Of a DNA stretch of 64,000 nucleotides, positions 1-64,000 are shown piece after piece. Every line of letters begins with the position of its first letter. Positions within the stretch are counted from its first letter, which is position 1. The notes under the pieces were generated by a model. That model saw only the letters and a list, made by a program, of their open reading frames with translations. It searched no databases and had not been told where the DNA came from. The DNA is taken from NCBI GenBank assembly GCA_025456205.1, contig JALOLA010000006.1:1-64000 (forward strand). Direction: 5' to 3'. The position numbers and the translations under genes were made by a program. The stretch comes from Acidobacteriota bacterium. GTDB lineage: Bacteria > Acidobacteriota > Aminicenantia > UBA2199.

Positions 1-3000
1 CATCGGCGAGCGCAACTACTTCATCTTCGAGCAGGGCAGCGTCGAGAAGATGGTCAACCTCAAGCCCAGCGAGCGCCGCATCCTGATCGAGGAGGCGGCG
101 GGCATCGCCCAGTACCTGGAAAGGAAGAAGGAGACCGCCGGCAAGCTGATCATCGCCCAGCAGAACCTCGACAGCCTGGAGCTGGTGCTGCAGGAGAAGA
201 GCAACCGCCTGCGCGAGCTGAAGAACCAGGTGCATTTCGCCCGCCGCTACCGCGACATCAAGAACTCGCGCAACGACCTGCTGAAGGCCCTGCTGAAGAA
301 GAAATACATGTCCTTCAAGGAGGATTTCGACCGCCAAGGAAGCCGGATCATGGAGTTCATGAACGGCGAAACGGCGCTGCTCAAGGAGATCGGCGAGTGC
401 GACAAGAGCGTGCTCGAGCTTGAAAGCAGGCGCTGGACCCTGGACCAGGGGCTGAAGAACAACCAGCAGTTCATCTTCGACCACAACAACAAGCTCCTGG
501 AGGGCAGCAAGGAGATCGAGAAGACGCAGCAGCGCCAGGAGTTCATCCGCCAGAAGATGGCGGAGCTGGACCAGTTCGTCGCCGAGAGCGAAGCCGAGAT
601 CAGGGAGATCGACCAGCAGGAGAAGGCCCTGGCCGCGGAGCTGGCCGCCTTCGAAAAGGAACTGGCGGGCCAATCGGGAGGCGACGAGGAGCTGGAGCGC
701 GTCCTGGAGGCGACCCGCAGGGCGATCGCCGGGCGCAACATCGAGGACGGCCACCTGAAGAAGGCGATGTTCAACCTGCAGGTGGAGATCTCGCGCAACC
801 GCAACGAGTCCACTCACCTGGAGAAGAACCTCTCGCGCCTCGAGGGCGACATCGCCAGCCGCCGCCATATCATCGCCGACCTCGAGAAGCAGGGCCAGGA
901 CCCGGAGATCGCCCAGGTGGAAGCGGCGGTCCAGGGGCTGGCCGGGACGCTGGCGGCCCGGGAAGAGGAATTCGCCCGGGCCGGCGCCGGGTTCGCGACG
1001 GCGCGCGCCGATGTCGAGACGATCGAAAAGCAGCTGCGCGAAGCCCAGAACGAGATCGCCAACCTGGAGCGGCAGAAGGGCAAGTACCTGGAGATCAAGG
1101 CCAAGATCACCGGCGGCGAAGGCCGGTCCGCCCCCCGGGGCCGCGGCTTCCTGCAGGAGCTGCTGGTGGCGCCCAAGAAGCTGCACGCCGTGCTGGAGAG
1201 CTTTTATTTCGACGAGCTGGACGCGCCGATCATCGCCGACGCCGAGGACGCCCTGCAGCCCGAGCTGCGCAAGGCCTTCCTCAAGCGCTCGGCCGCCGCC
1301 GCCCTGCCCGACGCCATCCGCCGCGAGCCCGGCTTCCGCAATTTCGTGAAGGAGCTGTTCGAACTGGAGGACAAGGCGCTCAAGCCGGGTTTCCGCGACG
1401 GCGTGCTGGTCGACACGCTGAAGAACGGCCTGGCCATCTACGCCCGCTACGGCGTCGACATCGTCACCGAGAGCGCCGAGGTGATCGGCGCCGGCGGCGT
1501 GCTGATCAAGAACCGCGACCGCGGCATCCTGGAGGTGCTCGACGAGATCAAGGCCATCGAGAAGCAGGTCGCGGCCCTGAACGCCGGCCTGGCCGGCATC
1601 CGCGCCGGCCTCGACGAGGCCGCCGCCCGGCGCCAGGAAAAGGCCGGGCAGCTGCAGCTCGCCGAGAACGCCCTGGGCGCGCAAAAGGAGCAGGCCATCT
1701 CGCTGCGCTCGCGCCTGGAGGCCCTGGGCCGCAGCCGCGACCTGGGCGCCAGGCGCATCCAGCTCACCGGCGCCGAGATCGACGGCTTCGCCGCCGAGAT
1801 GGAGAAGCTCAAGGCCCGGCTCGCCGAGCTGGAGAAGCAGAAGGCCGAGCTCGACAAGCGCTACGAGGGCCTGGAGCGCGACAAGGAGGAGGCCGCCGGC
1901 GAGAACGAAAAGCTGCAGCAGCAGCTCAACGAGAAGGAGAAGGAAAAGATCCAGCACGACAACTCCCTGAGCCTGATCCGCGAGAAAATGAGCTCGCGCC
2001 GCAACCTGCTGCGCGAAAGCAAGGCCCGGCTGGAGAAGCGCCGCCAGCAGATCCAGGGGTCGACCGAGGAAAAGCAGCGGCTGGAGCAGGAGATCGCCGG
2101 CAGCGCCGACAAGATCAAGGAGATCCAGGCGCGCGCCAAGGTCCTGGCCCTGGAAAAAGGGGAGCTGGAAAAGCTCATGAAAAAGGACGAGCAGGCGCTG
2201 GACGAGGTGAACTCGCAGGTGAAGAAGATCGCCGCCGACCTGGCCGCCAAGCGCAAGGTCCTCGAGGAGTGGCGCGAGAACAAGAAGGAGAGCGAGATCC
2301 AGATCGCCGCCGTCAAGAAGGACCTGTTCCAGCTGGAGGAGATCGCCGGCCAGGAGCTGGGCATGGAGCTGAAGGACATCGAGGCCGACCCCGTGACCCT
2401 GCAGAAGGAGACCGGCGAGCTGGACGGGCAGTACACCGAGCTGGTGAACAAGCTCAACCGCATGCGCGAGAGCGACCGCCTCAACTTCTCCGCCGAGGCG
2501 GAATACGAGATCCTGGAAAAGGACTTCAATTTCCTGACCGGGCAGAAGGAGGACATCGTCAAGTCCATCGCCGACATGAACGCCGCCATCGCCCGCATCG
2601 ACAGCGACTCCAAGCAGAGCTTCCTGGTGGCCTTCAGCGCCATCAAGGAGAATTTCGTCAAGAACTTCAAGATCCTCTTCGAGGGCGGCGAGGCGGAGCT
2701 GGCCATGACCGACAGCGAGAACGTGCTGGAGGCCGGCCTGGAGATCCAGGTGCAGCCGCCCGGCAAAAGGCTGCAGAGCATCCGCCTGCTCTCCGGCGGC
2801 GAGAAGACGCTGACCTCGCTGGCCTTCCTCTTCTCGCTCTTCGAATACAAGCCCTCGCCCTTCTGCGTCTTCGATGAGGTCGACGCCTCGCTCGACGAGG
2901 CCAACATCCAGCGCTTCCTCAAGTTCCTGCACCAGCTCAAGAGCAAGACGCAGTTCGTCATCATCACCCACAACTTCAAGACCATGGAGGAAGCCGACTA

Positions 3001-3064
3001 CATCTATGGCATCAGCATGGATGAGCCCGGCGTTTCCAAGATGTACTCCATGAAGATGACCTGA
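1..3064 (+). CDS. smc: Chromosome segregation protein SMC (5' end outside window)
   Basis: SMC ATPase that holds and compacts chromosomal DNA as a coiled-coil dimer with ScpA/ScpB. The frame is open from base 2, so the N-terminal Walker A lies upstream of the window and the track's methionine at 50 is internal. Visible in order: the start-proximal NBD part (QGSVEKM, then EEAAGI), a long coiled coil, a globular hinge around residues 350-510, a second coiled coil, and the C-terminal NBD with signature LLSGGEKTLTSLAF and Walker B CVFDEVDASLD. About 1,020 residues are present, as expected for SMC without its first ~150. The stop lies 8 nt before cobO, so the two may be co-transcribed. Confidence 0.97.
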   Translation, partial: IGERNYFIFEQGSVEKMVNLKPSERRILIEEAAGIAQYLERKKETAGKLIIAQQNLDSLELVLQEKSNRLRELKNQVHFARRYRDIKNSRNDLLKALLKKKYMSFKEDFDRQGSRIMEFMNGETALLKEIGECDKSVLELESRRWTLDQGLKNNQQFIFDHNNKLLEGSKEIEKTQQRQEFIRQKMAELDQFVAESEAEIREIDQQEKALAAELAAFEKELAGQSGGDEELERVLEATRRAIAGRNIEDGHLKKAMFNLQVEISRNRNESTHLEKNLSRLEGDIASRRHIIADLEKQGQDPEIAQVEAAVQGLAGTLAAREEEFARAGAGFATARADVETIEKQLREAQNEIANLERQKGKYLEIKAKITGGEGRSAPRGRGFLQELLVAPKKLHAVLESFYFDELDAPIIADAEDALQPELRKAFLKRSAAAALPDAIRREPGFRNFVKELFELEDKALKPGFRDGVLVDTLKNGLAIYARYGVDIVTESAEVIGAGGVLIKNRDRGILEVLDEIKAIEKQVAALNAGLAGIRAGLDEAAARRQEKAGQLQLAENALGAQKEQAISLRSRLEALGRSRDLGARRIQLTGAEIDGFAAEMEKLKARLAELEKQKAELDKRYEGLERDKEEAAGENEKLQQQLNEKEKEKIQHDNSLSLIREKMSSRRNLLRESKARLEKRRQQIQGSTEEKQRLEQEIAGSADKIKEIQARAKVLALEKGELEKLMKKDEQALDEVNSQVKKIAADLAAKRKVLEEWRENKKESEIQIAAVKKDLFQLEEIAGQELGMELKDIEADPVTLQKETGELDGQYTELVNKLNRMRESDRLNFSAEAEYEILEKDFNFLTGQKEDIVKSIADMNAAIARIDSDSKQSFLVAFSAIKENFVKNFKILFEGGEAELAMTDSENVLEAGLEIQVQPPGKRLQSIRLLSGGEKTLTSLAFLFSLFEYKPSPFCVFDEVDASLDEANIQRFLKFLHQLKSKTQFVIITHNFKTMEEADYIYGISMDEPGVSKMYSMKMT

Positions 3065-3072
3065 GGCGGTCC

Positions 3073-3603
3073 ATGGAATTCACGGGCTGCATCCAGGTCT
3101 ATACCGGCAACGGCAAGGGCAAGACCACGGCCGCCCTCGGGCTGGCCCTGCGCGCTGCCGGCCGCGGCATGAAGACCTACATGGCGCAGTTCATGAAGAA
3201 AGGGGAGTACGGCGAGCTGCTGGCCGTCGCCCGACACCTGGCCGGCCTGGTCACCATCGAGCAGTTCGGCCTGCCCGAGTTCCACCATCGCGACCGGGGG
3301 GTTTCCCCGGCCGAGGTGCAGGCCGCCGAGGCGGGCCTGGCCGCCGCCGCCGCTGCCATCGCCTGCGGCGACTACCAGATCGTCGTTCTGGACGAGATCA
3401 ACACCCTGCTCCACTTCCAGATCGTGCCCGTCGAGCCGGTGCTGCGCCTCATGGACGACCGCCCCGCCGGCGTCGAGCTGGTGCTGACCGGGCGCTATGC
3501 CCCCCAGGCCGTCCTGGACCGCGCCGACCTGGTCACCGAGATGCGCGAAGTTCGGCATTACTACCAGAAAGGGCTGCAGGCGCGCACCGGCATCGAGAAA
3601 TAG
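3073..3603 (+). CDS. cobO: Cob(I)alamin adenosyltransferase, CobO/BtuR type
   Basis: Transfers the 5'-deoxyadenosyl group of ATP to cob(I)alamin or corrinoid precursors in the cytoplasm, making adenosylcobalamin. The 176-residue protein has a P-loop at residues 11-18 (TGNGKGKT), a Walker-B-like strand IVVLDEIN near residue 105 and the family C-terminus ending ARTGIEK. Length is typical of CobO/BtuR. It begins 8 nt after the smc stop, with no good ribosome-binding site, consistent with translational coupling. No other cobalamin genes are nearby, so it may serve salvage or the supply of B12-dependent enzymes encoded elsewhere. Confidence 0.93.
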   Translation: MEFTGCIQVYTGNGKGKTTAALGLALRAAGRGMKTYMAQFMKKGEYGELLAVARHLAGLVTIEQFGLPEFHHRDRGVSPAEVQAAEAGLAAAAAAIACGDYQIVVLDEINTLLHFQIVPVEPVLRLMDDRPAGVELVLTGRYAPQAVLDRADLVTEMREVRHYYQKGLQARTGIEK

Positions 3604-3604
3604 T

Positions 3605-3622
3605 CCCGAGGAATTTCTCGGG
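3605..3622 (+). other. Stem-loop after cobO without a T-tract
   Basis: CCCGAG and CTCGGG form a 6-bp stem around GAATTT just after the cobO stop. It is followed by AAATCCCGGG rather than a T-run, so it is not a canonical intrinsic terminator. It could protect the mRNA 3' end. Confidence 0.4.
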
Positions 3623-3688
3623 AAATCCCGGGAAAATACCGTCCCGAATGCCCATACATAAGGGAATAGCGATTTTTTCCTTGACTTT

Positions 3689-3716
3689 TTGATTTGAGTG
3701 GTATATGAAGTATACT
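3689..3716 (+). promoter_or_regulatory. Probable sigma-70 promoter for the 3751 gene
   Basis: TTGATT (3689-3694), a 16-bp spacer and TATACT (3711-3716) lie in an AT-rich stretch before the gene. An alternative pairing is TTGACT (3681-3686) with TATATG (15 bp). The gene has a good Shine-Dalgarno, AGGAGG, at about 3738-3743. Confidence 0.55.
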
Positions 3717-3750
3717 GTCAGGGAAACATTTTCGATTCAGGAGGATCTCG

Positions 3751-4953
3751 ATGAAAAAAATTATTTTCCTTTTGCTCATTTTTTGCTTCGTTTTTGCCGT
3801 CAGCGCCGAGGAAAGAGTCACCCGGCTGGGACAGCATCCGTTCTATAAAAGCAGGGACCTGAAGCCCGAGGACCTGAAGGTCATCGCCCTGGACAAGGCC
3901 GGCGAGGTCAAGCAGGGCTTCGAGCAGGCCGGTTCCGGCGAGCTGGTCTTCGCTTTCCTGGAGCAGATCCAGAAGGCCGACGTGCAGACCGTTGACCTGA
4001 ACCCCGGCGACACCGTGAAGTGGATGCTTTTCAAGAAGGGCCGCAAGGTCCAGGTCAAGAACGACATGGTCTGGGCCGGCAAGAAGCCGATGACGGCCTA
4101 TACGTTCAATGTATTCCGCGATGGCAAGCTCTATGAGTTCATCGTCCCCAAGATCTGCGGCAATATCTCGCTGAAGAGCGTCTCCGAGGTCCCGGCCCCG
4201 ACCTGCGCGCTGAACGTAGAGCCGGCCGAGGCGGTCCTGGGCACGCCGCTCAAGATCGACCTGTGCAAGTCGCAGAACATGGTCAAGGCCGAGGTGACGG
4301 TGACCGATGCCAGCGGCGCGGTCATCAAGACCATCGCCATGACGCCGGAGAGCTGCAGCGCCGAGCTCACCCTGGACCAGGTCGGCGAATACGTGGTCAG
4401 CGCGGCCGTCTGGGGCCAGTACGAGATGAAGTCGCCCTCCGGCTGCGAGATCGCGGTCAAGGTGCTGGAGCCCGCCCCCATCGCCCCCCCGCCCCCGCCC
4501 CCGACGAAGAAATACGGCACCGTCAAGCCGCTGGCGTTCCTGGTCGAAGGCGGCCCCGGCCTGCTCAAGGGCACCTACACCGGCATGATCTGGGCCCGCG
4601 CCGGCGTCCTGGTCAACGTGGTCAAGGACAGCCTGGACGCGGTCTTCACCCTGGGCGGCGGCGTCCCGGTCCAGGGCGATCCCTGGAAGTCCATCCTGAT
4701 GGGCAACGCCCTGCTGAACGTGCACACCGGGCCCGCCTACGTGGCCGGCGGCCTGGGCTTCAGCAGCAAGGACTGCGAGCGCGAGTTCAAGAAGGGCGGC
4801 ATCGACCTGGTCGGCCAGCTGGGCATCAACCTGTTCCGCAGCAACGATGCCACCGGCTCGATCTTCGGCGAGCTCCGTGCCCCGGTCATCACCGAGGACC
4901 GCGGCTTCGAGCACAACCACAAGCTGCTGCTGGGCTTCCGCTACATCTTTTAG
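3751..4953 (+). CDS. Exported protein of unknown function with proline-rich linker and probable C-terminal beta-barrel
   Basis: I do not recognise a named family. The 400-residue protein starts with a clear Sec signal peptide (lysines, hydrophobic run, cut after AVSA near residue 19). Residues 20-125 form a soluble segment. Residues 125-245 contain an Ig-like region with paired cysteines (PTCAL, DLCKS, ESCSA, SGCEI). A linker of consecutive prolines at about 247-254 follows. The last 145 residues show alternating glycine/aromatic strands ending in GFRYIF, a C-terminal phenylalanine typical of outer-membrane barrels. It has its own promoter and is followed by a strong terminator, so it is probably monocistronic. 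Confidence 0.8.
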   Translation: MKKIIFLLLIFCFVFAVSAEERVTRLGQHPFYKSRDLKPEDLKVIALDKAGEVKQGFEQAGSGELVFAFLEQIQKADVQTVDLNPGDTVKWMLFKKGRKVQVKNDMVWAGKKPMTAYTFNVFRDGKLYEFIVPKICGNISLKSVSEVPAPTCALNVEPAEAVLGTPLKIDLCKSQNMVKAEVTVTDASGAVIKTIAMTPESCSAELTLDQVGEYVVSAAVWGQYEMKSPSGCEIAVKVLEPAPIAPPPPPPTKKYGTVKPLAFLVEGGPGLLKGTYTGMIWARAGVLVNVVKDSLDAVFTLGGGVPVQGDPWKSILMGNALLNVHTGPAYVAGGLGFSSKDCEREFKKGGIDLVGQLGINLFRSNDATGSIFGELRAPVITEDRGFEHNHKLLLGFRYIF

Positions 4954-4977
4954 TCACGGCCGATACGAAAACCGAGA

Positions 4978-5007
4978 GGGCCAGGTCCCGCGACCTGGCC
5001 CTTTTTT
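4978..5007 (+). terminator. Rho-independent terminator after the 3751 gene
   Basis: A 10-bp perfect stem GGGCCAGGTC/GACCTGGCCC with a CCGC tetraloop is followed by six Ts. It sits 24 nt downstream of the stop codon. Confidence 0.93.
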
Positions 5008-5050
5008 ATTTGATCCCCTCCCCGCCGGCCGTCCGGCGGGTCCGCCGGTC

Positions 5051-5080
5051 TTGACATCGGCACGGAGGACTTCCTATAAT
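5051..5080 (+). promoter_or_regulatory. Sigma-70 promoter for the 5101 gene
   Basis: Consensus TTGACA (5051-5056), an 18-bp spacer and consensus TATAAT (5075-5080). The start codon at 5101 is 20 nt after the -10 box, with AAGGAGAG between them. Confidence 0.85.
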
Positions 5081-5100
5081 AGCAACAAGGAGAGAGCCCG

Positions 5101-5556
5101 ATGAAGAAAATGATCTTATTTACCGCCCTGGCCCTGCTGTTCCTCGCGCTCCCCTGCCAGGAGCAGGAACTCCCCCCCGTCCAGGCCCAGGAGCAGCCCC
5201 AGGTGCAGGCCGAGGAACCGCCCCAAACGCAGGCCGAGGAACCCCCGGCGCCGCTGCAGGGCCGTGACCTTGGCAAGGTCCGCTTTCCCGCGGCGTTCAT
5301 CCATGCCGGCAAGGAATACCCGGCCGGGGATTATTGGCTGTTTCTGACCGCCAAGGACGGCCGGTCCATGTTCGTCGTCCAGGACGCCCAGAAAACGCTG
5401 CTGTTCGAAGATCTGGCCATTATCAAGCCCGGCGGCTACAGAGGCGGCAGAGGCTTCCATGTGGACATTAACAGGATGAGGGACAGGGAGTATATCCGCC
5501 TCAAGATCACAATGCCCGGCGAATGGGCGCTGGGCTATTTCCTGCTCAAGAAATAA
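5101..5556 (+). CDS. Small exported protein of unknown function with Q/E/P repeats
   Basis: The 151-residue protein has an N-terminal signal sequence (MKKMILFTALALLFLALPC). The cysteine at 19 could be a lipobox Cys, but proline at -1 is atypical, so lipoprotein status is uncertain. Residues 20-55 are a low-complexity tandem of QAEEPP/QAQEQP-like units, probably a flexible tether. The remainder is a compact domain with alternating strands (YPAGDYWLFL, MFVVQDAQKTLLFEDL, YIRLKITMPG). No catalytic motif is visible. It has a near-consensus promoter and good Shine-Dalgarno, suggesting strong expression. Confidence 0.75.
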   Translation: MKKMILFTALALLFLALPCQEQELPPVQAQEQPQVQAEEPPQTQAEEPPAPLQGRDLGKVRFPAAFIHAGKEYPAGDYWLFLTAKDGRSMFVVQDAQKTLLFEDLAIIKPGGYRGGRGFHVDINRMRDREYIRLKITMPGEWALGYFLLKK

Positions 5557-5592
5557 CCTCGCGAATCCGCCGGCGCCGGGGACCCGCAGCGC

Positions 5593-7917
5593 TCAATCGT
5601 CCGAACTCTCTTCCTCGGTCTTGTAATAGTTGTAGATCTTCTCGTGCTCCTCTTCGTTGCAGAACTCGAGGGGCTCCGTCCCGGGCAGGAAGGCCTCGCT
5701 GAACGGGTACAGGCAGTCCGGGGTCACCAGCCGGCCGGTGTACTTGTCGATCTCGATCATGTAGACCCCGGACGGGGGGCGGAACTTGCCCGTTTCCGGG
5801 TACTTGGCCAGGTACTGCTCCATGAATTTAACGAAGATCGGCGAGGCCGTCTCCGAGCCGGTCTGTTCCTCGCCCAGGGTCTTTTTCTGGTCCAGGCCCA
5901 CCCAGACGCCGACGGTCAGGCTGGGGGTGAAGCCGATGAACCAGGCGTCGGTGAAGTCGTTGGTCGTCCCCGTCTTGCCGCCGACGGGGGCGGGCAGTGC
6001 CCGGGCCCGCCAGCCCGTGCCGGAACGCACCACGCCCTGGAGGAGGTAGTTCATGATGAACGCGGTCTCCTTCTCGATGACCTGCTTGCGCTCGGGGAAG
6101 TTCTCCTCGACGATGTTGTTGTTCAGGTCGCGGATGTTGCGGATGAAATAGGAATTGACGCGAACGCCGTAGTTGGCGAACACGGTGAAGGCCTCGACCA
6201 TCTCCTTGAGGGTGACCTCGAAGGCGCCAAGGGACAGGGACATGTAGGGCTTCAGGTCTGAGGTGATGCCGAACTTCCTGGCGTAGCGAACGCCGACCTC
6301 CGGCGTGATGGCCTCCAGGATGCGGGCCGTGACCAGGTTGCGCGACAGCTCCAGGCCGCGGCGCATGGTCAGGGGCCCCAGGAAGTCGCCTTTATGGTTC
6401 TGGGGTTCCCAAAGCTGCTGGATGGATTCGTCGTAATACGAATAGGGCTCGTCCTGGATGATGGTCGCCGGGGAGAAGCCGTTCTCCAGGGCCGCCGTGT
6501 AGATGATCGGCTTGAACGTGGAGCCGGTCTGGCGCAGGGCCTGGATGGCGCGGTTGAACTTGCTCTTCTGGAACTCGTAGCCGCCGACCATGGCCTTGAT
6601 CTCGCCGGTCTGGTTGTCCACGGCCAGGAGCGCGCCCTCCACCTCGGGCTCCTGCTCCAGGGCGAGCCGCAGGCTCCTCTTGCCGGCATCCACAGCCTCG
6701 ATGCGGAACAGGGCCACGTCGCCGGCCTTGAGCAGGCGCGACAGGGGCAGGTTCGTCCACTTGGCGCCGGCGGCGGGCAGTTCGCCGCTGTAGCGGGCGA
6801 TGCGCACGTCGGCCTTGGCCTTGCCGACCGCCAGCACCACGCCCTCGATGATCTGGCCGGCCTCGATGCGGGCGTTCTCCCAGGCCGGGAGCGCGTAGCC
6901 GGCGATGTCCAGCTTGTTCTCCAGGAGGTTGAAGAGCTTCTCGCGGCGGCGCCAGCCGCGGCGCTTGTCCAGCGTCCGCAGCCCTTCGCGCAGGGCGTCC
7001 TCGGCCCATTTCTGCGTTTCGCCGTTGAGGGTGGTGAACACCTTCAAGCCGCCCTTGTAGAGCAGGTTGTCGCCGTACTTGGCTTCCAGGTACTTGCGCG
7101 TATCCTCGGTGAAATAGTCGGCCAGGGACTCGGCGCCGGCGTCGGCCGGCTTCTCCGGCAGCTTCACCCGCAGCGCGTCCTGGTATTCCTTGATGCCGAT
7201 CTGCTTGAGCAGCATCATCTTCAGCAGCACGTAATTGCGCCGCTTGAGCACGTTCTGCGGCCGCTTGAAGACGGCGTACAGGCCGTTGGGGTTGGGCACG
7301 ATGCCGGCGATCATGGCCGCCTCGGCGGTGTTGATGTCGCGGATCGACTTGCCGAAATAATGGCGGGCCGCCGCGCCCACCCCGTAGATGGAGCCGCCCA
7401 GAAAGATCTTGTTGCAGTAGAAGGTCATGATCTGGTCTTTGGTGTACTTCTTCTCGATCTGGATGGCCAGCAGCATTTCCGACAGCTTGCGCGACAGGGA
7501 GAACTCGGGGGTGAGGAAGAGCCCGCGGGCCAGCTGCTGGGTGATCGAACTGCCGCCGCCCCACTTCTTGCGCAGCAGCACGCCGCCGACGGCGCGCACG
7601 AAACCGCGGATATTGATGCCCCAGTGGGAGTAGAACTGGTTGTCCTCGGCGGCGATGATCGCTTGCTTGAGGATGACGGGGATGTCGCCGCCCTTGACGA
7701 TGATGCGCTTCTCGATGGCGAAGTCCTTGATGGCGGCGTTCTGGTCGTCGTAGAGCGTGGTCATCACCACCGGCTTGATGTCCTCCAGGTTCTTGATCTG
7801 CGGGAAGCCCTTCTGGTAGACCAGCACCAGGCCCAGCAGGATGCCGAGCAGGATCGTGGCCAGCATGCTGACGGCGATGAGCAGGACCTTCAGGTTCTTG
7901 CGGAAAAAATTTCTCAT
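5593..7917 (-). CDS. mrcA: Bifunctional penicillin-binding protein 1A (transglycosylase/transpeptidase)
   Basis: Polymerises lipid II and cross-links peptidoglycan in the periplasm while anchored by one N-terminal helix (LKVLLIAVSMLATILLGILL). The GT51 domain shows the catalytic glutamate in AAEDNQFYSHWG and GGSSITQQLARG. An OB-like insert follows. The transpeptidase domain has SxxK as GSTFKP, SxN as SRN and KTG as GGKTGTT. The C-terminus is acidic. I start at MRNFFRKN (7917, 774 aa) rather than the track's 7938, because the upstream methionine overlaps the probable -10 box. It is divergent from acpS. Confidence 0.95.
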   Translation of the reverse strand: MRNFFRKNLKVLLIAVSMLATILLGILLGLVLVYQKGFPQIKNLEDIKPVVMTTLYDDQNAAIKDFAIEKRIIVKGGDIPVILKQAIIAAEDNQFYSHWGINIRGFVRAVGGVLLRKKWGGGSSITQQLARGLFLTPEFSLSRKLSEMLLAIQIEKKYTKDQIMTFYCNKIFLGGSIYGVGAAARHYFGKSIRDINTAEAAMIAGIVPNPNGLYAVFKRPQNVLKRRNYVLLKMMLLKQIGIKEYQDALRVKLPEKPADAGAESLADYFTEDTRKYLEAKYGDNLLYKGGLKVFTTLNGETQKWAEDALREGLRTLDKRRGWRRREKLFNLLENKLDIAGYALPAWENARIEAGQIIEGVVLAVGKAKADVRIARYSGELPAAGAKWTNLPLSRLLKAGDVALFRIEAVDAGKRSLRLALEQEPEVEGALLAVDNQTGEIKAMVGGYEFQKSKFNRAIQALRQTGSTFKPIIYTAALENGFSPATIIQDEPYSYYDESIQQLWEPQNHKGDFLGPLTMRRGLELSRNLVTARILEAITPEVGVRYARKFGITSDLKPYMSLSLGAFEVTLKEMVEAFTVFANYGVRVNSYFIRNIRDLNNNIVEENFPERKQVIEKETAFIMNYLLQGVVRSGTGWRARALPAPVGGKTGTTNDFTDAWFIGFTPSLTVGVWVGLDQKKTLGEEQTGSETASPIFVKFMEQYLAKYPETGKFRPPSGVYMIEIDKYTGRLVTPDCLYPFSEAFLPGTEPLEFCNEEEHEKIYNYYKTEEESSDD

Positions 7918-7928
7918 GGGGCACCGCC

Positions 7929-7957
7929 AGTATACCATATCCGCCGCGATAAAAAAA
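7929..7957 (-). promoter_or_regulatory. Probable promoter of the PBP1A gene
   Basis: On the minus strand TATACT (7934-7929) lies 11 nt before the chosen ATG at 7917, implying a leader of only a few nucleotides. The -35 side is a T-rich run without a clear TTGACA. Confidence 0.5.
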
Positions 7958-7990
7958 TCGGCCCGCCGCCGCGCCGTGGCCGCGGCGGGA

Positions 7991-8019
7991 TTGATTTTTC
8001 CCCCGCCATTGCCTATACT
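7991..8019 (+). promoter_or_regulatory. Sigma-70 promoter for acpS
   Basis: TTGATT (7991-7996), 17-bp spacer, TATACT (8014-8019). The acpS ATG is 17 nt further on and is preceded by AGGTGG. Confidence 0.7.
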
Positions 8020-8036
8020 CAGCCGCAGGTGGTGCC

Positions 8037-8408
8037 ATGATCAAGGGAGTCGGCGTCGACATGGTCGAGATCGGCCGGGTGAAAAAGCTCATCGAACAGG
8101 ACCGGGGTTTCGCCGAGCGCATCTTCACCGACCGGGAGATCGCCTACTGCGAGAGCAAATACTCCCGGGCCCAGCACTACGCGGCGCGCTTCACCGCCAA
8201 GGAGGCCTTTTTCAAGGCGCTGGGCACGGGCTTTCGCGATGGCATGAGCTGGCGGGACGTGGAGGTGGAGAACGACCCGCTGGGCAAGCCGCAGCTGCGG
8301 CTGACGGCCGTGGCCCTGCGGCAGTTCCGCAGGCGCAAGCTCAAGAAGGCCATGCTCTCGCTTTCGCACACGCGCGAGATGGCCGTCGCCCTGGTGGTTA
8401 TCGAGTAG
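8037..8408 (+). CDS. acpS: Holo-[acyl-carrier-protein] synthase
   Basis: Transfers the 4'-phosphopantetheine arm of CoA to apo-ACP, switching on fatty acid synthesis. The 123-residue length is typical of the AcpS class. The Mg-binding aspartate is in GVGVDMVEIGRV (residue 8) and the family motif FTAKEAFFKALG contains the second metal ligand. The fold ends with LSLSHTREMAVALVVIE. It is monocistronic and divergent from the PBP1A gene, with an own promoter and a short leader. Confidence 0.95.
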   Translation: MIKGVGVDMVEIGRVKKLIEQDRGFAERIFTDREIAYCESKYSRAQHYAARFTAKEAFFKALGTGFRDGMSWRDVEVENDPLGKPQLRLTAVALRQFRRRKLKKAMLSLSHTREMAVALVVIE

Positions 8409-8429
8409 CCGGCAATCCCATAACTGAGC

Positions 8430-8650
8430 TCTATGTGTTAGTGTTAGTGTTAGCAAGAAACCAAACGAACTGGCTTTTTAACCGAACTATCGGTGGTAGT
8501 GGTACCGGTAGTAGCAAGCCCTGTAAAGACAATAAAAATCAAAGGCAAAAGGCAAAAGTAAAAAGGCAAAAGTGAAGAGCTATTGACCAGAATTAATTAG
8601 CATTAGTTCTTTGATGGCTGTTACTACCACTATCACTACCACTACCACTT
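8430..8650. repeat. Low-GC intergenic element of short word-like repeats with inverted ends
   Basis: This 276-bp gap between convergent genes is markedly AT-rich. It contains three GTGTTA units (8435-8452), a GTGGTAGTGGTACC-like stretch (about 8491-8514), three GGCAAAA units in AGGCAAAAGGCAAAAGT context (about 8541-8575), and a CTACCACTATCACTACC run (about 8622-8649). The last is an imperfect reverse complement of the GTGGTAG stretch, so the RNA could fold into a long hairpin. No ORF or T-tract terminator is present. Confidence 0.65.
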
Positions 8651-8684
8651 ATTTAATTCTTCAATACTGCGGAAAGGCTTTTTG

Positions 8685-9224
8685 CTATTTCAATTTGATC
8701 AGGTCGGACGTGACCATGCCGTAGATGATGCGCGAGGTGTCGTAGATGTTGACGCCGCATTCCCGCGAGATCTCGTTGATGCTCTTCTTGCCGTCGATCT
8801 TGGCGATGATCACCCATTCCATGGTCGACAGCGAGATCTTGCGCCGCTCCTGGCGGTCGATGGAGCTGAACTCGGGGATGGCGTCGATGGAGCCGATCTT
8901 CTTGCGCAGCAGTTTCCACTCGTCGATGCGCCGCGCCGCTTCCATCAGCAGCGAAGTGATGGGGCGGATGACGCTGCTGCCGGTGTCGAAGGCCCCTTCC
9001 TCGAAGACGAACTCGCCGTCGTCCCAGGAGATGACGGTGAAAATGGCGTCCTCGCCCTTGTATTCCTCGACCTCGGCGTGGACGATCTCGCCGGCTTTCA
9101 GGTAGATCGCTCCCTTCTGGCCGTTGGCGCGGGAGAGGGCGAAACGCCCGGTCTGCTTGGAATTGGACACCAGCTGCATGATGTCGGCCAGGTTGATCGA
9201 ACTCAGTGATCCTTTTAAACTCAT
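8685..9224 (-). CDS. DUF4388 domain protein
   Basis: The N-terminal ~100 residues match the DUF4388/PatA-N type: GSLSSINLADIMQLVSNSKQ, then GAIYLKAGEIVHAEV and FTVISWDDGEFVFE. This family is common in signalling proteins of gliding or twitching bacteria. Residues 105-179 form a helical, winged-helix-like tail (KSINEISRECGVNIYDTSRI). No receiver domain or other output domain is fused. It probably acts as a cytoplasmic adaptor, but the partner is unknown. Expressed alone from an AT-rich promoter region; convergent with acpS. Confidence 0.8.
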   Translation of the reverse strand: MSLKGSLSSINLADIMQLVSNSKQTGRFALSRANGQKGAIYLKAGEIVHAEVEEYKGEDAIFTVISWDDGEFVFEEGAFDTGSSVIRPITSLLMEAARRIDEWKLLRKKIGSIDAIPEFSSIDRQERRKISLSTMEWVIIAKIDGKKSINEISRECGVNIYDTSRIIYGMVTSDLIKLK

Positions 9225-9259
9225 GATTTCACTTCTTTTTTAAACAATTTTGAATCTAA

Positions 9260-9288
9260 ATAGTATAAAGATTTCTTGCATTTGTCAA
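9260..9288 (-). promoter_or_regulatory. Promoter of the DUF4388 gene
   Basis: On the minus strand consensus TTGACA (9288-9283) is followed by TACTAT (9265-9260) at 17 bp, or TATACT (9267-9262) at 15 bp. The leader to the ATG at 9224 is about 30 nt. Confidence 0.7.
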
Positions 9289-9332
9289 GTTTGCCGCCAA
9301 AAGCGAAAAACCGGGCCGCCCCCGGCTCTAGG

Positions 9333-9361
9333 TTTACTCGCGGCGCGGTTTTTCCTATAAT
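9333..9361 (+). promoter_or_regulatory. Promoter of ligA, leaderless architecture
   Basis: TTTACT (9333-9338), 17-bp spacer, consensus TATAAT (9356-9361). Only six bases separate the -10 box from the ligA ATG (9368), so the expected transcription start falls on or next to the start codon. No Shine-Dalgarno is possible. Confidence 0.8.
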
Positions 9362-9367
9362 GGCCCC

Positions 9368-11443
9368 ATGGAACCCCGCAAGCGCATGGAATACCTGGCC
9401 GGCGAACTGCTGCGCCACCAGCACCTCTACTACGTCCTGGCCCGCCCCGAGGTCAGCGATGCCGAGTACGACCGGCTGCTGGACGAGCTGCTGCAGCTGG
9501 AGATGCGCTTCCCCCAGTACGCCAGCGCCAACTCCCCGAGCCGCCGCGTCGGTTCCGACCTGGACAACAGCTTCCCCGAGCGGCCGCACGCGGTGCCGGT
9601 GCTCAGCCTGGACAAGCTCTACCAGCCGCAGGAGGCGGCGCAATGGCTGCGCAAGACCGCCGCGGCCTGCGGCAACGAGCCCGGCTTCACGGTCGAGGAA
9701 AAGATCGACGGCGCCTCCATCGTGCTGTACTACGACCGCGGCGAGCTGCAATACGCCCTGACGCGGGGCAACGGGCTGGTGGGCAACGATGTCAGCGCCA
9801 ACGTGCGCACCATCGGCCAGGTGCCCCTGCGCATCGCCGAGACCTCCTCCCTGGCCGTGCGCGGGGAGATCTACATCACGCGCGGGGACTTCGCCGCGTT
9901 CAACGCCGGCCTGCCCGAGAAGTACGCCAACCCGCGCAACCTGGCCGCCGGCTCGCTGCGCAACCTCAAGTCGGCGCTGGCCGCCCGCGTGCCCCTGAAT
10001 TTCTTCGCCTACGAGGGCTTTTTCCCGGCCGGCCGTGAAGGCCGTCCCGGGGAAAGCTCCGGCAGGGACCACCTGGAGATCCTGCACCGGCTGGCCGGGC
10101 TCGGCTTCCGCGTCCATCCACGGCCGGGTTTCTTCTGCGACAGCGAAGCGCGGCGTGAACGGGCGCTGCAACTGTTCCCCGAGGCCACGGTCGCGCCGCT
10201 CTCCGCGGTGGAGGATCACCTGCGCCGGCTGGGCGAGGCCCGCGCCTCCGTGCCCTACGACATCGACGGCCTGGTGATCAAGCTGGTGGAAATGGACATG
10301 CGCCAGGAACTCGGCTTCACCACCCACCACCCGCGCTGGGCCATGGCCTACAAGTTCGACTCGCCGCAGGCGCGCAGCGAGCTGCTCGACGTGCAGGTGC
10401 AGGTGGGGCGCAACGGCCGGGTGACGCCGGTGGCCGTACTCAAGCCGGTGCAGCTCTCCGGCAGCACCGTCACCCGCGCCACCCTGCACAACCAGGACTA
10501 TATCGACATGCTGGAGCTGGGCATCGGCGACCAGGTCGGCATTTCCAAGCGCGGCGACGTCATCCCGGCCGTCGAGGAGGTGCTGGACAAGAGCGTGGCG
10601 TCGCCTTCCGTGTACCGCCTGCCGGAGAACTGTCCTTTCTGCGCGACGCGGCTGGTCAAGGAGGGGGCGCACCATTTCTGCCGCAACGAGGAGTGCCCGG
10701 AACGGCGGCGGCGGGCGCTGTCCTATTTCTGCGCCAGGGAGCAGATGGACATCGAGACCCTGGGCGAGAAGACGATCGCCTTCCTGTTCGCCAGGGGCTG
10801 GGTGCGCACTGTGCCCGACATCTACAGCTTCGACGTCGAGCGCCTGCATGGCGAAGAGGGCTTCAAGGAAAGAAAGATCGCCCGCATCCGCGCCAGCGTG
10901 GAGGCGAGCAGGAAGCAGCCTTTCGCCCGCGTGCTGGCCGCGCTGGGCTTCGAGGGCGTGGCCGCGGCCGTCGTCGCCGCCCTGATCGCCCACGGCTTCG
11001 ATGACATCGACAAGATCATCGCCGCGGCCGCCAGGAACGACTGGCAGGCCTTCGCCGCCGTCGAGGGCATCGGCGAGGCCACGGCGCGCCAGCTGGTCGG
11101 CCATTTCAGCGCTCCTGCCAACCTTGAAACCATCGCCCGTTTGCGCGCGGCCGGACTGCAGTTCCGCGCCGAGGGCGCGGCGCCAGAACGGGTCGACGAC
11201 TCGCTCGTTGGCCAGGTCTGGGTGATCACCGGCTCCTTCGCGCGCTTCAACCCGCGTTCGCTGGCGGCCGACGAGATCCGCAAGCGCGGCGGCCGGGTCG
11301 CGGAAAGCGTCACGGCGCGCACCACCCACCTGCTGGCCGGCGCCAGCGCCGGCTCCAAGCTGGCCAAGGCCGAAAAGCTCGGCGTCGCCGTCGTCAGCGA
11401 GGACGAATTCCTGTCGCTGCTGCGAAAGAACCAGACGAAATAA
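9368..11443 (+). CDS. ligA: NAD-dependent DNA ligase LigA
   Basis: Seals nicks in duplex DNA using NAD+ during replication and repair. The 691-residue protein has the family's full domain order: Ia domain, adenylation domain with the nucleophile lysine in EEKIDGAS (K112), OB fold (VQVQVGRNGRVTPVAVLKPV), Zn finger (CPFC with CRNEEC), helix-hairpin-helix repeats, and a C-terminal BRCT domain (residues ~612-691, VWVITGSFARFNPRSLAADEI). The start is fixed by a -10 box six bases upstream and homology of the first residues. The OsmC-like gene follows after 14 nt. Confidence 0.97.
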   Translation: MEPRKRMEYLAGELLRHQHLYYVLARPEVSDAEYDRLLDELLQLEMRFPQYASANSPSRRVGSDLDNSFPERPHAVPVLSLDKLYQPQEAAQWLRKTAAACGNEPGFTVEEKIDGASIVLYYDRGELQYALTRGNGLVGNDVSANVRTIGQVPLRIAETSSLAVRGEIYITRGDFAAFNAGLPEKYANPRNLAAGSLRNLKSALAARVPLNFFAYEGFFPAGREGRPGESSGRDHLEILHRLAGLGFRVHPRPGFFCDSEARRERALQLFPEATVAPLSAVEDHLRRLGEARASVPYDIDGLVIKLVEMDMRQELGFTTHHPRWAMAYKFDSPQARSELLDVQVQVGRNGRVTPVAVLKPVQLSGSTVTRATLHNQDYIDMLELGIGDQVGISKRGDVIPAVEEVLDKSVASPSVYRLPENCPFCATRLVKEGAHHFCRNEECPERRRRALSYFCAREQMDIETLGEKTIAFLFARGWVRTVPDIYSFDVERLHGEEGFKERKIARIRASVEASRKQPFARVLAALGFEGVAAAVVAALIAHGFDDIDKIIAAAARNDWQAFAAVEGIGEATARQLVGHFSAPANLETIARLRAAGLQFRAEGAAPERVDDSLVGQVWVITGSFARFNPRSLAADEIRKRGGRVAESVTARTTHLLAGASAGSKLAKAEKLGVAVVSEDEFLSLLRKNQTK

Positions 11444-11457
11444 ATTTGGAGGAAGCC

Positions 11458-11886
11458 ATGGATGCACCCGTTTCGGTGACCGTCGACCTGGTGAACGACA
11501 AGGTGCGCTTCAACGGCTCGACCCGCGACCTGCCCGTTGTCAGCGCCGATTATTTCCCCCCGCTGGGCGATGGGCAGGGCTATACCGGCCTGGAGCTGCT
11601 GCTGCTGAGCCTGGCCGCCTGCAGCGCCACGGCGATCGTTCCCATGCTGCGGCGCATGAACAAGACCGTCGCCGCTTTCCGTGTCATTGCCTCGGGGCGG
11701 CGCCGCACCCAGCATCCGACCAGCTTCGAAACGATCGCCATCGAGTTCGTGCTGACCTCGCCGGATGCCGCGCTCGCCGACCTGCAGAAGGTAGCGCGCA
11801 TGGCCGAGGAGAGCATCTGCCCGGTATGGGCCATGCTCAAGAGCAACGTGGAGATCGTCCCGGCCTTCAAGATCGTCGCCGGCTGA
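11458..11886 (+). CDS. OsmC/Ohr-family protein
   Basis: OsmC-fold thiol peroxidase-like protein of 142 residues. The two family cysteines are visible: LLSLAACSATAIV and EESICPVWAML. By family knowledge they reduce organic hydroperoxides, though this 'YhfA/OsmC-like' branch is less well defined. I start at the second methionine (11458), seven bases after GGAGG, rather than the track start at 11446. Downstream of ligA by 14 nt and probably co-transcribed; convergent with the sulfatase-like gene. Confidence 0.85.
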   Translation: MDAPVSVTVDLVNDKVRFNGSTRDLPVVSADYFPPLGDGQGYTGLELLLLSLAACSATAIVPMLRRMNKTVAAFRVIASGRRRTQHPTSFETIAIEFVLTSPDAALADLQKVARMAEESICPVWAMLKSNVEIVPAFKIVAG

Positions 11887-11893
11887 GCCGCGA

Positions 11894-13333
11894 TCAGGAG
11901 TTCGGCAGCAGCGGATAGCCGCCGCCGAAATAGAGGTTGAAGACCAGGCGGAAATTGTTGCGGGGAGACAGCGATGCAACGACCGTTTCCGGGGGTGCCC
12001 CCGGGAGATGGAGGGCGTTGAGCACGCTGAGCTTCTCCGCCGGCGGCACCCGGTTGCCCTGGCGCCGGGAGCCGCGATAGCCATGGTCCGACTGCAGCAG
12101 GATCACCGGCGGCCGTCGCGATCTCTCCAGGATGGCGTCCACGGTTTCCAGCATGCGGCGGTTGACGTACTCGTATTGGGCCAGGTAGCGGCTCGGGTCG
12201 GAATGGTCCCAGATGAGCCCGGGGTCCGCGCTGCCGCCGTCGGCCGTGAAAACGAATGGCTCGTGCGGTGAAAGGAGGTGGACGAAGACGAACTTGGGGC
12301 CCGGTTCCGCCGCGATGGCGGGTAGCTCCGCGAACACCTGCAGGACGCGCTGCCGGTAGTAGGGGAGCAGGTCGGTCTCGCGCCGCTGCCACATGTCGGG
12401 AAGGACGCGCAGCAGGGAGCGCTCGAACAGCGCCCGGTAGAAATCGTCAAAAAAGATCGATGCCCGGGACAGGTCGTAATGGATGCGCCGGTCGGCCGCC
12501 TCCAGGAAAAGGTGCTCCATGCAGGCGAAATCGACGACGCGGTAGCCCCGGTTTTTCAGCATGGCGACGACCTGGCTGCGGCGGACGGCCTTTGCCGGAT
12601 CGGCGTTCCCGGGAAGTCGTCCCAGGTTCAGGATGTCGGCGATGGCCGGCTCGGTCATGGCGAAGCGCGCCCGGCTTTTTTCAGCTACGGCAAAACTACG
12701 CCGGCGCAGTCCGTCGACAAAGGGAACCGGGTCGTAGCCGAACAGGCGCTGAGCCGATGCCGGCGAAGCGTATTCGTCCAGGATGAAGCAATAGATGTCA
12801 GGGAGGACTACCGCCGCAGTCCGGGCCGGCGGGGAAATCGGCTCGCCGCCGCCGGAGGCTGCTGCCAGGGATCCCGCGACATGAGCAATTATACCGGCGG
12901 CGTTCCACGCCAGCAGCGCCAGCACCGCGACGCCCAGGATGCGGTTGGCGGCGGAGAACGACGAGCGGGAGCGGGACAGGGCAACCGCGAGCAGGGTCCA
13001 GGCGGCGACGGGAAAAAACAGAGCGAGCGCGTGGGCTGCGGGCGGCGCGAGGTCCGGGGGCAGCAGGCCGGCGATCTCCCCGTAATAGAGTCCGTAGAAG
13101 TGGAACAGCACCAGGAAGAGAAAAAGGGCCAGCGCCCGTTTTTCAAGTCGGGCGGAAACCAGCCGGGTGAGGGGCCAGGCGGCGAAGCCTATGCCCAGGG
13201 CCGCGATCGCCGCCCAGAGCGCCTGGGCCCATGAGACCTCGCGGATGTTGCGCAGATAGAGATGCAGGACGGGATAGAGGCTGAACAGGAAGGGATAGAG
13301 AAGGAGGCGCGGGCGAACTTCTGCTGCGCTCAC
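11894..13333 (-). CDS. Membrane-anchored sulfatase/phosphoethanolamine-transferase-like protein
   Basis: The N-terminal ~185 residues hold about five hydrophobic helices. The C-terminal ~290 residues look like an alkaline-phosphatase-superfamily domain: metal-binding DIYCFILDEY, candidate threonine nucleophile in RFAMTEP, VFVHLLSPHEPF, and SDHGYRG. Such proteins hydrolyse sulfate or transfer phospho groups onto envelope glycans; the substrate cannot be told. I start at GTG 13333, which overlaps the miaB stop as GTGA. The track's start at 13498 only reads through miaB. Third gene of recN-miaB-this. Confidence 0.78.
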   Translation of the reverse strand: MSAAEVRPRLLLYPFLFSLYPVLHLYLRNIREVSWAQALWAAIAALGIGFAAWPLTRLVSARLEKRALALFLFLVLFHFYGLYYGEIAGLLPPDLAPPAAHALALFFPVAAWTLLAVALSRSRSSFSAANRILGVAVLALLAWNAAGIIAHVAGSLAAASGGGEPISPPARTAAVVLPDIYCFILDEYASPASAQRLFGYDPVPFVDGLRRRSFAVAEKSRARFAMTEPAIADILNLGRLPGNADPAKAVRRSQVVAMLKNRGYRVVDFACMEHLFLEAADRRIHYDLSRASIFFDDFYRALFERSLLRVLPDMWQRRETDLLPYYRQRVLQVFAELPAIAAEPGPKFVFVHLLSPHEPFVFTADGGSADPGLIWDHSDPSRYLAQYEYVNRRMLETVDAILERSRRPPVILLQSDHGYRGSRRQGNRVPPAEKLSVLNALHLPGAPPETVVASLSPRNNFRLVFNLYFGGGYPLLPNS

Positions 13334-14621
13334 GGGGCCGATGGCGGGGTCTCCTCGCCGCGCAGCGAATGGGGGCCGGCGCCGGTGATCCTCACCCGCC
13401 TGAACTCGCCGACCGCGGCATGCGAAGCGAAGTTGACCACGCGGTAGCTTTCGCTGCGGCCGATCATCTCGCCGGATTTTTTCGGGTGCTCTTCGCATGC
13501 CAGCACATCGATCTCTTTCCCGAGCAGGCGGCGGTTGTTCTTCAGCTGGATGGCGGCCTGCAGCTCCTGGAGCGCGTACAGCCGCTCCCTGACCCGCTGC
13601 GCGGGAGCGCCGGCGGCCAGGGCGGCAGCCTTGGTATGCGGCCGCGGCGAATAGATGAAGGAAAAGACCGACTCGTATTCCACCTCCCTCAGCAGGGAGA
13701 GGGTGAGCTGGAAGTCGCGCTCGCTCTCGCCGGGGAAGCCGACGATGAAATCGGAGCTGAATTTCATTTCGGGCATGGCGCGGCGAAAGGCGCGCACGAT
13801 CGCCAGGTATTGGGCGCGGGTATAGACGCGGTTCATCAATTTCAGGACGCGCGTCGACCCCGACTGGGCCGGGAAGTGGATGTGGCGGGCGATGTTGCGG
13901 TTCCCGGCCATGACCTGCACCAGCTCCGGCTCGTGATAGCCGGGGTAGGAGGTGATGAAGCGGATCCAGGGCAGCGGCAGGCGGGCGAGGCGGCGCAGCA
14001 GCTCGGGGAAGCCCGCGCGCCCTCCCGGATCGCGCCAGTGGTTGACGTTCTGGCCCAGCAGCACGATCTCCTTGAAGCCGCTGGCCGCGAGGGTTTCGGC
14101 CTCGCGCACGATGGCGGCCATGGGGCGGTGCTTCTCGCGGCCGCGGGTGAAGGGGACGATGCAGTAGGAGCAGAAATTGTCGCAGCCCTCCATGATCGAG
14201 ACATAGCCGGTGACGGCGCTGCTGCGGGCGCGGGCGGCGGGGACCAGCTCCTGCCAGCGGCGGCTGAAGCCCGCGGCGACCGCGGGGCGGCCGCCAGCCT
14301 GCAGTTCGTCGATGATGTCGCCGATGCGGTAGAACTGGTGGGTGCCGACCACATAGTCCACCCTGGCCTTTCTGGCGAAAAGGGCCTCCCTTTCGGACTG
14401 GGCCACGCAGCCGGCGATGATGATCTTTCTGGAGGCCGGGAAGCGGCCTACATAGGAGAAGATCTTTTCCTGCGGCTTGGCGCGCACGGCGCAGCTGTTG
14501 ACGATGATAACGTCGGCCTGTTCTTCGGCGGCCGTGCTCATGCCCCTGGCTTCCAGCAGGTGGCGGATCTTCTCCGAGTCGTTGACGTTCATCTGGCAGC
14601 CGAAGGTCTTGATGAAAAAAG

Positions 14622-14625
<4 letters not shown>
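13330..14625 (-). CDS. miaB: tRNA-2-methylthio-N6-dimethylallyladenosine synthase MiaB
   Basis: Radical-SAM methylthiotransferase that converts i6A37 to ms2i6A37 in tRNAs reading UNN codons. The 431-residue protein has the UPF0004 domain (TFGCQMNVNDSE, NSCAVRAKPQEK, AGCVAQSE), the radical-SAM cluster motif EGCDNFCSYCIVPFTRG and a C-terminal TRAM-like domain. Its ATG overlaps the recN stop (ATGA) and its stop overlaps the next gene's GTG, so all three are translationally coupled. Confidence 0.95.
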
Positions 14626-16244
<1,619 letters not shown>

Positions 16245-16336
16245 CGCATCACGATATCCGCGAAAGCCGCCGCGCCGTTGCCATCATCCGTTCTCCTTGC
16301 CTTGAAAAATATACGTGAAACGGCGGGGGAAGTCAA

Positions 16337-16366
16337 ATGACGCGCATGGGCGAAACATGCTATACT
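16337..16366 (+). promoter_or_regulatory. Promoter of the 16374 membrane gene, leaderless architecture
   Basis: ATGACG (16337-16342), 18-bp spacer and TATACT (16361-16366). The ATG is seven bases after the -10 box, leaving no room for a leader. Confidence 0.65.
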
Positions 16367-16373
16367 GGCGGGG

Positions 16374-18206
16374 ATGGGCAAGCTAAACCTGCGCGCGCTC
16401 CTTTCGGCCTCGGCCGTGATCCTCACCCTGAACCTGCTCTTTTTCAACTACAGCCAGCACGTGATCGTGCCGTTGCTGGCGGCCCTGCTCCTGCTGTACG
16501 CCCTCGTCGGCCTTGGGGATGCCCTGGCCGCGGCGTTCAGGGTGGAAGGGCCGGGTCTTCTGGAAAAGGCGGGTTTGGGGTTGATGGCGGCCAGCGCCTA
16601 TTTCTTCGTGATCGGCTATTTCCGGCTGCTGGGTGGCTGGACCGTCCTCCTGTTCCTGGCCGGCTCCCTGGCCGTCGCCGTCTGGAGGACAGCCCGCCGC
16701 CCTCTGGCGGGCGACGGCTTCGCCGGGCTGAAATCGTTCTTTTCCCGGCCGCTGGGCGAATTCGCCCCGTTCCTCCTGCCCCTGGTCTACGCGGCGCTGC
16801 CCCCGACGTTCTACGACTCGCTGGTCTACCACCTCGGCATCCCCAACCTCTATCTGCAGAGCGGCGGCTTCGTGGCCATGCCGCAGTTCGTTTTCGCCAA
16901 TACCTTCATCTATTACGAGATCGCGCTCATTCCCGCCGTCTTTCTCGGCGACATGGCGCCGCGGCTGTTCCACTTTTTTCTTGGCACGCTGTTCGTGCTG
17001 GCCGTGGCCGACGAGGCGGCGGCCTCCTGGGGCGTGCGCCGGAAGCTGAATCTGGTTCTGGCGCTGGTCTCGCTGCCGATGACGCTGTTCCTGCTGGCCA
17101 CCTGCAAGAACGACCTGGCCGGCGCCATGTTCATCTTCCTGGCCCTGCAGCGCTTCCGGCGCGGGGACTGGAAGTTGTCGGCCGCTTTCTGGGGCTTCGC
17201 CGTGGGGGTCAAGATCTTCAACCTGCTGCCGCTGGCAGTCTTCGCGCTGTTCGCCTTCAAGCCCTGGAAAAGGGCCGACCTGCGCAAGCTGGCGCTCACG
17301 GCCCTGATCGTGGTCCTGGCCGTGTCGCCGCTGCTGGTCAAGAACCTGCGCTTCACCGGCAACCCGTTCTTTCCGTTCCTTTACGAGGCTTTCCCTTCCG
17401 ACCATTGGGACGGCGATCGCTTCCGTTTCATGCAGGACGACGTGGGGGCGATGGCGCGCGCGCCCGCCGACGCGCTGCGCCTGCCCTACGACCTGTCCTT
17501 TTTCAATCACGGCTACGGCGGGCTGGTGGGGCCCCTGTTCCTGGTGTTCCTGCCTTTCCTGCTGCTGGGTCCGCTCAGGGAGCGGAAGTGGCTTTTCTGG
17601 GCGCTGCTGGTCCTGGCCCTGGCGCCGTTCTTCACGGCCAGCCTGCGCTTCGTCTATGTCGCGTTCGTGGTGCTGGCGATCTTCGCTACGCGGGCATATG
17701 AGACGGCGGGCGGCCGGCTGCTCAAGGCGGTCTTTCACCTGTTGATCGCGATGAATTTCATCATGGGCTTCGCCATGCTTGAAAAATTCTACCAGGCCCA
17801 TTCCCTGCTGGGCGGCACGTATTCGCCCGAGCAGTACCGCGAGCGCTTCTTTCCCGCCTACCCGGCGATCGCCTACGTCAACCGGGCGGCGCCGCCCGGG
17901 GCGCAGGTGCTGGTCGTCGGCGAGACCCGCAACTTTTTCCTGAAAAGGCCCTACCGGCTCTCCTCGGCCCTGGATCACTGCATCGTGAAGAAATACCTGG
18001 GCGAAGGCCGCGGCGCGCCTGAATTCTTCGCCGCCATCCGGAGCGACGGCTTTTCCTGGCTGCTGGTCAATTTCAGCGAGCTGGAGCGCCTGCAGGCGGA
18101 ATACGCCATCCTGACCGCCGCGGAGAAGGAGCGCCTGCTCTACTTCCTGAGCATGCGGGCGCCGGTTTTCCGCCAGGGCGCGACAAGCGTATATCGCCTC
18201 GACTGA
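16374..18206 (+). CDS. Polytopic membrane protein, GT-C glycosyltransferase-like
   Basis: A 610-residue protein with about a dozen hydrophobic helices. The first long loop carries DSLVYHLGIPNLYLQSGG, resembling the acidic, histidine-bearing loop of ArnT/PMT-type GT-C transferases that use lipid-linked sugars. The last ~110 residues (from about residue 500) form a soluble domain (VLVVGETRNFFLKRPYRLSS). It lies beside the glycan region but on the opposite strand. The function as lipid-linked sugar transferase is inference. It is similar in plan to the 47601 gene. Confidence 0.7.
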   Translation: MGKLNLRALLSASAVILTLNLLFFNYSQHVIVPLLAALLLLYALVGLGDALAAAFRVEGPGLLEKAGLGLMAASAYFFVIGYFRLLGGWTVLLFLAGSLAVAVWRTARRPLAGDGFAGLKSFFSRPLGEFAPFLLPLVYAALPPTFYDSLVYHLGIPNLYLQSGGFVAMPQFVFANTFIYYEIALIPAVFLGDMAPRLFHFFLGTLFVLAVADEAAASWGVRRKLNLVLALVSLPMTLFLLATCKNDLAGAMFIFLALQRFRRGDWKLSAAFWGFAVGVKIFNLLPLAVFALFAFKPWKRADLRKLALTALIVVLAVSPLLVKNLRFTGNPFFPFLYEAFPSDHWDGDRFRFMQDDVGAMARAPADALRLPYDLSFFNHGYGGLVGPLFLVFLPFLLLGPLRERKWLFWALLVLALAPFFTASLRFVYVAFVVLAIFATRAYETAGGRLLKAVFHLLIAMNFIMGFAMLEKFYQAHSLLGGTYSPEQYRERFFPAYPAIAYVNRAAPPGAQVLVVGETRNFFLKRPYRLSSALDHCIVKKYLGEGRGAPEFFAAIRSDGFSWLLVNFSELERLQAEYAILTAAEKERLLYFLSMRAPVFRQGATSVYRLD

Positions 18207-18245
18207 AGCTCCGCCGGCAGCGCTGAAAGGGAGGCGATGAAAGGA

Positions 18246-18962
18246 TCAGCCGGCGACGGCGACGGCGATCAGGCTCTGGCCGAGCGGCGGCCGCAACAGG
18301 CGTGACTCGAGCGCGTGCTGCAGCGGGAAAACAAAGCGGTCGAAGAAGCGCACGGCCACCGGGTCGAGGCCATGGCGGCGCAGCAGGCGGAAATTCCACC
18401 ACCAGGCGAAATAGCCGGCCAGGTTGAAATAGGACAGGCGCTCCACGCGGAAGCCGGCCCCCTCGAGCTTGGCCCGCAGCTCGCCGCGGCGGTAGCGGCG
18501 ACAATGGCCGAAATCGCGGTCGATCGTCCCGAAGATCTCCGGCCGCGCCGGGACGAAGAGGCAAAGCGCCCCATGGCGCCCGGCCAGGCGGGCGCGGTAG
18601 GCGGCCAGTTCCTGCCCGTCCCCGGGGATATGCTCCAGGACGTTGACGCTGAGGATGGCGTCGAACGGCCGGTCCGCGGGAACGGACGTGATCGTGCCCT
18701 GGATGAGCTCGAGGCGCGGGAACAACCCGCGCAGGCGCTCGGCGAAGCGCGGGTCGGGCTCCAGGGCGACGAGGCCCGTGATGCCGGGCTGGCGCAGGAG
18801 GAGGGCGGTGAACTGGCCGGCGCCGGCGCCGGCCTCCAGGACGCTGCCGCGCAGCCGGGAGCGGAACTCGGCGAGCACGGCAGCGCGATAGTGGACGGCG
18901 CTCTGCAGCGCGGCGAATTCGAAGTCCGCCGCGCGGGCCGGCTGGCTGGGCGGGGCGCTCAT
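18246..18962 (-). CDS. SAM-dependent methyltransferase, class I
   Basis: The 238-residue protein shows motif I VLEAGAGAGQFT, then LVALEPDPRF, a motif-II-like DAILSVNVLEHI and a hydrophobic C-terminal region (SYFNLAGYFAWWWNF). Such methyltransferases commonly modify glycans or lipids; the substrate is unknown. The start (18962) overlaps the stop of the GT2 gene as ATGA; the track's longer frame merely reads through that gene. It probably acts with the upstream GT2 protein. Confidence 0.85.
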   Translation of the reverse strand: MSAPPSQPARAADFEFAALQSAVHYRAAVLAEFRSRLRGSVLEAGAGAGQFTALLLRQPGITGLVALEPDPRFAERLRGLFPRLELIQGTITSVPADRPFDAILSVNVLEHIPGDGQELAAYRARLAGRHGALCLFVPARPEIFGTIDRDFGHCRRYRRGELRAKLEGAGFRVERLSYFNLAGYFAWWWNFRLLRRHGLDPVAVRFFDRFVFPLQHALESRLLRPPLGQSLIAVAVAG

Positions 18963-19693
18963 CGCCGCTTGAGAAAATTGTACTTGACGATGCACCAGAC
19001 GGCGCGCACGCCGTCCTTCCAGCCGATCTTCTTGCCTTCGGCGTAGGTGCGCCCGTAATAGGAGACGGGCACCTCGTAGATGCGCACGCCGAGCCGGGCG
19101 ACCTTGGCCGTGACCTCGGGCTCGAAGCCGAAGCGGTCCTCGCGCAGATCGATCTTCTGGATCACCTCGCGGCGGAAGATCTTGTAGCACGTCTCCAGGT
19201 CGGTGAGGTTGATGTTGGTGGCCATGTTCGACAGCGAGGTCAGGAACCTGTTGCCCACGGCGTGCCAGTAATAAAGCACCCTCTGGGCGTAGGCGCCCTT
19301 GAATCGCGAGCCGAAGACCACGTCGGCGCGCCCGGCGAGCAGCGGGGCCAGGAGCAAATAATACTCGGCCGGGTCATATTCCAGGTCGGCGTCCTGAACG
19401 ATGACATAGGGAGCGGTGGCCTGCCTGAACCCAAGGCGCAGGGCCGCCCCCTTGCCCCGATTGGCTTCCTGCAGGAACAGGCGGATGCGCGGCTCCTTGC
19501 GCGCCAGGCGCTCCAGGATCCCGCGCGTGCCGTCCCCGGAGCCGTCGTCGACGATGATCAGCTCCTGCACGGGCCGCTGCGCCAGCACGGCGGCGACCGA
19601 CTGCTCCACGGTGGCGGCCTCGTTGAAGACGGGCATCACCACCGAGAGGCAGGGGGCGATGTCGGCGTTCTGGTCAATGCGCTGCATGTTCAT
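18959..19693 (-). CDS. Family 2 glycosyltransferase, dolichyl-phosphate-sugar synthase-like
   Basis: Transfers a sugar from a nucleotide donor, probably to polyprenyl phosphate at the membrane. The 244-residue protein has the GT-A features LSVVMPVFNEAATV, LIIVDDGSGDGT, and the DxD-type QDADLEYDP, then SRFKGAY and the C-terminal TYAEGKKIGWKDG of the DPM1/DPG synthase group. The start is ambiguous between ATG 19693 and ATG 19687. A TACAAT box just upstream (4 or 10 nt away) points to a leaderless or nearly leaderless mRNA. Confidence 0.88.
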   Translation of the reverse strand: MNMQRIDQNADIAPCLSVVMPVFNEAATVEQSVAAVLAQRPVQELIIVDDGSGDGTRGILERLARKEPRIRLFLQEANRGKGAALRLGFRQATAPYVIVQDADLEYDPAEYYLLLAPLLAGRADVVFGSRFKGAYAQRVLYYWHAVGNRFLTSLSNMATNINLTDLETCYKIFRREVIQKIDLREDRFGFEPEVTAKVARLGVRIYEVPVSYYGRTYAEGKKIGWKDGVRAVWCIVKYNFLKRR

Positions 19694-19697
19694 GCGG

Positions 19698-19726
19698 ATT
19701 GTAAAGGGCTGGGCGGGAAAACACAA
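19698..19726 (-). promoter_or_regulatory. Probable promoter of the GT2-methyltransferase pair
   Basis: On the minus strand TTGTGT (19726-19721), 17-bp spacer, TACAAT (19703-19698). The first ATG is 4 nt and the second 10 nt downstream. Confidence 0.5.
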
Positions 19727-19787
19727 GCCCGGCGCATCCAGGCTACAAGGAGGCAGGGAAGGATGGCGCCGGCAGGGGGGGGCGACT

Positions 19788-21050
19788 TCAGGGCGCGGGC
19801 GTTACTGCGGCCCCTTCCCGGATGGAGCGCAGGACAGCGTCCAGCCGCTCCAGGCTGGAGGGGAAGGAATAGTTCCGGATCGCTTCGGGCGCCAGGTCGG
19901 CTTCACGCAAGCGCGAGGGATCCTCGATCAGGCGCTCCAGGGCCGCCTGGATCTCCGGGGCCGAGCGCGGCGAGACCACCCAGCCGCAGCGCGTGCCCGC
20001 GACGATCTCGGCGGCGAAGGTGCGCCCGGTGAGGGCCAGGACCGGCCGCCGCGCCTGCAGGTACTCGAAAAGCTTCGTCGTGGCCACGCTGCCGCGCGCC
20101 GGCGAAGTGACCAGCAGCAGCAGGTCGGCCCGGCGCTGGAACGCCAGGGCCCGCAGCCGAGGGACGGCGCCGTGGACCAATGCTACTCCGCGCTTTTCCA
20201 GGGCGGCCAGCAGTTTCTTTTCGCGCCGCGCCAGGTCTCCCAGCAGGTGCAGGCGCAGCGTTCGTTCGAATTGCGGCCGGGCGGCGAGGAGTCCTTCCAG
20301 GGCGGCGGCCAGCGGCGCGATGTCGCAACCGGCATCGGAAAGGGCGAAGCGGCCGGTGTGCACGATATGGAAGCACTCCGGCTCGAGTTCGATCGTCGGC
20401 AGGTCTGTTGCGACTTCATTGGGATCGAAGCCATTGGCGATGGTCTCCACGCGGGGATGGCCGTAGTTCACGCGGAAGTAGCGGCTGAGCGGCTCGGAGA
20501 CGGTGACCAGCGCGGCGGCCTTGGCAACGACGCGGCGCTCGATCCCGGCGTAGGCCCGGCGCACGCAGGCGAAGCGGCGCAGGCGCTTGCTCTCGATGGG
20601 TTCGAAGAGCAGACCATCGCGGAAATCGGCGAGGAAAGGGATGCCGCTCCGCTCCTGCAGGCGCAGGGCGATCTCCAGGGTCTCCACCGGGGGGTAGGTG
20701 GCGATGATCAGGTCGGGGCGCCAGGCGGCGACGAGCGCTTCGCCGCGGCGGATGGCCGCCCTTTTCCAGAAGCTGAATACCGAGACGCAAATGCCGATAC
20801 GGTTGAGGATCTCGACGGCGGCGCGCAGGAACAGCCAGCGCCAGAAATTGCGGCCGCGGCGGTCGCGGGTGTGGCTGGGATCATAGACGGGAAAAACGTC
20901 CCCATCCTGCCGGGGGCGCTTTTGGTAGGTGGCGGCCAGCATCCGCACCTCGTGGCCGAGACGCGGCAGGTATTTCGCCATCCTGGCGGGCCGGTCCCCG
21001 CCGCCGCCGTCCAGCAGCGGGTGATAATAGGTGACGATCAGGATCTTCAT
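19788..21050 (-). CDS. Family 4 glycosyltransferase (GT-B fold)
   Basis: The 420-residue protein begins MKILIVTYYHPLLDGGGGDRP, the typical nucleotide-sugar GT4 N-terminus. Further on are DLIIATYPPVETLEIAL, PFLADFRDG, ANGFDP and a C-terminal lobe with TKLFEYLQARRPVLALTG, the donor-binding region. The start at 21050 is 17 nt after the upstream gene's stop; the track's longer start reads through that gene. Part of the minus-strand glycan operon. Confidence 0.85.
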   Translation of the reverse strand: MKILIVTYYHPLLDGGGGDRPARMAKYLPRLGHEVRMLAATYQKRPRQDGDVFPVYDPSHTRDRRGRNFWRWLFLRAAVEILNRIGICVSVFSFWKRAAIRRGEALVAAWRPDLIIATYPPVETLEIALRLQERSGIPFLADFRDGLLFEPIESKRLRRFACVRRAYAGIERRVVAKAAALVTVSEPLSRYFRVNYGHPRVETIANGFDPNEVATDLPTIELEPECFHIVHTGRFALSDAGCDIAPLAAALEGLLAARPQFERTLRLHLLGDLARREKKLLAALEKRGVALVHGAVPRLRALAFQRRADLLLLVTSPARGSVATTKLFEYLQARRPVLALTGRTFAAEIVAGTRCGWVVSPRSAPEIQAALERLIEDPSRLREADLAPEAIRNYSFPSSLERLDAVLRSIREGAAVTPAP

Positions 21051-21067
21051 CGTGCGTTCCCGCGCCT

Positions 21068-22198
21068 TCAGCCCCCGGTCAGCTCGCGGGCCAGCGCCAG
21101 CAGCCGCTGGCGGTTCGCCGCGGCCGACAGCTCGCGCGCGGCCAGATGCGACCGGCCCTTGAAATATTCCACCCGCTGCCGGTCCATGCCGGCGAGGGCC
21201 GCGGCCAGGGCGCCCGGGGTGAAGTCGCTCGCGACCACGCCGCAATCCCAGCGGCGGACGATATCGGCCATTTCCGGCGAAGGGCCGCACAGGATGGCCA
21301 GGCGCGCCTGGATGAACTCGAAGAACTTGTTGGGCAGGACATGGAGCAGGTTGAAGGTGGCCGGCTTGAAATAGCAGATGCCGATGTCATAGCGGTGGAT
21401 GAAGGGGACGATCGCCTCCAGCGGCAGCGGGTCGGGAAAGGAGATGCGCGGGTCATTGCCGGCTCGCTTTTGCAGCCGGCGGAAATAGCGGGGGAAGGTG
21501 CGCACCAGGATCAGGTCGAGGCTGCGGTCGGCCCCGGCGCCGGCCATCAGCCGGATCATGTCCTCCAGGCCGCGGTTGGGGTTGGCATTGCCGTGATGGA
21601 CGAGGCGGATGCGCCCGGGGTCGGGCGGCGACGGCGCCAGGTCGCTGAATTCGCAGCTGTTGGTGATCACCTCGACCGGCACGCCGAAATTCTCCCGATA
21701 GGCCGCGGCGATGCCCGCGGATACGGTGAGCACCTGGTCGCAGCGCGGCAGGTAGGTCCGGCACAGGTAGAGGTTGAAGCCGCCGAACAGGAAATTCCAG
21801 CGCCGATCGTTCTCCCATTGGCTCGGTGCATACTCGTGGGCGTCGAGCATGACCCTGGCGCCGCGGGCGACGCGGAGCGCCAGGGGCAGGGCGATCACGT
21901 CGTTGGCGATGACCAGGTCGAAGCGACTGCCGGACAGCGCCGCCAGCGGCCGCTCGTAATCGTACAGGCTCCAGTACAGCCGATCGTAGCAACCCAGCTT
22001 GTAGGCCGCCGCGCGCAGCAGCCGGAGCGGAGGGGAATGGCGCCGCCTTTGGATGGGGACGAAGCGCACGCCGGGCAAGCAAGGGTCCCCTGTCCCCAGG
22101 GCCGAGACCTCGTAGTCATCGCTGAGGAAGCGGATCTGGCGGTTGACGCGCGGGTCGCTCTTCAGGTCGGAAAAAGAGATGACCAGTACCCGCTTCAT
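21068..22198 (-). CDS. Family 4 glycosyltransferase
   Basis: A 376-residue GT-B protein: MKRVLVISFSDLKSDPRVNRQ, DLVIANDVIALPLAL, LDAHEYAPSQWE, HHGNANPNRGLEDMI and NKFFEFIQARLAILCGPS in the donor site. Its ATG overlaps the TAA of the upstream fragment by one base (TAATG), so it is translationally coupled. Its GC content matches the GC-rich flank, unlike genes just upstream. Confidence 0.85.
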   Translation of the reverse strand: MKRVLVISFSDLKSDPRVNRQIRFLSDDYEVSALGTGDPCLPGVRFVPIQRRRHSPPLRLLRAAAYKLGCYDRLYWSLYDYERPLAALSGSRFDLVIANDVIALPLALRVARGARVMLDAHEYAPSQWENDRRWNFLFGGFNLYLCRTYLPRCDQVLTVSAGIAAAYRENFGVPVEVITNSCEFSDLAPSPPDPGRIRLVHHGNANPNRGLEDMIRLMAGAGADRSLDLILVRTFPRYFRRLQKRAGNDPRISFPDPLPLEAIVPFIHRYDIGICYFKPATFNLLHVLPNKFFEFIQARLAILCGPSPEMADIVRRWDCGVVASDFTPGALAAALAGMDRQRVEYFKGRSHLAARELSAAANRQRLLALARELTGG

Positions 22199-22431
22199 TA
22201 CCAGGCCTCCTTGGCCGGCAGGTCGAAGATGCTGTGATGGTTGACGATTTTTGAAGGCTGGTTGGCGTGCTCTGAGATTTCAGGGCTCTGGATCGCCACG
22301 AGGTGGATAGGGGTGACCTCGAGATAGCGTTCCATGGTCCGCGCGATCCTTAAAATGCGGCTTTCGTGAGTGAGATCGGATGGATGGATATGAATGTCCT
22401 GGGCGGCGGTTGGGAATGAGCCATGATTCAT
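22198..22431 (-). pseudogene. N-terminal remnant of a glycosyltransferase
   Basis: A 77-codon ORF whose middle, HPSDLTHESRILRIARTMER, reads like the start of a GT4 protein (compare SDLKSDPRVNRQ in the next gene). It ends after one beta-alpha unit, with no donor lobe, and the rest is not present in another frame. It is neatly coupled to both neighbours (ATGA with the gene before, TAATG with the gene after). I infer a truncated glycosyltransferase left at a recombination edge; a small functional protein cannot be excluded. Confidence 0.55.
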
Positions 22432-23654
22432 TTTATTGGCGCGATTGACCGGTACAGCGTTTCGATTTGTCCGCTTACGGCCTTTTTGGAGAACGCTTCC
22501 AGGCAGCGGCCGCGGATGACCGCGCCATCGAATCGGACCAAGCCGCGGAATCGCAAATCCAATGCCTTTGCCAGTTCGCCGGGGTCTTTGGCCGGCACCA
22601 ACAAGCCGTTCTCCGGAGTTACCATTGATTCGGGCCCACCGCAGCGAGTGGCGATGACCGGCTTGCCGCAGGCCAGGGCTTCCAGCAGCGCCATGCCGAA
22701 GGACTCCAGATGGCTGGGCAGCACGAAGCAGTCGCAGCGCCGATGAGCTTCCATTGCCTGGGAGCGACTCAACGGGCCCAACCAGCGCAGCCAGGGGTCG
22801 ATCCCCATCTCTTTGCCCAATTCCCTGAATTCTTCTGCATCCACGCCCTTTCCGCCGATCTGGAATTCGACCCTGCTTTGTTCCGGGGCATTCAGTCCAC
22901 CCAGGAAAATGGCCGCGGCTTGCAGCAGGTCGCGGATGCCCTTATCGATCCTGAGGGTGCCCAGCGAAAAAAAGACGAATTTGTCCGCGTTCCCACTTCC
23001 TGTAGCGCCGGGATTGAAAAAATCCTCATCCACCATGTTGGGGATGACGTGCGGTTTGGGAAAGCCGCAGGCGGCGATGCGCTCAGCTTGGGAGGGGCTT
23101 ACGGCGATGACCGCCTGGGCGCGGCGCAGCGGCTCGCTGATGGTTTCCTTTATGGTGCCATTGGCGTTGCGGAATTCAACAAAGGGAAAATCCCCCATAT
23201 GCTCGGTGATTAGGTAGGGAAGCTGGAAAAGCAGGCTCAGCTTCATGGCGATCCAACCGCCGGGAAAAGTTACATGTGCGTGAATGAGATCCACATGGCC
23301 GAAATCGATGCGGACGCGCCGCAGGATCTTGCGACAGGCCCGCTCCTGACCCAGGATGTTCCCCATTTTCCATTTTTTAGACCATTCAATCGTCGGCCGG
23401 CGGTATTCGCAGACGTTGGGCGACAAAAAGTGCTTTTTGGCCTTGAACTGCGAAAAAAGAAAATCGGCCAGCACCGCCGCGGTTTTCAACGGATTACTCG
23501 CGGAAAGAGTGTAGCGGCGCTGCCCCCAGACGGCGACGGCGATCTTCCAGCCTGGACGCATCTGTCCAAGACCGATGGCCTGCTCTTTGATGAAGATCCC
23601 TCGAAGGGATTCTCCTGGCCAGGGATACCACGAAGGGATGATGAGGATGTTCAT
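22428..23654 (-). CDS. Family 4 glycosyltransferase
   Basis: The 408-residue GT-B protein begins MNILIIPSWYPWPGESLRG. It has HVDLIHAHVTFPGGW, LITEHMGDFPF, PNMVDEDFF, LGTLRIDKGIRDLLQA, and the donor motif SHLESFGMALLEALACGKPV with CGGPES. The start at 23654 overlaps the upstream GT2 stop (ATGA); the track's start at 23930 is read-through. GC content is visibly lower than in the flanks. Confidence 0.9.
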   Translation of the reverse strand: MNILIIPSWYPWPGESLRGIFIKEQAIGLGQMRPGWKIAVAVWGQRRYTLSASNPLKTAAVLADFLFSQFKAKKHFLSPNVCEYRRPTIEWSKKWKMGNILGQERACRKILRRVRIDFGHVDLIHAHVTFPGGWIAMKLSLLFQLPYLITEHMGDFPFVEFRNANGTIKETISEPLRRAQAVIAVSPSQAERIAACGFPKPHVIPNMVDEDFFNPGATGSGNADKFVFFSLGTLRIDKGIRDLLQAAAIFLGGLNAPEQSRVEFQIGGKGVDAEEFRELGKEMGIDPWLRWLGPLSRSQAMEAHRRCDCFVLPSHLESFGMALLEALACGKPVIATRCGGPESMVTPENGLLVPAKDPGELAKALDLRFRGLVRFDGAVIRGRCLEAFSKKAVSGQIETLYRSIAPIK

Positions 23655-24664
23655 GCCCCACCGCCCCTGTTGCGCTTCCATCCAAGTGCCAGAGCGAGAT
23701 TGGCCAAAAAATGAACGGCGCTCACGCGGATTCTTTGCAGGTGATGATACAACGGCATCAGCTTGTTCAGCAGCAGATAAAGGCGGGCGGGATTTTTGGC
23801 TGACGGCCATATGGCCATGGCTTTTTTCAAGTGCGTGTCCCCCATGCCGTACCAGCCCCGGCCGCGGCTTACGACACGGCCAAACCAGATGTGGCGGTGA
23901 GCCAACCTTTTGCTGGCATTGGCGGTCCATCCCGCATCATCCAGTAGGCCCTTGCTGCCAAGCTCAAGGAAAAGCTGCGCCAGAACTGTCTGGGCTTCTT
24001 TTTGGTGGGGCCCCGCTTTTTGGCTTCCCTGCCCGGGATGGATTCGCCATCCGGCGAGAGGCAAAGGCACGCGGCCGAATTCGTAGCGCTGCAACAGGCG
24101 AAACCACATCTCCATGTCCTGGGAATACCGCAACTCCTCGTTAAAAAGCCCGACTGAATCGAAGCATGCGCGCCTGACCATCAATGTGGAGCCGTTGATG
24201 TACTGGCGGCCGAACAGCGCCTTCAGCGCTTCGTGCCGGGGCAGCCAGGGGGTGGCGACCTTGCCGGTTATCGCGCCAACGGCATCGATGAGGAAATAAT
24301 CGGCATAGCAGGCGGCGATGTCTTTGCCGCCCAGCAACGTTTCGGCCTGTAGTGCGGTCTTTTCGGGCAGGAAGATGTCATCGTGGCTCAGCCAGGAGAA
24401 ATAGGCGCCACGCATCTCCCTCAGCCCGAGGTTGAGGGCGCTGGCCACGCCGCCGTTTTCCTTGGCGAAGTAGCGAATGCGCTCCCCGTAGGCAAGGGCG
24501 ATCTTCGCGGTTTCGCCGCCGTCGTTGGAACCGTCATTGACGACCAGCACCTCGATCTGGGGATAGGTCTGGGCCAGGGCGCTGTCGATGGCTTCCCGCA
24601 AATAGTTGCTGCCATTGTAAACGGGGATGACGATGGAGACCAGCGGAGTGTTTCTGCTATTCAT
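23651..24664 (-). CDS. Family 2 glycosyltransferase
   Basis: A 337-residue GT-A enzyme: VSIVIPVYNGSNYLREAIDSA, VLVVNDGSNDGG, KENGGVASALNLGL and the DxD-type LSHDDIFLPEK. INGSTLMVRRACFD and SQDMEMWFRLL follow. The C-terminal ~90 residues are helical and hydrophobic, suggesting membrane association. It sits 13 nt downstream of the GT4 gene and is coupled by ATGA to the next. Confidence 0.9.
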   Translation of the reverse strand: MNSRNTPLVSIVIPVYNGSNYLREAIDSALAQTYPQIEVLVVNDGSNDGGETAKIALAYGERIRYFAKENGGVASALNLGLREMRGAYFSWLSHDDIFLPEKTALQAETLLGGKDIAACYADYFLIDAVGAITGKVATPWLPRHEALKALFGRQYINGSTLMVRRACFDSVGLFNEELRYSQDMEMWFRLLQRYEFGRVPLPLAGWRIHPGQGSQKAGPHQKEAQTVLAQLFLELGSKGLLDDAGWTANASKRLAHRHIWFGRVVSRGRGWYGMGDTHLKKAMAIWPSAKNPARLYLLLNKLMPLYHHLQRIRVSAVHFLANLALALGWKRNRGGGA

Positions 24665-24677
24665 TTCCCAGGGTCAT

Positions 24678-25985
24678 TCATCCAGGCATTCGCTCCTTGT
24701 GCCGCGCAATCGCATCCTGGTAAAACTGCAAATTGCGCATGACGTACAAGGGAAAGGAATATTCCTCTTCGGCGATCTTGCGTCCCTGCTGCCCCATCGT
24801 TATCCTCAGGTCGTCTTCTTCAAGCAATCTGGATATGGCTGCGGCCAGCGCCTCGCTGTTCATCGCCGGGACGGTCAATCCCCCGCGTGGCGCCTGGATT
24901 ATTTCTGGCAGGGCGGTGCCGTCGCATACGATGACTGGAGTTCCGCATGCCAATGCTTCCACTGCCATCAGTCCAAATGCCTCTTGAATCGACGGCATTA
25001 CGAACAGGTCCGCTGCACTCAAAGCGTCCACGAGGTTCTCGCCATCGAGCCAGCCGCGATCGTAGACCCGGAATTTTGGTTCCAAGCTGGAAAATTCGGA
25101 ACCATCTTGTAGGATCAATAAACTGGCGGGTTTTTGCGTTTCGATAAGATCCAAGGCCTCCTTGAGCCAGCGCATGCCTTTATATAGATATTGGTCAGAT
25201 CCTGACTTGATGCCTCTGAAAGCGATTATTTTTTGCTCGGGGGCCAGGCCCAATCGCTTGCGCGATTCCTGCTTGGAACGAGGAGTGAATGCCTGCAAAT
25301 CGATGCCAAAAGGAATAAGCCGGCAGGGGAATCGATTGAGCAACGGACTCTTTTTGACCCGTTCGAATGTCCATTTTGAAGCAACGACCAGATTTAAATC
25401 AGCGTGTCCGTAGATTTTCTTTTTGATGCGCCAGTGCATGGCCGGGATATGGTGGCGAAACACGGAGTGGCCTCTCGGATGAGGGCAACGGCCCCGACAG
25501 CCAGTCAGCCACTTGTCGCACTCAAATGAATGAAGGCACATTCCCGTCAGGGCCCAACTATCATGGATGGTCCAAACAATAGGCTTTAATCGGGACAACC
25601 GGGGCAAGGATAATATGCTGAAGAACGCATCATTTTGAATGAGTTGAAGATGGATGACGTCCGAGCGGTGGAAATATGATTGATCGGAGAGTATTGAACC
25701 CCCTATGCCAGTGAGCCCATCCAAGCCCAGTCGGGTGTCAAACTGCCTGGCAATATTGTCCCATAACCAAAGTGGGCTCGGCTTTAGGGGGCGCAAGCCG
25801 TGGATGTGCGGCTGATCTGACGTTCGCCTCCAAACCGCCATTTCGGCATGGTCGTCATTGGCAAGGAAACGATTCATGTAGAATCCGGTGAACCTCCCGC
25901 CTAACAGATCCGTGTTGCTCACATGCAGGATGTTCAATGCCTTTGCCTGATCAGTCTGATTTTCGTCCTGGATGCTTGGCCACAA
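24678..25985 (-). CDS. Family 4 glycosyltransferase, WcaC-like
   Basis: A 435-residue GT-B protein with NILHVSNTDLLGGRFTGFY, WTIHDSWALTGMCLHSFECD and a cysteine cluster (CDKWLTGCRGRCPHP) typical of colanic-acid WcaC-type transferases. The donor lobe has MPSIQEAFGLMAVEALACGTPV. The predicted start overlaps the FkbM gene by 35 nt; a later start near residue 17 is possible. Base composition is AT-rich for this genome. Confidence 0.87.
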   Translation of the reverse strand: MWPSIQDENQTDQAKALNILHVSNTDLLGGRFTGFYMNRFLANDDHAEMAVWRRTSDQPHIHGLRPLKPSPLWLWDNIARQFDTRLGLDGLTGIGGSILSDQSYFHRSDVIHLQLIQNDAFFSILSLPRLSRLKPIVWTIHDSWALTGMCLHSFECDKWLTGCRGRCPHPRGHSVFRHHIPAMHWRIKKKIYGHADLNLVVASKWTFERVKKSPLLNRFPCRLIPFGIDLQAFTPRSKQESRKRLGLAPEQKIIAFRGIKSGSDQYLYKGMRWLKEALDLIETQKPASLLILQDGSEFSSLEPKFRVYDRGWLDGENLVDALSAADLFVMPSIQEAFGLMAVEALACGTPVIVCDGTALPEIIQAPRGGLTVPAMNSEALAAAISRLLEEDDLRITMGQQGRKIAEEEYSFPLYVMRNLQFYQDAIARHKERMPG

Positions 25986-26772
25986 AAAAACCGCGCGAAC
26001 TAGAATTGTGTTCGGTTTGAATCATGCTCATTTCATAGCCGTATCGATAGAGGAATTTTTGTACGTTGAACATCATGGCAATGTTGTGGATCTCGATGAA
26101 TAGGATGGGTTTCTCTGATAACAGCAGCTCCGAACTGCCTTTCAAAACAGCTTGCTCGGCGCCCTCCACGTCGATTTTGATCGCAGAAGGAATCGGTGCA
26201 AGATTGTCGAGGATCATGGTGTCTGCTTTGATGGTGCGGACTTGAATCTGCGCAAATGATCGATAGGCATTCGCGTTTTCAGGTGGGATGATCCTATCTA
26301 AGTGGCTTCCGGAACTTCGGCCATTGTCCACTTCGGGACTGAAGATGAATGTTTCTTCTCCATCCGAATCAGACAGTGCATAGTTGAATGTGGTGACTCG
26401 TTGCGCCAGAGCGGGATTCTTCTCCAAGTTCTTTCGAAAACGTGCAAGGTTGTAAGGGTTGGGTTCAAATGCAACAACGCGTCCGGAGAGCCCAACCAAT
26501 GAAGCGAAGGCAAGCGAATGGTAGCCGATATGTGCGCCCACGTCCCATATGGTGCTCGATTCGATCCCACCCAACTTCCTGATTGCCTGAAAAAAGAAAG
26601 AGTCGTAGCCGCCTTCCATCATCTCCCGGTTCCAGGATGCGGAAGACTTGGAAGCAAGAAACAGCGAGTGCCCGCGCAGCGGCCCTGCGGAAACCTCGAC
26701 CCAATCAGGCCCCGAAGTCTCTTTTCTTGCTCTTAATTTAGAACACCAGCGATGCAAAAGATTTTTTTTCAT
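25951..26772 (-). CDS. FkbM-family methyltransferase
   Basis: O-methyltransferase of the FkbM type, usually acting on sugars or polyketides. The 273-residue protein shows STIWDVGAHIGYHSLAFA (SAM motif I), VVAFEPNPYNLARFRKN, AIKIDVEGAEQAVLKGS and PILFIEIHN, the family hallmarks. It lies within the glycan operon, so methylation of a glycan residue is the best guess. Hand count of one 60-base line inside the gene (26341-26400) gives 26 G+C, far below the flanks. Confidence 0.88.
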   Translation of the reverse strand: MKKNLLHRWCSKLRARKETSGPDWVEVSAGPLRGHSLFLASKSSASWNREMMEGGYDSFFFQAIRKLGGIESSTIWDVGAHIGYHSLAFASLVGLSGRVVAFEPNPYNLARFRKNLEKNPALAQRVTTFNYALSDSDGEETFIFSPEVDNGRSSGSHLDRIIPPENANAYRSFAQIQVRTIKADTMILDNLAPIPSAIKIDVEGAEQAVLKGSSELLLSEKPILFIEIHNIAMMFNVQKFLYRYGYEMSMIQTEHNSSSRGFFVAKHPGRKSD

Positions 26773-26794
26773 TTAGAGAGAATTCATTTTAATT

Positions 26795-28633
26795 TCAATC
26801 CAATACTCGCCTGAACCAAAAACTGGAGGGCCATACGTCAGGGTAAAACGGATAATCTTTTCCCAAGTCCCGAAACGCGGGAAAGACCTTTTCCAAAGCA
26901 GCGGGATAATTTACATGCATGAAGCTGCTTCCCCACAGGACTTCAAAGGCTGGATTGAAGCTCAAGAAAGCCTGCAAAATATATTGTTCGGTCCAAAAAA
27001 AACGATCTTTAAATGTCCATTTTTTGGGGTATTCCCTGGGGATAAAAATATCATGGATGTGAATGATCACTCCTTTTTTCAGTCGCGGAATGATCTCGAG
27101 AAAAATGTAGTTGACGTCGCCGCCGATCTGAATGACATGCGTTGAGTCAATAAAAAGGATGTCATTTGCCCTCAACTTTGAGAAGTAATCGAGATCCACG
27201 TCTTGCAGCTTTTTTTCCATCAAACCGGATAGCCCTTGAAAACCTGATCGGACAATTTTATTCGGATGTGGGTCTATTGAGAATAATTCCGTTTTGACCT
27301 GGTTTTTTCCCCAATTCATGAGGCATGCCCGTGCCGCCAAATACGTGGTCGATCCTGATCCGACTTCGATTATTGTTTTGGGTTTAAAGTAGCGAATCAT
27401 GCAGTGGAATACTTCAGCGTCCACTGTCAGGAAAGCGCCATTTTTTCGGTAGAATTCGTGGGCAATGGCTGTCTGTTCCCGGGGGAACCCCCATTCTTCC
27501 GTGAACGGGGGGAATTTTTCGGTCAGAAGTTCATGCTGTTTCTTTATGTTCATGTCAATGCCGACAAGTTCCGATGTCTTTTTCCAGATCTCATCTCCAA
27601 GCGTTCTGGTGTCGGGAATCGGCTGATGGAAATGAACGGGGACGATATGGAACCCCAAATTCTGCCAGTGGTCAAAATTTTGGGTCTCCTTAGCTATCCT
27701 TGGAAGGCAAAATGTTGCCATCTGGCGGAAGAAAGAATTTTTTTTGTGCGTAACGCCTTGCAGCAAAGTGCGACCCATTTTAATGCAAAATCCGAGTCCC
27801 CTGCGGAAGGGATTATTCTGGCGACGGCGGGACATGTCTCGAGAAAATGCATATTCAAAACGCTCGGGCTGTGTTTGGGCAGAGGGGAGAACCGGAAATC
27901 CCATTGTGAAGGCGTTGGTCCATGCGTCATTGCTTTCTTCCAAAGAAGTTGACATGGGAAGGGCTGGAACAAAAAAGTGTCCCCCAATGGCTAGAAACCC
28001 GCAATCCTTCATGTAATTATGCAGCGACTGGCTTGTATAGCGATTGCAATGCATTCCGGATGTTTCTTCGTATTCATCACTGGTATCTCTGGCCCTCGGA
28101 TTTAATCCATCGCGAATCACATCATTGTCTATTGGATATATCGGGGTATTGATGACGATAATTGCCCGGGCCGCCAGAACATCGTGCATCCGTTTCAATA
28201 TCTCAGTCAGCTCTGAGCGCGGGACATGCTCAATAAAATCCAGCATCAATACGATATCGAAACTTTTATTATCCTCTTCTTTTGCATAGGATTTGAAAAA
28301 GTGAAGAGCATCATCACAATAAAGATCAGCGGCTACTTGGTAATGGTTTAGAAATTCTTTGGCGATCGCATGGGCGTCGGGAGAAAAATCAACTCCAACG
28401 ACTTTGGCGGCCCCTCTTTCTTTGGCATACTTGATCATTGCTCCCCGCCCATGCCCAAGATCAAGAACCGTCTTCCCGCTGAAATCCACACGCTGGAGAA
28501 TATTCAAGTCGAATTCACGAACCTTGCCTTTTTTAAATTCTTCAACCCCCTCGGCGCCATAAAGGGTTGGATTGCCCAAGGGGTCTTTTTTTAGGAAGTA
28601 TGCCTTGGTATACTTGTGCCTCACGAAACCCAT
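26795..28633 (-). CDS. Two-domain methyltransferase (class I plus Methyltransf_24-like)
   Basis: The 612-residue protein joins two SAM domains. Residues 1-230 have VLDLGHGRGAMIKYAKE, VVGVDFSPDAHAIA and IVLMLDFIEHVPRSEL. Residues ~405-612 have TIIEVGSGSTTYLAARA, LFSIDPHPNKIV, ILFIDSTHVIQIGGDV and GVIIHIHDIFIPREYP, the pattern of methyltransferases found in O-antigen and cephalosporin-type clusters. A linker of ~170 residues joins them. It could act as a chain-end methylase that controls polymer length before export by the adjacent Wzt. Confidence 0.82.
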   Translation of the reverse strand: MGFVRHKYTKAYFLKKDPLGNPTLYGAEGVEEFKKGKVREFDLNILQRVDFSGKTVLDLGHGRGAMIKYAKERGAAKVVGVDFSPDAHAIAKEFLNHYQVAADLYCDDALHFFKSYAKEEDNKSFDIVLMLDFIEHVPRSELTEILKRMHDVLAARAIIVINTPIYPIDNDVIRDGLNPRARDTSDEYEETSGMHCNRYTSQSLHNYMKDCGFLAIGGHFFVPALPMSTSLEESNDAWTNAFTMGFPVLPSAQTQPERFEYAFSRDMSRRRQNNPFRRGLGFCIKMGRTLLQGVTHKKNSFFRQMATFCLPRIAKETQNFDHWQNLGFHIVPVHFHQPIPDTRTLGDEIWKKTSELVGIDMNIKKQHELLTEKFPPFTEEWGFPREQTAIAHEFYRKNGAFLTVDAEVFHCMIRYFKPKTIIEVGSGSTTYLAARACLMNWGKNQVKTELFSIDPHPNKIVRSGFQGLSGLMEKKLQDVDLDYFSKLRANDILFIDSTHVIQIGGDVNYIFLEIIPRLKKGVIIHIHDIFIPREYPKKWTFKDRFFWTEQYILQAFLSFNPAFEVLWGSSFMHVNYPAALEKVFPAFRDLGKDYPFYPDVWPSSFWFRRVLD

Positions 28634-28646
28634 GCAGCCTCGTCTC

Positions 28647-29942
28647 CTATAGTTTATCCTCGTCTAAAAGACTTGTCGCCCAGGCAAATTTTGGCCGGAC
28701 AACCCCCGCCCATCCTTTTGAATATTCCTTTTTCATTTCCCCGGTTTCATGGACCGCAAAAAAAATAACCCCATTGCCCTGGATGTCCTGCCATTCATCC
28801 CGGGTATTGGCAATACCGACATCGACTGAATAACCTTCATTGTTTAAGAAATTGGCGGGAATTTTGCATGTGGACCTATACAGGCCTTTAGGGCGTGGTT
28901 TCCCCGCCCATTCGTCTTTTAACAGATTCGCCGACGGCCAGTTGACGGAAACAAAGACGATCGAATTCAATTTGTCACGCAATTGAATGCCTACATATAG
29001 AGGTTGGCCTTGCTTAAGATTCCAATAATCAATTTCAATTTCAATTTCCTTGTCAATAAGTACATTGGCTGACACTTCACCGGCACTTCTGATCCGTACG
29101 GCTTTTATGTGCACATTCTCGTTACCTGGAGACGATTCAATGTCCGTCCAGGCCATTTCTCCCTGGGATTTGGCGCCTTGCGAAACATACTTCGATATGG
29201 CTTCATGGCTGTTGCCCGAAAAAGCCATCTTCCCCTTGTCAAGCCAAATGGCATGAGAACAGAGATTGGCTATGGCGCCCATATTGTGGCTGATAAAAAG
29301 AATGGTTCGTCCTTGCTTGGCCACGTCACCCATTTTGCCCAGGCACTTTTTTTGAAATTCGGCATCCCCTACGGCCAGGACTTCGTCGATGAGAAGAATT
29401 TCCGGCTCCAGGTGAGCGGCCACTGAGAAGGCCAGGCGAACGTACATGCCTGAGGAATAGCGTTTGACCGGGGTGTCGAGAAATTTCTCCACTTCCGCGA
29501 AAGCCACGATCTCATCGAACTTGCGGCGGATCTCGGCGCGGCGCATGCCCAGGATGGCGCCGTTGAGAAAAATGTTCTCCCGGCCGGTCAGTTCGGGATG
29601 GAACCCTGTGCCCACTTCGAGCAGGCTGGCCACGCGGCCGCGGATCTCCGCCCGGCCCTCGCTGGGCTCGGTGATGCGGCTGAGGATCTTCAGCAGCGTG
29701 GTCTTGCCGGCGCCGTTGCGGCCGATGATGCCGAGTTTGTCGCCGGGCTTCACCTCGAACGAAATATCGCGCAGGGCCCAGAATTCTTCCCTTTTAGGTG
29801 CGGTGGCTTTTTGCAGCAGCCGCTTGGCATTGCCGGCCAGCATGTCGCGCAGCGTCTCGTAGCGCGGCCGCGACTGGTGGCGCAACAGGTATTTCTTGCC
29901 CAGCCCGTTGGCGCGGATGATCGGTTCCGTTTCAGATGACAT
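28647..29942 (-). CDS. wzt: Polysaccharide ABC exporter ATPase with C-terminal Wzt domain
   Basis: ATPase of an O-antigen-type ABC exporter, partner of the permease directly upstream. The 431-residue protein has Walker A IIGRNGAGKTTLLKI, the Wzt-type GTGFHPELTGREN, signature KRYSSGMYVRLAFS and Walker B ILLIDEVLAVGD. Residues ~260-431 form the Wzt_C carbohydrate-recognition domain that binds the modified chain end. The NBD-coding half is GC-rich (40 of 60 G+C at 29701-29760) while the C-terminal half is AT-rich (27 of 60 at 29041-29100), a mosaic pattern. Confidence 0.93.
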   Translation of the reverse strand: MSSETEPIIRANGLGKKYLLRHQSRPRYETLRDMLAGNAKRLLQKATAPKREEFWALRDISFEVKPGDKLGIIGRNGAGKTTLLKILSRITEPSEGRAEIRGRVASLLEVGTGFHPELTGRENIFLNGAILGMRRAEIRRKFDEIVAFAEVEKFLDTPVKRYSSGMYVRLAFSVAAHLEPEILLIDEVLAVGDAEFQKKCLGKMGDVAKQGRTILFISHNMGAIANLCSHAIWLDKGKMAFSGNSHEAISKYVSQGAKSQGEMAWTDIESSPGNENVHIKAVRIRSAGEVSANVLIDKEIEIEIDYWNLKQGQPLYVGIQLRDKLNSIVFVSVNWPSANLLKDEWAGKPRPKGLYRSTCKIPANFLNNEGYSVDVGIANTRDEWQDIQGNGVIFFAVHETGEMKKEYSKGWAGVVRPKFAWATSLLDEDKL

Positions 29943-30774
29943 CGGCGAAATAGCGCTCGGTGCGGCGGAAATAAATAAGGCCGGAGGCGAAAACCAGCAG
30001 TATCAGCAGGAGCGACAACCAGAAGCCGGCCCAGTAGATCTCCGCCTTCCCGCGCAGCAGTGACCAGCGGAAGCCGTCGATGATGCCCACCAGCGGGTTC
30101 AGTGAATACAAAAGCCGCCAGCGCTCGGGGATGACGGCGCTGCTGAATCCGACCGGTGAGATATACAAGCCGAACTGGACGACGAAAGGGACGATGTAGC
30201 GGAAATCACGGTACTTGACGTTCAGGGCCGAGAACCAGAAGCCGCAGCCAAGGGCCAGCAGCAGGGCCAGGAGCAGGAAGATGGGAACAAAGAGGATACG
30301 CGCATCCGGAAGATACCCGTACCCGGCCATCAGGACCAGCAGCAGCGCCAGGGAAATGAGGAAGTCCAGCAGGTTGACCATGACCGAGGAGACAGGGATG
30401 ATCAGTCGTGGAAAATAGATCTTGGAGATCAGGTGGGTGTTCCCCAACAGACTGTTGCTGCTGTCTCCCAGGGCGCCAGCAAAGAGCTGCCAGGGCAGCA
30501 TGGCCGCGAAAACCAAGACCGGGTAAGGGATGCCCGCCGACGGCAGCTTGGCCAGCCGCCCGAACACCAGCGAAAAGACCGCGATGGTCAGCAGTGGTCG
30601 CAGCAGGCTCCAAGCCATTCCCAGCACGGCCTGCTTGTAGCGAACCAGGATGTCGCGCCAGGAGAGGAACAGGAAGAGCTCGCGGTAGTTCCACAGGTCG
30701 CGGAAGAACTGCCGGCGGCCCTTGCCGGCCTCGATGATCAGCAGTGGAGTCGTCCTAGCGCTGGCGGCTGCCAT
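29932..30774 (-). CDS. wzm: Polysaccharide ABC exporter permease (Wzm type)
   Basis: A 280-residue ABC-2 membrane protein with six hydrophobic helices. It shows the family's N-terminal RELFLFLSWRDILVRYKQ, AVLGMAWSLLRPLLT and the loop IYFPRLIIPVSSV. With Wzt it exports undecaprenyl-linked glycan to the periplasm. I start at 30774 (MAAASARTTP), which overlaps the upstream methyltransferase by 20 nt; the track's start at 30837 is an extension into that gene. Its end overlaps wzt by 11 nt. Confidence 0.9.
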   Translation of the reverse strand: MAAASARTTPLLIIEAGKGRRQFFRDLWNYRELFLFLSWRDILVRYKQAVLGMAWSLLRPLLTIAVFSLVFGRLAKLPSAGIPYPVLVFAAMLPWQLFAGALGDSSNSLLGNTHLISKIYFPRLIIPVSSVMVNLLDFLISLALLLVLMAGYGYLPDARILFVPIFLLLALLLALGCGFWFSALNVKYRDFRYIVPFVVQFGLYISPVGFSSAVIPERWRLLYSLNPLVGIIDGFRWSLLRGKAEIYWAGFWLSLLLILLVFASGLIYFRRTERYFADVI

Positions 30775-31627
30775 TTTTATCGGCCAGGACGATGTCCTGG
30801 GAAGAGAGAAAGTGGCCGCGCCCGCTCCAGGAGCCATAGCGGACAGGCTCGCGGATAACCAGGCCGGCTTCGTGGTACATGGTGCGGATCGTGGCTTCCT
30901 CGTGGGCGATGCTGGCCTCGGGCAGCTTGGGGTCGATGGCCAGGCTGGAGCCGAAGGGATGGCGGAAACGGCTGTTCATTTTTTCCAGGCGCCCGCGCGT
31001 TTCCCCGTCCAGCAGGAAATAGGTCGTCAGCAGCCGGCCGCCGGGCCGCAGGACCCGCGATATCTCCCGGAGATAATTCTCGATGTCCTGGATCAGCATG
31101 TGGGTGAACACGGAGGTGAGAAAAACGAAGTCGAACTGTTCGCCGGCGAAGGGGAGGCGGAAGGACGCGGCTGCCAGCCGCCCCCCGGGGTTGGTCTGTT
31201 GGTTGAGCACGTCGACATGCTGGAAATTGAAGCGCGGGAAGCGGGGGGTGATGTTCTTCCGGCACCAGGCCACTTCAGCCGGCGCGATGTCGAAGCCCTC
31301 GTAGCTTCCCGTATCATCGAGATAGGTGGTCAACGGGATGGCCATGCGGCCGACGCCGCAGCCGACCTCCAGCACTTTCTCGGCGGGGCGCAGATGGCCG
31401 AGCTCGATGAAGTATTGGAGGAACTCGCGGCCGATGGCCGCGAAATCGCCGTCGCCCACCGTCATCAGCGAGCGGGGCGGTTGCAGGCCGTCCCTGCCCG
31501 GGCGCAGGAGAACCGCCAAGTCTTGGGGAAGATAGTACAGCCGCCGCAGCAGCGGGAAGCGATAATAGCCCCGGCGCAGGAGCGACTGCATCCCGGCCGG
31601 GAGATATTTTCGCGCCAGCCTCTTCAT
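30755..31627 (-). CDS. SAM-dependent methyltransferase
   Basis: A 290-residue class I methyltransferase. Motif I is VLEVGCGVGRMAIPL, then YEGFDIAPAEVAWC, FDFVFLTSVFTHM and VLRPGGRLLTTYF. A cationic N-terminus (MKRLARKYLPAGMQSLLRRG) could bind membrane or nucleic acid. It is coupled to the aminotransferase by ATGA and overlaps wzm, so it belongs to the export operon. The substrate, probably a sugar of the glycan, is inferred. Confidence 0.87.
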   Translation of the reverse strand: MKRLARKYLPAGMQSLLRRGYYRFPLLRRLYYLPQDLAVLLRPGRDGLQPPRSLMTVGDGDFAAIGREFLQYFIELGHLRPAEKVLEVGCGVGRMAIPLTTYLDDTGSYEGFDIAPAEVAWCRKNITPRFPRFNFQHVDVLNQQTNPGGRLAAASFRLPFAGEQFDFVFLTSVFTHMLIQDIENYLREISRVLRPGGRLLTTYFLLDGETRGRLEKMNSRFRHPFGSSLAIDPKLPEASIAHEEATIRTMYHEAGLVIREPVRYGSWSGRGHFLSSQDIVLADKNGSRQR

Positions 31628-32736
31628 TTGCAGCTGGAGATGATCGCGGCGATCCTTTCCTGGTCGGCTTTTTCGATATAGGGGTGCATGGGCAGGCTGA
31701 ATATCTCCCCGGCGATCCTTTCGGCAACGGGGAAATCGCCCTCGCGGTAGCCCAGGTGGGAGAACGCCTCCTGCAGGTGCAGGGGGATGGGGTAGTAGAT
31801 GGCGGTGGGGATGCCGTTCTCGCGCAGCCTGCGGATGACTTCGTCGCGGCGGGGGTGCAGCACCGAGTACTGGGCCCAGGCGGAGACATTCCCGGGCAGG
31901 ATCCTGGGAGTTTTCACGGCCCCGACCAGAAGTTGGTCATAGCGGGCGGCCGCTTCCTGGCGCATGCCGATCTCCTCAGGGAAGATCTCCATCTTGGCCA
32001 GCAGCACCGCTGCCTGCAGCGAGTCCATGCGGCCGTTGATGCCGACGCGCACGTTGGTGTACTTGTCGGCGCCCTGGCCGTGCACGCGGATGGAGAGCAG
32101 GCGTTCGAGGGTGTCCTTGTCGCTGGTGAAGATCATGCCGCCGTCGCCATAGCAGCCCAGGGGCTTGGCCGGGAAAAAACTGGTGCCGGCGACACGGGCC
32201 AGGGCGCCCGCCTTCCTGCCCTCCTGGCTGGAGCCGAAGCTCTGGGCGGCGTCCTCAAGAACAAACAGCCGATGCTTGTCGGCGATGGCCTGGATGGCCT
32301 TGTAGTCGGCGGGCTGGCCGAAAAGGTCGACAGGCATGATCCCCCGCGGCGTGAGCTTTTTTGCGGCAATGGTTTTTTGGACCGCTTTCTCGAGACTTGC
32401 CGGGTCGATGTTGAACGTTTCCGGATCGATGTCGACGAATACCGGCGTCGCCCCGGTGAGGGCGACGGCGCCGGCGCTGGCGATGAACGTGAACGTGGGG
32501 ACGAAAACGGCGTCGCCCGGGCCCGTTTTTTCGGCCATCAGGGGCATGAGCAGGGCGTCGGTGCCGCTGGCGACCGAAACCGCATGGGGCATGCCGACAT
32601 AGGCGGCGAGCTTCTGCTCGATCTCCTGGATCTCCGGGCCCAGGATATACTGGCCATGGTCCAGGATCTTCCGGAACCCGGCCTCGATCTGGGCGCGGAT
32701 CCGCTTCTGCTGTGCCGCCAGGTCGATGAATTGCAT
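31624..32736 (-). CDS. DegT/DnrJ/EryC1/StrS-family sugar aminotransferase
   Basis: PLP-dependent enzyme that aminates nucleotide keto-sugars. The 370-residue protein shows MQFIDLAAQQKRIRAQIE, SVASGTDALLMPLMA, VFVDIDPETFNIDP, EDAAQSFGSS and the PLP-lysine region SFFPAKPLGCYGDGG, followed by RVGINGRMDSLQAAVL. It is the first gene after the operon promoter and supplies an amino sugar, probably 3- or 4-amino-deoxyhexose, for the exported glycan. Confidence 0.93.
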   Translation of the reverse strand: MQFIDLAAQQKRIRAQIEAGFRKILDHGQYILGPEIQEIEQKLAAYVGMPHAVSVASGTDALLMPLMAEKTGPGDAVFVPTFTFIASAGAVALTGATPVFVDIDPETFNIDPASLEKAVQKTIAAKKLTPRGIMPVDLFGQPADYKAIQAIADKHRLFVLEDAAQSFGSSQEGRKAGALARVAGTSFFPAKPLGCYGDGGMIFTSDKDTLERLLSIRVHGQGADKYTNVRVGINGRMDSLQAAVLLAKMEIFPEEIGMRQEAAARYDQLLVGAVKTPRILPGNVSAWAQYSVLHPRRDEVIRRLRENGIPTAIYYPIPLHLQEAFSHLGYREGDFPVAERIAGEIFSLPMHPYIEKADQERIAAIISSCK

Positions 32737-32881
32737 GGTCTGTCTCCTTAGTTGGTCGATCGCTTCGCTGTCACGCCGCGCCTGGCGGCCTGGAGCGTTT
32801 TCATCCTAAGCTGCCGCCGCTGAGCATTGCCGGTCCGACGAATAGGCATGCTGAAACATTGGCTCAAGCCGGTCCGCAAAG

Positions 32882-32910
32882 ATGATACCTTATTTGGCCG
32901 GGCTTGGCAA
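32882..32910 (-). promoter_or_regulatory. Probable promoter of the glycan/export operon
   Basis: On the minus strand TTGCCA (32910-32905), 17-bp spacer, TATCAT (32887-32882). Transcription would begin near 32875, giving a leader of about 140 nt before the aminotransferase gene. The rest of the 215-bp gap shows no ORF. Confidence 0.6.
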
Positions 32911-32951
32911 TTTGGCTTGGGCCGTGATCGGGACCGGCCGGAGGGGGATTT

Positions 32952-33938
32952 TCACTGCTGGGGTTTTTGGAAAACAGCGAGAACATAGTCGCTGGAGATC
33001 TCGCCGCTGGCCATGAGCTGGTCTTCCCTGGCGAAGCATGCGCTCAGGATCCCGCTGGCGGTTTCGTCCTCCTGCAGGTAGTGGTGGGCGATGCCGTGAA
33101 ACACCAAACAGGAGAGGGTGCCGCCCTTCTCCCTGATCTCCAGCGGCAGGAACATTTCCTTGAGCAACGGCAGGATGAGCGAGGATTCGGCCGCCTCGGA
33201 GGGATCGGCCAGCAGCATGCGCAGACGCCCCGGGGCATCGATCCTTTTCTTGACCCTGCCGTCCTCCCAGCGCCGCCGGTAGGCCTCCGGGATCGCGCCC
33301 AGCAGTTCATTGGCCGCCCGCAGCTGTTGCCGTGTCCATTGGAAGCGGGAGGGGCCGACGAACTCGTTGATGACCAGCAGGCCGCCGGGCTTGAGCATGT
33401 CCCGTATCCCTGCCAGCGCCCGGCGCATGGGATAGAAGTGATGGAGCGCTCCTTCGGTGATCACCAGGTCGTAGGCGCCGGCCACGGCCATGGAGCCCAT
33501 GTTGCCCACCTGGAAGTTCAGGATGCCCTCCAGGCCTTCTTTCCCGGCCGCCTGGCGCGCAACGTCGATGCGCGGCGCCGAAAGGTCGCAGGCGTCGATG
33601 CGCCGGAAGAGGCCGGTGCGGGCCCAGCGCATCTCGTTGCCGCCGCAGCCGCAGCCGGGAGAGAATGCGGTCAGCCCCGCCTTTTCCTGCAGAAAGCGGC
33701 GGCGGATGTATTCGACATGGTCGATCCCTCCGTCCCCGGAGATCCTCTGGTTCCAGCGCCGCCGCAACTGGGGGATGTTCCAGGCGTTCAGCGGCGGTCC
33801 CTGGGTGTGCTGCCAGGCGCAACGGGTCCGCTCGCGGGCGTTGCGCCCCACCTGCCGCAGGGCCCGGCGCCACTCGCCATGCATGAGCTTGTCCCAGAGC
33901 CGCAGCAGGTCGTGGAAGCCGATCCAGTTATTAAACAT
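32952..33938 (-). CDS. SAM-dependent methyltransferase
   Basis: A 328-residue protein with a basic, helical N-terminus and a class I core: LTAFSPGCGCGGNEMRWA (modified motif I), IDACDLSAPRIDVARQ, YDLVITEGALHHFYPM and DMLKPGGLLVINEF. It stands alone upstream of the operon promoter, divergent from the pseudopilin gene. A TATATT box six bases before the ATG suggests a leaderless transcript. Substrate unknown. Confidence 0.82.
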   Translation of the reverse strand: MFNNWIGFHDLLRLWDKLMHGEWRRALRQVGRNARERTRCAWQHTQGPPLNAWNIPQLRRRWNQRISGDGGIDHVEYIRRRFLQEKAGLTAFSPGCGCGGNEMRWARTGLFRRIDACDLSAPRIDVARQAAGKEGLEGILNFQVGNMGSMAVAGAYDLVITEGALHHFYPMRRALAGIRDMLKPGGLLVINEFVGPSRFQWTRQQLRAANELLGAIPEAYRRRWEDGRVKKRIDAPGRLRMLLADPSEAAESSLILPLLKEMFLPLEIREKGGTLSCLVFHGIAHHYLQEDETASGILSACFAREDQLMASGEISSDYVLAVFQKPQQ

Positions 33939-33944
33939 TACCCT

Positions 33945-33976
33945 AATATACTAACAAAACGAGAAATCATTGGCAA
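33945..33976 (-). promoter_or_regulatory. Promoter of the 33938 methyltransferase, leaderless architecture
   Basis: On the minus strand TTGCCA (33976-33971) precedes TAGTAT (17-bp spacer) and the overlapping TATATT (33950-33945). TATATT is six bases and TAGTAT nine bases from the ATG. Confidence 0.55.
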
Positions 33977-34082
33977 ACAGCCCTGAAGATGCCCGGCGAC
34001 AAAAAATGTCACTTTGAATGACTTTTATTGGCACAAATACTGGCAGCGCCGGCCAAGGTGGCGGGATAATCAGGGTATACGC

Positions 34083-34099
34083 TTGGCATTAAAATTGCT
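34083..34099 (+). promoter_or_regulatory. Sigma-54 (-24/-12) promoter of the first pseudopilin
   Basis: TTGGCATTAAAATTGCT keeps GG and GC exactly 12 bases apart, as in the TGGCAC-N5-TTGC consensus. The predicted start, about 12 nt after GC, is near 34110, leaving ~20 nt to the ATG with AAGGAGG (34118-34124) inside it. Confidence 0.75.
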
Positions 34100-34129
34100 T
34101 CATTATATTGAATCCTTAAGGAGGTTTTC

Positions 34130-34597
34130 ATGAACAAAAAAGGTTTTACGCTCATCGAATTGCTGATCGTCGTTGCCATCATCGGCATCATCGCCGCGAT
34201 CGCAATTCCCAACCTTCTGGTTGCCCTGCAGAAAGGCAAACAGAAAGCGACCATGGGTGACATGAAGTCGATCGGCAGTTCCATCGAATCCTACATCACC
34301 GACTGGTCGTTTGCTCCCCAGATAGGTGCAGGTCCCATTTCTGCTCTCGCGGCTAACTGGTTCCAGCCCTTCTACATCAAGATCCTGCCGCAAACCGATG
34401 GCTGGGGTACGGTGTTTCAGTATGATAACAGCGATATCGCTGTTGGCGGCGACTTGTATTCGGTCATTTCCTATGGCCGTGACAAGGGTGACTCCGGCAC
34501 GACCGGCCTGTACAACGTCGCTTCTCTTTCCGATTTCAACAACGACATCTACTTCTCCAACGGCATCTACACCGTAGGTCCGCAGGTCAAGAGATAA
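34130..34597 (+). CDS. GspG-like pseudopilin 1
   Basis: Prepilin of the type IV pilus/type II secretion class. The 155-residue protein has a short leader MNKKG with cleavage before FTLIELLIVV, glutamate at +5, then the conserved hydrophobic helix. The globular part has DGWGTVFQYD and YSVISYGRDKGD, resembling the major pseudopilin GspG. The C-terminus is GPQVKR. It is closely similar to the 37902 gene, so the two are paralogues. Strong SD, sigma-54-type promoter and a strong terminator indicate a highly expressed structural protein. Confidence 0.9.
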   Translation: MNKKGFTLIELLIVVAIIGIIAAIAIPNLLVALQKGKQKATMGDMKSIGSSIESYITDWSFAPQIGAGPISALAANWFQPFYIKILPQTDGWGTVFQYDNSDIAVGGDLYSVISYGRDKGDSGTTGLYNVASLSDFNNDIYFSNGIYTVGPQVKR

Positions 34598-34616
34598 CCA
34601 CCCTGGACCGGTTCAG

Positions 34617-34655
34617 CAAAAGCGGCTGGAAGCTCATTCCGGCCGCTTTTTTTTT
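34617..34655 (+). terminator. Rho-independent terminator between pseudopilin 1 and the first ligase-like gene
   Basis: An 11-bp stem AGCGGCTGGAA/TTCCGGCCGCT with one G-T pair and loop GCTCA is followed by nine Ts; AAAA upstream extends the pairing. The downstream frame is open through it, so it probably works as an attenuator that makes ligase expression low relative to the pseudopilin. Confidence 0.9.
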
Positions 34656-34656
34656 A

Positions 34657-36060
34657 TTGCTGAATTTTTCGGTGAGCGAGGCCAGGGGGCTGTTTTTTTC
34701 GCGCCTGGCCTTTTTCTCCCTTTTGCTGGCCTTGTTCGCGCTCTGCCGCCGCGTGCCGCTGGAAAGGATCCTGGCCCCGATCAGCGGCGGCATCGCCCTG
34801 ATCCTGTTCACCTACGGCATCATCCAGAAATTCCTCATTTTCCCCATGATCCTGGAACAGCTCGCCGCCGGGCCTTCCTTTTATGCCCATGCACTGCGCG
34901 TACGCGTCGCCTCAGGGAGGATTTTCTCCATATTCCCGCTGCCCACTCTCTATGCCATGGTGTGCGGACTGTTGTTGATTTTTATCATTCATTTCCTTTA
35001 CCTTTCCCGGGGGGTGGCGCGGTTGTTCTGGGGAGGGTTGTTCATCCTTGGCGCCTTCAACCTGGTCCTGACCCAGTCTTTCGGCGGCATTCTTTTTTTC
35101 ACGGTCGGCGTCCTGTTTTATCTTTTCACCCTGCGCAAGTTCAGCGCCAGGCTCCTGGCGCCCCTGCTCATGCTCCTGGCCCTCGTCCTTTTCCTGGTCA
35201 CAGCCCTGCGTTTTTCCGATGCCCGGGAATTGACCCCGGCCAGGCTGCGCTTCGCCAACTGGGCGCAGGCCGGCCGCCTGATCGCCCAGTCCCCATTGCT
35301 GGGCGTGGGGCTGGGCAATTATGAAACTTCGATCACCCCCCTGGTGCGTCCCGACGAGCCCCCATCCATTTACGCCCATAATTTTTTCCTGCAGATGGCC
35401 GCCGAGACGGGGGTGCCCATGTTCCTCCTGCTGGCCGGCCTATGCCTGCCCTGGCTGAAGGCCAACCTGCCCCGCTTCGTGAAGCCCGAGAACGCGCTGT
35501 TCGCGGCGGCCTGCGTCCTGCTCCTGTTCTTCAACCTGTTCGATGTGGGCAACTACTTTTTCGCGGCCGGGATCAGCTTCGCGGTGGTTTTTTCCCAGGT
35601 CGCCCGCAGCGAAGCCCGGATAAGGCCCTTTCATGTCGTTGCCGTTTCCCTGCTGGCTGTGGTGCTGCTGCTCCAGGCCACTGCCGCGGGCCGGCAGCGG
35701 GCCGGCGATGTAGCGCTCCACCGCAATGAAGCCCAGCGGGCGGAAAACCTCTACCGCGCTTCCCTGAAGCTCGATCCCTTTTCTTATCGGCCTTGGCTCG
35801 GTCTGGCGCAGATCGCCTGGGAGAAGAACGATATTGCCGCCGTGGAGGCGCACCTGGCGCATGTCCTGCGCATCCATCCCGGCCAGGCGTTCGCCAATTA
35901 CCGCGTTTCACAGATCGCCCAGCGCCGCGGCGCCTACCTGACCGCCCTGGCGCACGCCCGCCGGGCGGCCCTCGCCAACAAGAGGAACAGTGAGTACCAG
36001 AGGTGGCATGACCATATTCAAGGCAATCTCGCCCAGCAGCCAGCGCTTTCAGGAAATTGA
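34657..36060 (+). CDS. O-antigen ligase/Wzy_C-family membrane protein with TPR-like tail (1)
   Basis: A ~467-residue polytopic protein with about ten hydrophobic helices. The large periplasmic loop motif of WaaL/PglL-type ligases is visible as GVGLGNYE followed by YAHNFFLQMAAETGVPM (His ~241). The C-terminal ~115 residues form TPR-like helices (AENLYRASLKLDPFSYRPWLG). The family transfers lipid-linked glycans to lipid A or to pilins. The start is uncertain: the listed TTG is just after the terminator, yet the frame is open upstream through hydrophobic codons. GTG at 34672 is another option. Confidence 0.85.
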   Translation: MLNFSVSEARGLFFSRLAFFSLLLALFALCRRVPLERILAPISGGIALILFTYGIIQKFLIFPMILEQLAAGPSFYAHALRVRVASGRIFSIFPLPTLYAMVCGLLLIFIIHFLYLSRGVARLFWGGLFILGAFNLVLTQSFGGILFFTVGVLFYLFTLRKFSARLLAPLLMLLALVLFLVTALRFSDARELTPARLRFANWAQAGRLIAQSPLLGVGLGNYETSITPLVRPDEPPSIYAHNFFLQMAAETGVPMFLLLAGLCLPWLKANLPRFVKPENALFAAACVLLLFFNLFDVGNYFFAAGISFAVVFSQVARSEARIRPFHVVAVSLLAVVLLLQATAAGRQRAGDVALHRNEAQRAENLYRASLKLDPFSYRPWLGLAQIAWEKNDIAAVEAHLAHVLRIHPGQAFANYRVSQIAQRRGAYLTALAHARRAALANKRNSEYQRWHDHIQGNLAQQPALSGN

Positions 36061-37831
36061 GTTTTCCCTCCTCCTGGGCTGGGCCCTGCTGTACCCCGCC
36101 AAGATAGGGCATTCCTATTATTTCGGGTTCATGTGCCTGCTGGCCGCTTTTGCGCTGACAAAGGCGTTCGCCCTGAAGAATATCGCCCTTAATCGCTTTT
36201 CCCTGTTTCTCCTGGCCTGCAATTCCGTTTTCATCTTCGCCGCTTATTTTTCCCCCTATCCGTACAGATCACTCCTTTTTGTCGCCGATATCGTGATGCT
36301 CTCGCTCTGGGCCGTTCTTCTCTTCCTGGAAAGGAGTGATACCGGGCGCTACCTGCGCCTGGCGGCGTGGATCATCTCCATTTCTTCGCTGGCAGTGACA
36401 ATAGCCTTTGCCCTGCGGGGCGGGATGCTGCCGGCATCGCCCTGCTTCAGGAACCCCATCCTGCAGGGCATCGCCTCGGCAATGGCCGTGCTGGTCTTCC
36501 TTCATGCCCTGTTGAAGCGCTACCGCCATGCCGATGCTTCCCTGCTGGCGCTCAACCTGGCCGCCGTGGTCATCAGCGTCTCCAAGGCGGCTTTTCTGGG
36601 CCTGGCCGTCTTCGCCGCGGCCATGGTCCTCCATTCGCGGCGCCGCTGGCTGCCCTGGCTGGGCGCCCTGCTGCTTCTCCTGGCGCTGGTCCCCAATCCC
36701 CTGCGGCGCGCGGTGACCCATTCCCTGAGCCACGACCCCTATGTTTTCGATCGCCTGGACATCTGGAGCATGTCGGCGCGCATGTATCGCGATGAGCCGC
36801 TGACCGGCATCGGCCCCGACCTCTTCAGCGCCGCGGCGCCGCGCTTCAATTTCGCCCAGGACAAGGGGGCGTCGCGCTATGGCAAGGTCCCGGAATCGCC
36901 GCACAGCGACTTCTGGAAGGTCATCGTCGAAAACGGGCTGCCCGGGCTGCTCATGGTACTGGCCGGGCTGTTCCTCGCCATCCGCGCCATGCTCTCGCCG
37001 TCCTGGTTCGAGCTGCCCAGGTTGCTGCTGGCGTTCCTGCTGGCCCAGATGCTGCTCTTCAATTTTGTCTTCAACCCGTTTTTTCTGCTGCTCTTCTTCC
37101 TGCTCCTGCGCGATCTTCTGCCGGCCAGGCAGAGGTTCGTCTCTCCGTCTCCCCTGGCGCGGCTCGCTTTCGCGCTCCTGCTCCTGTTCGCGCTGGTCGT
37201 GCTGTACCTGTGCCCCCTGGTCGCGGATCGCTGCCTCGAAAAGGCGGCGGCGGAGACGGACATCGCGCGCCGCTTCGCCCTGCTGCAGCAGGCGGAATTG
37301 TTCAGCCCGCTGGCGGAACGGCCGCCCCTGGCCAAGGCCGAGGTCCTGCGCGTCTTTGCCGCCAGGACCGGGAACATCGGGGCCTGGGCCGATGCCCTGG
37401 AGAGCGCGCGCCGCGGCCAGCGCCTGAACCGCTACGGCATCGATGCCCTGGTCGCGGAATCCACCCTGCTGCGGGAGTTCTTGGGGGAAAGGGTCCGCTA
37501 CCCGGCCCTGGGAGAAGAGATCCTGGCGCCGTTGCGCCGCGCCGAAAAGCTCAACCCCTTCAATCCGTTCATCCGCCTGCAGCAGGCCGCTGTATTGCGC
37601 GAGTTCGGCCGCACCGCCGAGGCCCGCCGGCTGGCGCAGGCAGCGCTGGACCTGGAGCCGGATTACGCGGCAGCGCTCGTGTTCCGGCACGAATTGGCCG
37701 GGCTCGCGGCGGATGACCCGGCGCTGCAACAGCGGCTCGCTGCGATCCGGGAAAAGGGAAAGCGCCTGCGTAGCCGCCCCGGTTCTTACCTGTTCAACCT
37801 CTACCGGCTGCCGGAGGGGAGCGGACGATGA
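36008..37831 (+). CDS. O-antigen ligase/Wzy_C-family membrane protein with TPR-like tail (2)
   Basis: The second ligase-like protein, 607 residues from ATG 36008, overlapping the first by 53 nt; GTG 35990 is the track start. It has about ten N-terminal helices, the ligase signature GIGPDLF and SPHSDFWKVIVENGLPG (His ~299), and a soluble TPR-like C-terminal ~210 residues (EARRLAQAALDLEPDYAAAL). Same plan as its neighbour, so probably an old duplication. Its place between two pseudopilins suggests pilin glycosylation, by analogy with PglL/TfpO; that is inference. Confidence 0.85.
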   Translation: MTIFKAISPSSQRFQEIEFSLLLGWALLYPAKIGHSYYFGFMCLLAAFALTKAFALKNIALNRFSLFLLACNSVFIFAAYFSPYPYRSLLFVADIVMLSLWAVLLFLERSDTGRYLRLAAWIISISSLAVTIAFALRGGMLPASPCFRNPILQGIASAMAVLVFLHALLKRYRHADASLLALNLAAVVISVSKAAFLGLAVFAAAMVLHSRRRWLPWLGALLLLLALVPNPLRRAVTHSLSHDPYVFDRLDIWSMSARMYRDEPLTGIGPDLFSAAAPRFNFAQDKGASRYGKVPESPHSDFWKVIVENGLPGLLMVLAGLFLAIRAMLSPSWFELPRLLLAFLLAQMLLFNFVFNPFFLLLFFLLLRDLLPARQRFVSPSPLARLAFALLLLFALVVLYLCPLVADRCLEKAAAETDIARRFALLQQAELFSPLAERPPLAKAEVLRVFAARTGNIGAWADALESARRGQRLNRYGIDALVAESTLLREFLGERVRYPALGEEILAPLRRAEKLNPFNPFIRLQQAAVLREFGRTAEARRLAQAALDLEPDYAAALVFRHELAGLAADDPALQQRLAAIREKGKRLRSRPGSYLFNLYRLPEGSGR

Positions 37832-37854
37832 TCCGGGCACGGCAAGGCGGGGGT

Positions 37855-37871
37855 TTGGCAGGAATTATGCT
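37855..37871 (+). promoter_or_regulatory. Sigma-54 (-24/-12) promoter of the second pseudopilin
   Basis: TTGGCAGGAATTATGCT has GG and GC 12 bases apart. GC to ATG is 32 nt, nearly the same as for pseudopilin 1, so the two promoters are laid out alike. Confidence 0.7.
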
Positions 37872-37901
37872 TAATAAATCATGGATGCATAGGGGGTCCC
37901 G

Positions 37902-38369
37902 ATGAAGACTAAAGGTTTTACTCTGATCGAGTTGCTGATCGTCGTTGCGATCATAGGGATAATTGCCGCTATAGCTATCCCCAATCTTTTGGTGGCTATG
38001 CAAAAAGGACGCCAGAAGTCCACCATGGCCGACATGACCTCGATCGGGGGCGCCATCGAATCCTACCTGGTCGACTGGGCCATCGCCCCCGCCTCCGGGG
38101 CCACCGATGTCACGGCTTTGAACCAGAGCTGGTTCTGCCCTTTCTACATCAAGCTTTTCCCCTTGCAGGACGGCTGGAACACCACCTTCGCCTACCAGGC
38201 CGGGGAAGGGATGGATTTCGATTTCTACTCGGTGATGTCCTGGGGGAAGAACAAATTCGATGACGGCATGGCGGCCGGTGAATACCCGGTTCTGACTTTA
38301 TCCGACTTCAACAACGATCTCATTTATTGCAATGGCCGCTTCACCTTGTCGCCCATCGTTAAGAGATAG
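37902..38369 (+). CDS. GspG-like pseudopilin 2
   Basis: Paralogue of the 34130 gene, also 155 residues: leader MKTKG, then FTLIELLIVVAIIGIIAAIA, IESYLVDWAIAP, DGWNTTFAYQ and LSDFNNDLIYCNGRF, ending IVKR. Unlike pseudopilin 1 it has two cysteines in the globular part (WFCPFY and IYCNGR), which could form a disulfide bridge. It has its own sigma-54-type promoter, so it can be expressed independently of the ligases. No terminator is seen before the convergent DUF1573 gene. Confidence 0.9.
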   Translation: MKTKGFTLIELLIVVAIIGIIAAIAIPNLLVAMQKGRQKSTMADMTSIGGAIESYLVDWAIAPASGATDVTALNQSWFCPFYIKLFPLQDGWNTTFAYQAGEGMDFDFYSVMSWGKNKFDDGMAAGEYPVLTLSDFNNDLIYCNGRFTLSPIVKR

Positions 38370-38433
38370 CGATTAAAAAAAGTCGCCCTGGCGGGTGGTC
38401 CGGCGCGCCCGTTGGTTTCGCTACCGCCGCTGG

Positions 38434-39111
38434 TCAGTCGATCTCGGCCTCCAAACGAACGAAAATATAGGGCGAGCGATAGTCGTTGGTGCGGATCTTG
38501 ACCATGTTGTTGAACGTCCCTTTTTCGAACGGGGTGAAGGTGAGGATGATCTCGGTGCTCTGCCTGGCACCGACGGCGTTGGTCTTGAAGGCCAGCGACA
38601 CTTCCGGGCTGCTGCTCACCTCGAGGATGCGCAGGTCGAGGTTGCCGAGGTTGCTCAGGTTGAGCTTGCGCACGTAGGCCTTGCCGCTGGCGACTGCACC
38701 GAAGGGGATGTGGCCGGGCTTCATGTCGGCCTGGGCGAAGTCCTTGACGAAGACGGTGCCGCTGACGGCCAGGCGCGTCTCCGCCATGTCGGGGTCGTTG
38801 CTGTTGACGGTGATGGTCTTGATGACCTTGCCGTTGTAGCCGCTGGTGTTGAACTTGCCCGCGATCGTCCCTTTCTCGCCGGGCTTGTATTCCTTCTTGG
38901 CCAGCGCCGCCGTGGTGCAGCCGCAGGCCGGGATGATGTTCTTGATGATCAGCACCTCGTCGCCGCTGTTCTCGAATTCGAAAACGATGTCGATGGTCTT
39001 GCCGCTGGCCACCTGCCCGAAATCGAAGGTGGTGCTCTTGAACTTGATGGCCGGCTTGGCGAACAGGGCGGTGGAAGCCAGTAAGAGAGCGATGATCATG
39101 ATCTTTTTCAT
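38434..39111 (-). CDS. DUF1573 protein, exported
   Basis: A 225-residue periplasmic protein with a signal peptide ([20 protein letters not shown]). It has two Ig-like/MSP-type repeats: [20 protein letters not shown] with ACGCTTA (a DUF1573 hallmark), then [16 protein letters not shown]. The start at 39111 overlaps the lpxD stop (ATGA) and follows GGAGGA. The track's 551-residue frame fuses this gene with an lpxD shadow. Role unknown; in this operon it may assist outer-membrane assembly. Confidence 0.85.
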
Positions 39112-40130
39112 TTTTCCTCCATTTTTGCGATCTTTTTCTCGAGCAGCCGCAATTTTTCCCGCATGGCCGCCAGGTTCCTGGCCAGGACCATGTTCTTGCG
39201 CCATTCGCCGATCTCCTGGTGTGGGATGCCGGCAACGATCGTCCTGGACTTGATCGTGCCGGTGACGCCCGACTTGGCGGCGATCATCACGCCGTCGGCG
39301 ATGCGGATATGGTCGGCGACGCCGACCTGGCCGCCCATGATCACCTGGGCGCCGACGTGCGTCGAGCCGGAGATGCCGGTCTGCGCCGATATGGCGCTGT
39401 CGCGGCCGATGTGCACGTTGTGGCCTATCTGCACCAGGTTGTCCAGCTTGACATTGTCCTCCAGCACCGTCTCCTCGATGGTCGAGCGGTCGATGCAGGT
39501 GTTGGCGCCGATCTCGCAGCCGTTGCCGATGATCACCCGGCCCACCTGCGGCACCTTCACCGCGGCGCCCTCGGCGGTGCGCCCGAAGCCGAAGCCGTCG
39601 GCGCCGATGACCGCGCCGGGGTGGATGATGACGTTGTCGCCGATCGCCACGTTCTCGCGGATGACGGCATTGGCGTAGATGAGGCAATCGCGGCCGATGA
39701 CCACGTCGTGGTAAATGACCGCGCCGGAATGGATCTCGCTGCCGGCGCCGACGCGGCTGCGCTCGCCGACGAAGGCGCAGGGACCGATGCTGACGCCGGC
39801 GCCCATCTCGGCCGTGGCGGCGACGCAGGCGCTGGCGGCGATCCCCTGCCAGAAGGGGCGCCGCGGATGGAAATGGGCCAGCAGGCGGGCGAAGGCCAGG
39901 TGCGGGTCGGCGACAAGGACGAGGTTGGCGTAGGCGATGGAGCTGTCCGCGGCCACGATCAGCGCCCCGGCGCGCAGCGCGGAAACGTCCGCGTCCGCGC
40001 GGCCCCTGGCGACAAAAGCGATATCGTGCGGCCCGGCCCGGTGCAGGGCCTGGATGCCGCTGATTTCCAGGGCGCCGTCGCCCCGCCATTCACCGCCGAC
40101 CAGGGCGGCGATCTCTTTCAGTTCAGGCAT
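39108..40130 (-). CDS. lpxD: UDP-3-O-(3-hydroxyacyl)glucosamine N-acyltransferase
   Basis: Third step of lipid A synthesis: moves a 3-hydroxyacyl chain from ACP to the 2-amino group. The 340-residue length fits LpxD. There is an N-terminal uridine-binding domain ([20 protein letters not shown]) and then a left-handed beta helix of hexapeptide repeats with the catalytic-histidine region [18 protein letters not shown]. The C-terminal helices end in a coiled lysine/glutamate stretch. SD AAGGAGG lies before the ATG. Its presence shows that the organism makes lipid A. Confidence 0.95.
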
Positions 40131-40992
40131 GTTCCTCCTTGTCGAGCAGGAAGGTCAGCTTGGCGCCATAGAGCATGATGCCCATGGTGACCTCCATCCA
40201 GAACCCGAAGAGGATGATGGCCACGATCGGGTCCTGCATCTTCTTCAGCAGCGAGATGTTCACCAGGTAATAGGTGTAGGCCCGCTTGACCAGTTCCCAG
40301 AGCAGGGCCGAGAACAGCGAGGCGACCAGCGCCGCCATGCCCCCGACCTTCTTTTCCGGTATCCACTTGAACAGGATATAGAAGAAGAGGAAGGTGATCA
40401 GGAAGGGCAGGACGTACCTGACCAGGAAGCCGTTGACGGCGCGCACCACGGCGGGGTCGATCGGGGCCCGGGTGGCCAGGTCCTGTTCGACCATGGTGGT
40501 GATGGTCGAGGTCAGGCCGGTGGCCAGGAAGGAGGCCACGATCAGGATGACGACGATGAAGAGCAGGCCGAACTCCTTGAGGCGCTTGCCGAAAAACGCG
40601 CGCGTGATGTCGATGAAGAACATGTCGTTGATGAACTGCACCATCTTCTTGAAGACCAGGATGCCCAGGAAGAGGAATAGGCCCAGGCCCAAGAGGCCCA
40701 TGTCGCCGATGCGCGAGGTCAGGTCGGCGGCGTCCTGGAAGAACACCGGGGCGATCTGCTGGAAAAAATCGGGAGAGAACGGGTAGACGTTCTGCAGGGC
40801 GCTGTCCGCGGCGCCGAAGATGCCGGCGAACAGGTAGAAGAAGAAGATCAGCAGGAAGAACGAGGAAAAGATGGAGTAATAGGCCAGGATGGAGGCCTTG
40901 TCGATGCCGCCTTCACCCAGGAACTGCACCAGCGCCCTGCCCGTGCTCTTCAGCAGATTCCAGGGCGCCATGATGTTCGCTTTGCTCTTCAT
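40123..40992 (-). CDS. YihY/virulence factor BrkB family membrane protein
   Basis: A 289-residue inner-membrane protein of the YihY (formerly 'RNase BN') family. It shows [37 protein letters not shown], and [20 protein letters not shown], with six hydrophobic helices and [14 protein letters not shown] near the end. Function is unclear in the family; transport or envelope roles are proposed. It overlaps lpxD by 8 nt. A start at residue 8 (40971) is also possible. Confidence 0.88.
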
Positions 40993-41004
40993 CGGCCGCA
41001 GAGG

Positions 41005-41026
41005 GGGGAAGACGCGCGCCTTCCCC
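41005..41026 (-). other. Stem-loop between atpE and yihY, no T-tract
   Basis: GGGGAAG and CTTCCCC form a 7-bp stem with an 8-nt loop in the 47-bp gap. Without a T-run it is more likely an RNA-stability element, which could separate abundant atpE mRNA from its downstream genes, than a terminator. Confidence 0.4.
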
Positions 41027-41039
41027 TGTCAGGCACGGG

Positions 41040-41381
41040 CTACTTGACCGTGTAGTTGCCCCACTTGACGAAGAAGAGGATGAGGTCGATGAGCAGGACG
41101 TAGATGACCAGGGATTCCATCAGGGCCAGGGCGATGATCAGCAGGCCGCGGATGGAGTCGGCCGAGGCCGGGTTGCGGGCGATGTTGTCCGAGGCGGTGC
41201 AGAACGCCTTGGACTGGCCGAGGATGCCGACAATGGCGGCCACGGTCAGGCAGACGCTGCCGATGAGGATGGTCCAGAAGAACAGCGACGTCACGGGCAT
41301 GGTCTTGTCCGGGCTCTGGGCCGGCAGCGCCGCCGTCAGGGCGAGCAGTCCGGCGATGAGCAGCAGGGTTTTTTTACTCAT
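41040..41381 (-). CDS. atpE: ATP synthase F0 subunit c, with signal peptide and Na+-binding signature
   Basis: Ring subunit of the F0 rotor. The 113-residue protein is longer than usual because it begins with a signal-like sequence (MSKKTLLLIAGLLALTAALPAQS). Two hydrophobic helices flank the polar loop NIARNPAS. Ion-binding residues are Gln56, Glu89, Ser90 and Tyr94. Gln and Glu are 33 apart and Tyr follows Glu by 5, the spacing of Gln32/Glu65/Ser66/Tyr70 in the sodium-dependent Ilyobacter c subunit. The glycine-rich helix-1 motif is weak (VAAIVGILGQS). AAGGAG lies upstream. Confidence 0.93.
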   Translation of the reverse strand: MSKKTLLLIAGLLALTAALPAQSPDKTMPVTSLFFWTILIGSVCLTVAAIVGILGQSKAFCTASDNIARNPASADSIRGLLIIALALMESLVIYVLLIDLILFFVKWGNYTVK

Positions 41382-41400
41382 GGTTGAGTCACTCCTTTTA

Positions 41401-42114
41401 TTAGTGTTCCGAAGCGATGGCGCCGGCCAGGTAGACCGACGACAGCATGATAAATATGTACGCTTGCAGAAGGGAAGTGAAGATGGCCATGGCCATCATG
41501 GGCAGCGGCGCCACGAAAGGGACCAGCGACACGATGATGATGATCACCAGGTCCTCGCCGAAGATGTTGCAGAATAGACGGACGGTCAGGGACATGGGGC
41601 GGGAGAAGTGCGAGATGAACTCAATGGGGAAAAAAAGCCAGCTCAGCCACCATTTCGGACCGGCGAAGGTCTTCAGGTAGCCGAAAAAACCGTGCTTTTT
41701 CACGCCCTGGGCGTGGTAGTAGAGGAAAATGAAGATGGCGCATCCGGCCGGGACGTTCAGGTTGGCCGTGGGCGAGGCCATCTCCGGCAGCAGCCCCAGC
41801 AGGTTGCAGGAGGCGATGAACAGGCCCAGCGTGCCCAGCACCGGGATGAACTTTCGGCCCTCGTGGCCGATCATGTCGTCGACGGTGGAGCGGAAGAAAA
41901 GATAGATCGACTCCAGCATGGCCTGCATCCTGGCCGGGAACAGCGACAGGTTCTTGACGGTCAGCTTGAAGAACAGCACCAGGGCCAGGGTGGCGATGAA
42001 GGCCATGATGACATGGGCCGGCAGGGGGTCGCCATGGACGCGGATGCCGGCGAGGCCGGCAACCGAGCGCAGCAGCCCGTTGATCCAGACGGCGAACAGC
42101 GGGTTATGTTCCAT
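41401..42114 (-). CDS. atpB: ATP synthase F0 subunit a
   Basis: Stator subunit that forms the ion half-channels next to the c ring. The 237-residue protein has five or six hydrophobic helices, SRPMSLTVRLFCNIFGEDLV with the essential arginine, and LQAYIFIMLSSVYLAGAI at the C-terminus. It is followed after 19 nt by atpE and overlaps the 3' end of the interrupted atpI frame by 11 nt. Confidence 0.95.
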   Translation of the reverse strand: MEHNPLFAVWINGLLRSVAGLAGIRVHGDPLPAHVIMAFIATLALVLFFKLTVKNLSLFPARMQAMLESIYLFFRSTVDDMIGHEGRKFIPVLGTLGLFIASCNLLGLLPEMASPTANLNVPAGCAIFIFLYYHAQGVKKHGFFGYLKTFAGPKWWLSWLFFPIEFISHFSRPMSLTVRLFCNIFGEDLVIIIIVSLVPFVAPLPMMAMAIFTSLLQAYIFIMLSSVYLAGAIASEH

Positions 42115-42489
42115 GACGGCCGCTGCCCGGCATCTGCCGCAGGCCGGCGCTGACGATGCCCAGGTAGATCATCGACAGTCCCTGGATGAGGAAGAGGACG
42201 CCCTTCCCGGCCACGAGGCTGGCAGCGAAAAAGATCCCGGCGATGACCAGGAGTTTTGCCAAGCCCGTCATGAAGAACATCGTTTTTCCCTTGCCTTTTT
42301 CCAGGATCCGCTCAGCCTGCCGTACCAGTACGTGAAAACCAGCGATACCGGCGGCGGCGCCGGCAAGGGAAATTATACAATACTTGGCGTTTTTTGTAAA
42401 AAAAAAATAAGCAGCAGCGCCAGCGCCTCGGCGATGACCGTGTCGCGGACGATGCCGGCGGGCAGGCCGCGGCTATTTTTTTCCGTCAT
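42104..42489 (-). pseudogene. atpI: atpI (ATP synthase subunit I) interrupted at a T10 homopolymer
   Basis: Not in the ORF track. From ATG 42489 the frame reads MTEKNSRGLPAGIVRDTVIA, EALALLLIFF and then runs into a tract of ten Ts and stops 8 codons later (TAA). Shifting -1 at the tract (equal to eleven Ts) restores an open frame to 42104: TKNAKYCIISLAGAAAGIAG, EKGKGKTMFFMTGLAKLLVI and a final GLRQMPGSGRHGT, a four-helix AtpI-like protein of ~128 residues. The zero frame at the tract is U UUU UUA. It could be a programmed shift, phase variation, a true mutation or a sequencing indel. Confidence 0.75.
42372..42400 (-). promoter_or_regulatory. Strong promoter-like sequence inside atpI, ahead of atpB
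   Basis: On the minus strand TTTACA (42400-42395), 17-bp spacer, TATAAT (42377-42372). It lies just after the T10 tract. If used, it would drive atpB-atpE with a leader of about 250 nt. Confidence 0.6.
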
Positions 42490-42697
42490 GGCGTCTCGTC
42501 TGCGCGAACAGGTTGTAAAAACCGGCCAGGATGCCGTAGAGGATGAAGGCCATGGTGAGCCAGGGATCGGTCTTCAGCCAGCGGTCCAGGAAATGGCCGA
42601 TGACGAAGCCGACCACGATGGAGGCGGGGAACATCAGGCCGACCGAGGAGTATTCCAGCCATTTGCTCCTGCCTTCCTTCAGGGGTGGGGCGGCCAC
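42473..42697 (-). CDS. atpZ: AtpZ/'gene 1' F0F1-ATPase accessory protein
   Basis: A 74-residue two-helix membrane protein: YSSVGLMFPASIVVGFVIGH, FLDRWLKTDPWLTM, FILYGILAGFYNLF. It fits the small F0F1_ATPase gene1 family (AtpZ/AtpQ), which sits next to AtpI/AtpR and is thought to help c-ring assembly or Mg2+/Ca2+ entry. It overlaps atpI by 17 nt. First gene of the atpZ-I-B-E cluster. Confidence 0.85.
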   Translation of the reverse strand: MAAPPLKEGRSKWLEYSSVGLMFPASIVVGFVIGHFLDRWLKTDPWLTMAFILYGILAGFYNLFAQTRRHDGKK

Positions 42698-42731
42698 CGC
42701 TTACGCCGCCGGCACGGCAGCGCGGCGCCGT

Positions 42732-43088
42732 TCAGTAGTCCTCGTCCTCTTCGTCATCTTTGAGGTCGAAGCCGTCCAGGTCCTCTTCGGACTCCTCGTC
42801 GCCGAAATTCTCCTCTTCCTCGTAGTAGTTGGCGGCGTCGAAATCCTCCTCGCCGAACTCGTTCTTGCGGGTTTCGATGGTCTTGAAGAATTCGTCCTCG
42901 TCCTCGAAATGGCGGATGAAGTTCGTATCGAGCTCGCTGTAGAACAGCTCCAGATAGTCGTCCTCGATGTAGCAGAACACCGACATGTGCTCGTCGCTGT
43001 CCAGGTCGCCGACCACTTCCACGATCTTGGTGGCCGCCGCTTTCAGCGTGTCGAGCGTCTGCCACGAGATGATTTCCAATTGTTCCAT
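42732..43088 (-). CDS. Small acidic cytoplasmic protein of unknown function
   Basis: A 118-residue protein with no recognised family. Residues 1-75 could fold (MEQLEIISWQTLDTLKAAAT, then YIEDDYLELFYSEL). From ~76 it is almost entirely Asp/Glu (EEEENFGDEESEEDLDGFDL), a disordered tail. AAGGAG is 9 nt before the ATG. It lies 35 nt upstream of atpZ on the same strand, so co-transcription is possible. Confidence 0.7.
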   Translation of the reverse strand: MEQLEIISWQTLDTLKAAATKIVEVVGDLDSDEHMSVFCYIEDDYLELFYSELDTNFIRHFEDEDEFFKTIETRKNEFGEEDFDAANYYEEEENFGDEESEEDLDGFDLKDDEEDEDY

Positions 43089-43147
43089 CGGCGCGCACTC
43101 CTTCGAGATTTTTTATTGTCTTTATTTAAGTGGTTATAATCTTTTTG

Positions 43148-45808
43148 TCAAGTGTTTTTCAAATATTTTTTGAGATGACGGCCGGTGGGCGAGCCGCCCC
43201 GCGCCAGCAGCTGCCGCGGCGTGCCGCTGAACAGCAAGAGCCCGCCGCCGGCGCCCCCCTCGGGGCCCAGCTCGACCACGTGGTCGGCGGAGCTGATCAT
43301 GGCCAAGTTGTGCTCGACGGCCACCACGGTGTTGCGCCTGGCCAGCAGCCGGCCGATGAGCTGCTGGATCACTTCGATGTCGAAAGGGTGCAGGCCGAAG
43401 GATGGCTCGTCGAGCAGGAACAGCATGCCCGAGCGCTCCTCGTTGAGGTACTTGATCAGCTTGAGCTTCTGCAGCTCGCCCGTGGAAAGGCGGGCCAGCT
43501 TCTCGCCCAGGCGCAGGTAGCCCATGCCGTTGTCGCGCAGGCCCTGCAGGGCGGAGGCGGCGGCGGGGACGTCGGCGGCGAATTCGGCGCAGAAGCCGTC
43601 GACGCTCATGGCGAGGATGTCGGCGATGCTGCGCCCGCGCTGGGTGATCTTCAGAACGTCGGGGGCGAAGCCGCTGCCGCGGCAGTGGCCGCAGGTGGAG
43701 CGCACCGCCGGCAGGAACTGCATCTCGATCTCCTGGAAGCCGCGGCCCTTGCATTCCGGGCAGCGCCCCAGGGGCGAATGGAAGGAGAAATGCCCTGCCT
43801 GGTAGCCCAGCAGGCGGCTGGGCTTGAGGGCGGCGAAGAAGTCGCGGATCGGCGCCGAGGCGTCCAGGAAGCCGGCGAGGTTGGTGTTGGCGCGCAGGGA
43901 GCGGACGCCGGGGTCGATGTGCACCTTCTCGAGGGTGCCTGAACCCTGGGGTGACGGGTGCTTAAGGAACATTTCGTCGTACAGCAGCGAGCTCTTGCCG
44001 GCGCCGCTGACGCCGACGATGACCGTCAGCGCCTGGCGGGGGATGCGCAGGTCAAAATGCTTCAGGTTATGGGCGCAGGCGTCGCTGAATTCCATAAAGC
44101 CGGCGGCGCTCTTCCTGGGGGCCCCGGGCCGGGGCCGGCGCTGGAAATGATCCTGGGTGATGGTGTCGCGCCCGGCGAAGAACGCGTCGCGGCCGCCGCT
44201 GAAGATGACGCGCCCGCCCTCGCTCCCGGCCCCCGGGCCCAGCTCGATCACCTGGTCGGCGCAGCGCACCAGCTGCGGGTTGTGCTCGACGAGGACGATG
44301 GTGTTGCCGTTGTCCTTCAGGCGGCGCAGAAAGCGGTCCATCTTGTCGTAATCGGCCGGGTGCAAGTCGGCCGAGGGCTGGTCGATGATCAGCAGGGAAT
44401 CGGACAGGGTGGAGCCCATGATGAACGCCAGGTTGATGCGCTGGTGCTCGCCGCGGGACAGGGTGAATGTCGGCCGGTCCAGCTGGACGTAGTGCAGGCT
44501 GTTCTGGATCAGGAATTGCAGTTTGGCGGCGATCTCGTGAAAAACGTCGGGGGCGATGCGGTTGAGGTAATGTCGCGGGTCCAGGGCGCGGATGAAAGCG
44601 TCGGCCTCGCCGATGGTCATGGCCAGGAAATCGGCGATGGTCCGGCCCTGGACGCGGAAGGAAAGGACCAAAGGGTTGAAGCGGCTGCCGCCGCAGGCCG
44701 GGCAGGCATGATAGGAGGTGAAGCGGCTGAGGAAGGTGCGCGCCTGGACGCGGTACGATTTTTTGCGCAGATAGGCGAAAAGTCCTTCCAGTCCCGGGAA
44801 GCGCCCCGCGCCCCGGAGCAGGAACTCCTTGTCCGCGGCGCTGAACTCGCGCAGCGGCCGCTGCAGGTCCATGCCGGCTTTGGCGGCGTTCTTCAGGAAA
44901 TAGTCGCGGTACTCGCGGTTGGCCGGGGTGTTCAGGGGCAGGACCGCGCCCGCGGCCAGCGAGAGGCCCTCGTCGAAGACCAGGCCGGGGTCGATGGCCG
45001 TCACGTCGCCAAAGCCCTTGCATTGCGGGCAGGCGCCGCGGGCGCTGTTGAAGGAGAACAGGTTCTCGTCGGGGCTTTCATACTCCCGGCGGCAGTGCGG
45101 GCAGTACAGCGAAAAGGGGAAGGCCAGCTTTTCGCGGCCCAGGAATACGGTGAGGATGTTGCGGCTCAGGGCGATGGCGCTGTCGATGGCCTCGAATATG
45201 CGGGCGCGCTCCCCGGGGGCGTTCTCCAGCTCGTCGACAAGGACCAGCAGGGGCTTGCCCTTGCTGCCGGCATCGATGCCAACCTTTTCGCCGTCGCGAA
45301 CCTGGAAGCGGTAGCCGCGGTTGGCCAGGAAGGCGATATCGCCCTGGTAAGCGAAGCAGACGCGCAGGAGGCCGCGCGGGCGCGCCAGCAGGTCCTGTAC
45401 GACCTCGTCGATGCTGAACTTGCGCACTTCATCGCCGCAGCCCGGGCAATGGAAATCGGAGATCTTGGCATAGAGGATGCGCAGGTAATCGAAGATGTCG
45501 GACGCTGTGGCCACGATGGAGCGCGGGTTCTTGTGCGGTTTTTTCTGGCGGAAGGCGATGGCCGGCGGCAGGTTGTCGATGTGGTCGATGTCGGGCTTCT
45601 CGATCTGGTCCAAAAACTGGCGGATATAGGGCGAGATCGACTCGATATAGCGGATGTAGCCCTCCGCGTAAAGGGTGTGAAATGCCAGCGACGACTTGCC
45701 GGCGCCGCTGACCCCGACCAGGGCCGTGATCTTTCCCAGCGGGATGGAGACGTCGATGTTCTTCAGGTTGTTGGTGCGGATGCCCTTGAGAATGATGTTT
45801 TTTTCCAT
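43148..45808 (-). CDS. UvrA-like ABC ATPase with degenerate first nucleotide site
   Basis: An 886-residue UvrA paralogue with two ABC domains: Walker A GVSGAGKSSLAFH and GVSGAGKSSLLYDE. The zinc modules (CPHC with CPQC; CPEC with CGHC) are present. NBD-I is altered: LSRGEHQR replaces LSGGEQQR and Walker B ends LLIIDQPSADLHP, with Gln where UvrA has the catalytic Glu. NBD-II has LSTGELQK but intact FLLDEPSFGLH. It is more likely a UvrA2/drug-resistance-type paralogue than the main excision-repair UvrA. Start MEKNIILKGI at 45808; the track's 57-residue extension runs through repeats. Confidence 0.9.
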   Translation of the reverse strand: MEKNIILKGIRTNNLKNIDVSIPLGKITALVGVSGAGKSSLAFHTLYAEGYIRYIESISPYIRQFLDQIEKPDIDHIDNLPPAIAFRQKKPHKNPRSIVATASDIFDYLRILYAKISDFHCPGCGDEVRKFSIDEVVQDLLARPRGLLRVCFAYQGDIAFLANRGYRFQVRDGEKVGIDAGSKGKPLLVLVDELENAPGERARIFEAIDSAIALSRNILTVFLGREKLAFPFSLYCPHCRREYESPDENLFSFNSARGACPQCKGFGDVTAIDPGLVFDEGLSLAAGAVLPLNTPANREYRDYFLKNAAKAGMDLQRPLREFSAADKEFLLRGAGRFPGLEGLFAYLRKKSYRVQARTFLSRFTSYHACPACGGSRFNPLVLSFRVQGRTIADFLAMTIGEADAFIRALDPRHYLNRIAPDVFHEIAAKLQFLIQNSLHYVQLDRPTFTLSRGEHQRINLAFIMGSTLSDSLLIIDQPSADLHPADYDKMDRFLRRLKDNGNTIVLVEHNPQLVRCADQVIELGPGAGSEGGRVIFSGGRDAFFAGRDTITQDHFQRRPRPGAPRKSAAGFMEFSDACAHNLKHFDLRIPRQALTVIVGVSGAGKSSLLYDEMFLKHPSPQGSGTLEKVHIDPGVRSLRANTNLAGFLDASAPIRDFFAALKPSRLLGYQAGHFSFHSPLGRCPECKGRGFQEIEMQFLPAVRSTCGHCRGSGFAPDVLKITQRGRSIADILAMSVDGFCAEFAADVPAAASALQGLRDNGMGYLRLGEKLARLSTGELQKLKLIKYLNEERSGMLFLLDEPSFGLHPFDIEVIQQLIGRLLARRNTVVAVEHNLAMISSADHVVELGPEGGAGGGLLLFSGTPRQLLARGGSPTGRHLKKYLKNT

Positions 45809-45827
45809 GAATGGGGGACCCGCGGCG

Positions 45828-45833
45828 ATTATA
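45828..45833 (-). promoter_or_regulatory. -10 box upstream of the UvrA-like gene
   Basis: On the minus strand consensus TATAAT lies 19 nt before the ATG at 45808. No convincing -35 element is seen. Confidence 0.45.
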
Positions 45834-45856
45834 CCATGAAAGAACTCGCTGAACTC

Positions 45857-46098
45857 GGCGTGGGGCGAAGGGCGCAAGGCGTAGGGCAGAAAAACACTAA
45901 ATTCCAAGCACCAAATCCCAAATTTCAAATAAATTCCAATTTCCAAATTCCAATGACCAAAACAAAGACCCGGCTCCATGCTGATTTCGGAGGAGCGCTT
46001 TTGTTTGGGTCATTTGGTTATTGGTGCTTGGAGCTTGTTTGGAATTTGGTGCTTGGGATTTGGGATTTTATTCTTACTTGTCACGCGTTACGCGTCAC
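45857..46098. repeat. Word-repeat element with inverted CAAATTCC arms
   Basis: The 297-bp gap holds GGGCGCAAGGCGTAGGGC at the left. An arm of degenerate CCAAATCCCAAATTTC and CCAATTTCCAAATTCC words follows (about 45897-45963), then its imperfect reverse complement with TTGGTGCTTGG and GGAATTTGGTGCTTGGG words (about 46000-46072), and GTCACGCGTTACGCGTCAC (46080-46098). The arms could pair over ~65 bp. No ORF of substance is present. Confidence 0.75.
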
Positions 46099-46105
46099 AA
46101 AGCGC

Positions 46106-46456
46106 TTATTTTATTGTGAAATCGCGGTCGGAGAAATCGTTGATGCGCAGGTCGCGGAGCGAGCAGATGCGCAGGCGGTAGCGGCCGTCAACGGGCAGGC
46201 TCGCCGCTACGGTCCACTGGAATTGGCCGCTGTCCGGAACGCTGGCCGCGATGACGGCGTGCTGCTCGCCGCCCTTGAACAAAAGGATGGCCAGGCTGCC
46301 CTCGATGCCCAGGGTGCGCCACTGCACCGCCACCCGGCTGCCGCGGGCCAGCACTTCGCCGCCGTTGGGGAACTCGATGCGGATGGAGCGCTCGCCTGCG
46401 GAGAGGAGCAGGGAGAGCATGGCCAGCACGACGAACCTTCGCATGATCATCGCCAT
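46106..46456 (-). CDS. Small exported protein with Ser-Thr-rich GPI-anchored-type (PF10342-like) domain
   Basis: A 116-residue protein with a signal peptide (RRFVVLAMLSLLLSAG). The mature part matches the Kre9/Knh1-type beta-sandwich: IEFPNGGEVLARGSRVAVQW, GSLAILLFKGG, GQFQWTVAASLPVDGRYRLR and DFSDRDFTIK. Such domains usually occur in larger surface proteins; here it stands alone. Starts at residue 1 (46456) or at MRRF (46444) are both possible; neither has a good SD. Confidence 0.7.
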   Translation of the reverse strand: MAMIMRRFVVLAMLSLLLSAGERSIRIEFPNGGEVLARGSRVAVQWRTLGIEGSLAILLFKGGEQHAVIAASVPDSGQFQWTVAASLPVDGRYRLRICSLRDLRINDFSDRDFTIK

Positions 46457-46511
46457 TAAATAAAAGATGCCTTTTTGCTATCTCACGTTTTTAAATTTTT
46501 CCCAAAAAAAA

Positions 46512-46593
46512 TACGCCCGGAGAGACTCGAACTCCCAACGCGCAGCTTCGAAGGCTTCGAAGGCTGCCGCTCTATCCTTTGAGCTACGGGCGC
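46512..46593 (-). tRNA. tRNA-Arg (TCG) with 9-nt duplication in the anticodon loop
   Basis: Minus strand. Acceptor GCGCCCG/CGGGCGT, D arm GCTC-AAAGGATA-GAGC, variable GCGTT and T arm GGGAG-TTCGAGT-CTCTC are intact. The anticodon stem GCAGC/GCTGC encloses CTTCGAAGCCTTCGAA (16 nt) instead of the 7-nt CTTCGAA; AGCCTTCGA is present twice in tandem. Total length is 82 nt (73 without the duplication). No CCA is encoded, and a run of eight Ts follows the discriminator base. The duplicated segment could pair on itself (TTCGAA/TTCGAA) and hide both TCG triplets. Confidence 0.85.
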
Positions 46594-46605
46594 TTGCGCC
46601 GCTGC

Positions 46606-46634
46606 ATTATAGCCGGATCCGCCGGCTGCGGCAA
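46606..46634 (-). promoter_or_regulatory. Promoter of tRNA-Arg
   Basis: On the minus strand TTGCCG (46634-46629), 17-bp spacer, consensus TATAAT (46611-46606), 12 nt before the tRNA 5' end. The promoter is intact. Confidence 0.7.
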
Positions 46635-46649
46635 TAAGCGGGGATGTGC

Positions 46650-46655
46650 TATAAT
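46650..46655 (+). promoter_or_regulatory. -10 box of the nitroreductase gene, leaderless architecture
   Basis: Consensus TATAAT lies six bases before ATG 46662. The -35 region is poor. The track's upstream start (46644) overlaps this box and is rejected. Confidence 0.65.
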
Positions 46656-46661
46656 CCACGC

Positions 46662-47528
46662 ATGCCCAAGCAAACCCCTTTCGGCCGGCCGGTGACCGAG
46701 CTGGCCAGGAAACGCTTTTCGTGCCGCAGCTTCGACGGCCGCGGCCTGGAGCCGGAACAGCTGGAGGCCCTGGCGAATTTTCCCGTTGGCCTGGATCTGC
46801 CCTTTGCCAGCCGCCTGCGCTTCGGCGTGATCGACAGGGAGAAGGTCAGGGCGGAAAACCTGTTCTCCACCGGCAGCTACGGCATGATCAAGGGCGCGCG
46901 CTTCTACCTGGCCGCCCTGGTCGCCACGGACGCGCCGCGCCCCTGGGAGGACATCGGCTTCGCCCTGGAGACGGCGGTCCTTTACGCCACGGCGCTCGAT
47001 CTGGGCAGTTGCTGGATCGGCGGCATCTTCGACCGCAAGAATTTCGCCAGGGCGCTCGCCATGAAGGCAAACGAGATGCTGCCGGCCGTGGTGGCCCTTG
47101 GCCGCCCGGCAACCCGCCCATCCCTGCGCGACCGCCTGGTGCGCTGGAGCGCCAGGGGCAACCTGCGCAAGGATCCCGCCGGCCTTTTCTTTGCCGGCGC
47201 CTGGGGCGCGCCCTTGCCGCTCGCTGCGGCGGACCCTTGGAGCCGCGTGCTGGACTGCGTCCGCCTGGCGCCCTCGGCCTCCAACAAGCAGCCATGGCGC
47301 ATCGTCCGCCAGGGCAGCGCTTTTCATTTCTTTCTCCACCGCGACAAAGCCTATGGCAAATTGATGCCTCTCGCCGACCTGCAGCGCATCGACATGGGCA
47401 TCGCCATGTGCCATTTCCAGTTCAGCGCCGCCGAGCGCGGCCTTGAAGGCGGCTGGGCCGACAATGACCCGCGGCTGCCGGATACGCCGGGCAATTTCGA
47501 ATATATCGCGAGCTTTGTGGCCCGCTAG
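46662..47528 (+). CDS. Nitroreductase-family protein (duplicated half-domain type)
   Basis: A 288-residue FMN-dependent oxidoreductase-like protein of the TM/'putative nitroreductase' group. N-terminal RKRFSCRSFDGRGLEPEQLE and IGFALETAVLYATALDLGSC WIGG-type FMN-binding region, then a second segment beginning CVRLAPSASNKQPWRIV and DMGIAMCHFQFSAAERG. The start at 46662 follows TATAAT by six bases, so the mRNA is probably leaderless. Substrate unknown. Confidence 0.85.
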   Translation: MPKQTPFGRPVTELARKRFSCRSFDGRGLEPEQLEALANFPVGLDLPFASRLRFGVIDREKVRAENLFSTGSYGMIKGARFYLAALVATDAPRPWEDIGFALETAVLYATALDLGSCWIGGIFDRKNFARALAMKANEMLPAVVALGRPATRPSLRDRLVRWSARGNLRKDPAGLFFAGAWGAPLPLAAADPWSRVLDCVRLAPSASNKQPWRIVRQGSAFHFFLHRDKAYGKLMPLADLQRIDMGIAMCHFQFSAAERGLEGGWADNDPRLPDTPGNFEYIASFVAR

Positions 47529-47563
47529 AACGGTCGGACCGTGTTTGCCGCCGCGCGGGCGTT

Positions 47564-47592
47564 TTGACACCCGCTTGGCCGGTCTTTATAAT
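47564..47592 (+). promoter_or_regulatory. Consensus promoter of the 47601 gene, leaderless architecture
   Basis: Perfect TTGACA (47564-47569), 17-bp spacer and perfect TATAAT (47587-47592). The ATG follows after only eight bases (GGGACGGC). Confidence 0.85.
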
Positions 47593-47600
47593 GGGACGGC

Positions 47601-49427
47601 ATGATCCAGTTGCATAAAGCCCCGGTTACCGGCTTGGCTGATGATCGACGCTTCGCCCGCGTCCTGGCCCTTTCGTTCCTTTTTTCCGCCCTGTATTTTA
47701 CCCTCACCCACTTTAACAGCGTGGATTGCTGGTGGCACATGCGCGGCGCGGAATATTTCTGGCAGCATGGAGCGCCGCTGCTCAACGACACGCTCGCCAT
47801 CCCCGGCGAAGCCCCGCTCCTGGCCCTTTACCCGAACCTGCTGCCCGGGACGATGTTCCTGCTGGCCTTCAGCGCCGGCTCGTTCCTGGGCTTGAACCTG
47901 CTGCGCATCGCCGTGTTCATGATTTTTTTAGCCGTGCTGACCTGGTCGATCTTCCGCAGGCGGAAGGATCCTTCATTGTTGCTGAGCGCCGTGGCCGTGC
48001 TGGTGCTGGCCATGGCCGGCATGGTGGTGCTGCGTCCCGACCTGTTCAATTACGCCTATCTCGTTCTCTGGCTGCTGCTGCTCGAGCAGGCCCGGCGCCG
48101 GCCGCAGCGACTGGGGCCGCTGGCCGGCCTGGCCGTGGTGGAAATCCTGTGGGTAAACAGCCATCCCTTGTTCTTTTATTATGGATTGGGGCTCGGGCTC
48201 TTTTCGGCTTTCTTCATCGCCGGGGGGGCGAAGGTCACATTGCCCCGGTTCCGGGGCGTGCAGGTCCCCAGCCGCCTGCTCTTCCTGGCGGTGATCGGGT
48301 TGGGCTGGCTGCTGAACCCGCTGGGGTGGCAGGTGCTGCAGGGGCTGCCGGTGAACATGCTCCGCGCCGATTATGCCGCCGGCTCGATGCGCTCGACGGC
48401 CGCGGCCCTGGTCAGCGTGAACACCGCCCTCTTTTTCCTGCTTGCCATTGCGCTCCTGGCCGCCCGCCCCTGGCGGCGCCTGGCCTCCCGCGCGGACCGT
48501 CTGTGGTTTTTTGGTGCATTGCTGCTGGTGGCGGTGCCGGCGCTGCTCTACCAGCGCGCCCTGCCGTTCCTGCCGATCTTTCTCATTGTCGCCTCGGCCC
48601 TGGCCCCCGAACCCCGGTCGCTCAACGAGCGACCGCGGCGCCGGCTGTGGGCACAGGCGCTGCTGGCCGGCCTCTGCGTCTTCCTGATGCTGGAGCGCCT
48701 GTACCTGCTCTCCCCGCGCCTAATAGGCCGGATCAACAGCGCCCTGCACGTGCAGCTGGCGGAGGAGTTCCTGCCTGCCGGCATCGGGGTCACGGCGGTC
48801 CTGCCGGAGGAGCAGGTCCGCGAGGTCGAGATCCTCAACGCCCTCGGCTGCCGCGGCAACCTGGTCAGCAACCATTTGGGCCTCTGCAGCGCCGTTACCT
48901 GGCTGGCCCGGGGACTGACCCCGTACTGGTATGGCCATGCCGCGCTGATCAACGCCCGCAGCGAGGAACTGCGCGCCTTCTTCATCGCCCTGGAAAGCAG
49001 CGATGACGCGGTCGCAAGGCGCTTCATCGACCGCTACCGCATCGACGTGGTCGCCTTGACCAACTATACCTCCCGATTCCTGGCGGCGCCCGCGCGCTTC
49101 CTGGAGCACCTGGTCCCCGTTTATTTCGACCCCTACCTCACCGTCTGCGTTCCCCGGGGCCGGCTGCGGGATGAAACACGGCGGGAACTGGGCCGTTTCT
49201 TCAGCGCCTTCTCGCCGGGAGAAAGGGACCGCCAGGCGTTCGACCCGGTCCGGCAAGTGGAGCAATACAAGCTGTTATGGCTTTCAGCGCGGATGCACGG
49301 GCTGGACGGGGAGCGCTTCCTCTTGCCGCTGCGCCGGGCGATTTCCATGGAGGAATGGCGCTCGTTCCGCCGGCAGGCCGATCCGCTGATCGAAGCCGTG
49401 CGTCGGCTGCAGCCGGAACGGGACTGA
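47601..49427 (+). CDS. Polytopic membrane protein of unknown function, GT-C-like
   Basis: A 608-residue protein with about ten hydrophobic helices in residues 20-375 and a soluble C-terminal ~230 residues. The first loop has DCWWHMRGAEYFWQHG, a tryptophan/histidine motif also seen in bacterial PMT-like proteins, though not diagnostic. The C-terminal domain includes YRIDVVALTNYTSRF. Same overall plan as the 16374 protein. The perfect promoter eight bases before ATG is notable for a membrane protein. Function unknown. Confidence 0.7.
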   Translation: MIQLHKAPVTGLADDRRFARVLALSFLFSALYFTLTHFNSVDCWWHMRGAEYFWQHGAPLLNDTLAIPGEAPLLALYPNLLPGTMFLLAFSAGSFLGLNLLRIAVFMIFLAVLTWSIFRRRKDPSLLLSAVAVLVLAMAGMVVLRPDLFNYAYLVLWLLLLEQARRRPQRLGPLAGLAVVEILWVNSHPLFFYYGLGLGLFSAFFIAGGAKVTLPRFRGVQVPSRLLFLAVIGLGWLLNPLGWQVLQGLPVNMLRADYAAGSMRSTAAALVSVNTALFFLLAIALLAARPWRRLASRADRLWFFGALLLVAVPALLYQRALPFLPIFLIVASALAPEPRSLNERPRRRLWAQALLAGLCVFLMLERLYLLSPRLIGRINSALHVQLAEEFLPAGIGVTAVLPEEQVREVEILNALGCRGNLVSNHLGLCSAVTWLARGLTPYWYGHAALINARSEELRAFFIALESSDDAVARRFIDRYRIDVVALTNYTSRFLAAPARFLEHLVPVYFDPYLTVCVPRGRLRDETRRELGRFFSAFSPGERDRQAFDPVRQVEQYKLLWLSARMHGLDGERFLLPLRRAISMEEWRSFRRQADPLIEAVRRLQPERD

Positions 49428-49462
49428 TCGAGCGCGGTGAAATAATGATCCTGAAAATCATT

Positions 49463-49583
49463 GGTAAACGGTTCACGGTGAACGGTTGACGGTCAGGAAA
49501 ACATACCAGGTATTCATGTAAGCTCTATGAGATCGGTTTCAGGAGGTTCTCCTTCCGTACACCGTCTACCTTCTACCTTCTAC
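49463..49583. repeat. Word-repeat element with ACGGT and CTACC words
   Basis: In the 168-bp gap between convergent genes: ACGGTTCACGGTGAACGG plus TTGACGGTCA (about 49472-49497) and CCGTCTACCTTCTACCTTCT (about 49561-49580). Rough reverse complements through the ACGGT words. No ORF or T-tract terminator. Confidence 0.55.
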
Positions 49584-49595
49584 CGAGTTCAGCTT

Positions 49596-50708
<1,113 letters not shown>

Positions 50709-50811
50709 GTCTGTGGATCCTTGTCGTTGGTTTTTGCCATTATAGCGGGGTTGCGCAGAAAAATCCAGAGCCTCGCCCGCGGCGGGCCGGCCCCGGCAGT
50801 GGGGAAACGGA

Positions 50812-50840
50812 TTGACAGCCGGGGGCATATACTATAAAAT
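50812..50840 (+). promoter_or_regulatory. Promoter of tRNA-His
   Basis: Consensus TTGACA (50812-50817), 17-bp spacer, TAAAAT (50835-50840). Predicted start near 50847, four bases before the tRNA. Confidence 0.75.
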
Positions 50841-50851
50841 GCAGGGGCGCG

Positions 50852-50926
50852 GTGAGTGTAGCTCAATGGTAGAGTATCAGACTGTGGATCTGACCGCTGC
50901 GGGTTCAAGTCCCGTCACTCACCCCA
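50852..50926 (+). tRNA. tRNA-His (GTG), CCA encoded
   Basis: Acceptor GTGAGTG/CACTCAC, anticodon loop CTGTGGA with stem TCAGA/TCTGA, T loop TTCAAGT. A G at 50851 faces C50923, giving the extra G-1:C73 pair typical of tRNA-His. CCA (50924-50926) is encoded. Confidence 0.97.
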
Positions 50927-51027
50927 CTTCCCGCCTGCCTTTCCGGGCCTTCCCCCTCCTCCTTAGTCTGAATGGGTGTATGTTGGAGCGGGCCGGCTTT
51001 TGCCCTGAGCTTACTTAATCGCACCGC

Positions 51028-52119
51028 TCATTCGGCGATGATGTCCACTTTTGTCGGCCGCCCGAAACGGCCGAGCATGTTGACCGGCGCCACCCACAGC
51101 GAGCTGTTCCCGCCTGCCAGCGGGACCGACAGGCTGTCGGCGCACGGCCTCCAGCTCTTTCCCCTGTCCAGGCTCAGGGCGAAGCGGTCGAAGTTGAACA
51201 TGGAGCCTTCGCTGGTAAAGGTAAAAAAAGCCTGCCTTGCCTTCTTGTCGATGCGGTGCTCCACCCGGACATAATTGCAGTCGAAATAAATGTCCTCCAC
51301 CCTCGATGTGACATGGGAATAGGGGATGCGGCCGTTGAAGGCGCCGGGGTCGATCCTTTCGTCCCTGAAGAAGAGGAACATGGCGAAGCGGTCGCCGACG
51401 GTGAGCGGCCGGGTCGAGCGCATGAGGTCCGAGCGCAGGCTCACGGCGAAATTGGCGTAGAGGTGCAGCTTATGCCGGCCGCGTTCGGCACGGGGCTCGC
51501 CGGCGGCGCGGGCCGTGGCCGGCCCCGCTCCCAGCAGGGCGGAGCGGACCTCCAGGGCGGAGGCCGGCACGCCCAACCCGGGGATCTCATAATAAATGTT
51601 CTCGGCCGGGTCGAGGACCAGCCATTTGCCGAACTGGTCCGACCAGGCCTCGACCACGAAATGGCTTTCTCCCGTGGCGCTCCACAGTTCAACGTAGCGG
51701 ACGGCGAAAAAACCCATGGCCTTAAGGACATCGGCGAGGACATAGGCGTACTGGCCGCAGAACCCGCCGGTTTTCCCCGAGCGGATGTCCGCCAGGATGT
51801 CCACGGCGTTGCTGAGGGGATAGGGGTCGGGGATGGATGTCCGCCATTGGCGATGGGTCCAGTCGCAGAGCTTCAGGAAGAGGTCAAGCTGGTCGCTGAA
51901 GCGCAGGTCCTTGAAATTTTCATCACGGCGCAGCTGCTGCAGCTTGGCTTCCCGCCAATGCTCGGGGATGAAATGGAAGTTGCTCTTTTTGGCGCTGACA
52001 GGGCTGACGTCGATATGGATCCCCGTCTGAAAGGCCTTTCGGGATAGAAACAGGGCCGCCAGGAGCAACACCGCCGCCAGGGGCAGCAGGAGTTCAACGA
52101 AATATTTCTTCTGCTTCAT
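51028..52119 (-). CDS. Membrane-anchored transglutaminase-like protein
   Basis: A 363-residue protein with an N-terminal anchor (VELLLPLAAVLLLAALF). The transglutaminase-core triad is visible: Cys in GGFCGQYAYVLADVLKAMG, His in GESHFVVEAW and Asp in KWLVLDPAENI. The C-terminal ~150 residues resemble a beta-sandwich (YVRVEHRIDKKARQAFFTFT). Members hydrolyse or exchange amide bonds, often in envelope maturation. Substrate unknown. Monocistronic; upstream on the minus strand TATAGT is a possible -10. Confidence 0.83.
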   Translation of the reverse strand: MKQKKYFVELLLPLAAVLLLAALFLSRKAFQTGIHIDVSPVSAKKSNFHFIPEHWREAKLQQLRRDENFKDLRFSDQLDLFLKLCDWTHRQWRTSIPDPYPLSNAVDILADIRSGKTGGFCGQYAYVLADVLKAMGFFAVRYVELWSATGESHFVVEAWSDQFGKWLVLDPAENIYYEIPGLGVPASALEVRSALLGAGPATARAAGEPRAERGRHKLHLYANFAVSLRSDLMRSTRPLTVGDRFAMFLFFRDERIDPGAFNGRIPYSHVTSRVEDIYFDCNYVRVEHRIDKKARQAFFTFTSEGSMFNFDRFALSLDRGKSWRPCADSLSVPLAGGNSSLWVAPVNMLGRFGRPTKVDIIAE

Positions 52120-52236
52120 GTGTCCGCCGCCATGTCAGGAAGGGCGGCAGGCAATCACTATAGCGCATCCGCATTTTATTAGCAAAGCCCGGGCGGCTCG
52201 CGGCCGCCACGGTCCGTCGCGCTTTCCGGCCGGGGG

Positions 52237-52461
52237 CTAGAACACCAGCGGCCATTTTTTCTTGATGGCCGCCAGGTCCTTCTCCTTGGCGACGAAGCTC
52301 TGCACGTAGCCGCACTGGCCGCAGACGAAGTTGTCCAGGGCCGCGGCCCGGAAGAGCGAGACCGGGATGCAGTTGCTGTCGTGCATCCCCGATTTCCCTT
52401 TCACGCCGGCGCCGCTATAGATTTCCTTGCCGCCGCACAGCGGGCAGGTTCCGTTCATCAT
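52237..52461 (-). CDS. Small zinc-ribbon protein
   Basis: About 74 residues with a split four-cysteine ribbon: NGTCPLCGGKEIYSG and NFVCGQCGYVQSFV, ending KKWPLVF. The start is ATG 52461 or 52458 after AGGAGGAAG. Last gene of the SPFH-ribbon-helix-helix-microprotein-ribbon run. It could bind zinc or nucleic acid. The track shows it only as the tail of a read-through frame. Confidence 0.75.
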   Translation of the reverse strand: MMNGTCPLCGGKEIYSGAGVKGKSGMHDSNCIPVSLFRAAALDNFVCGQCGYVQSFVAKEKDLAAIKKKWPLVF

Positions 52462-52490
52462 GGTCTTCCTCCTCGTTTCGCCGATCGGGT

Positions 52491-52607
52491 TCATTGCGTC
52501 CGCCATTCCCTGGGGGCGTTGTCCCCGGTCTTCCCGGGAGCGGCGTCCGCCGCGGGCATGGCCATCAGCAGCAAGAAAAGAATGATCAGGAAAATCAGTT
52601 TTTTCAT
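52491..52607 (-). CDS. 38-residue predicted exported microprotein
   Basis: Too short for the ORF track. [20 protein letters not shown] is a signal peptide; cleavage after ADA would leave about 16 residues, APGKTGDNAPREWRTQ. The ATG overlaps the upstream gene's stop (ATGA). It sits in frame-tight operon order between the ribbon-helix-helix gene and the zinc-ribbon gene, which supports it being real. Confidence 0.6.
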   Translation of the reverse strand: MKKLIFLIILFLLLMAMPAADAAPGKTGDNAPREWRTQ

Positions 52608-52816
52608 GGTTTCCCCCCGTCTGCGGGCGTTCCGCCTTCGCCCGCCCCGCCTGCCGCCGGGGCCGCCGGCGCTTTTTTACGGCGCCGGCTGATGGCCTCG
52701 TGCAGGATGGACTCGATCTGGCCGTTGACGCTGCGGAAATCGTCGGCCGCCCATCGTTCCAGCTCTTCCCACATCTCGGGGCTGAGCCGCAGCAGGAATG
52801 CTTTTTTGGCGGGCAT
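52604..52816 (-). CDS. Arc-like ribbon-helix-helix DNA-binding protein
   Basis: A 70-residue protein. [20 protein letters not shown] and [17 protein letters not shown] form the strand-helix-helix of Arc/MetJ-type regulators; the tail is a flexible A/G/P run ([14 protein letters not shown]). It starts 14 nt after the SPFH stop and overlaps the microprotein gene (ATGA). Probably a regulator of this operon, as is common for RHH proteins, but its operator is not visible. Confidence 0.83.
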
Positions 52817-52829
52817 GGGCCAGGGACGC

Positions 52830-53726
52830 TTACTTGTACAGCGTGCCGGCGTTGATCACGGGCTGGGCCTCGGCCTCGCCGCACAGGACGACCAGCAGGT
52901 TGCTGACCATGGCGGCCTTGCGCTCCTCGTCCAGGTCGACGACATTCTTGCTCTTCAGGTCGTCCAGCGCCATCTCGACCATGGACACCGCGCCGTGCAC
53001 GATCTTGCGCCGGGCGGCGATGATGGCCTCGGCCTGCTGGCGGCGCAGCATGGCATTGGCGATCTCCGGGGCATAGGCCAGGTGGGTGAGGCGCGTCTCC
53101 TCGACCTGCACGCCGGCTTTCTGCAGCCGTTCCTGGAGTTCCTTTTTCAGGACCAGTGCCACTTCGTCCATGCCGCTGCGCAGCGTCATCTCCTCTTCCT
53201 CCTCGCCGTGGTCATAGGGATAGCAGTTGGCCAGGTGGCGCAGGGCGGCGTCGCTCTGGATCTTGACGTAATGCTCGTAGTGGTCGACGTCAAAGAGGGC
53301 GTGGGCAGTGTCGACCACGCGCCAGACCACCACGGCGGCGATCTCGATGGGGTTGCCGCGCTTGTCATTGACCTTCAGCTTGTCGATCTCGAAGTTGCGG
53401 ATGCGCCGCGACACCGTGTACTTCGCACGCGGCACGGCCAGTGCCAGCGGATTGGTCCAATGGAAGCCGTCATCGTTGATCGTGCCCTTGTACTTGCCGA
53501 AGAGGACCAGCACCTTGGCCTCGTTGGGCTGCAGGGTGAAGTAGCCCGGAGGCAGGATGCCGGCCACCACGACCAGCAGGCCTGTGAGCAGCAATACCTG
53601 GGCGAGCGACCAGTGCACATTGTTCGCTCCCTCGAGGAAAACCATGACAATGGCCAGGATCAGCAGTGCATGGATGGCGGCGACGGCCCAGCCTTTGAAT
53701 GATCGCCCTTGCTTTTCTTTAGTCAT
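52830..53726 (-). CDS. SPFH/Band 7 (slipin-like) membrane protein
   Basis: A 298-residue protein with two N-terminal hydrophobic helices ([16 protein letters not shown] and [16 protein letters not shown]). An SPFH domain follows ([28 protein letters not shown]-type [14 protein letters not shown]) and then a helical region with [20 protein letters not shown] and [19 protein letters not shown]. Such proteins build membrane microdomain scaffolds. It is first in the operon and has a consensus promoter and AGGAGG SD. Confidence 0.93.
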
Positions 53727-53761
53727 TCGAACCTCCTAATTGCTATCGAAATGATATCAAA

Positions 53762-53790
53762 AATATAGCATCACTTTTTGCCGCTGTCAA
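53762..53790 (-). promoter_or_regulatory. Promoter of the SPFH operon
   Basis: On the minus strand consensus TTGACA (53790-53785), 17-bp spacer, TATATT (53767-53762). The leader to ATG 53726 is about 30 nt. Confidence 0.8.
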
Positions 53791-53959
53791 CAAAAAAATT
53801 TTCTTTTGAGATCAAACTTGTTATCTGTATAACATTTACCCGGGAATGTCTTTCGCTGTCTTCTAAAAAAAAGTGGTTTTCCCGGTTGTTTTACTATAAT
53901 TGATGGCATTTTCCCCGATATTCCAGATCGCCGTGCAGCGTCCGCGCAGCAAGCTGTGA

Positions 53960-53976
53960 TTGGCATGGGGTTTGCT
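53960..53976 (+). promoter_or_regulatory. Sigma-54 (-24/-12) promoter upstream of the PilZ gene
   Basis: TTGGCATGGGGTTTGCT, GG and GC 12 bases apart, close to the full TTGGCACG-N4-TTGCT consensus. Predicted start near 53987. A separate TATAAT (53895-53900) lies further upstream without a good -35. Confidence 0.7.
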
Positions 53977-54020
53977 ATTGCTTTTTTGTAGGCGTGCGTC
54001 TAAATTGTTGACAGGTGGCC

Positions 54021-54374
54021 ATGAAAAAGCGCAAGGAAGCCAGGATCCAAAAGAGCTTGCTGGTCGAGATCAGCAGGAAGGGACTCGAGCAGATGGGCGT
54101 CACGCTGAACATCTCCCGCCGCGGCATGTGCATCGCCACGACCGGGGTCGTCCGCAAGAGCAGCCGGCTGCAGATCCTCCTGGCGGCAGCCGACGACATC
54201 TATGCCGTCACCGGCCTGGTGGTGTGGAAAAAAAAGAAGCAGAACCCCCAGGGCGAGGAAGCCCCGGTCGGCCTGGGCATCCAGATCGAAAAAGCGCCCC
54301 GGGCCTACTTGAAATATCTTAATGCCGCCGGGGGCGGCTCCCCGCCCTCCGCGAAAGGCCGGAATCGCAGCTGA
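54021..54374 (+). CDS. PilZ domain protein
   Basis: A single PilZ domain of 117 residues, a cytoplasmic c-di-GMP receptor. Both binding motifs are visible: RKEAR (RxxxR) at the N-terminus and NISRRG ((D/N)xSxxG) about 30 residues later, then YAVTGLVVWKKKK and VGLGIQIE. It is not fused to another domain. ATG 54021 is just after AGGTGG; GTG 54015 is the track start. Sigma-54-type promoter links it to the pseudopilins. Confidence 0.85.
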   Translation: MKKRKEARIQKSLLVEISRKGLEQMGVTLNISRRGMCIATTGVVRKSSRLQILLAAADDIYAVTGLVVWKKKKQNPQGEEAPVGLGIQIEKAPRAYLKYLNAAGGGSPPSAKGRNRS

Positions 54375-54396
54375 GCATCCCGGGATCTCCCTTTCC

Positions 54397-54425
54397 TTTA
54401 CAATAAAGAGGTTTTGATATAAAAT
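54397..54425 (+). promoter_or_regulatory. Promoter of the CBS/CysK-like gene
   Basis: TTTACA (54397-54402), 17-bp spacer, TAAAAT (54420-54425); an overlapping TATAAA gives a 15-bp spacer. The ATG at 54470 follows GAGG. Confidence 0.65.
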
Positions 54426-54469
54426 CTGGGTTCCGAAGTTCGTTTTCTCCGCCATCCCGAGGAAAAAAG

Positions 54470-55450
54470 ATGAACGATAAAAAGCGCTACGATAGCCTTG
54501 TAGATGTCATCGGCAATACCCCGATGGTGCGGCTGAACCACGTGGCCGACGATATTCCCGGAGAAGTGTTCGCCAAGCTGGAATTCCTGAATCCCATGGG
54601 CAGCTGCAAGGACCGCATTGCCCGCTATATGATCGAAAAGGCGGAGAAAGAGGGAAAGATCAGGAAGGGCGACCTGATCATCGAGAATTCCTCGGGCAAT
54701 ACCGCCATGGGCCTGGCCCTGATCGCCATCCAGAAAGGCTATCGCCTGAAGGTCGTGGTCCGCGACCGCATCAGCCGCGAGAAGCTCGACCAGCTGAAGG
54801 CCCTCGGCGTCGAGATCCACATGGTGGACGCCTCCCTGCCGCCGGAGCATCCCGACAGCTACAACAACATCACGCCGCGGCTGGCCCGGGAGACGCCCAA
54901 CTGCTTTTTTCCCGACCAGCACAACAACCGCGATAACAATGAGGCCCATTACCTGGGCACCGGCCCCGAGATCTGGGAGCAAATGGAGGGGCGCATCGAC
55001 TATTTCGTGGCCGGCATCGGCACCGGCGGCACCATCGGCGGCACCGCCCGCTTCCTGAAGGAGAAGGATCCCGCCATCCAGGTGGTGGCCGTGGATCCCG
55101 TGGGCTCGGTTTTTTATGAATATTTCCGCTCCAAGAAAATGGTCAGGCCCGGGCCGTACCTGCTCGAGGGATTGGGCGACGAGTTCCTGATCCGCTGCGC
55201 CGATTTCAGCGTCATCGACGACATGTTCCAGGTGACCGATCGCGAGGCGTTCCACACGGCCAGGGAGCTGGCGCTGCGCGAGGGCATCCTGGCCGGCGGC
55301 TCGAGCGGCGCCGCCCTGTGGGCGGTGCGCCAGCTGGCCAGGAAGGTCCGCCGCCCGGCGCGGTTCGTCACCGTATTCCCCGACGGCGCTTCCCGCTACC
55401 TGAGCACGATCTACAACGACGACTGGCTCGATGAAAAGGGCCTGAAATAA
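54470..55450 (+). CDS. Cystathionine beta-synthase/cysteine synthase-family PLP enzyme
   Basis: A 326-residue fold-type II PLP enzyme: the lysine in NPMGSCKDR, the phosphate-binding GIGTGGTIGGT, and GILAGGSSGAALWA near the end. The C-terminal EGLGDEFLIRCADFSVIDDM is closer to CBS than to CysK. The usual SGNTG loop is ENSSGNTAMG. No CBS-domain tandem is attached. It likely makes cysteine or cystathionine; the acceptor (serine, O-acetyl- or O-phosphoserine) cannot be read. Own promoter; a terminator follows. Confidence 0.87.
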   Translation: MNDKKRYDSLVDVIGNTPMVRLNHVADDIPGEVFAKLEFLNPMGSCKDRIARYMIEKAEKEGKIRKGDLIIENSSGNTAMGLALIAIQKGYRLKVVVRDRISREKLDQLKALGVEIHMVDASLPPEHPDSYNNITPRLARETPNCFFPDQHNNRDNNEAHYLGTGPEIWEQMEGRIDYFVAGIGTGGTIGGTARFLKEKDPAIQVVAVDPVGSVFYEYFRSKKMVRPGPYLLEGLGDEFLIRCADFSVIDDMFQVTDREAFHTARELALREGILAGGSSGAALWAVRQLARKVRRPARFVTVFPDGASRYLSTIYNDDWLDEKGLK

Positions 55451-55484
55451 ATAAAAACGCCGTTTCTTCCCCGTTTCCGCTCCT

Positions 55485-55510
55485 TTCTGCAAGGTCGCAG
55501 AACTTTTTTT
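55485..55510 (+). terminator. Rho-independent terminator after the CBS/CysK-like gene
   Basis: TTCTGC/GCAGAA stem around AAGGTC, then C and seven Ts. Confidence 0.8.
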
Positions 55511-55551
55511 GTTTTTCCTGCGTAATTAAGGCATACCGCTGGAGGCGTCCG

Positions 55552-57105
55552 ATGAAAAAAACAGTCGCGATCAGTATGATGCTCCTTGTTCTGGGCCTGA
55601 CCGGCCTGGCCCAGGACCCGCCGACACGTTCCCTGACCCTGGCCGACGTGATCGAGCAGACCCTGAAGAACAACCTCGACCTGCAGATAGAGATGTCCAA
55701 TCCCGAGATCGCCCGGGCGCTCAAGAACAAGAGCCAGTCGATCTTCATTCCCACCCTTTCCGTCAATTACAACCGCACGTCGACTTCCACTCCTAGTTCC
55801 AGCATCTTCACCGGAGCCGACATCGAAAAGGCCGACGCCGGCTCGCTGAATTTCACGCTGTCGCAGCGGCTGCTGCTCGGCGGCAACCTGGACATCACCC
55901 TGGACAACTCCCGCAGCTCGACCAACTCGCGCTTCACGCAGATCAACCCGCGCTACAATTCCCAGATGCGCTTCAACCTCACCCAGCCGCTGCTGAAGGA
56001 TTTCGGCCTCACGGCCACCAAGAGGAACATCTACCTCGCCCGCAACAACCAGGGCCGGTCGATCTTCGCCCTGAAGCAGCAGGTGATCGACCTGATCTAC
56101 CAGACCGAGGAGGCGTATTGGAACCTCGTCTACTCGCACCAGAACATGGCCGTCAAGGAGAAATCGCTGCAGCTGGCCAAGGACCTGCTGAAGCAGAACG
56201 AGATCCAGGTCAAGGTCGGCGTCTCGGCACCGATGGACATCCTCACCGCCCAGGCCGAGGTGGCAGCCCGCGAAAGCGAGACGCTGCAGGCGCGCAGCCA
56301 GATCCAGACCTATGAGGAGAACCTGCGCCGCATCCTGAACATCAGCCAAATGCCCGAGGCCATCGTGCCCCAGGACCAGCCGCTGTTCAACCCGGTCCAG
56401 GCGGACCTGAACGACTTCCTGCAGACCGCCCTGGAAAAACGCCCCGATATCGAACAGGTGCGCCTCGACCTGAAGAGCAAGAACATCGACGTCCGCTACT
56501 ACCGCAACCAGCTGCTTCCCGACCTGCAGCTCACCGCCTCCTATTATACCAAGGGCCTGAGCGGCACGCCGCAGGACGTGGACATCATCCTCATTGCCGA
56601 CGGCGGCAACGGGGCCGGCGCCATCGGTGGCAACCTCAGCGATGCCCTGCGCGACGTGCTGAAGAGCCTCTACAAGAACTACGCCATCGGCCTGCAGCTG
56701 TCCATCCCGGTGGTCAACACCTCCGGGCGCGCCGACCTGGTGCAGGCGCGGCTCAACCTCGAGCAGTCGATGCTGACGCTGAAGAAGACCGAGAGCACGA
56801 TCTATTCCGAGGTCAAGCAGATCATCATGGACCTGGAGACCAACGCCAAGATCGTCGAAGCCAACCGCATCTCCCGCGAGCTGGCCGACCAGAAGCTGGC
56901 CGCCGAGCAGAAAAAGCTGTCGGTCGGGCTCTCGACCAACTACCTGGTCCTGCAGTACCAGCGGGACTTCGCCAACGCCCAGATCGCCGAGCTGAAGTCG
57001 CTGATCGACTACAACCTGGCCCTTTCGCGAGTCGACAGGGTGCTGGGCACGACCCTGGAGAAGCACCACCTCGAATTCGCCGATTTCCTGGCGGGCAATA
57101 AATAA
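55552..57105 (+). CDS. TolC-family outer-membrane efflux protein
   Basis: A 517-residue protein with signal peptide (KTVAISMMLLVLGLTGLAQ). Two outer-membrane-efflux repeats: LADVIEQTLKNNLDLQIEMS with the long helix pair around YWNLVYSHQNMAVKEKSLQL, and later SIPVVNTSGRADLVQARLNL. Trimers would form a channel across the outer membrane for an RND or ABC pump, which is not encoded here. Weak promoter signals. SD GGAGG. Confidence 0.9.
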   Translation: MKKTVAISMMLLVLGLTGLAQDPPTRSLTLADVIEQTLKNNLDLQIEMSNPEIARALKNKSQSIFIPTLSVNYNRTSTSTPSSSIFTGADIEKADAGSLNFTLSQRLLLGGNLDITLDNSRSSTNSRFTQINPRYNSQMRFNLTQPLLKDFGLTATKRNIYLARNNQGRSIFALKQQVIDLIYQTEEAYWNLVYSHQNMAVKEKSLQLAKDLLKQNEIQVKVGVSAPMDILTAQAEVAARESETLQARSQIQTYEENLRRILNISQMPEAIVPQDQPLFNPVQADLNDFLQTALEKRPDIEQVRLDLKSKNIDVRYYRNQLLPDLQLTASYYTKGLSGTPQDVDIILIADGGNGAGAIGGNLSDALRDVLKSLYKNYAIGLQLSIPVVNTSGRADLVQARLNLEQSMLTLKKTESTIYSEVKQIIMDLETNAKIVEANRISRELADQKLAAEQKKLSVGLSTNYLVLQYQRDFANAQIAELKSLIDYNLALSRVDRVLGTTLEKHHLEFADFLAGNK

Positions 57106-57128
57106 ATAGGGCCAATTTCCTCCCCTTG

Positions 57129-57157
57129 TTTACAAGGGTATTCTTTTCTGGTAAAAT
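57129..57157 (+). promoter_or_regulatory. Promoter of rpsO-pnp
   Basis: TTTACA (57129-57134), 17-bp spacer, TAAAAT (57152-57157). Predicted start near 57164, giving a ~28-nt leader with AGGAGG. Confidence 0.75.
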
Positions 57158-57191
57158 ATGTTCTAATCTCGCACAATAACAGGAGGAAATT

Positions 57192-57461
57192 GTGAGCATC
57201 ACCAAGGAAACCAAGCAGAACTTGATCGGCCGGTTTCAGATAAATGACAAGGACACGGGTTCGTCCGAAGTTCAGATATCGATTTTGACCGAAAGGATCC
57301 GCAGCCTGACCGAGCATTTCAAGACGCACCAGAAGGACAACCATTCGCGCAAGGGCCTGCTGACCATGGTCTCGACGCGCAAGAAGCTGTTGAATTACCT
57401 GCGCAAGACCGACTATGACAAATATCTGAAGATCATCCAGGAACTGGAACTCAGGAAGTAA
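57192..57461 (+). CDS. rpsO: 30S ribosomal protein S15
   Basis: 89 residues, the standard S15 length: [20 protein letters not shown] and [20 protein letters not shown], ending [12 protein letters not shown]. It starts with GTG 57192 after AGGAGG. Followed by pnp after 19 nt, the widely conserved rpsO-pnp order, where PNPase and RNase III processing sets mRNA stability. Confidence 0.97.
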
Positions 57462-57480
57462 TTTTTCTCAGGAGACATAC

Positions 57481-59562
57481 ATGCAAAAATCAATCCAGAT
57501 CGCAATAGAGGGTTCTACCCTTAAAATCGACATCCACCGCTGGGCCCGCCAGTCCAACGGCTCGGCCCTGCTCACCTACAAGGACAACATGATCCTGGTC
57601 ACCGCCAACATGCGGGACGAGGCGAAAGAGGGGCAGGATTTCCTGCCGCTCATGGTCGATTTCCGCGAGAACACGTACTCTGCCGGCAAGATCCCCGGCG
57701 GTTTCTTCAAGCGCGAGGGCAAGCCCTCTGAAAAGGAAGTGCTGCTCTCCCGCCTGATCGACCGTCCCATCCGCCCCCTGTTCCCCGAGAACTACCACCA
57801 CGACACCCAGGTGATCGCCATGCTGCTCTCGGCTGACTTCAGCATCGATTACGACGCCATGGGCATCATCGGCGCCTCCGCCGCCCTGCTCTCCTCGACC
57901 ATCCCCTTCACCACCCCGCTGGCCGCCGTCAAGATCGGCTGGAAGGCCGGGCAGTATGTCATCAATCCCGGCCTGGACATGCGCAAGGAACTGGACATGA
58001 TCCTGCTGGTGGCCGGCACGGAGAGCGAGGTGGTCATGCTCGAGGCCGGCGGCAACGAGTTCTCCGACCAGGTGTTCCTGGAAGGGCTGCGCCGGGCCAA
58101 GGAAGTGATCTCCGCCATCTGCCAGGCGCAGAAGGAGCTGATCAATCCCGATAAAATGGCCCTCACTCCCAAGCCGGAGACGGCCGCCCTGGCCGCCGAT
58201 ATCCGCGGGAGATTCTCCGCCCAGATCCGCGACGCCATCTTCACCCAGGACCGCGTGCTGCGCCGCCTCAAGATCAAGGCCATCATGGAGGAGATCCAGC
58301 AGGGCAAGGACGACCCGGCGGAGATCAGCCGCATCAAGGGCGCCTTCGAGGCCGTCGAAGCCCAGGTCTTTCGCGAGACGCTCCTGAAGGAAAAGCGGCG
58401 CACCGACAACCGCTCCTACACCGAGATCCGCCCGATCTCCATCGAGCTGGGCATCCTGCCGCGCGTCCACGGCTCGGCTGTCTTCACCCGCGGCGAGACC
58501 CAGTCGCTTTCGACCGTCACCCTGGGCTCCGAGGACGATGCCCAGCGCCTGGACCTTCTCAGCGGCGAGGATTTCAAGAAGAAGTTCCTCCTGCACTATA
58601 ACTTCCCGCCCTTTTCGGTGGGCGAGGTCAGCTTCCTCAGGGGAGCGGGCCGCCGCGAGATCGGGCATGGCAACCTGGCCGAGAAGGCCCTGAAGCAGAT
58701 CATCCCGGACAATGAAGCGTTCCCCTACACCATCCGCGTGGTCTCCGACATCCTGGAATCGAACGGTTCCTCCTCCATGGCCACGGTCTGCGGCGGCACG
58801 CTGGCCCTGATGAACGCCGGCGTGCCCATCAAGGCGCCGGTGGCCGGCATCGCCATGGGCCTGGTCAAGGAGGGCAACGAATTCGCCGTCCTGACCGACA
58901 TCGCCGGCTACGAGGACCATTTCGGCGACATGGACTTCAAGGTCGCGGGCACCGAAAAGGGCATCACCGCCATCCAGCTGGACATCAAGATCGGCGGCCT
59001 GACCGACGAGGTCATCCGCCGCACCATCGAGGACGCCCGCGCCGCCTACCTGGCCATCCTGGCCAAGATGAAGCAGGCCATTCCCGCGCCGTCGACAAAG
59101 CTGTCCGAGTACGCCCCGGTGATCCTGACCATGATGATCAACGTCGACAAGATCCGCGACCTGATCGGCCCGGGCGGCAAGACCATCAAGGAGCTCGTGG
59201 CCACCTTCAACGCCAAGATCAACGTCGAGGACGATGGCAAGGTCTCCATCGCCGCCGCCAACCGCGAGCTGGGGGAGAGGGTGATGGCCCGCATCGAGGA
59301 GCTGACCGGCTCTCCCGAGGTCGACAAGGTCTACAACGGCAAGATCAACCGCATCGAGGATTACGGCCTGTTCGTGGAGATCATGCCCGGCGTCACCGGG
59401 CTGCTGCACGTTTCCGAGGTCTCCCAGCGCCGCATCCGCGATGTCCGCCAGGAATACAAGCTGGGCGACATGATCGAGGTCAAAGTGATGTCCCTGGACC
59501 GCGACGGCAAGATGAAGCTGAGCCACAAGGTCCTGGAGAACAGCTCGCGCAGCGGGGAATGA
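57481..59562 (+). CDS. pnp: Polynucleotide phosphorylase
   Basis: 3'-5' phosphorolytic exoribonuclease of the degradosome. The 693-residue protein has two RNase PH-like domains (VDFRENTYSAGKIPGGFFKR, then RTDNRSYTEIRPISIELGIL and GTLALMNAGVPIKAPVAGIA), a helical linker, a KH domain (IRDLIGPGGKTIKELV) and an S1 domain (YGLFVEIMPGVTGLLHVSEV). All parts are complete. It is in the rpsO operon and is followed by a pseudopilin gene after 40 nt. Confidence 0.97.
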   Translation: MQKSIQIAIEGSTLKIDIHRWARQSNGSALLTYKDNMILVTANMRDEAKEGQDFLPLMVDFRENTYSAGKIPGGFFKREGKPSEKEVLLSRLIDRPIRPLFPENYHHDTQVIAMLLSADFSIDYDAMGIIGASAALLSSTIPFTTPLAAVKIGWKAGQYVINPGLDMRKELDMILLVAGTESEVVMLEAGGNEFSDQVFLEGLRRAKEVISAICQAQKELINPDKMALTPKPETAALAADIRGRFSAQIRDAIFTQDRVLRRLKIKAIMEEIQQGKDDPAEISRIKGAFEAVEAQVFRETLLKEKRRTDNRSYTEIRPISIELGILPRVHGSAVFTRGETQSLSTVTLGSEDDAQRLDLLSGEDFKKKFLLHYNFPPFSVGEVSFLRGAGRREIGHGNLAEKALKQIIPDNEAFPYTIRVVSDILESNGSSSMATVCGGTLALMNAGVPIKAPVAGIAMGLVKEGNEFAVLTDIAGYEDHFGDMDFKVAGTEKGITAIQLDIKIGGLTDEVIRRTIEDARAAYLAILAKMKQAIPAPSTKLSEYAPVILTMMINVDKIRDLIGPGGKTIKELVATFNAKINVEDDGKVSIAAANRELGERVMARIEELTGSPEVDKVYNGKINRIEDYGLFVEIMPGVTGLLHVSEVSQRRIRDVRQEYKLGDMIEVKVMSLDRDGKMKLSHKVLENSSRSGE

Positions 59563-59602
59563 GCAGAGGGGCGGTCCACCCGCCCGCTCGGGAGGCGTGA
59601 CC

Positions 59603-60112
59603 ATGCAAGCTAGCCGCCGGGCCGCAGCGGGCGCCGTCCCGCCGCTTCGTGCCGGCGGGAAGCGCGGCTTCACCCTGATCGAGGTCATCACCGTCACCGT
59701 CATCATCGGCGTCCTGGCCGCGGCCGCCCTGCCCCTGGCCCACAACGCCTTCCAGCGCGAGAAAGAGATCGAGCTGCGCCGCGCCCTGCGCCTGCTGCGC
59801 ACCGCCATCGACGACTACAAGAAGTTCGTCGAGGACTTCAAGCTCGAGGTGGACGAGGACACCTACGGTTACCCCGAGAAGCTGGACATCCTGGTCAAGG
59901 GCGTCGAGTACAAGGACAAGAAGGGCAAGACCCGCATCATGAAGTTCCTGCGCCGCATCCCGGTCGACCCGTTCAGCGGCTCCGGCGAATGGGGCCTGCG
60001 CTCCTACCAGGACAAGCTCGGCTCGCGCCGCTGGGGCGGGCAGAACGTCTGGGACGTCTACTGCGATTCCGACAAGAAGGCGCTCGACGGCACCGACTTC
60101 CGCGACTGGTGA
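59603..60112 (+). CDS. GspG-type pseudopilin
   Basis: A 169-residue prepilin. The leader is long and basic (MQASRRAAAGAVPPLRAGGK RG-type) with cleavage before FTLIEVITVTVIIGVLAAAA. The globular part has IPVDPFSGSGEWGLRSYQD, WGGQNVWDVYCDSDKKALDG, the pattern of GspG-like proteins. Less similar to the two 34-38 kb pseudopilins, which lack this tail. Start ATG 59603 after GGAGGCG. Possibly part of the type II or T4P machinery encoded elsewhere. Co-transcribed with pnp. Confidence 0.88.
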   Translation: MQASRRAAAGAVPPLRAGGKRGFTLIEVITVTVIIGVLAAAALPLAHNAFQREKEIELRRALRLLRTAIDDYKKFVEDFKLEVDEDTYGYPEKLDILVKGVEYKDKKGKTRIMKFLRRIPVDPFSGSGEWGLRSYQDKLGSRRWGGQNVWDVYCDSDKKALDGTDFRDW

Positions 60113-60126
60113 GCGGCGCCGGGGTG

Positions 60127-62316
60127 CTACAGGCTCAGGCTCAGTCCCATGGAGAGGTCAATGCCCCGGGCCAGGGGAATGTCGGGATCGCCGTTGGCGT
60201 AATACGCGCGGTTGAACACGTTGGCGATCTTGGCGAACAGCAGCACGCGGCTGGAGAAATAGCAGCCGGCCTTGAGATCGCAGACCTGAAAGGCGGGAAC
60301 GGCGCTCTCTGCCGGGCCCGGCCGGCGTTGCGCCGTCGCGGCCAGCCAGTCCACCTCGGCCCAAAGCCGGCCCAGCCATAGCTTCGTTCCCAGGAACAGC
60401 CGGGCGCTGGGGACGTCGTTCAGCGCGCCGCCGCCGCCGCTGCTGCCGCGATAATAAAAGCCGTTGCCGAAGATCTCCAGTTTTTGCAGGGGGTAATATT
60501 GGAACTCCAGCTCCAGGCCGCGGACGCGGCCGCTCTCGATGTTGGCGTAGGTATATGCCGTGCCGCCCAAGGGAAATTTCTCGATCATGCCGCGGATGGA
60601 GCATTGAAAAAGAGCGGCGGCGATAAAAAGGTCGCGGCCATGGACCTTGACGCCGGCGTCGAGGTTGAGGCTTTTTTCCGGCTCCAGGCCCGGATTGCCG
60701 ACGATCGTGCTGCGGCCGGTGATGCCGGTATAGAATGATTCGCTCAGGGAAGGCTGGCGGAAGGCCGTGCCGGCGTTGACGAAAAGGGTCAGGCTGTTCC
60801 TTATCCTGCGGGTGGCCCCCAGGAAAAACGCCGGCGCCAGCGAGCGGCTTTCCAGGAAAACCCCGGAAGACCGGGCGCTGCGGCAAAACGATCCCAGGCG
60901 AACCCCGGCGAGCCAGTCAAGGCCGTGCGGGGACTGCCAGGAAAGCGTGGAATAGAGCCCCAGGTCGCCGCGCCGGCCGTCGGCCAGCGGCACGGCAGCC
61001 TCGCTCAGAACGCCCTGCTGCCAGGTTTCGTTCACCATCTCCACGCCGCCGCGGCCGTAGTAATCGATGCCGGATTGCAGGGAGAGCCTTTCGGAAAAAC
61101 GCTTCTTCAAAAAGGCGCGGAAGCCGAAGTCGAGGGCATCGTTCCGCGACACCTCCTTCTGGCGCACGGCCGGCCTGACCTTGTTCAGCTCGTAATCGCT
61201 GGCGTTGACGAACAAGGCGATATTCAGCGAGCCGGCCGCCGGCCAGCCGTCTTCGCGATAGGAGAAGTTCAGCAGGCGCGTGTTCTCCTCGGGATAGAAG
61301 GAGGACACGGCAAGGTCGTTGGCGCGGTCGGGCTTGCCGACGTCCCGCCCGGCCGAGCCCAGGAAGCGCAGGCGGAAGCCGCGCTTTTCCGTGTCGTAGC
61401 CGATGTCCAATGACCCGGAATAATAGCGATAGCCGGAGTTCAGCACCGTTCCCTTTCCCGAAGCGTAATTGCCGGCCTGCGCGACCTGGGCGGCAACGAG
61501 CCAGGAAAGACCGCCCGCCTTGCCGCGCAGGGAGATGCCACCGTTGAGCTTCTCGTCAGCGGAATGACCGCTGAGGTTCAGGGTGCAGAACCCGGGCTCG
61601 GGATCGCCGCCGGCGCGGGAAAACACCTGGATCACGCCGCCGATGGCATCGGAGCCGTAAAGGACCGACGAAGCGGAACGGGAGACCTCGACCTGGCGGA
61701 CCAGCTCCGGGGGGAAGAAATGGCCGGAGGTGCCGGCACTGCGATCGCTGGTAATGCGCGCCCCGTCGACCAGGAACAGGACGCGCCGCCGCGCCAGGCC
61801 GCGGATGCTCGGCGTGACCGCGATGCCGCCCTTGCCGATGAAATGGACCCCGGGCGAATTCTGGACCGCCTGGGTGACCGATTCGGGCAGTTCCTCGCGC
61901 AGCGTCATGCCGCTGATGACCTTCTGGGCCGCCGGGACGGCAATGGCTTTCTCGGCGCTGTTCATGGCGGTGACGGCCACGTCCTCCTTGAGCTGGCGGA
62001 CGGGGATCAGGTACACCTTCATGCGCACGGCGGCGCCTCTGAGGGAGATGACCCTTTTCTCCAGGTGGAACTGGGTGGAAACGAAATGAAGAGTCAGAAA
62101 AGGGATGGCTTCATCGACGCTGAAGGCGAAGGCGCCGTCGGCGTCGGTGACGACGGCGTGCTCACCGTCGGCGACCTTGACGACGATCCCGGCCAGCGGC
62201 CGGTCGTGAATGTCGCGCACCGTGCCGCGCACCTCCAGCGCCGCCAGCGGCATGGCGAGCGTTGTCAGCAGGCAGGCGAGGTAAAGGGATCGGCGCTTTT
62301 TTTTTCTTAAGGCCAT
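60127..62316 (-). CDS. TonB-dependent outer-membrane receptor with carboxypeptidase-like domain
   Basis: A 729-residue receptor. Signal peptide (SLYLACLLTTLAMPLAALE), then a carboxypeptidase-regulatory-like domain (VRGTVRDIHDRPLAGIVVKV), a plug domain (TPSIRGLARRRVLFLVDGAR, SRSASSVLYGSDAIGGVIQV) and a 22-strand-type barrel ending MGLSLSL. A TonB box region (LKEDVAVTAM) lies before the plug. No neighbouring transport genes tell the ligand. Divergent from tsaD, from which it is separated by ~90 bp. Confidence 0.92.
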   Translation of the reverse strand: MALRKKKRRSLYLACLLTTLAMPLAALEVRGTVRDIHDRPLAGIVVKVADGEHAVVTDADGAFAFSVDEAIPFLTLHFVSTQFHLEKRVISLRGAAVRMKVYLIPVRQLKEDVAVTAMNSAEKAIAVPAAQKVISGMTLREELPESVTQAVQNSPGVHFIGKGGIAVTPSIRGLARRRVLFLVDGARITSDRSAGTSGHFFPPELVRQVEVSRSASSVLYGSDAIGGVIQVFSRAGGDPEPGFCTLNLSGHSADEKLNGGISLRGKAGGLSWLVAAQVAQAGNYASGKGTVLNSGYRYYSGSLDIGYDTEKRGFRLRFLGSAGRDVGKPDRANDLAVSSFYPEENTRLLNFSYREDGWPAAGSLNIALFVNASDYELNKVRPAVRQKEVSRNDALDFGFRAFLKKRFSERLSLQSGIDYYGRGGVEMVNETWQQGVLSEAAVPLADGRRGDLGLYSTLSWQSPHGLDWLAGVRLGSFCRSARSSGVFLESRSLAPAFFLGATRRIRNSLTLFVNAGTAFRQPSLSESFYTGITGRSTIVGNPGLEPEKSLNLDAGVKVHGRDLFIAAALFQCSIRGMIEKFPLGGTAYTYANIESGRVRGLELEFQYYPLQKLEIFGNGFYYRGSSGGGGALNDVPSARLFLGTKLWLGRLWAEVDWLAATAQRRPGPAESAVPAFQVCDLKAGCYFSSRVLLFAKIANVFNRAYYANGDPDIPLARGIDLSMGLSLSL

Positions 62317-62360
62317 TCACCCTGTGTACGTCCTGAGACGCCGTTTGTTTCGGGCGGCGG

Positions 62361-62389
62361 TTGCCTGCGCTGTCGTGATTTGCTATCAT
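62361..62389 (+). promoter_or_regulatory. Promoter of tsaD
   Basis: TTGCCT (62361-62366), 17-bp spacer, TATCAT (62384-62389). The predicted start near 62396 leaves ~11 nt, which holds the SD AGGAGGGGG. Confidence 0.65.
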
Positions 62390-62406
62390 GGGCGCCAGGA
62401 GGGGGA

Positions 62407-63444
62407 GTGTACGTCCTGGGCATCGAAACCTCGTGCGACGAGACGGCCGTGGCCGTGATCGAGAGGGGCGACAATAACGCCGTTCTTGCCGAGGCGATCA
62501 AGTCGCAGGACGAGCTGCACGCGCCCTTCGGCGGCATTGTCCCCGAGATCGCCGCCCGCAGCCATTACGAGGTCATCGACCGCCTCTGCCGCCAGGCGCT
62601 GCGCCAGGCCCGGGTCGATATCGACGAGATCGAGCTCCTGGCCGTTACGCTGGGGCCGGGGCTGGTCGGCTCCCTGCTGGTCGGCCTGGCGTTCGCCAAG
62701 GGGCTGGCCATGGCCCATGAGCTGCCCCTGGTCGCTGTCGACCATATCGCGGCCCATGTCGAGGCGCCGTTCATCAGCCACAAGCACATCGCCTACCCGC
62801 TGCTGGCTCTGGTCGTTTCGGGAGGGCACACCTCGCTGTTTTACCAGGAGGAGAAGTTCGGCGGCCGGGTGATCGCCAAGACCCGGGATGATGCCGCCGG
62901 CGAGGTGATGGACAAGGTGGCCAAGCATTTCGGACTGGGGTATCCCGGCGGACCGCTGCTGGACGCCCTGTATGAAAAGGGCGATGCCGGGCGCTTCCAG
63001 TTCACGCGGCCGCGCATGAGCGACGGCGGCGATGATTTTTCCTTTTCCGGCTACAAGTCGGCGCTGCTCCGCCAGGCCCAGGAGTTGGGGGTGCAGCCGG
63101 GGAGCAAGGACTTTCATGACCTCCTGTCGTCCTTTCTGGCCGCCCTGGTCGACTACCTGCTGGCCAAGACGCTGGAGGCCGCCGCGCGCCTCCCCGTGCG
63201 CTCGCTGCTCGTGTCGGGAGGCGTCAGCCGCAACTCGCTGCTGCGCCGGCGCTTCGCCGACGCCTGCGCCGCCGCAGGCTTGCCGCTGCACCTGCCCGAA
63301 CCCCGCTACTGCACCGACAACGCCGCCATGATCGCCTGGCTGGGCTATGAGAAATATCTGGCCTTTCCCAACATGAATTATTACGACCTTTTCCTCAATT
63401 CCTATTCCCGGGCGTCATTCAGGGCGAGCCAGCGGCACCGGTAG
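62407..63444 (+). CDS. tsaD: tRNA threonylcarbamoyladenosine transferase TsaD
   Basis: Transfers the threonylcarbamoyl group to A37 of ANN-decoding tRNAs, with TsaB/TsaE. The 345-residue protein starts with GTG 62407 at VYVLGIETSCDETAVAVI, right after AGGAGGGGG. It has the metal-binding motif VDHIAAHVEA, VVSGGHTSLFY, and GYKSALLR, with SGGVSRNSLL and YCTDNAAMIAWLG near the end. The track's start at 62380 overlaps the -10 box. Complete. Confidence 0.97.
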   Translation: MYVLGIETSCDETAVAVIERGDNNAVLAEAIKSQDELHAPFGGIVPEIAARSHYEVIDRLCRQALRQARVDIDEIELLAVTLGPGLVGSLLVGLAFAKGLAMAHELPLVAVDHIAAHVEAPFISHKHIAYPLLALVVSGGHTSLFYQEEKFGGRVIAKTRDDAAGEVMDKVAKHFGLGYPGGPLLDALYEKGDAGRFQFTRPRMSDGGDDFSFSGYKSALLRQAQELGVQPGSKDFHDLLSSFLAALVDYLLAKTLEAAARLPVRSLLVSGGVSRNSLLRRRFADACAAAGLPLHLPEPRYCTDNAAMIAWLGYEKYLAFPNMNYYDLFLNSYSRASFRASQRHR

Positions 63445-63460
63445 CTCGAAGGGGGCCTTC

Positions 63461-63479
63461 GTCACGCGTTACGCGTCAC
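63461..63479. repeat. Copy of GTCACGCGTTACGCGTCAC
   Basis: A 19-bp exact copy of the sequence at 46080-46098, 17 kb away. It contains two ACGCGT units and lies between convergent tsaD and pckA, right after a CGAAGG/CCTTCG stem. No T-tract terminator is present. Confidence 0.7.
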
Positions 63480-63495
63480 GATAGTTCGTTGAGGC

Positions 63496-64000
63496 CTACT
63501 TTCCCGGGCACTTCCTGCGCACCGCCTCGGGGAGGCCCTTGGCGCCATAGACGCGGTCGAAGTGGGCGCTGAATTCCCCGGCCAGTTTCGCGGCCCGGGC
63601 CGCGAAGGCCTCAGGGTCCTTCCAGGTGTTGCGCGGCTGCAGGATCTCGGCCGGCACGCCGGGGCAGGAAGCCGGAATATTGATATGGAAGGTGGGGTCT
63701 TCAACGCAGGCGATCTTGTCCAGCTCGCCGTTCAGCACGGCCTTGATGATGGCGCGGGTAACGTTAATGTCCATGCGCTTGCCCTCGCCGTAGGGGCCGC
63801 CGCTCCAGCCGGTATTGACCAGATAGACCTGGGTGCGGTGCTTCTTGATCTTCTGGCCGAGCAGCGCAGCGTAATCGTTGGGATTGCGCGGCATGAAAGG
63901 CTGGCCGAAGAAGCGCGAAAAAGTGGAGACCGGCTCGACGATGCCGGTCTCGGTGCCGGCCAGCTTTGAGGTATAGCCCATCAGGAACCAGAACATGGCC
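63496..64000 (-). CDS. pckA: ATP-dependent phosphoenolpyruvate carboxykinase, C-terminal part
   Basis: C-terminal ~168 residues of PckA, which converts oxaloacetate and ATP to PEP in gluconeogenesis. Visible: WFLMGYTSKLAGTETGI, FSRFFGQPFMPRNP, YLVNTGWSGGPYGEGKRMD, and the C-terminal FHINIPASCPGVP. The frame is open to the window end, so the start and catalytic N-terminal part lie beyond it. Convergent with tsaD. Confidence 0.95.
   Translation of the reverse strand, partial: AMFWFLMGYTSKLAGTETGIVEPVSTFSRFFGQPFMPRNPNDYAALLGQKIKKHRTQVYLVNTGWSGGPYGEGKRMDINVTRAIIKAVLNGELDKIACVEDPTFHINIPASCPGVPAEILQPRNTWKDPEAFAARAAKLAGEFSAHFDRVYGAKGLPEAVRRKCPGK

Follow-up and report, generated by a model that had tools for sequence, protein, structure and literature searches.

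Most known cases of homopolymer-dependent recoding come from insertion sequences, dnaX, secretion genes and endosymbionts. In Citrobacter rodentium tssM1, an A11 tract is associated with about 20–25% transcriptional slippage (PMC4256274), and a shift direction that is unconserved among orthologues is treated as a sign of transcriptional realignment (PMC3711429, section 10). For −1 ribosomal frameshifting in Escherichia coli, the set of heptamers picked because they exceed 0.1% in the absence of a stimulator includes U_UUU_UUU and U_UUU_UUC but not U_UUU_UUA (PMC4066793). The E. coli promoters atpBp1 and atpBp2 lie downstream of atpIp and before atpB (Nielsen 1984, as cited in PMC9277811). Here we describe two housekeeping genes, atpI and rnpA, in which homopolymer recoding appears to be fixed within one Aminicenantes family.

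The split atpI and its T10 tract

The window, a 64,000-nt stretch of an Acidobacteriota genome (contig JALOLA010000006.1, positions 1 to 64,000), carries a split atpI on its minus strand, flanked by atpZ on the 5′ side and atpB on the 3′ side. The original prediction, which placed a hidden atpI between these two genes, broken at a T10 tract with a −1 offset, is borne out in all its elements; it named no strand, and we assign this and all features below to the minus strand. Upstream, atpZ (AtpZ/ATPase_gene1; 42473..42697; PF09527, E = 2.3e-17) overlaps the start of atpI with its 3′ end. The zero frame of atpI (42373..42489) opens at the ATG at 42489, encodes hydrophobic helix 1, runs through the T10 tract (42398..42407) and an 8-codon tail, and ends at the TAA at 42375-42373; read from 42489 to 42373, it translates to MTEKNSRGLPAGIVRDTVIAEALALLLIFFLQKTPSIV* (38 residues). 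The second part lies in the −1 frame (42104..42408) and encodes helices 2–4 from the tract to the TAA at 42106-42104, a stop that overlaps the start of atpB at 42114. Downstream follow atpB (F0 subunit a; 41401..42114; PF00119, E = 5.4e-51) and atpE (F0 subunit c; 41040..41381; PF00137, E = 6.2e-7), giving the order atpZ–atpI–atpB–atpE, in which a small membrane protein is encoded directly before atpB, the position expected of atpI. The intact AtpI of relatives aligns end to end with the two atpI parts joined. PF03899 (ATP synthase I chain) matches the fused window protein weakly, with an E value of 0.011 that falls below the cut-off, and is matched by the AtpI of nine of the 11 relatives (best 9e-9). 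Separately, the subunit c encoded at window positions 41040-41381 has a hydrophobic, signal-like N-terminal extension; the sequence ALMESLVIY of its second helix may resemble that of Na+-binding c subunits.

The genome set, whose assemblies are draft and mostly incomplete, includes 16 species of the genus, and the atpI locus is present in 14. The two species without it, G008 and G012, and likewise G032, also lack atpB, so the locus is probably unassembled there. Tract length in related genomes had been put forward as a check on the original prediction, and nine of the 14 species (G000, G001, G002, G003, G004, G005, G009, G014 and G015) carry exactly T10 with the same −1 offset, followed by the base triplet ACA or GCA. 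The gene is intact in the other five. Two of these are close relatives of T10 species, G010 with T11 and G007 with the interrupted 11-base tract TTTTTGTTTTT (T5-G-T5), both in frame; G006 and G013 carry T7 and G011 an interrupted run, all likewise in frame. T10 is the state of nine of the 11 species that group together, and neither T9 nor T12 was found in atpI. In the atpB tree, whose supports are moderate, G014 is sister to G010+G007 and the other eight T10 species form a second group, a placement that requires at least two changes of tract state. The tract is able to change, yet is held at ten in the remaining species.

Homopolymers of this length are mutable, and the constant length therefore suggests selection on the tract, although the T10 species are related rather than independent samples and we attach no P value to the conservation. 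Runs of T10 or A10 are rare in this genome (eight in 2.59 Mb). In atpB of the nine T10 species, the 179 Phe codons include 25 TTT, and each of the 15 invariant Phe columns has another codon in at least one species, whereas the tract codons are TTT in all nine; judged by this comparison, codon usage does not account for the purity of the tract. Other genes of the same genomes, for example mtaB-like and lpxL-like genes, hold T10 tracts with the frame intact, so T10 alone is no proof of use. Several species have these in-frame tracts in common (YFFFDN in the mtaB-like gene and VFFLKK in the lpxL-like gene); if T10 slips, some of the transcripts of both genes would be out of frame.

This distribution bears on two explanations that the original prediction had listed as options. 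Homopolymers are error-prone and the assemblies are drafts, which would favour a sequencing or assembly error; an identical length in the genomes of nine species excludes it, other T10 tracts of the same genomes leave their genes in frame, and we give this explanation practically no weight. Phase variation, with replication slippage alternating the gene between T10 (off) and T11 (on), could draw on the in-frame T11 of G010. Against it, nine species have exactly T10, with no T9 or T12 and hence none of the free length variation expected of such a switch, and the essential rnpA, described below, is in frame in none of 28 genomes; we regard phase variation as very improbable.

Selection on the two frames and a candidate promoter at their junction

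The second frame of atpI is 291 nt long in all 14 species and free of indels. Measured by pN/pS, a simple count on sequences of biased codon usage, the stretch separating the tract from the first conserved ATG (29 codons, counted after the promoter codons described below) gave 0.31 (0.16–0.50) in the −1 frame and 1.57 (about 1.6) in the other two frames, so that purifying selection is confined to the −1 frame; its variable columns fall at codon positions 1, 2 and 3 in the numbers 9, 7 and 24. Over the last 58 codons of atpI, pN/pS was 0.71 in the T10 species against 0.48 in the intact relatives, with overlapping intervals, and 0.24 in atpB; this C-terminal part looks somewhat relaxed.

The upstream part had a pN/pS of 1.21 (0.84–1.74), which by this measure is no purifying selection at the level of residues. 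Nevertheless, the zero-frame start position, the hydropathy of the helix and Glu21, seven codons before the tract codons, are kept in 14 of 14 species. A hydrophobic helix is encoded in the zero frame only, as checked in the nine T10 species, and the single indel in this part, in G004/G005, is 3 nt long and preserves the frame. The start, the invariant Glu, the zero-frame hydrophobicity and the 3-nt indel speak for a translated helix upstream.

We considered how translation might enter the −1 frame. In seven of the nine T10 species, neither ATG, GTG nor TTG occurs in this frame between the upstream stop and the first conserved ATG (+93/+96), on which ground an internal start was rejected; in the remaining two, the sole candidate is a TTG, located +39 or +48 relative to the ATA codon. 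Read-through out of atpZ, a gene lying in the same −1 frame, was also rejected, the intervening 21 codons being basic and proline-rich and encoding no helix. In the seven species, the only ways into the stretch between tract and ATG are therefore across the tract or from a non-standard start codon, and the latter is unlikely. Given the conserved T10 and offset, together with purifying selection restricted to the −1 frame, trans-frame AtpI is very probably made.

A candidate sigma70-type promoter, which the original prediction missed, overlaps the tract within the gene and reads toward atpB (42372..42400). The site, TTTACA-N17-TATAAT at 42400-42372, has 11 of 12 consensus matches and is the sole promoter-like site within 4 kb; its −35 box opens with the last three T of the tract, and in the T10 species the zero-frame stop TAA sits inside TATAAT. 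TTKACA-N17-TATAAT occurs 19 times in this genome, against no occurrence of the reversed control. Each of the 29 family members examined (14 from the genus, 15 from elsewhere in the family) has TATAAT at the same codons of atpI, and in 27 of them a −35-like hexamer matches at 4/6 positions or more; the 15 sites from other genera were located through the TATAAT motif within the matched atpI region, the site having first been seen without the motif. Constraint at the DNA level is evident in the nine T10 species, in which the promoter codons are ATA in 9/9 and TGT in 9/9, as against 4 of 197 Ile codons and 0 of 19 Cys codons in atpB. The site combines −35 and −10 hexamers 17 nt apart, within the 16–18 nt expected of a sigma70-type promoter, with constraint on the DNA. 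The homopolymer is not accounted for by the promoter, which most family members have in the absence of a pure T-tract. As a separate observation, 11 genomes from six other families of the class have a different promoter-like site in atpI, TTGAT(T/A)-N17-TATAAT, located in the third helix and retained even in one locus of 69% GC.

Conservation of the promoter is one of the points in favour of a simpler explanation, according to which atpI consists of two separately translated open reading frames or is decaying, the T-tract being no more than AT-rich sequence at the upstream end of the promoter, and a broken frame being tolerated. Translation of the last 58 codons could begin at the ATG at 42280, and the upstream part, at a pN/pS of about 1.2, is what such a reading would lead one to expect. 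Several results do not sit well with it. No part of the gene is under stronger constraint in the −1 frame than the stretch between tract and ATG, and in seven of nine species an ordinary start codon is missing from that stretch; the 291 nt are free of indels across nine species; and most family members have the promoter while lacking a pure T-tract. Decay, also listed in the original prediction, is further argued against by the exact T10 in nine species, and overall we consider this explanation improbable.

Candidate slippage signals in atpI and a second split gene, rnpA

Two slippery heptamers of the form X XXY YYZ lie in zero-frame phase in the tract: U UUU UUA (42403-42397), found where the original prediction had recognized it, and U UUU UUU (42406-42400). 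A GC-rich hairpin proposed with the former (CCGGCG-CCGC-CGCCGG, about 31 nt downstream of the tract) does exist in this genome, but is unconserved: one of its six pairs forms in one of nine species, covariation is absent, and folding of the region is no more stable than that of shuffled sequences (z = 0.14). It was rejected as a stimulator, and no conserved stimulatory structure was found a few nucleotides downstream of the tract. Two further candidates were also set aside. A stem abutting the tract on its 5′ side, of the type seen in terminators or stem-stimulated slippage, did not outperform shuffled sequences in seven of nine species, and a UACAA/UUGUA stem right after the tract is weak, overlaps the promoter and is broken where TAG precedes TATAAT in family members.

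Another T10 run of this genome lies within rnpA, which encodes the RNase P protein, and the two halves of that gene are in different frames (tract at C62:9039-9048 in G000). Fused, the halves match Ribonuclease_P with an E value of 2.3e-22 over positions 1-107 of 109. All 13 genus species that have the gene carry exactly T10 with the frame broken, nine needing a shift of +1 and four of −1. Across the family, rnpA is out of frame in all 28 parsed genomes, from nine genera, with tracts of T9, T10, T12 or T13; 16 need +1, 12 need −1 and none is in frame (rnpA of G027 was not parsed and is left out of the 28). Outside the family, 24 genomes of the class with an rnpA match give one match without stops. 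rnpA is possibly the more striking case of the two, and what we see in both genes looks like conserved recoding rather than error.

These results bear on programmed −1 ribosomal frameshifting, by which U UUU UUU or U UUU UUA would yield trans-frame AtpI from an mRNA with ten U. Both heptamers are in phase, and the direction in atpI is −1 throughout. A conserved stimulatory structure is missing, however; U_UUU_UUA is outside the E. coli set of unstimulated heptamers (U_UUU_UUU is within it), a heptamer needs fewer than ten T, and rnpA of the same genomes often needs +1. The emphasis that the original prediction placed on heptamer and hairpin is accordingly unsupported, and we think ribosomal frameshifting unlikely. 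The mixture of +1 and −1 requirements among rnpA orthologues fits transcriptional slippage, another option of the original prediction.

We therefore favour, because the shift direction in rnpA changes while the tract stays, slippage of RNA polymerase on T10, and atpI is probably a functional gene recoded in this way. An A/T homopolymer of about nine or more, as expected for transcriptional slippage, lies at the frame junction in nine species (T10), and it coincides with a conserved frame break and a selected trans-frame part. Unconserved direction among orthologues, a sign of such slippage rather than a requirement, is shown by rnpA and not by atpI, where the direction is always −1, a point that, taken alone, fits ribosomal frameshifting. 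Also counting against slippage on the tract, as far as sequence comparison can tell, are the pN/pS of 1.21 upstream, the somewhat relaxed C-terminal 58 codons and the in-frame T10 tracts elsewhere. RNA polymerase slippage and ribosomal frameshifting can act together.

Proposed expression model and comparison with known systems

The case for recoding draws on the conserved T10 and offset, trans-frame selection, the lack of an ordinary alternative start, promoter conservation and the similar arrangement in rnpA; from these features we infer RNA polymerase as the slipping agent, the slippage efficiency, the activity of the promoter and a low-stoichiometry purpose. In the proposed model, RNA polymerase would slip on the T10 tract of atpI and produce a mixture of mRNAs. 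Those with U10 would encode the 38-residue, one-helix peptide, whose stop codon is the TAA of the downstream promoter box, and those with U11 (or U8) would encode full-length, four-helix AtpI, the predicted assembly factor of the F0 c-ring. The promoter just behind the tract would give separate atpB–atpE transcripts that never contain it. Slippage before and a dedicated promoter after the tract would together keep AtpI scarce in comparison with subunits a and c. A helper role in c-ring assembly is described for related AtpI/UncI proteins (PMC9806626), a job that may need few copies.

More tentatively, and with rather less than even confidence, we suggest that poly-T slippage by RNA polymerase has been fixed in the expression of core genes, family-wide in rnpA and in one genus in atpI, so that AtpI and the RNase P protein would be slippage-gated, possibly in a coordinated or condition-dependent manner, with the tract, the F0 promoter and the stop codon that closes the short frame all placed in the same 36 bases. 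If this is right, gene callers would truncate or miss AtpI and the RNase P protein throughout the family, and the atpI site would be a compact case of tract, stop codon, promoter and coding sequence on common bases. A literature search for frameshifts in atpI or rnpA gave nothing relevant, and the portions covered of two main surveys of the recoding field contain no mention of either gene that we could find.

Among described systems, tssM1 resembles atpI in having a homopolymer longer than nine, a short zero-frame product and a full-length product made through one extra base, with both parts belonging to a real gene. It differs in that its run is of A, whereas atpI is another gene with a run of T, conserved across nine species in an uncultured genus and directly adjoined by a promoter, and slippage there is predicted. 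The dnaX genes of Thermus thermophilus and Chlorobium (A9/A10; PMC3711429 and PMC5009743) likewise use a homopolymer in a housekeeping gene to make two products; here, by contrast, the tract is of T, the product is a membrane assembly factor, and the offset of rnpA also changes direction within the family. Homopolymer frameshifts in Blochmannia also leave a gene that is apparently still functional (PMC3017870; Wernegreen 2010), but these are obligate endosymbionts, whereas the surroundings of the present locus have 45–66% GC and this genome has few long A/T runs. In Oenothera chloroplasts, a homopolymer frameshift in another ATP synthase gene, atpB, is corrected by recoding (PMC8254509); that case is a spontaneous mutant with an oligo-A run and is thought to be mainly ribosomal, whereas atpI here represents a fixed natural state. 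Finally, atpBp1 and atpBp2 of E. coli (cited in PMC9277811) offer a parallel as extra promoters that follow the main atpI promoter and precede atpB, whereas the family described here has one near-consensus predicted site, conserved across its members.

Follow-up and report, generated by a model that had tools for sequence, protein, structure and literature searches.

The tRNA-Arg(TCG) gene described here lies on the minus strand of a 64,000-nt stretch of DNA (hereafter the window) that belongs to a draft MAG of 124 contigs, 86.9% complete. ARAGORN and Rfam family RF00005 agree on the identity and extent of the gene (Table 1); RF00005 scores it at 51.6 bits, treating the extra bases as an anticodon-loop insert. 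The acceptor, D and T arms and the promoter are all intact, as stated in the initial annotation of this locus, with TATAAT and TTGCCG separated by a 17-nt spacer and a run of T residues downstream. CCA is not encoded, which is also the case for the orthologues found in the genus. The anticodon arm, GCAGC-CTTCGAAGCCTTCGAA-GCTGC, retains a normal 5-bp stem that closes on a 16-nt loop instead of a 7-nt loop presenting UCG, and both UCG triplets are predicted to be paired. On the opposite strand, an 833-aa open frame (43958-46459, plus strand) runs antisense to the UvrA-like gene and the downstream ORF. We did not take it as a gene, but as an open-frame by-product of high GC content.

Table 1. Features of the tRNA-Arg(TCG) locus (coordinates in the window)
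Feature	Position	Strand	Evidence or remark
tRNA-Arg(TCG) gene, 82 nt (73 nt normally)	46512..46593	-	ARAGORN; RF00005; orthologues
Anticodon stem, 5′ half, GCAGC	46563..46567	-	Sequence
Anticodon stem, 3′ half, GCTGC	46542..46546	-	Sequence
16-nt anticodon loop, CTTCGAAGCCTTCGAA; possible TTCGAA/TTCGAA pairing with a GCC triloop and a bulged C	46547..46562	-	Sequence, fold
TCG anticodon, first copy	46558..46560	-	Predicted unpaired probability 7e-6
TCG anticodon, second copy	46549..46551	-	Predicted unpaired probability 3e-6
9-nt tandem duplication, AGCCTTCGA AGCCTTCGA AGC, 2.3 copies	46545..46565	-	TRF; event geometry; absent from all orthologues
-10 box TATAAT, 12 nt upstream of the mature 5′ end	46606..46611	-	Same place in 14/14 genus orthologues
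-35-like box TTGCCG, 17-nt spacer to the -10 box	46629..46634	-	TTGCC or close variant upstream in genus orthologues
Eight consecutive T immediately 3′ of the tRNA gene	46504..46511	-	Sequence
Upstream neighbour, nitroreductase-like by reading, divergent	46662..47528	+	Beside the tRNA in 13/14 genus loci (tblastn)
Downstream ORF, 116 aa	46106..46456	-	Beside the tRNA in 11/14 genus loci (tblastn)
Downstream UvrA-like ATPase gene, named by reading	43148..45979	-	Kept in 13/14 genus loci (tblastn)

A single perfect tandem duplication accounts for the extra 9 nt; its unit fits four equivalent registers, of which AGCCTTCGA is one. TRF reports a period of 9 with a 100% match over the 21 nt of the whole repeat. 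Perfect 9-nt tandem repeats of similar length are no rarity in the window's genome, where four others occur in 298 kb. Comparison with relatives, which had been suggested as a check, indicates that the repeat in the tRNA gene is a real 9-nt difference rather than a chance repeat, because the orthologues found in 14 of the 15 same-genus genomes all carry the 7-nt loop CTTCGAA, none has the additional 9 nt, and the L008, L012 and L013 orthologues match the window gene letter for letter over its remaining 73 positions. The remaining same-genus genome (76% complete) yielded only a short match, to a different place. Synteny around the gene is conserved, and the gene has undergone no change other than the duplication between AGC repeats. 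The same comparison identifies the difference as an insertion. Judged from these relatives, the 9-nt change is private to the window's genome and recent, and represents neither a conserved intron nor a new tRNA class. An origin by slippage can be proposed: the unduplicated sequence AGC-CTTCGA-AGC has AGC, a direct repeat of 3 bp, at the foot of the hairpin formed by the anticodon arm, and mispairing between the two AGC copies would add precisely the 9 nt observed. This mispairing may have been aided by the hairpin and by the TTCGAA palindrome.

The additional repeat could also be an error of the assembly or consensus, or a minor strain variant, in which case the living population would carry a normal 73-nt gene. 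This explanation is compatible with the draft state of the genome and with the presence of the 73-nt form in every relative, but we consider it unlikely. The 21-nt repeat is far below any sequencing read length, and an assembly error is improbable for this reason. Assemblers tend to collapse short tandem repeats, a tendency that runs opposite to the addition of one, and the genes beside the tRNA are intact and syntenic.

The duplication is predicted to have a strong effect on the structure of the RNA. According to a thermodynamic prediction, which leaves modifications and proteins outside its model, an extended hairpin reaches −36.6 kcal/mol, against −29.2 kcal/mol for the open 16-nt loop, a difference of 7.4 kcal/mol, and each UCG triplet has an unpaired probability below 1e-5. 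The initial annotation had correctly anticipated that TTCGAA/TTCGAA pairing can extend the stem up to a GCC triloop and hide both anticodons, but it omitted the bulged C that separates the old 5-bp stem from the new 6-bp stem; the predicted layout is 5 bp, one bulged C, 6 bp and the triloop. The base C35 is read by arginyl-tRNA synthetases of the E. coli type, and in this model it is buried in the extended hairpin, while an anticodon arm of 11 bp should not fit the decoding site. For these two reasons, we infer that the tRNA-Arg(UCG) of the window is most likely neither charged with arginine nor able to decode. It is probably still transcribed, since neither the promoter nor any other part of the tRNA is damaged.

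Alternatively, the duplicated tRNA could work, either because the extra 9 nt are removed or because a shifted register puts the second UCG copy into a 7-nt loop and lengthens the linker that precedes the anticodon arm. Intactness of the promoter and of the remainder of the tRNA is compatible with this possibility, as are the presence of an RtcB ligase in the window's genome and the combination of common CGG codons with a CCG tRNA that was not found in the assembly. The shifted register would moreover keep four of the five stem pairs; however, its predicted stability falls 13 kcal/mol short of that of the extended hairpin. RtcB is common in bacteria devoid of tRNA introns, and the family is also matched in E. 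coli, which is not known to have any. Processing similar to that of an intron-containing tRNA, one of the options initially put forward, is not supported: no bulge-helix-bulge is predicted, and a search for the tRNA splicing endonuclease (PF01974) gave no match in the 87% complete assembly, whereas the controls gave matches in archaea only. Known bacterial tRNA introns are self-splicing group I introns (PMC4090602), for whose core 9 nt is too short, and Rfam scans of the window revealed no intron family. Given that the insert occurs in no relative, a maintained intron appears very unlikely. The missing CCG tRNA is no proof of function either, because the assembly also lacks tRNA-Trp and tRNA-Ile(GAT). 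Altogether, we regard a working 82-nt tRNA as highly improbable.

Loss of a tRNA-Arg(UCG) raises the question of which tRNAs read CGA and CGG. In most bacteria, CGU, CGC and CGA are read by a tRNA with an ICG anticodon and CGG is read by a CCG tRNA, without any UCG tRNA (PMC3711424). The initial annotation had predicted that CGA would depend on another tRNA-Arg and had proposed a search for an ACG tRNA, which is indeed present in the window's genome (C15:20000-20072), together with TadA. CGA should be read by this tRNA-Arg(ACG)/TadA pair. The TadA gene (C15:21027-21491) lies about 1 kb from the tRNA-Arg(ACG) that TadA would edit. The other tRNA-Arg genes found in this genome have TCT (two) and CCT (one) anticodons. 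A rough gene call on 362 kb of the window's genome gave 2.1 CGA per 1000 codons, 3% of arginine codons, and 14.5 CGG per 1000 codons, which makes CGA a rare codon and CGG a common one. The share of CGA among arginine codons is 3.0% here and 3.9-5.7% in four relatives, a comparison that involves different genes and two less GC-rich relatives and that we did not count as evidence.

What the prediction for CGA overlooked is that the critical codon for the loss of this tRNA is CGG rather than CGA: CGG is used about seven times as often, and the incomplete assembly lacks tRNA-Arg(CCG), which usually reads it. Family, pattern and DNA searches did not find tRNA-Arg(CCG) in the window's assembly. By contrast, most genus members have it: the exact CCG tRNA sequence was found by pattern in 13 of 15 relatives, and ARAGORN confirmed a tRNA-Arg(CCG) in all nine that were checked. 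In total, 39 tRNAs were found in the window's assembly, and tRNA-Trp and tRNA-Ile(GAT) were not among these either. As both are required by any living cell, the assembly must be missing tRNA-bearing stretches, and tRNA-Arg(CCG) likely lies in the unassembled part of the genome, a missing contig being the likely reason for its absence. In several relatives, tRNA-Arg(CCG) is located directly upstream of a glutaredoxin-like gene (for instance, L096:1441-2205), and its surroundings differ in the rest. This glutaredoxin-like neighbour has no DNA or protein match in the window's genome, which fits a missing stretch, with the limit that the neighbourhood of the CCG tRNA varies among relatives. If the genome truly lacked tRNA-Arg(CCG), the 82-nt tRNA would be the sole reader of CGG and would have to work via excision of the 9 nt, perhaps with rejoining by RtcB, or with an enlarged or shifted anticodon arm, a scenario to which we attach very little probability.

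Recent inactivation of a redundant tRNA-Arg(UCG) gene by a lineage-private 9-nt slippage duplication is, in our opinion, the likely explanation. Among the three options offered in the initial annotation, the evidence most favours recent slippage with a dead tRNA as its outcome: the event is private and single, the gene is otherwise identical to three of its orthologues, and the anticodons are hidden in the predicted fold. Slippage in this lineage would have lengthened the anticodon-arm hairpin of a tRNA that is probably still made, with CGA covered by TadA-edited tRNA-Arg(ACG) and CGG by a tRNA-Arg(CCG) assumed to lie outside the assembled contigs. Deletion of tRNA genes that have functional backups has mostly weak effects in E. 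coli grown in rich medium (PMC9981150). Against inactivation stands the fact that the CCG tRNA, which would be needed if the UCG tRNA were dead, was not found in an assembly in which CGG is frequent. That the rest of the gene is free of decay agrees with an inactivation of recent date, but would agree with a functional gene as well. If the tRNA is dead, the locus cleanly captures a backup tRNA just as its loss begins, with the lesion, the substrate of slippage and the unaltered orthologues all open to inspection. A gene that had to work would instead imply repair of the tRNA loop or decoding outside the known bacterial rules. The locus is probably a neat case of a familiar type of event, and a minor curiosity, not a new mechanism.

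The gene resembles known systems to various degrees. It shares with bacterial tRNA-Arg(UCG) and RF00005 the cloverleaf, a D arm with A20, the T arm, the acceptor and the promoter, and 73 of its 82 positions are those of the genus orthologues, but its anticodon loop is 16 nt long and not 7. Deviating prokaryotic tRNA genes have been reviewed (PMC9897764). Like tRNA pseudogenes and decayed tRNA genes, the window gene deviates from the nearly universal loop length of 7 nt, and its product is predicted to be incapable of decoding; unlike them, it is full length, bears a single lesion and is not a remnant of the kind that mobile elements leave behind. The frameshift-suppressor tRNA SufB2, which has one extra loop base (PMC7803779), is also a bacterial tRNA with an anticodon-loop insertion, yet the window tRNA has 9 extra nt, for which closure of a helix is predicted rather than a longer anticodon. 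Intron-containing tRNAs of archaea and eukaryotes similarly carry extra bases near the anticodon, but the window tRNA differs from them in the points discussed above, namely that no bulge-helix-bulge is predicted, that no splicing endonuclease was found and that the insert occurs in no relative. In the archaea described in PMC4090602, tRNA introns are typically 12-25 nt, longer than the 9-nt insert. A limited literature search found no report of a natural insert of this kind in a bacterial tRNA.

Finally, we considered whether the window tRNA could belong to a new, conserved class defined by intron-like or regulatory inserts in tRNAs. Surveys uncovered another enlarged loop, of 17 nt, in a tRNA-Arg-like sequence (L133) from another class of the phylum, but its insert is different and two mismatched acceptor pairs are as expected of a decayed gene. 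The inserted letters of the window tRNA are a pure copy of the host loop, and no relative in the genus or the class has the insert. A pattern search of GTDB 220 (85,462 species genomes, from which records of the window's own genome were possibly left out) for an Arg-TCG tRNA with the same insert returned 17 matches, none of them a tRNA according to ARAGORN run on about 138 bases around each. A pattern for enlarged tRNA-Arg-type loops, run on 396 genomes of the phylum, had a ...YCC ending incompatible with the T arm of the window's gene, and its silence on this tRNA type is therefore of little weight. Once corrected and run over 142 genomes of the class, the pattern recovered the window's gene, used as a positive control, and no second tRNA with such a loop. 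A conserved class of inserts is thus close to untenable. The other survey matches were rejected as a neighbouring tRNA-Thr (L123) and the end of a tmRNA (L124, same place as L169), both by ARAGORN or Rfam, as a likely tRNA-Met D arm, judged by eye (L166), or as not tRNA-like upon reading. The L133 sequence itself (L133:1490-1572, minus strand; G254:C209) has the 17-nt anticodon loop CTTCTGACTAAGATTAA, scores 37.9 bits and receives no ARAGORN call; from its sequence, it looks like a decayed tRNA gene.
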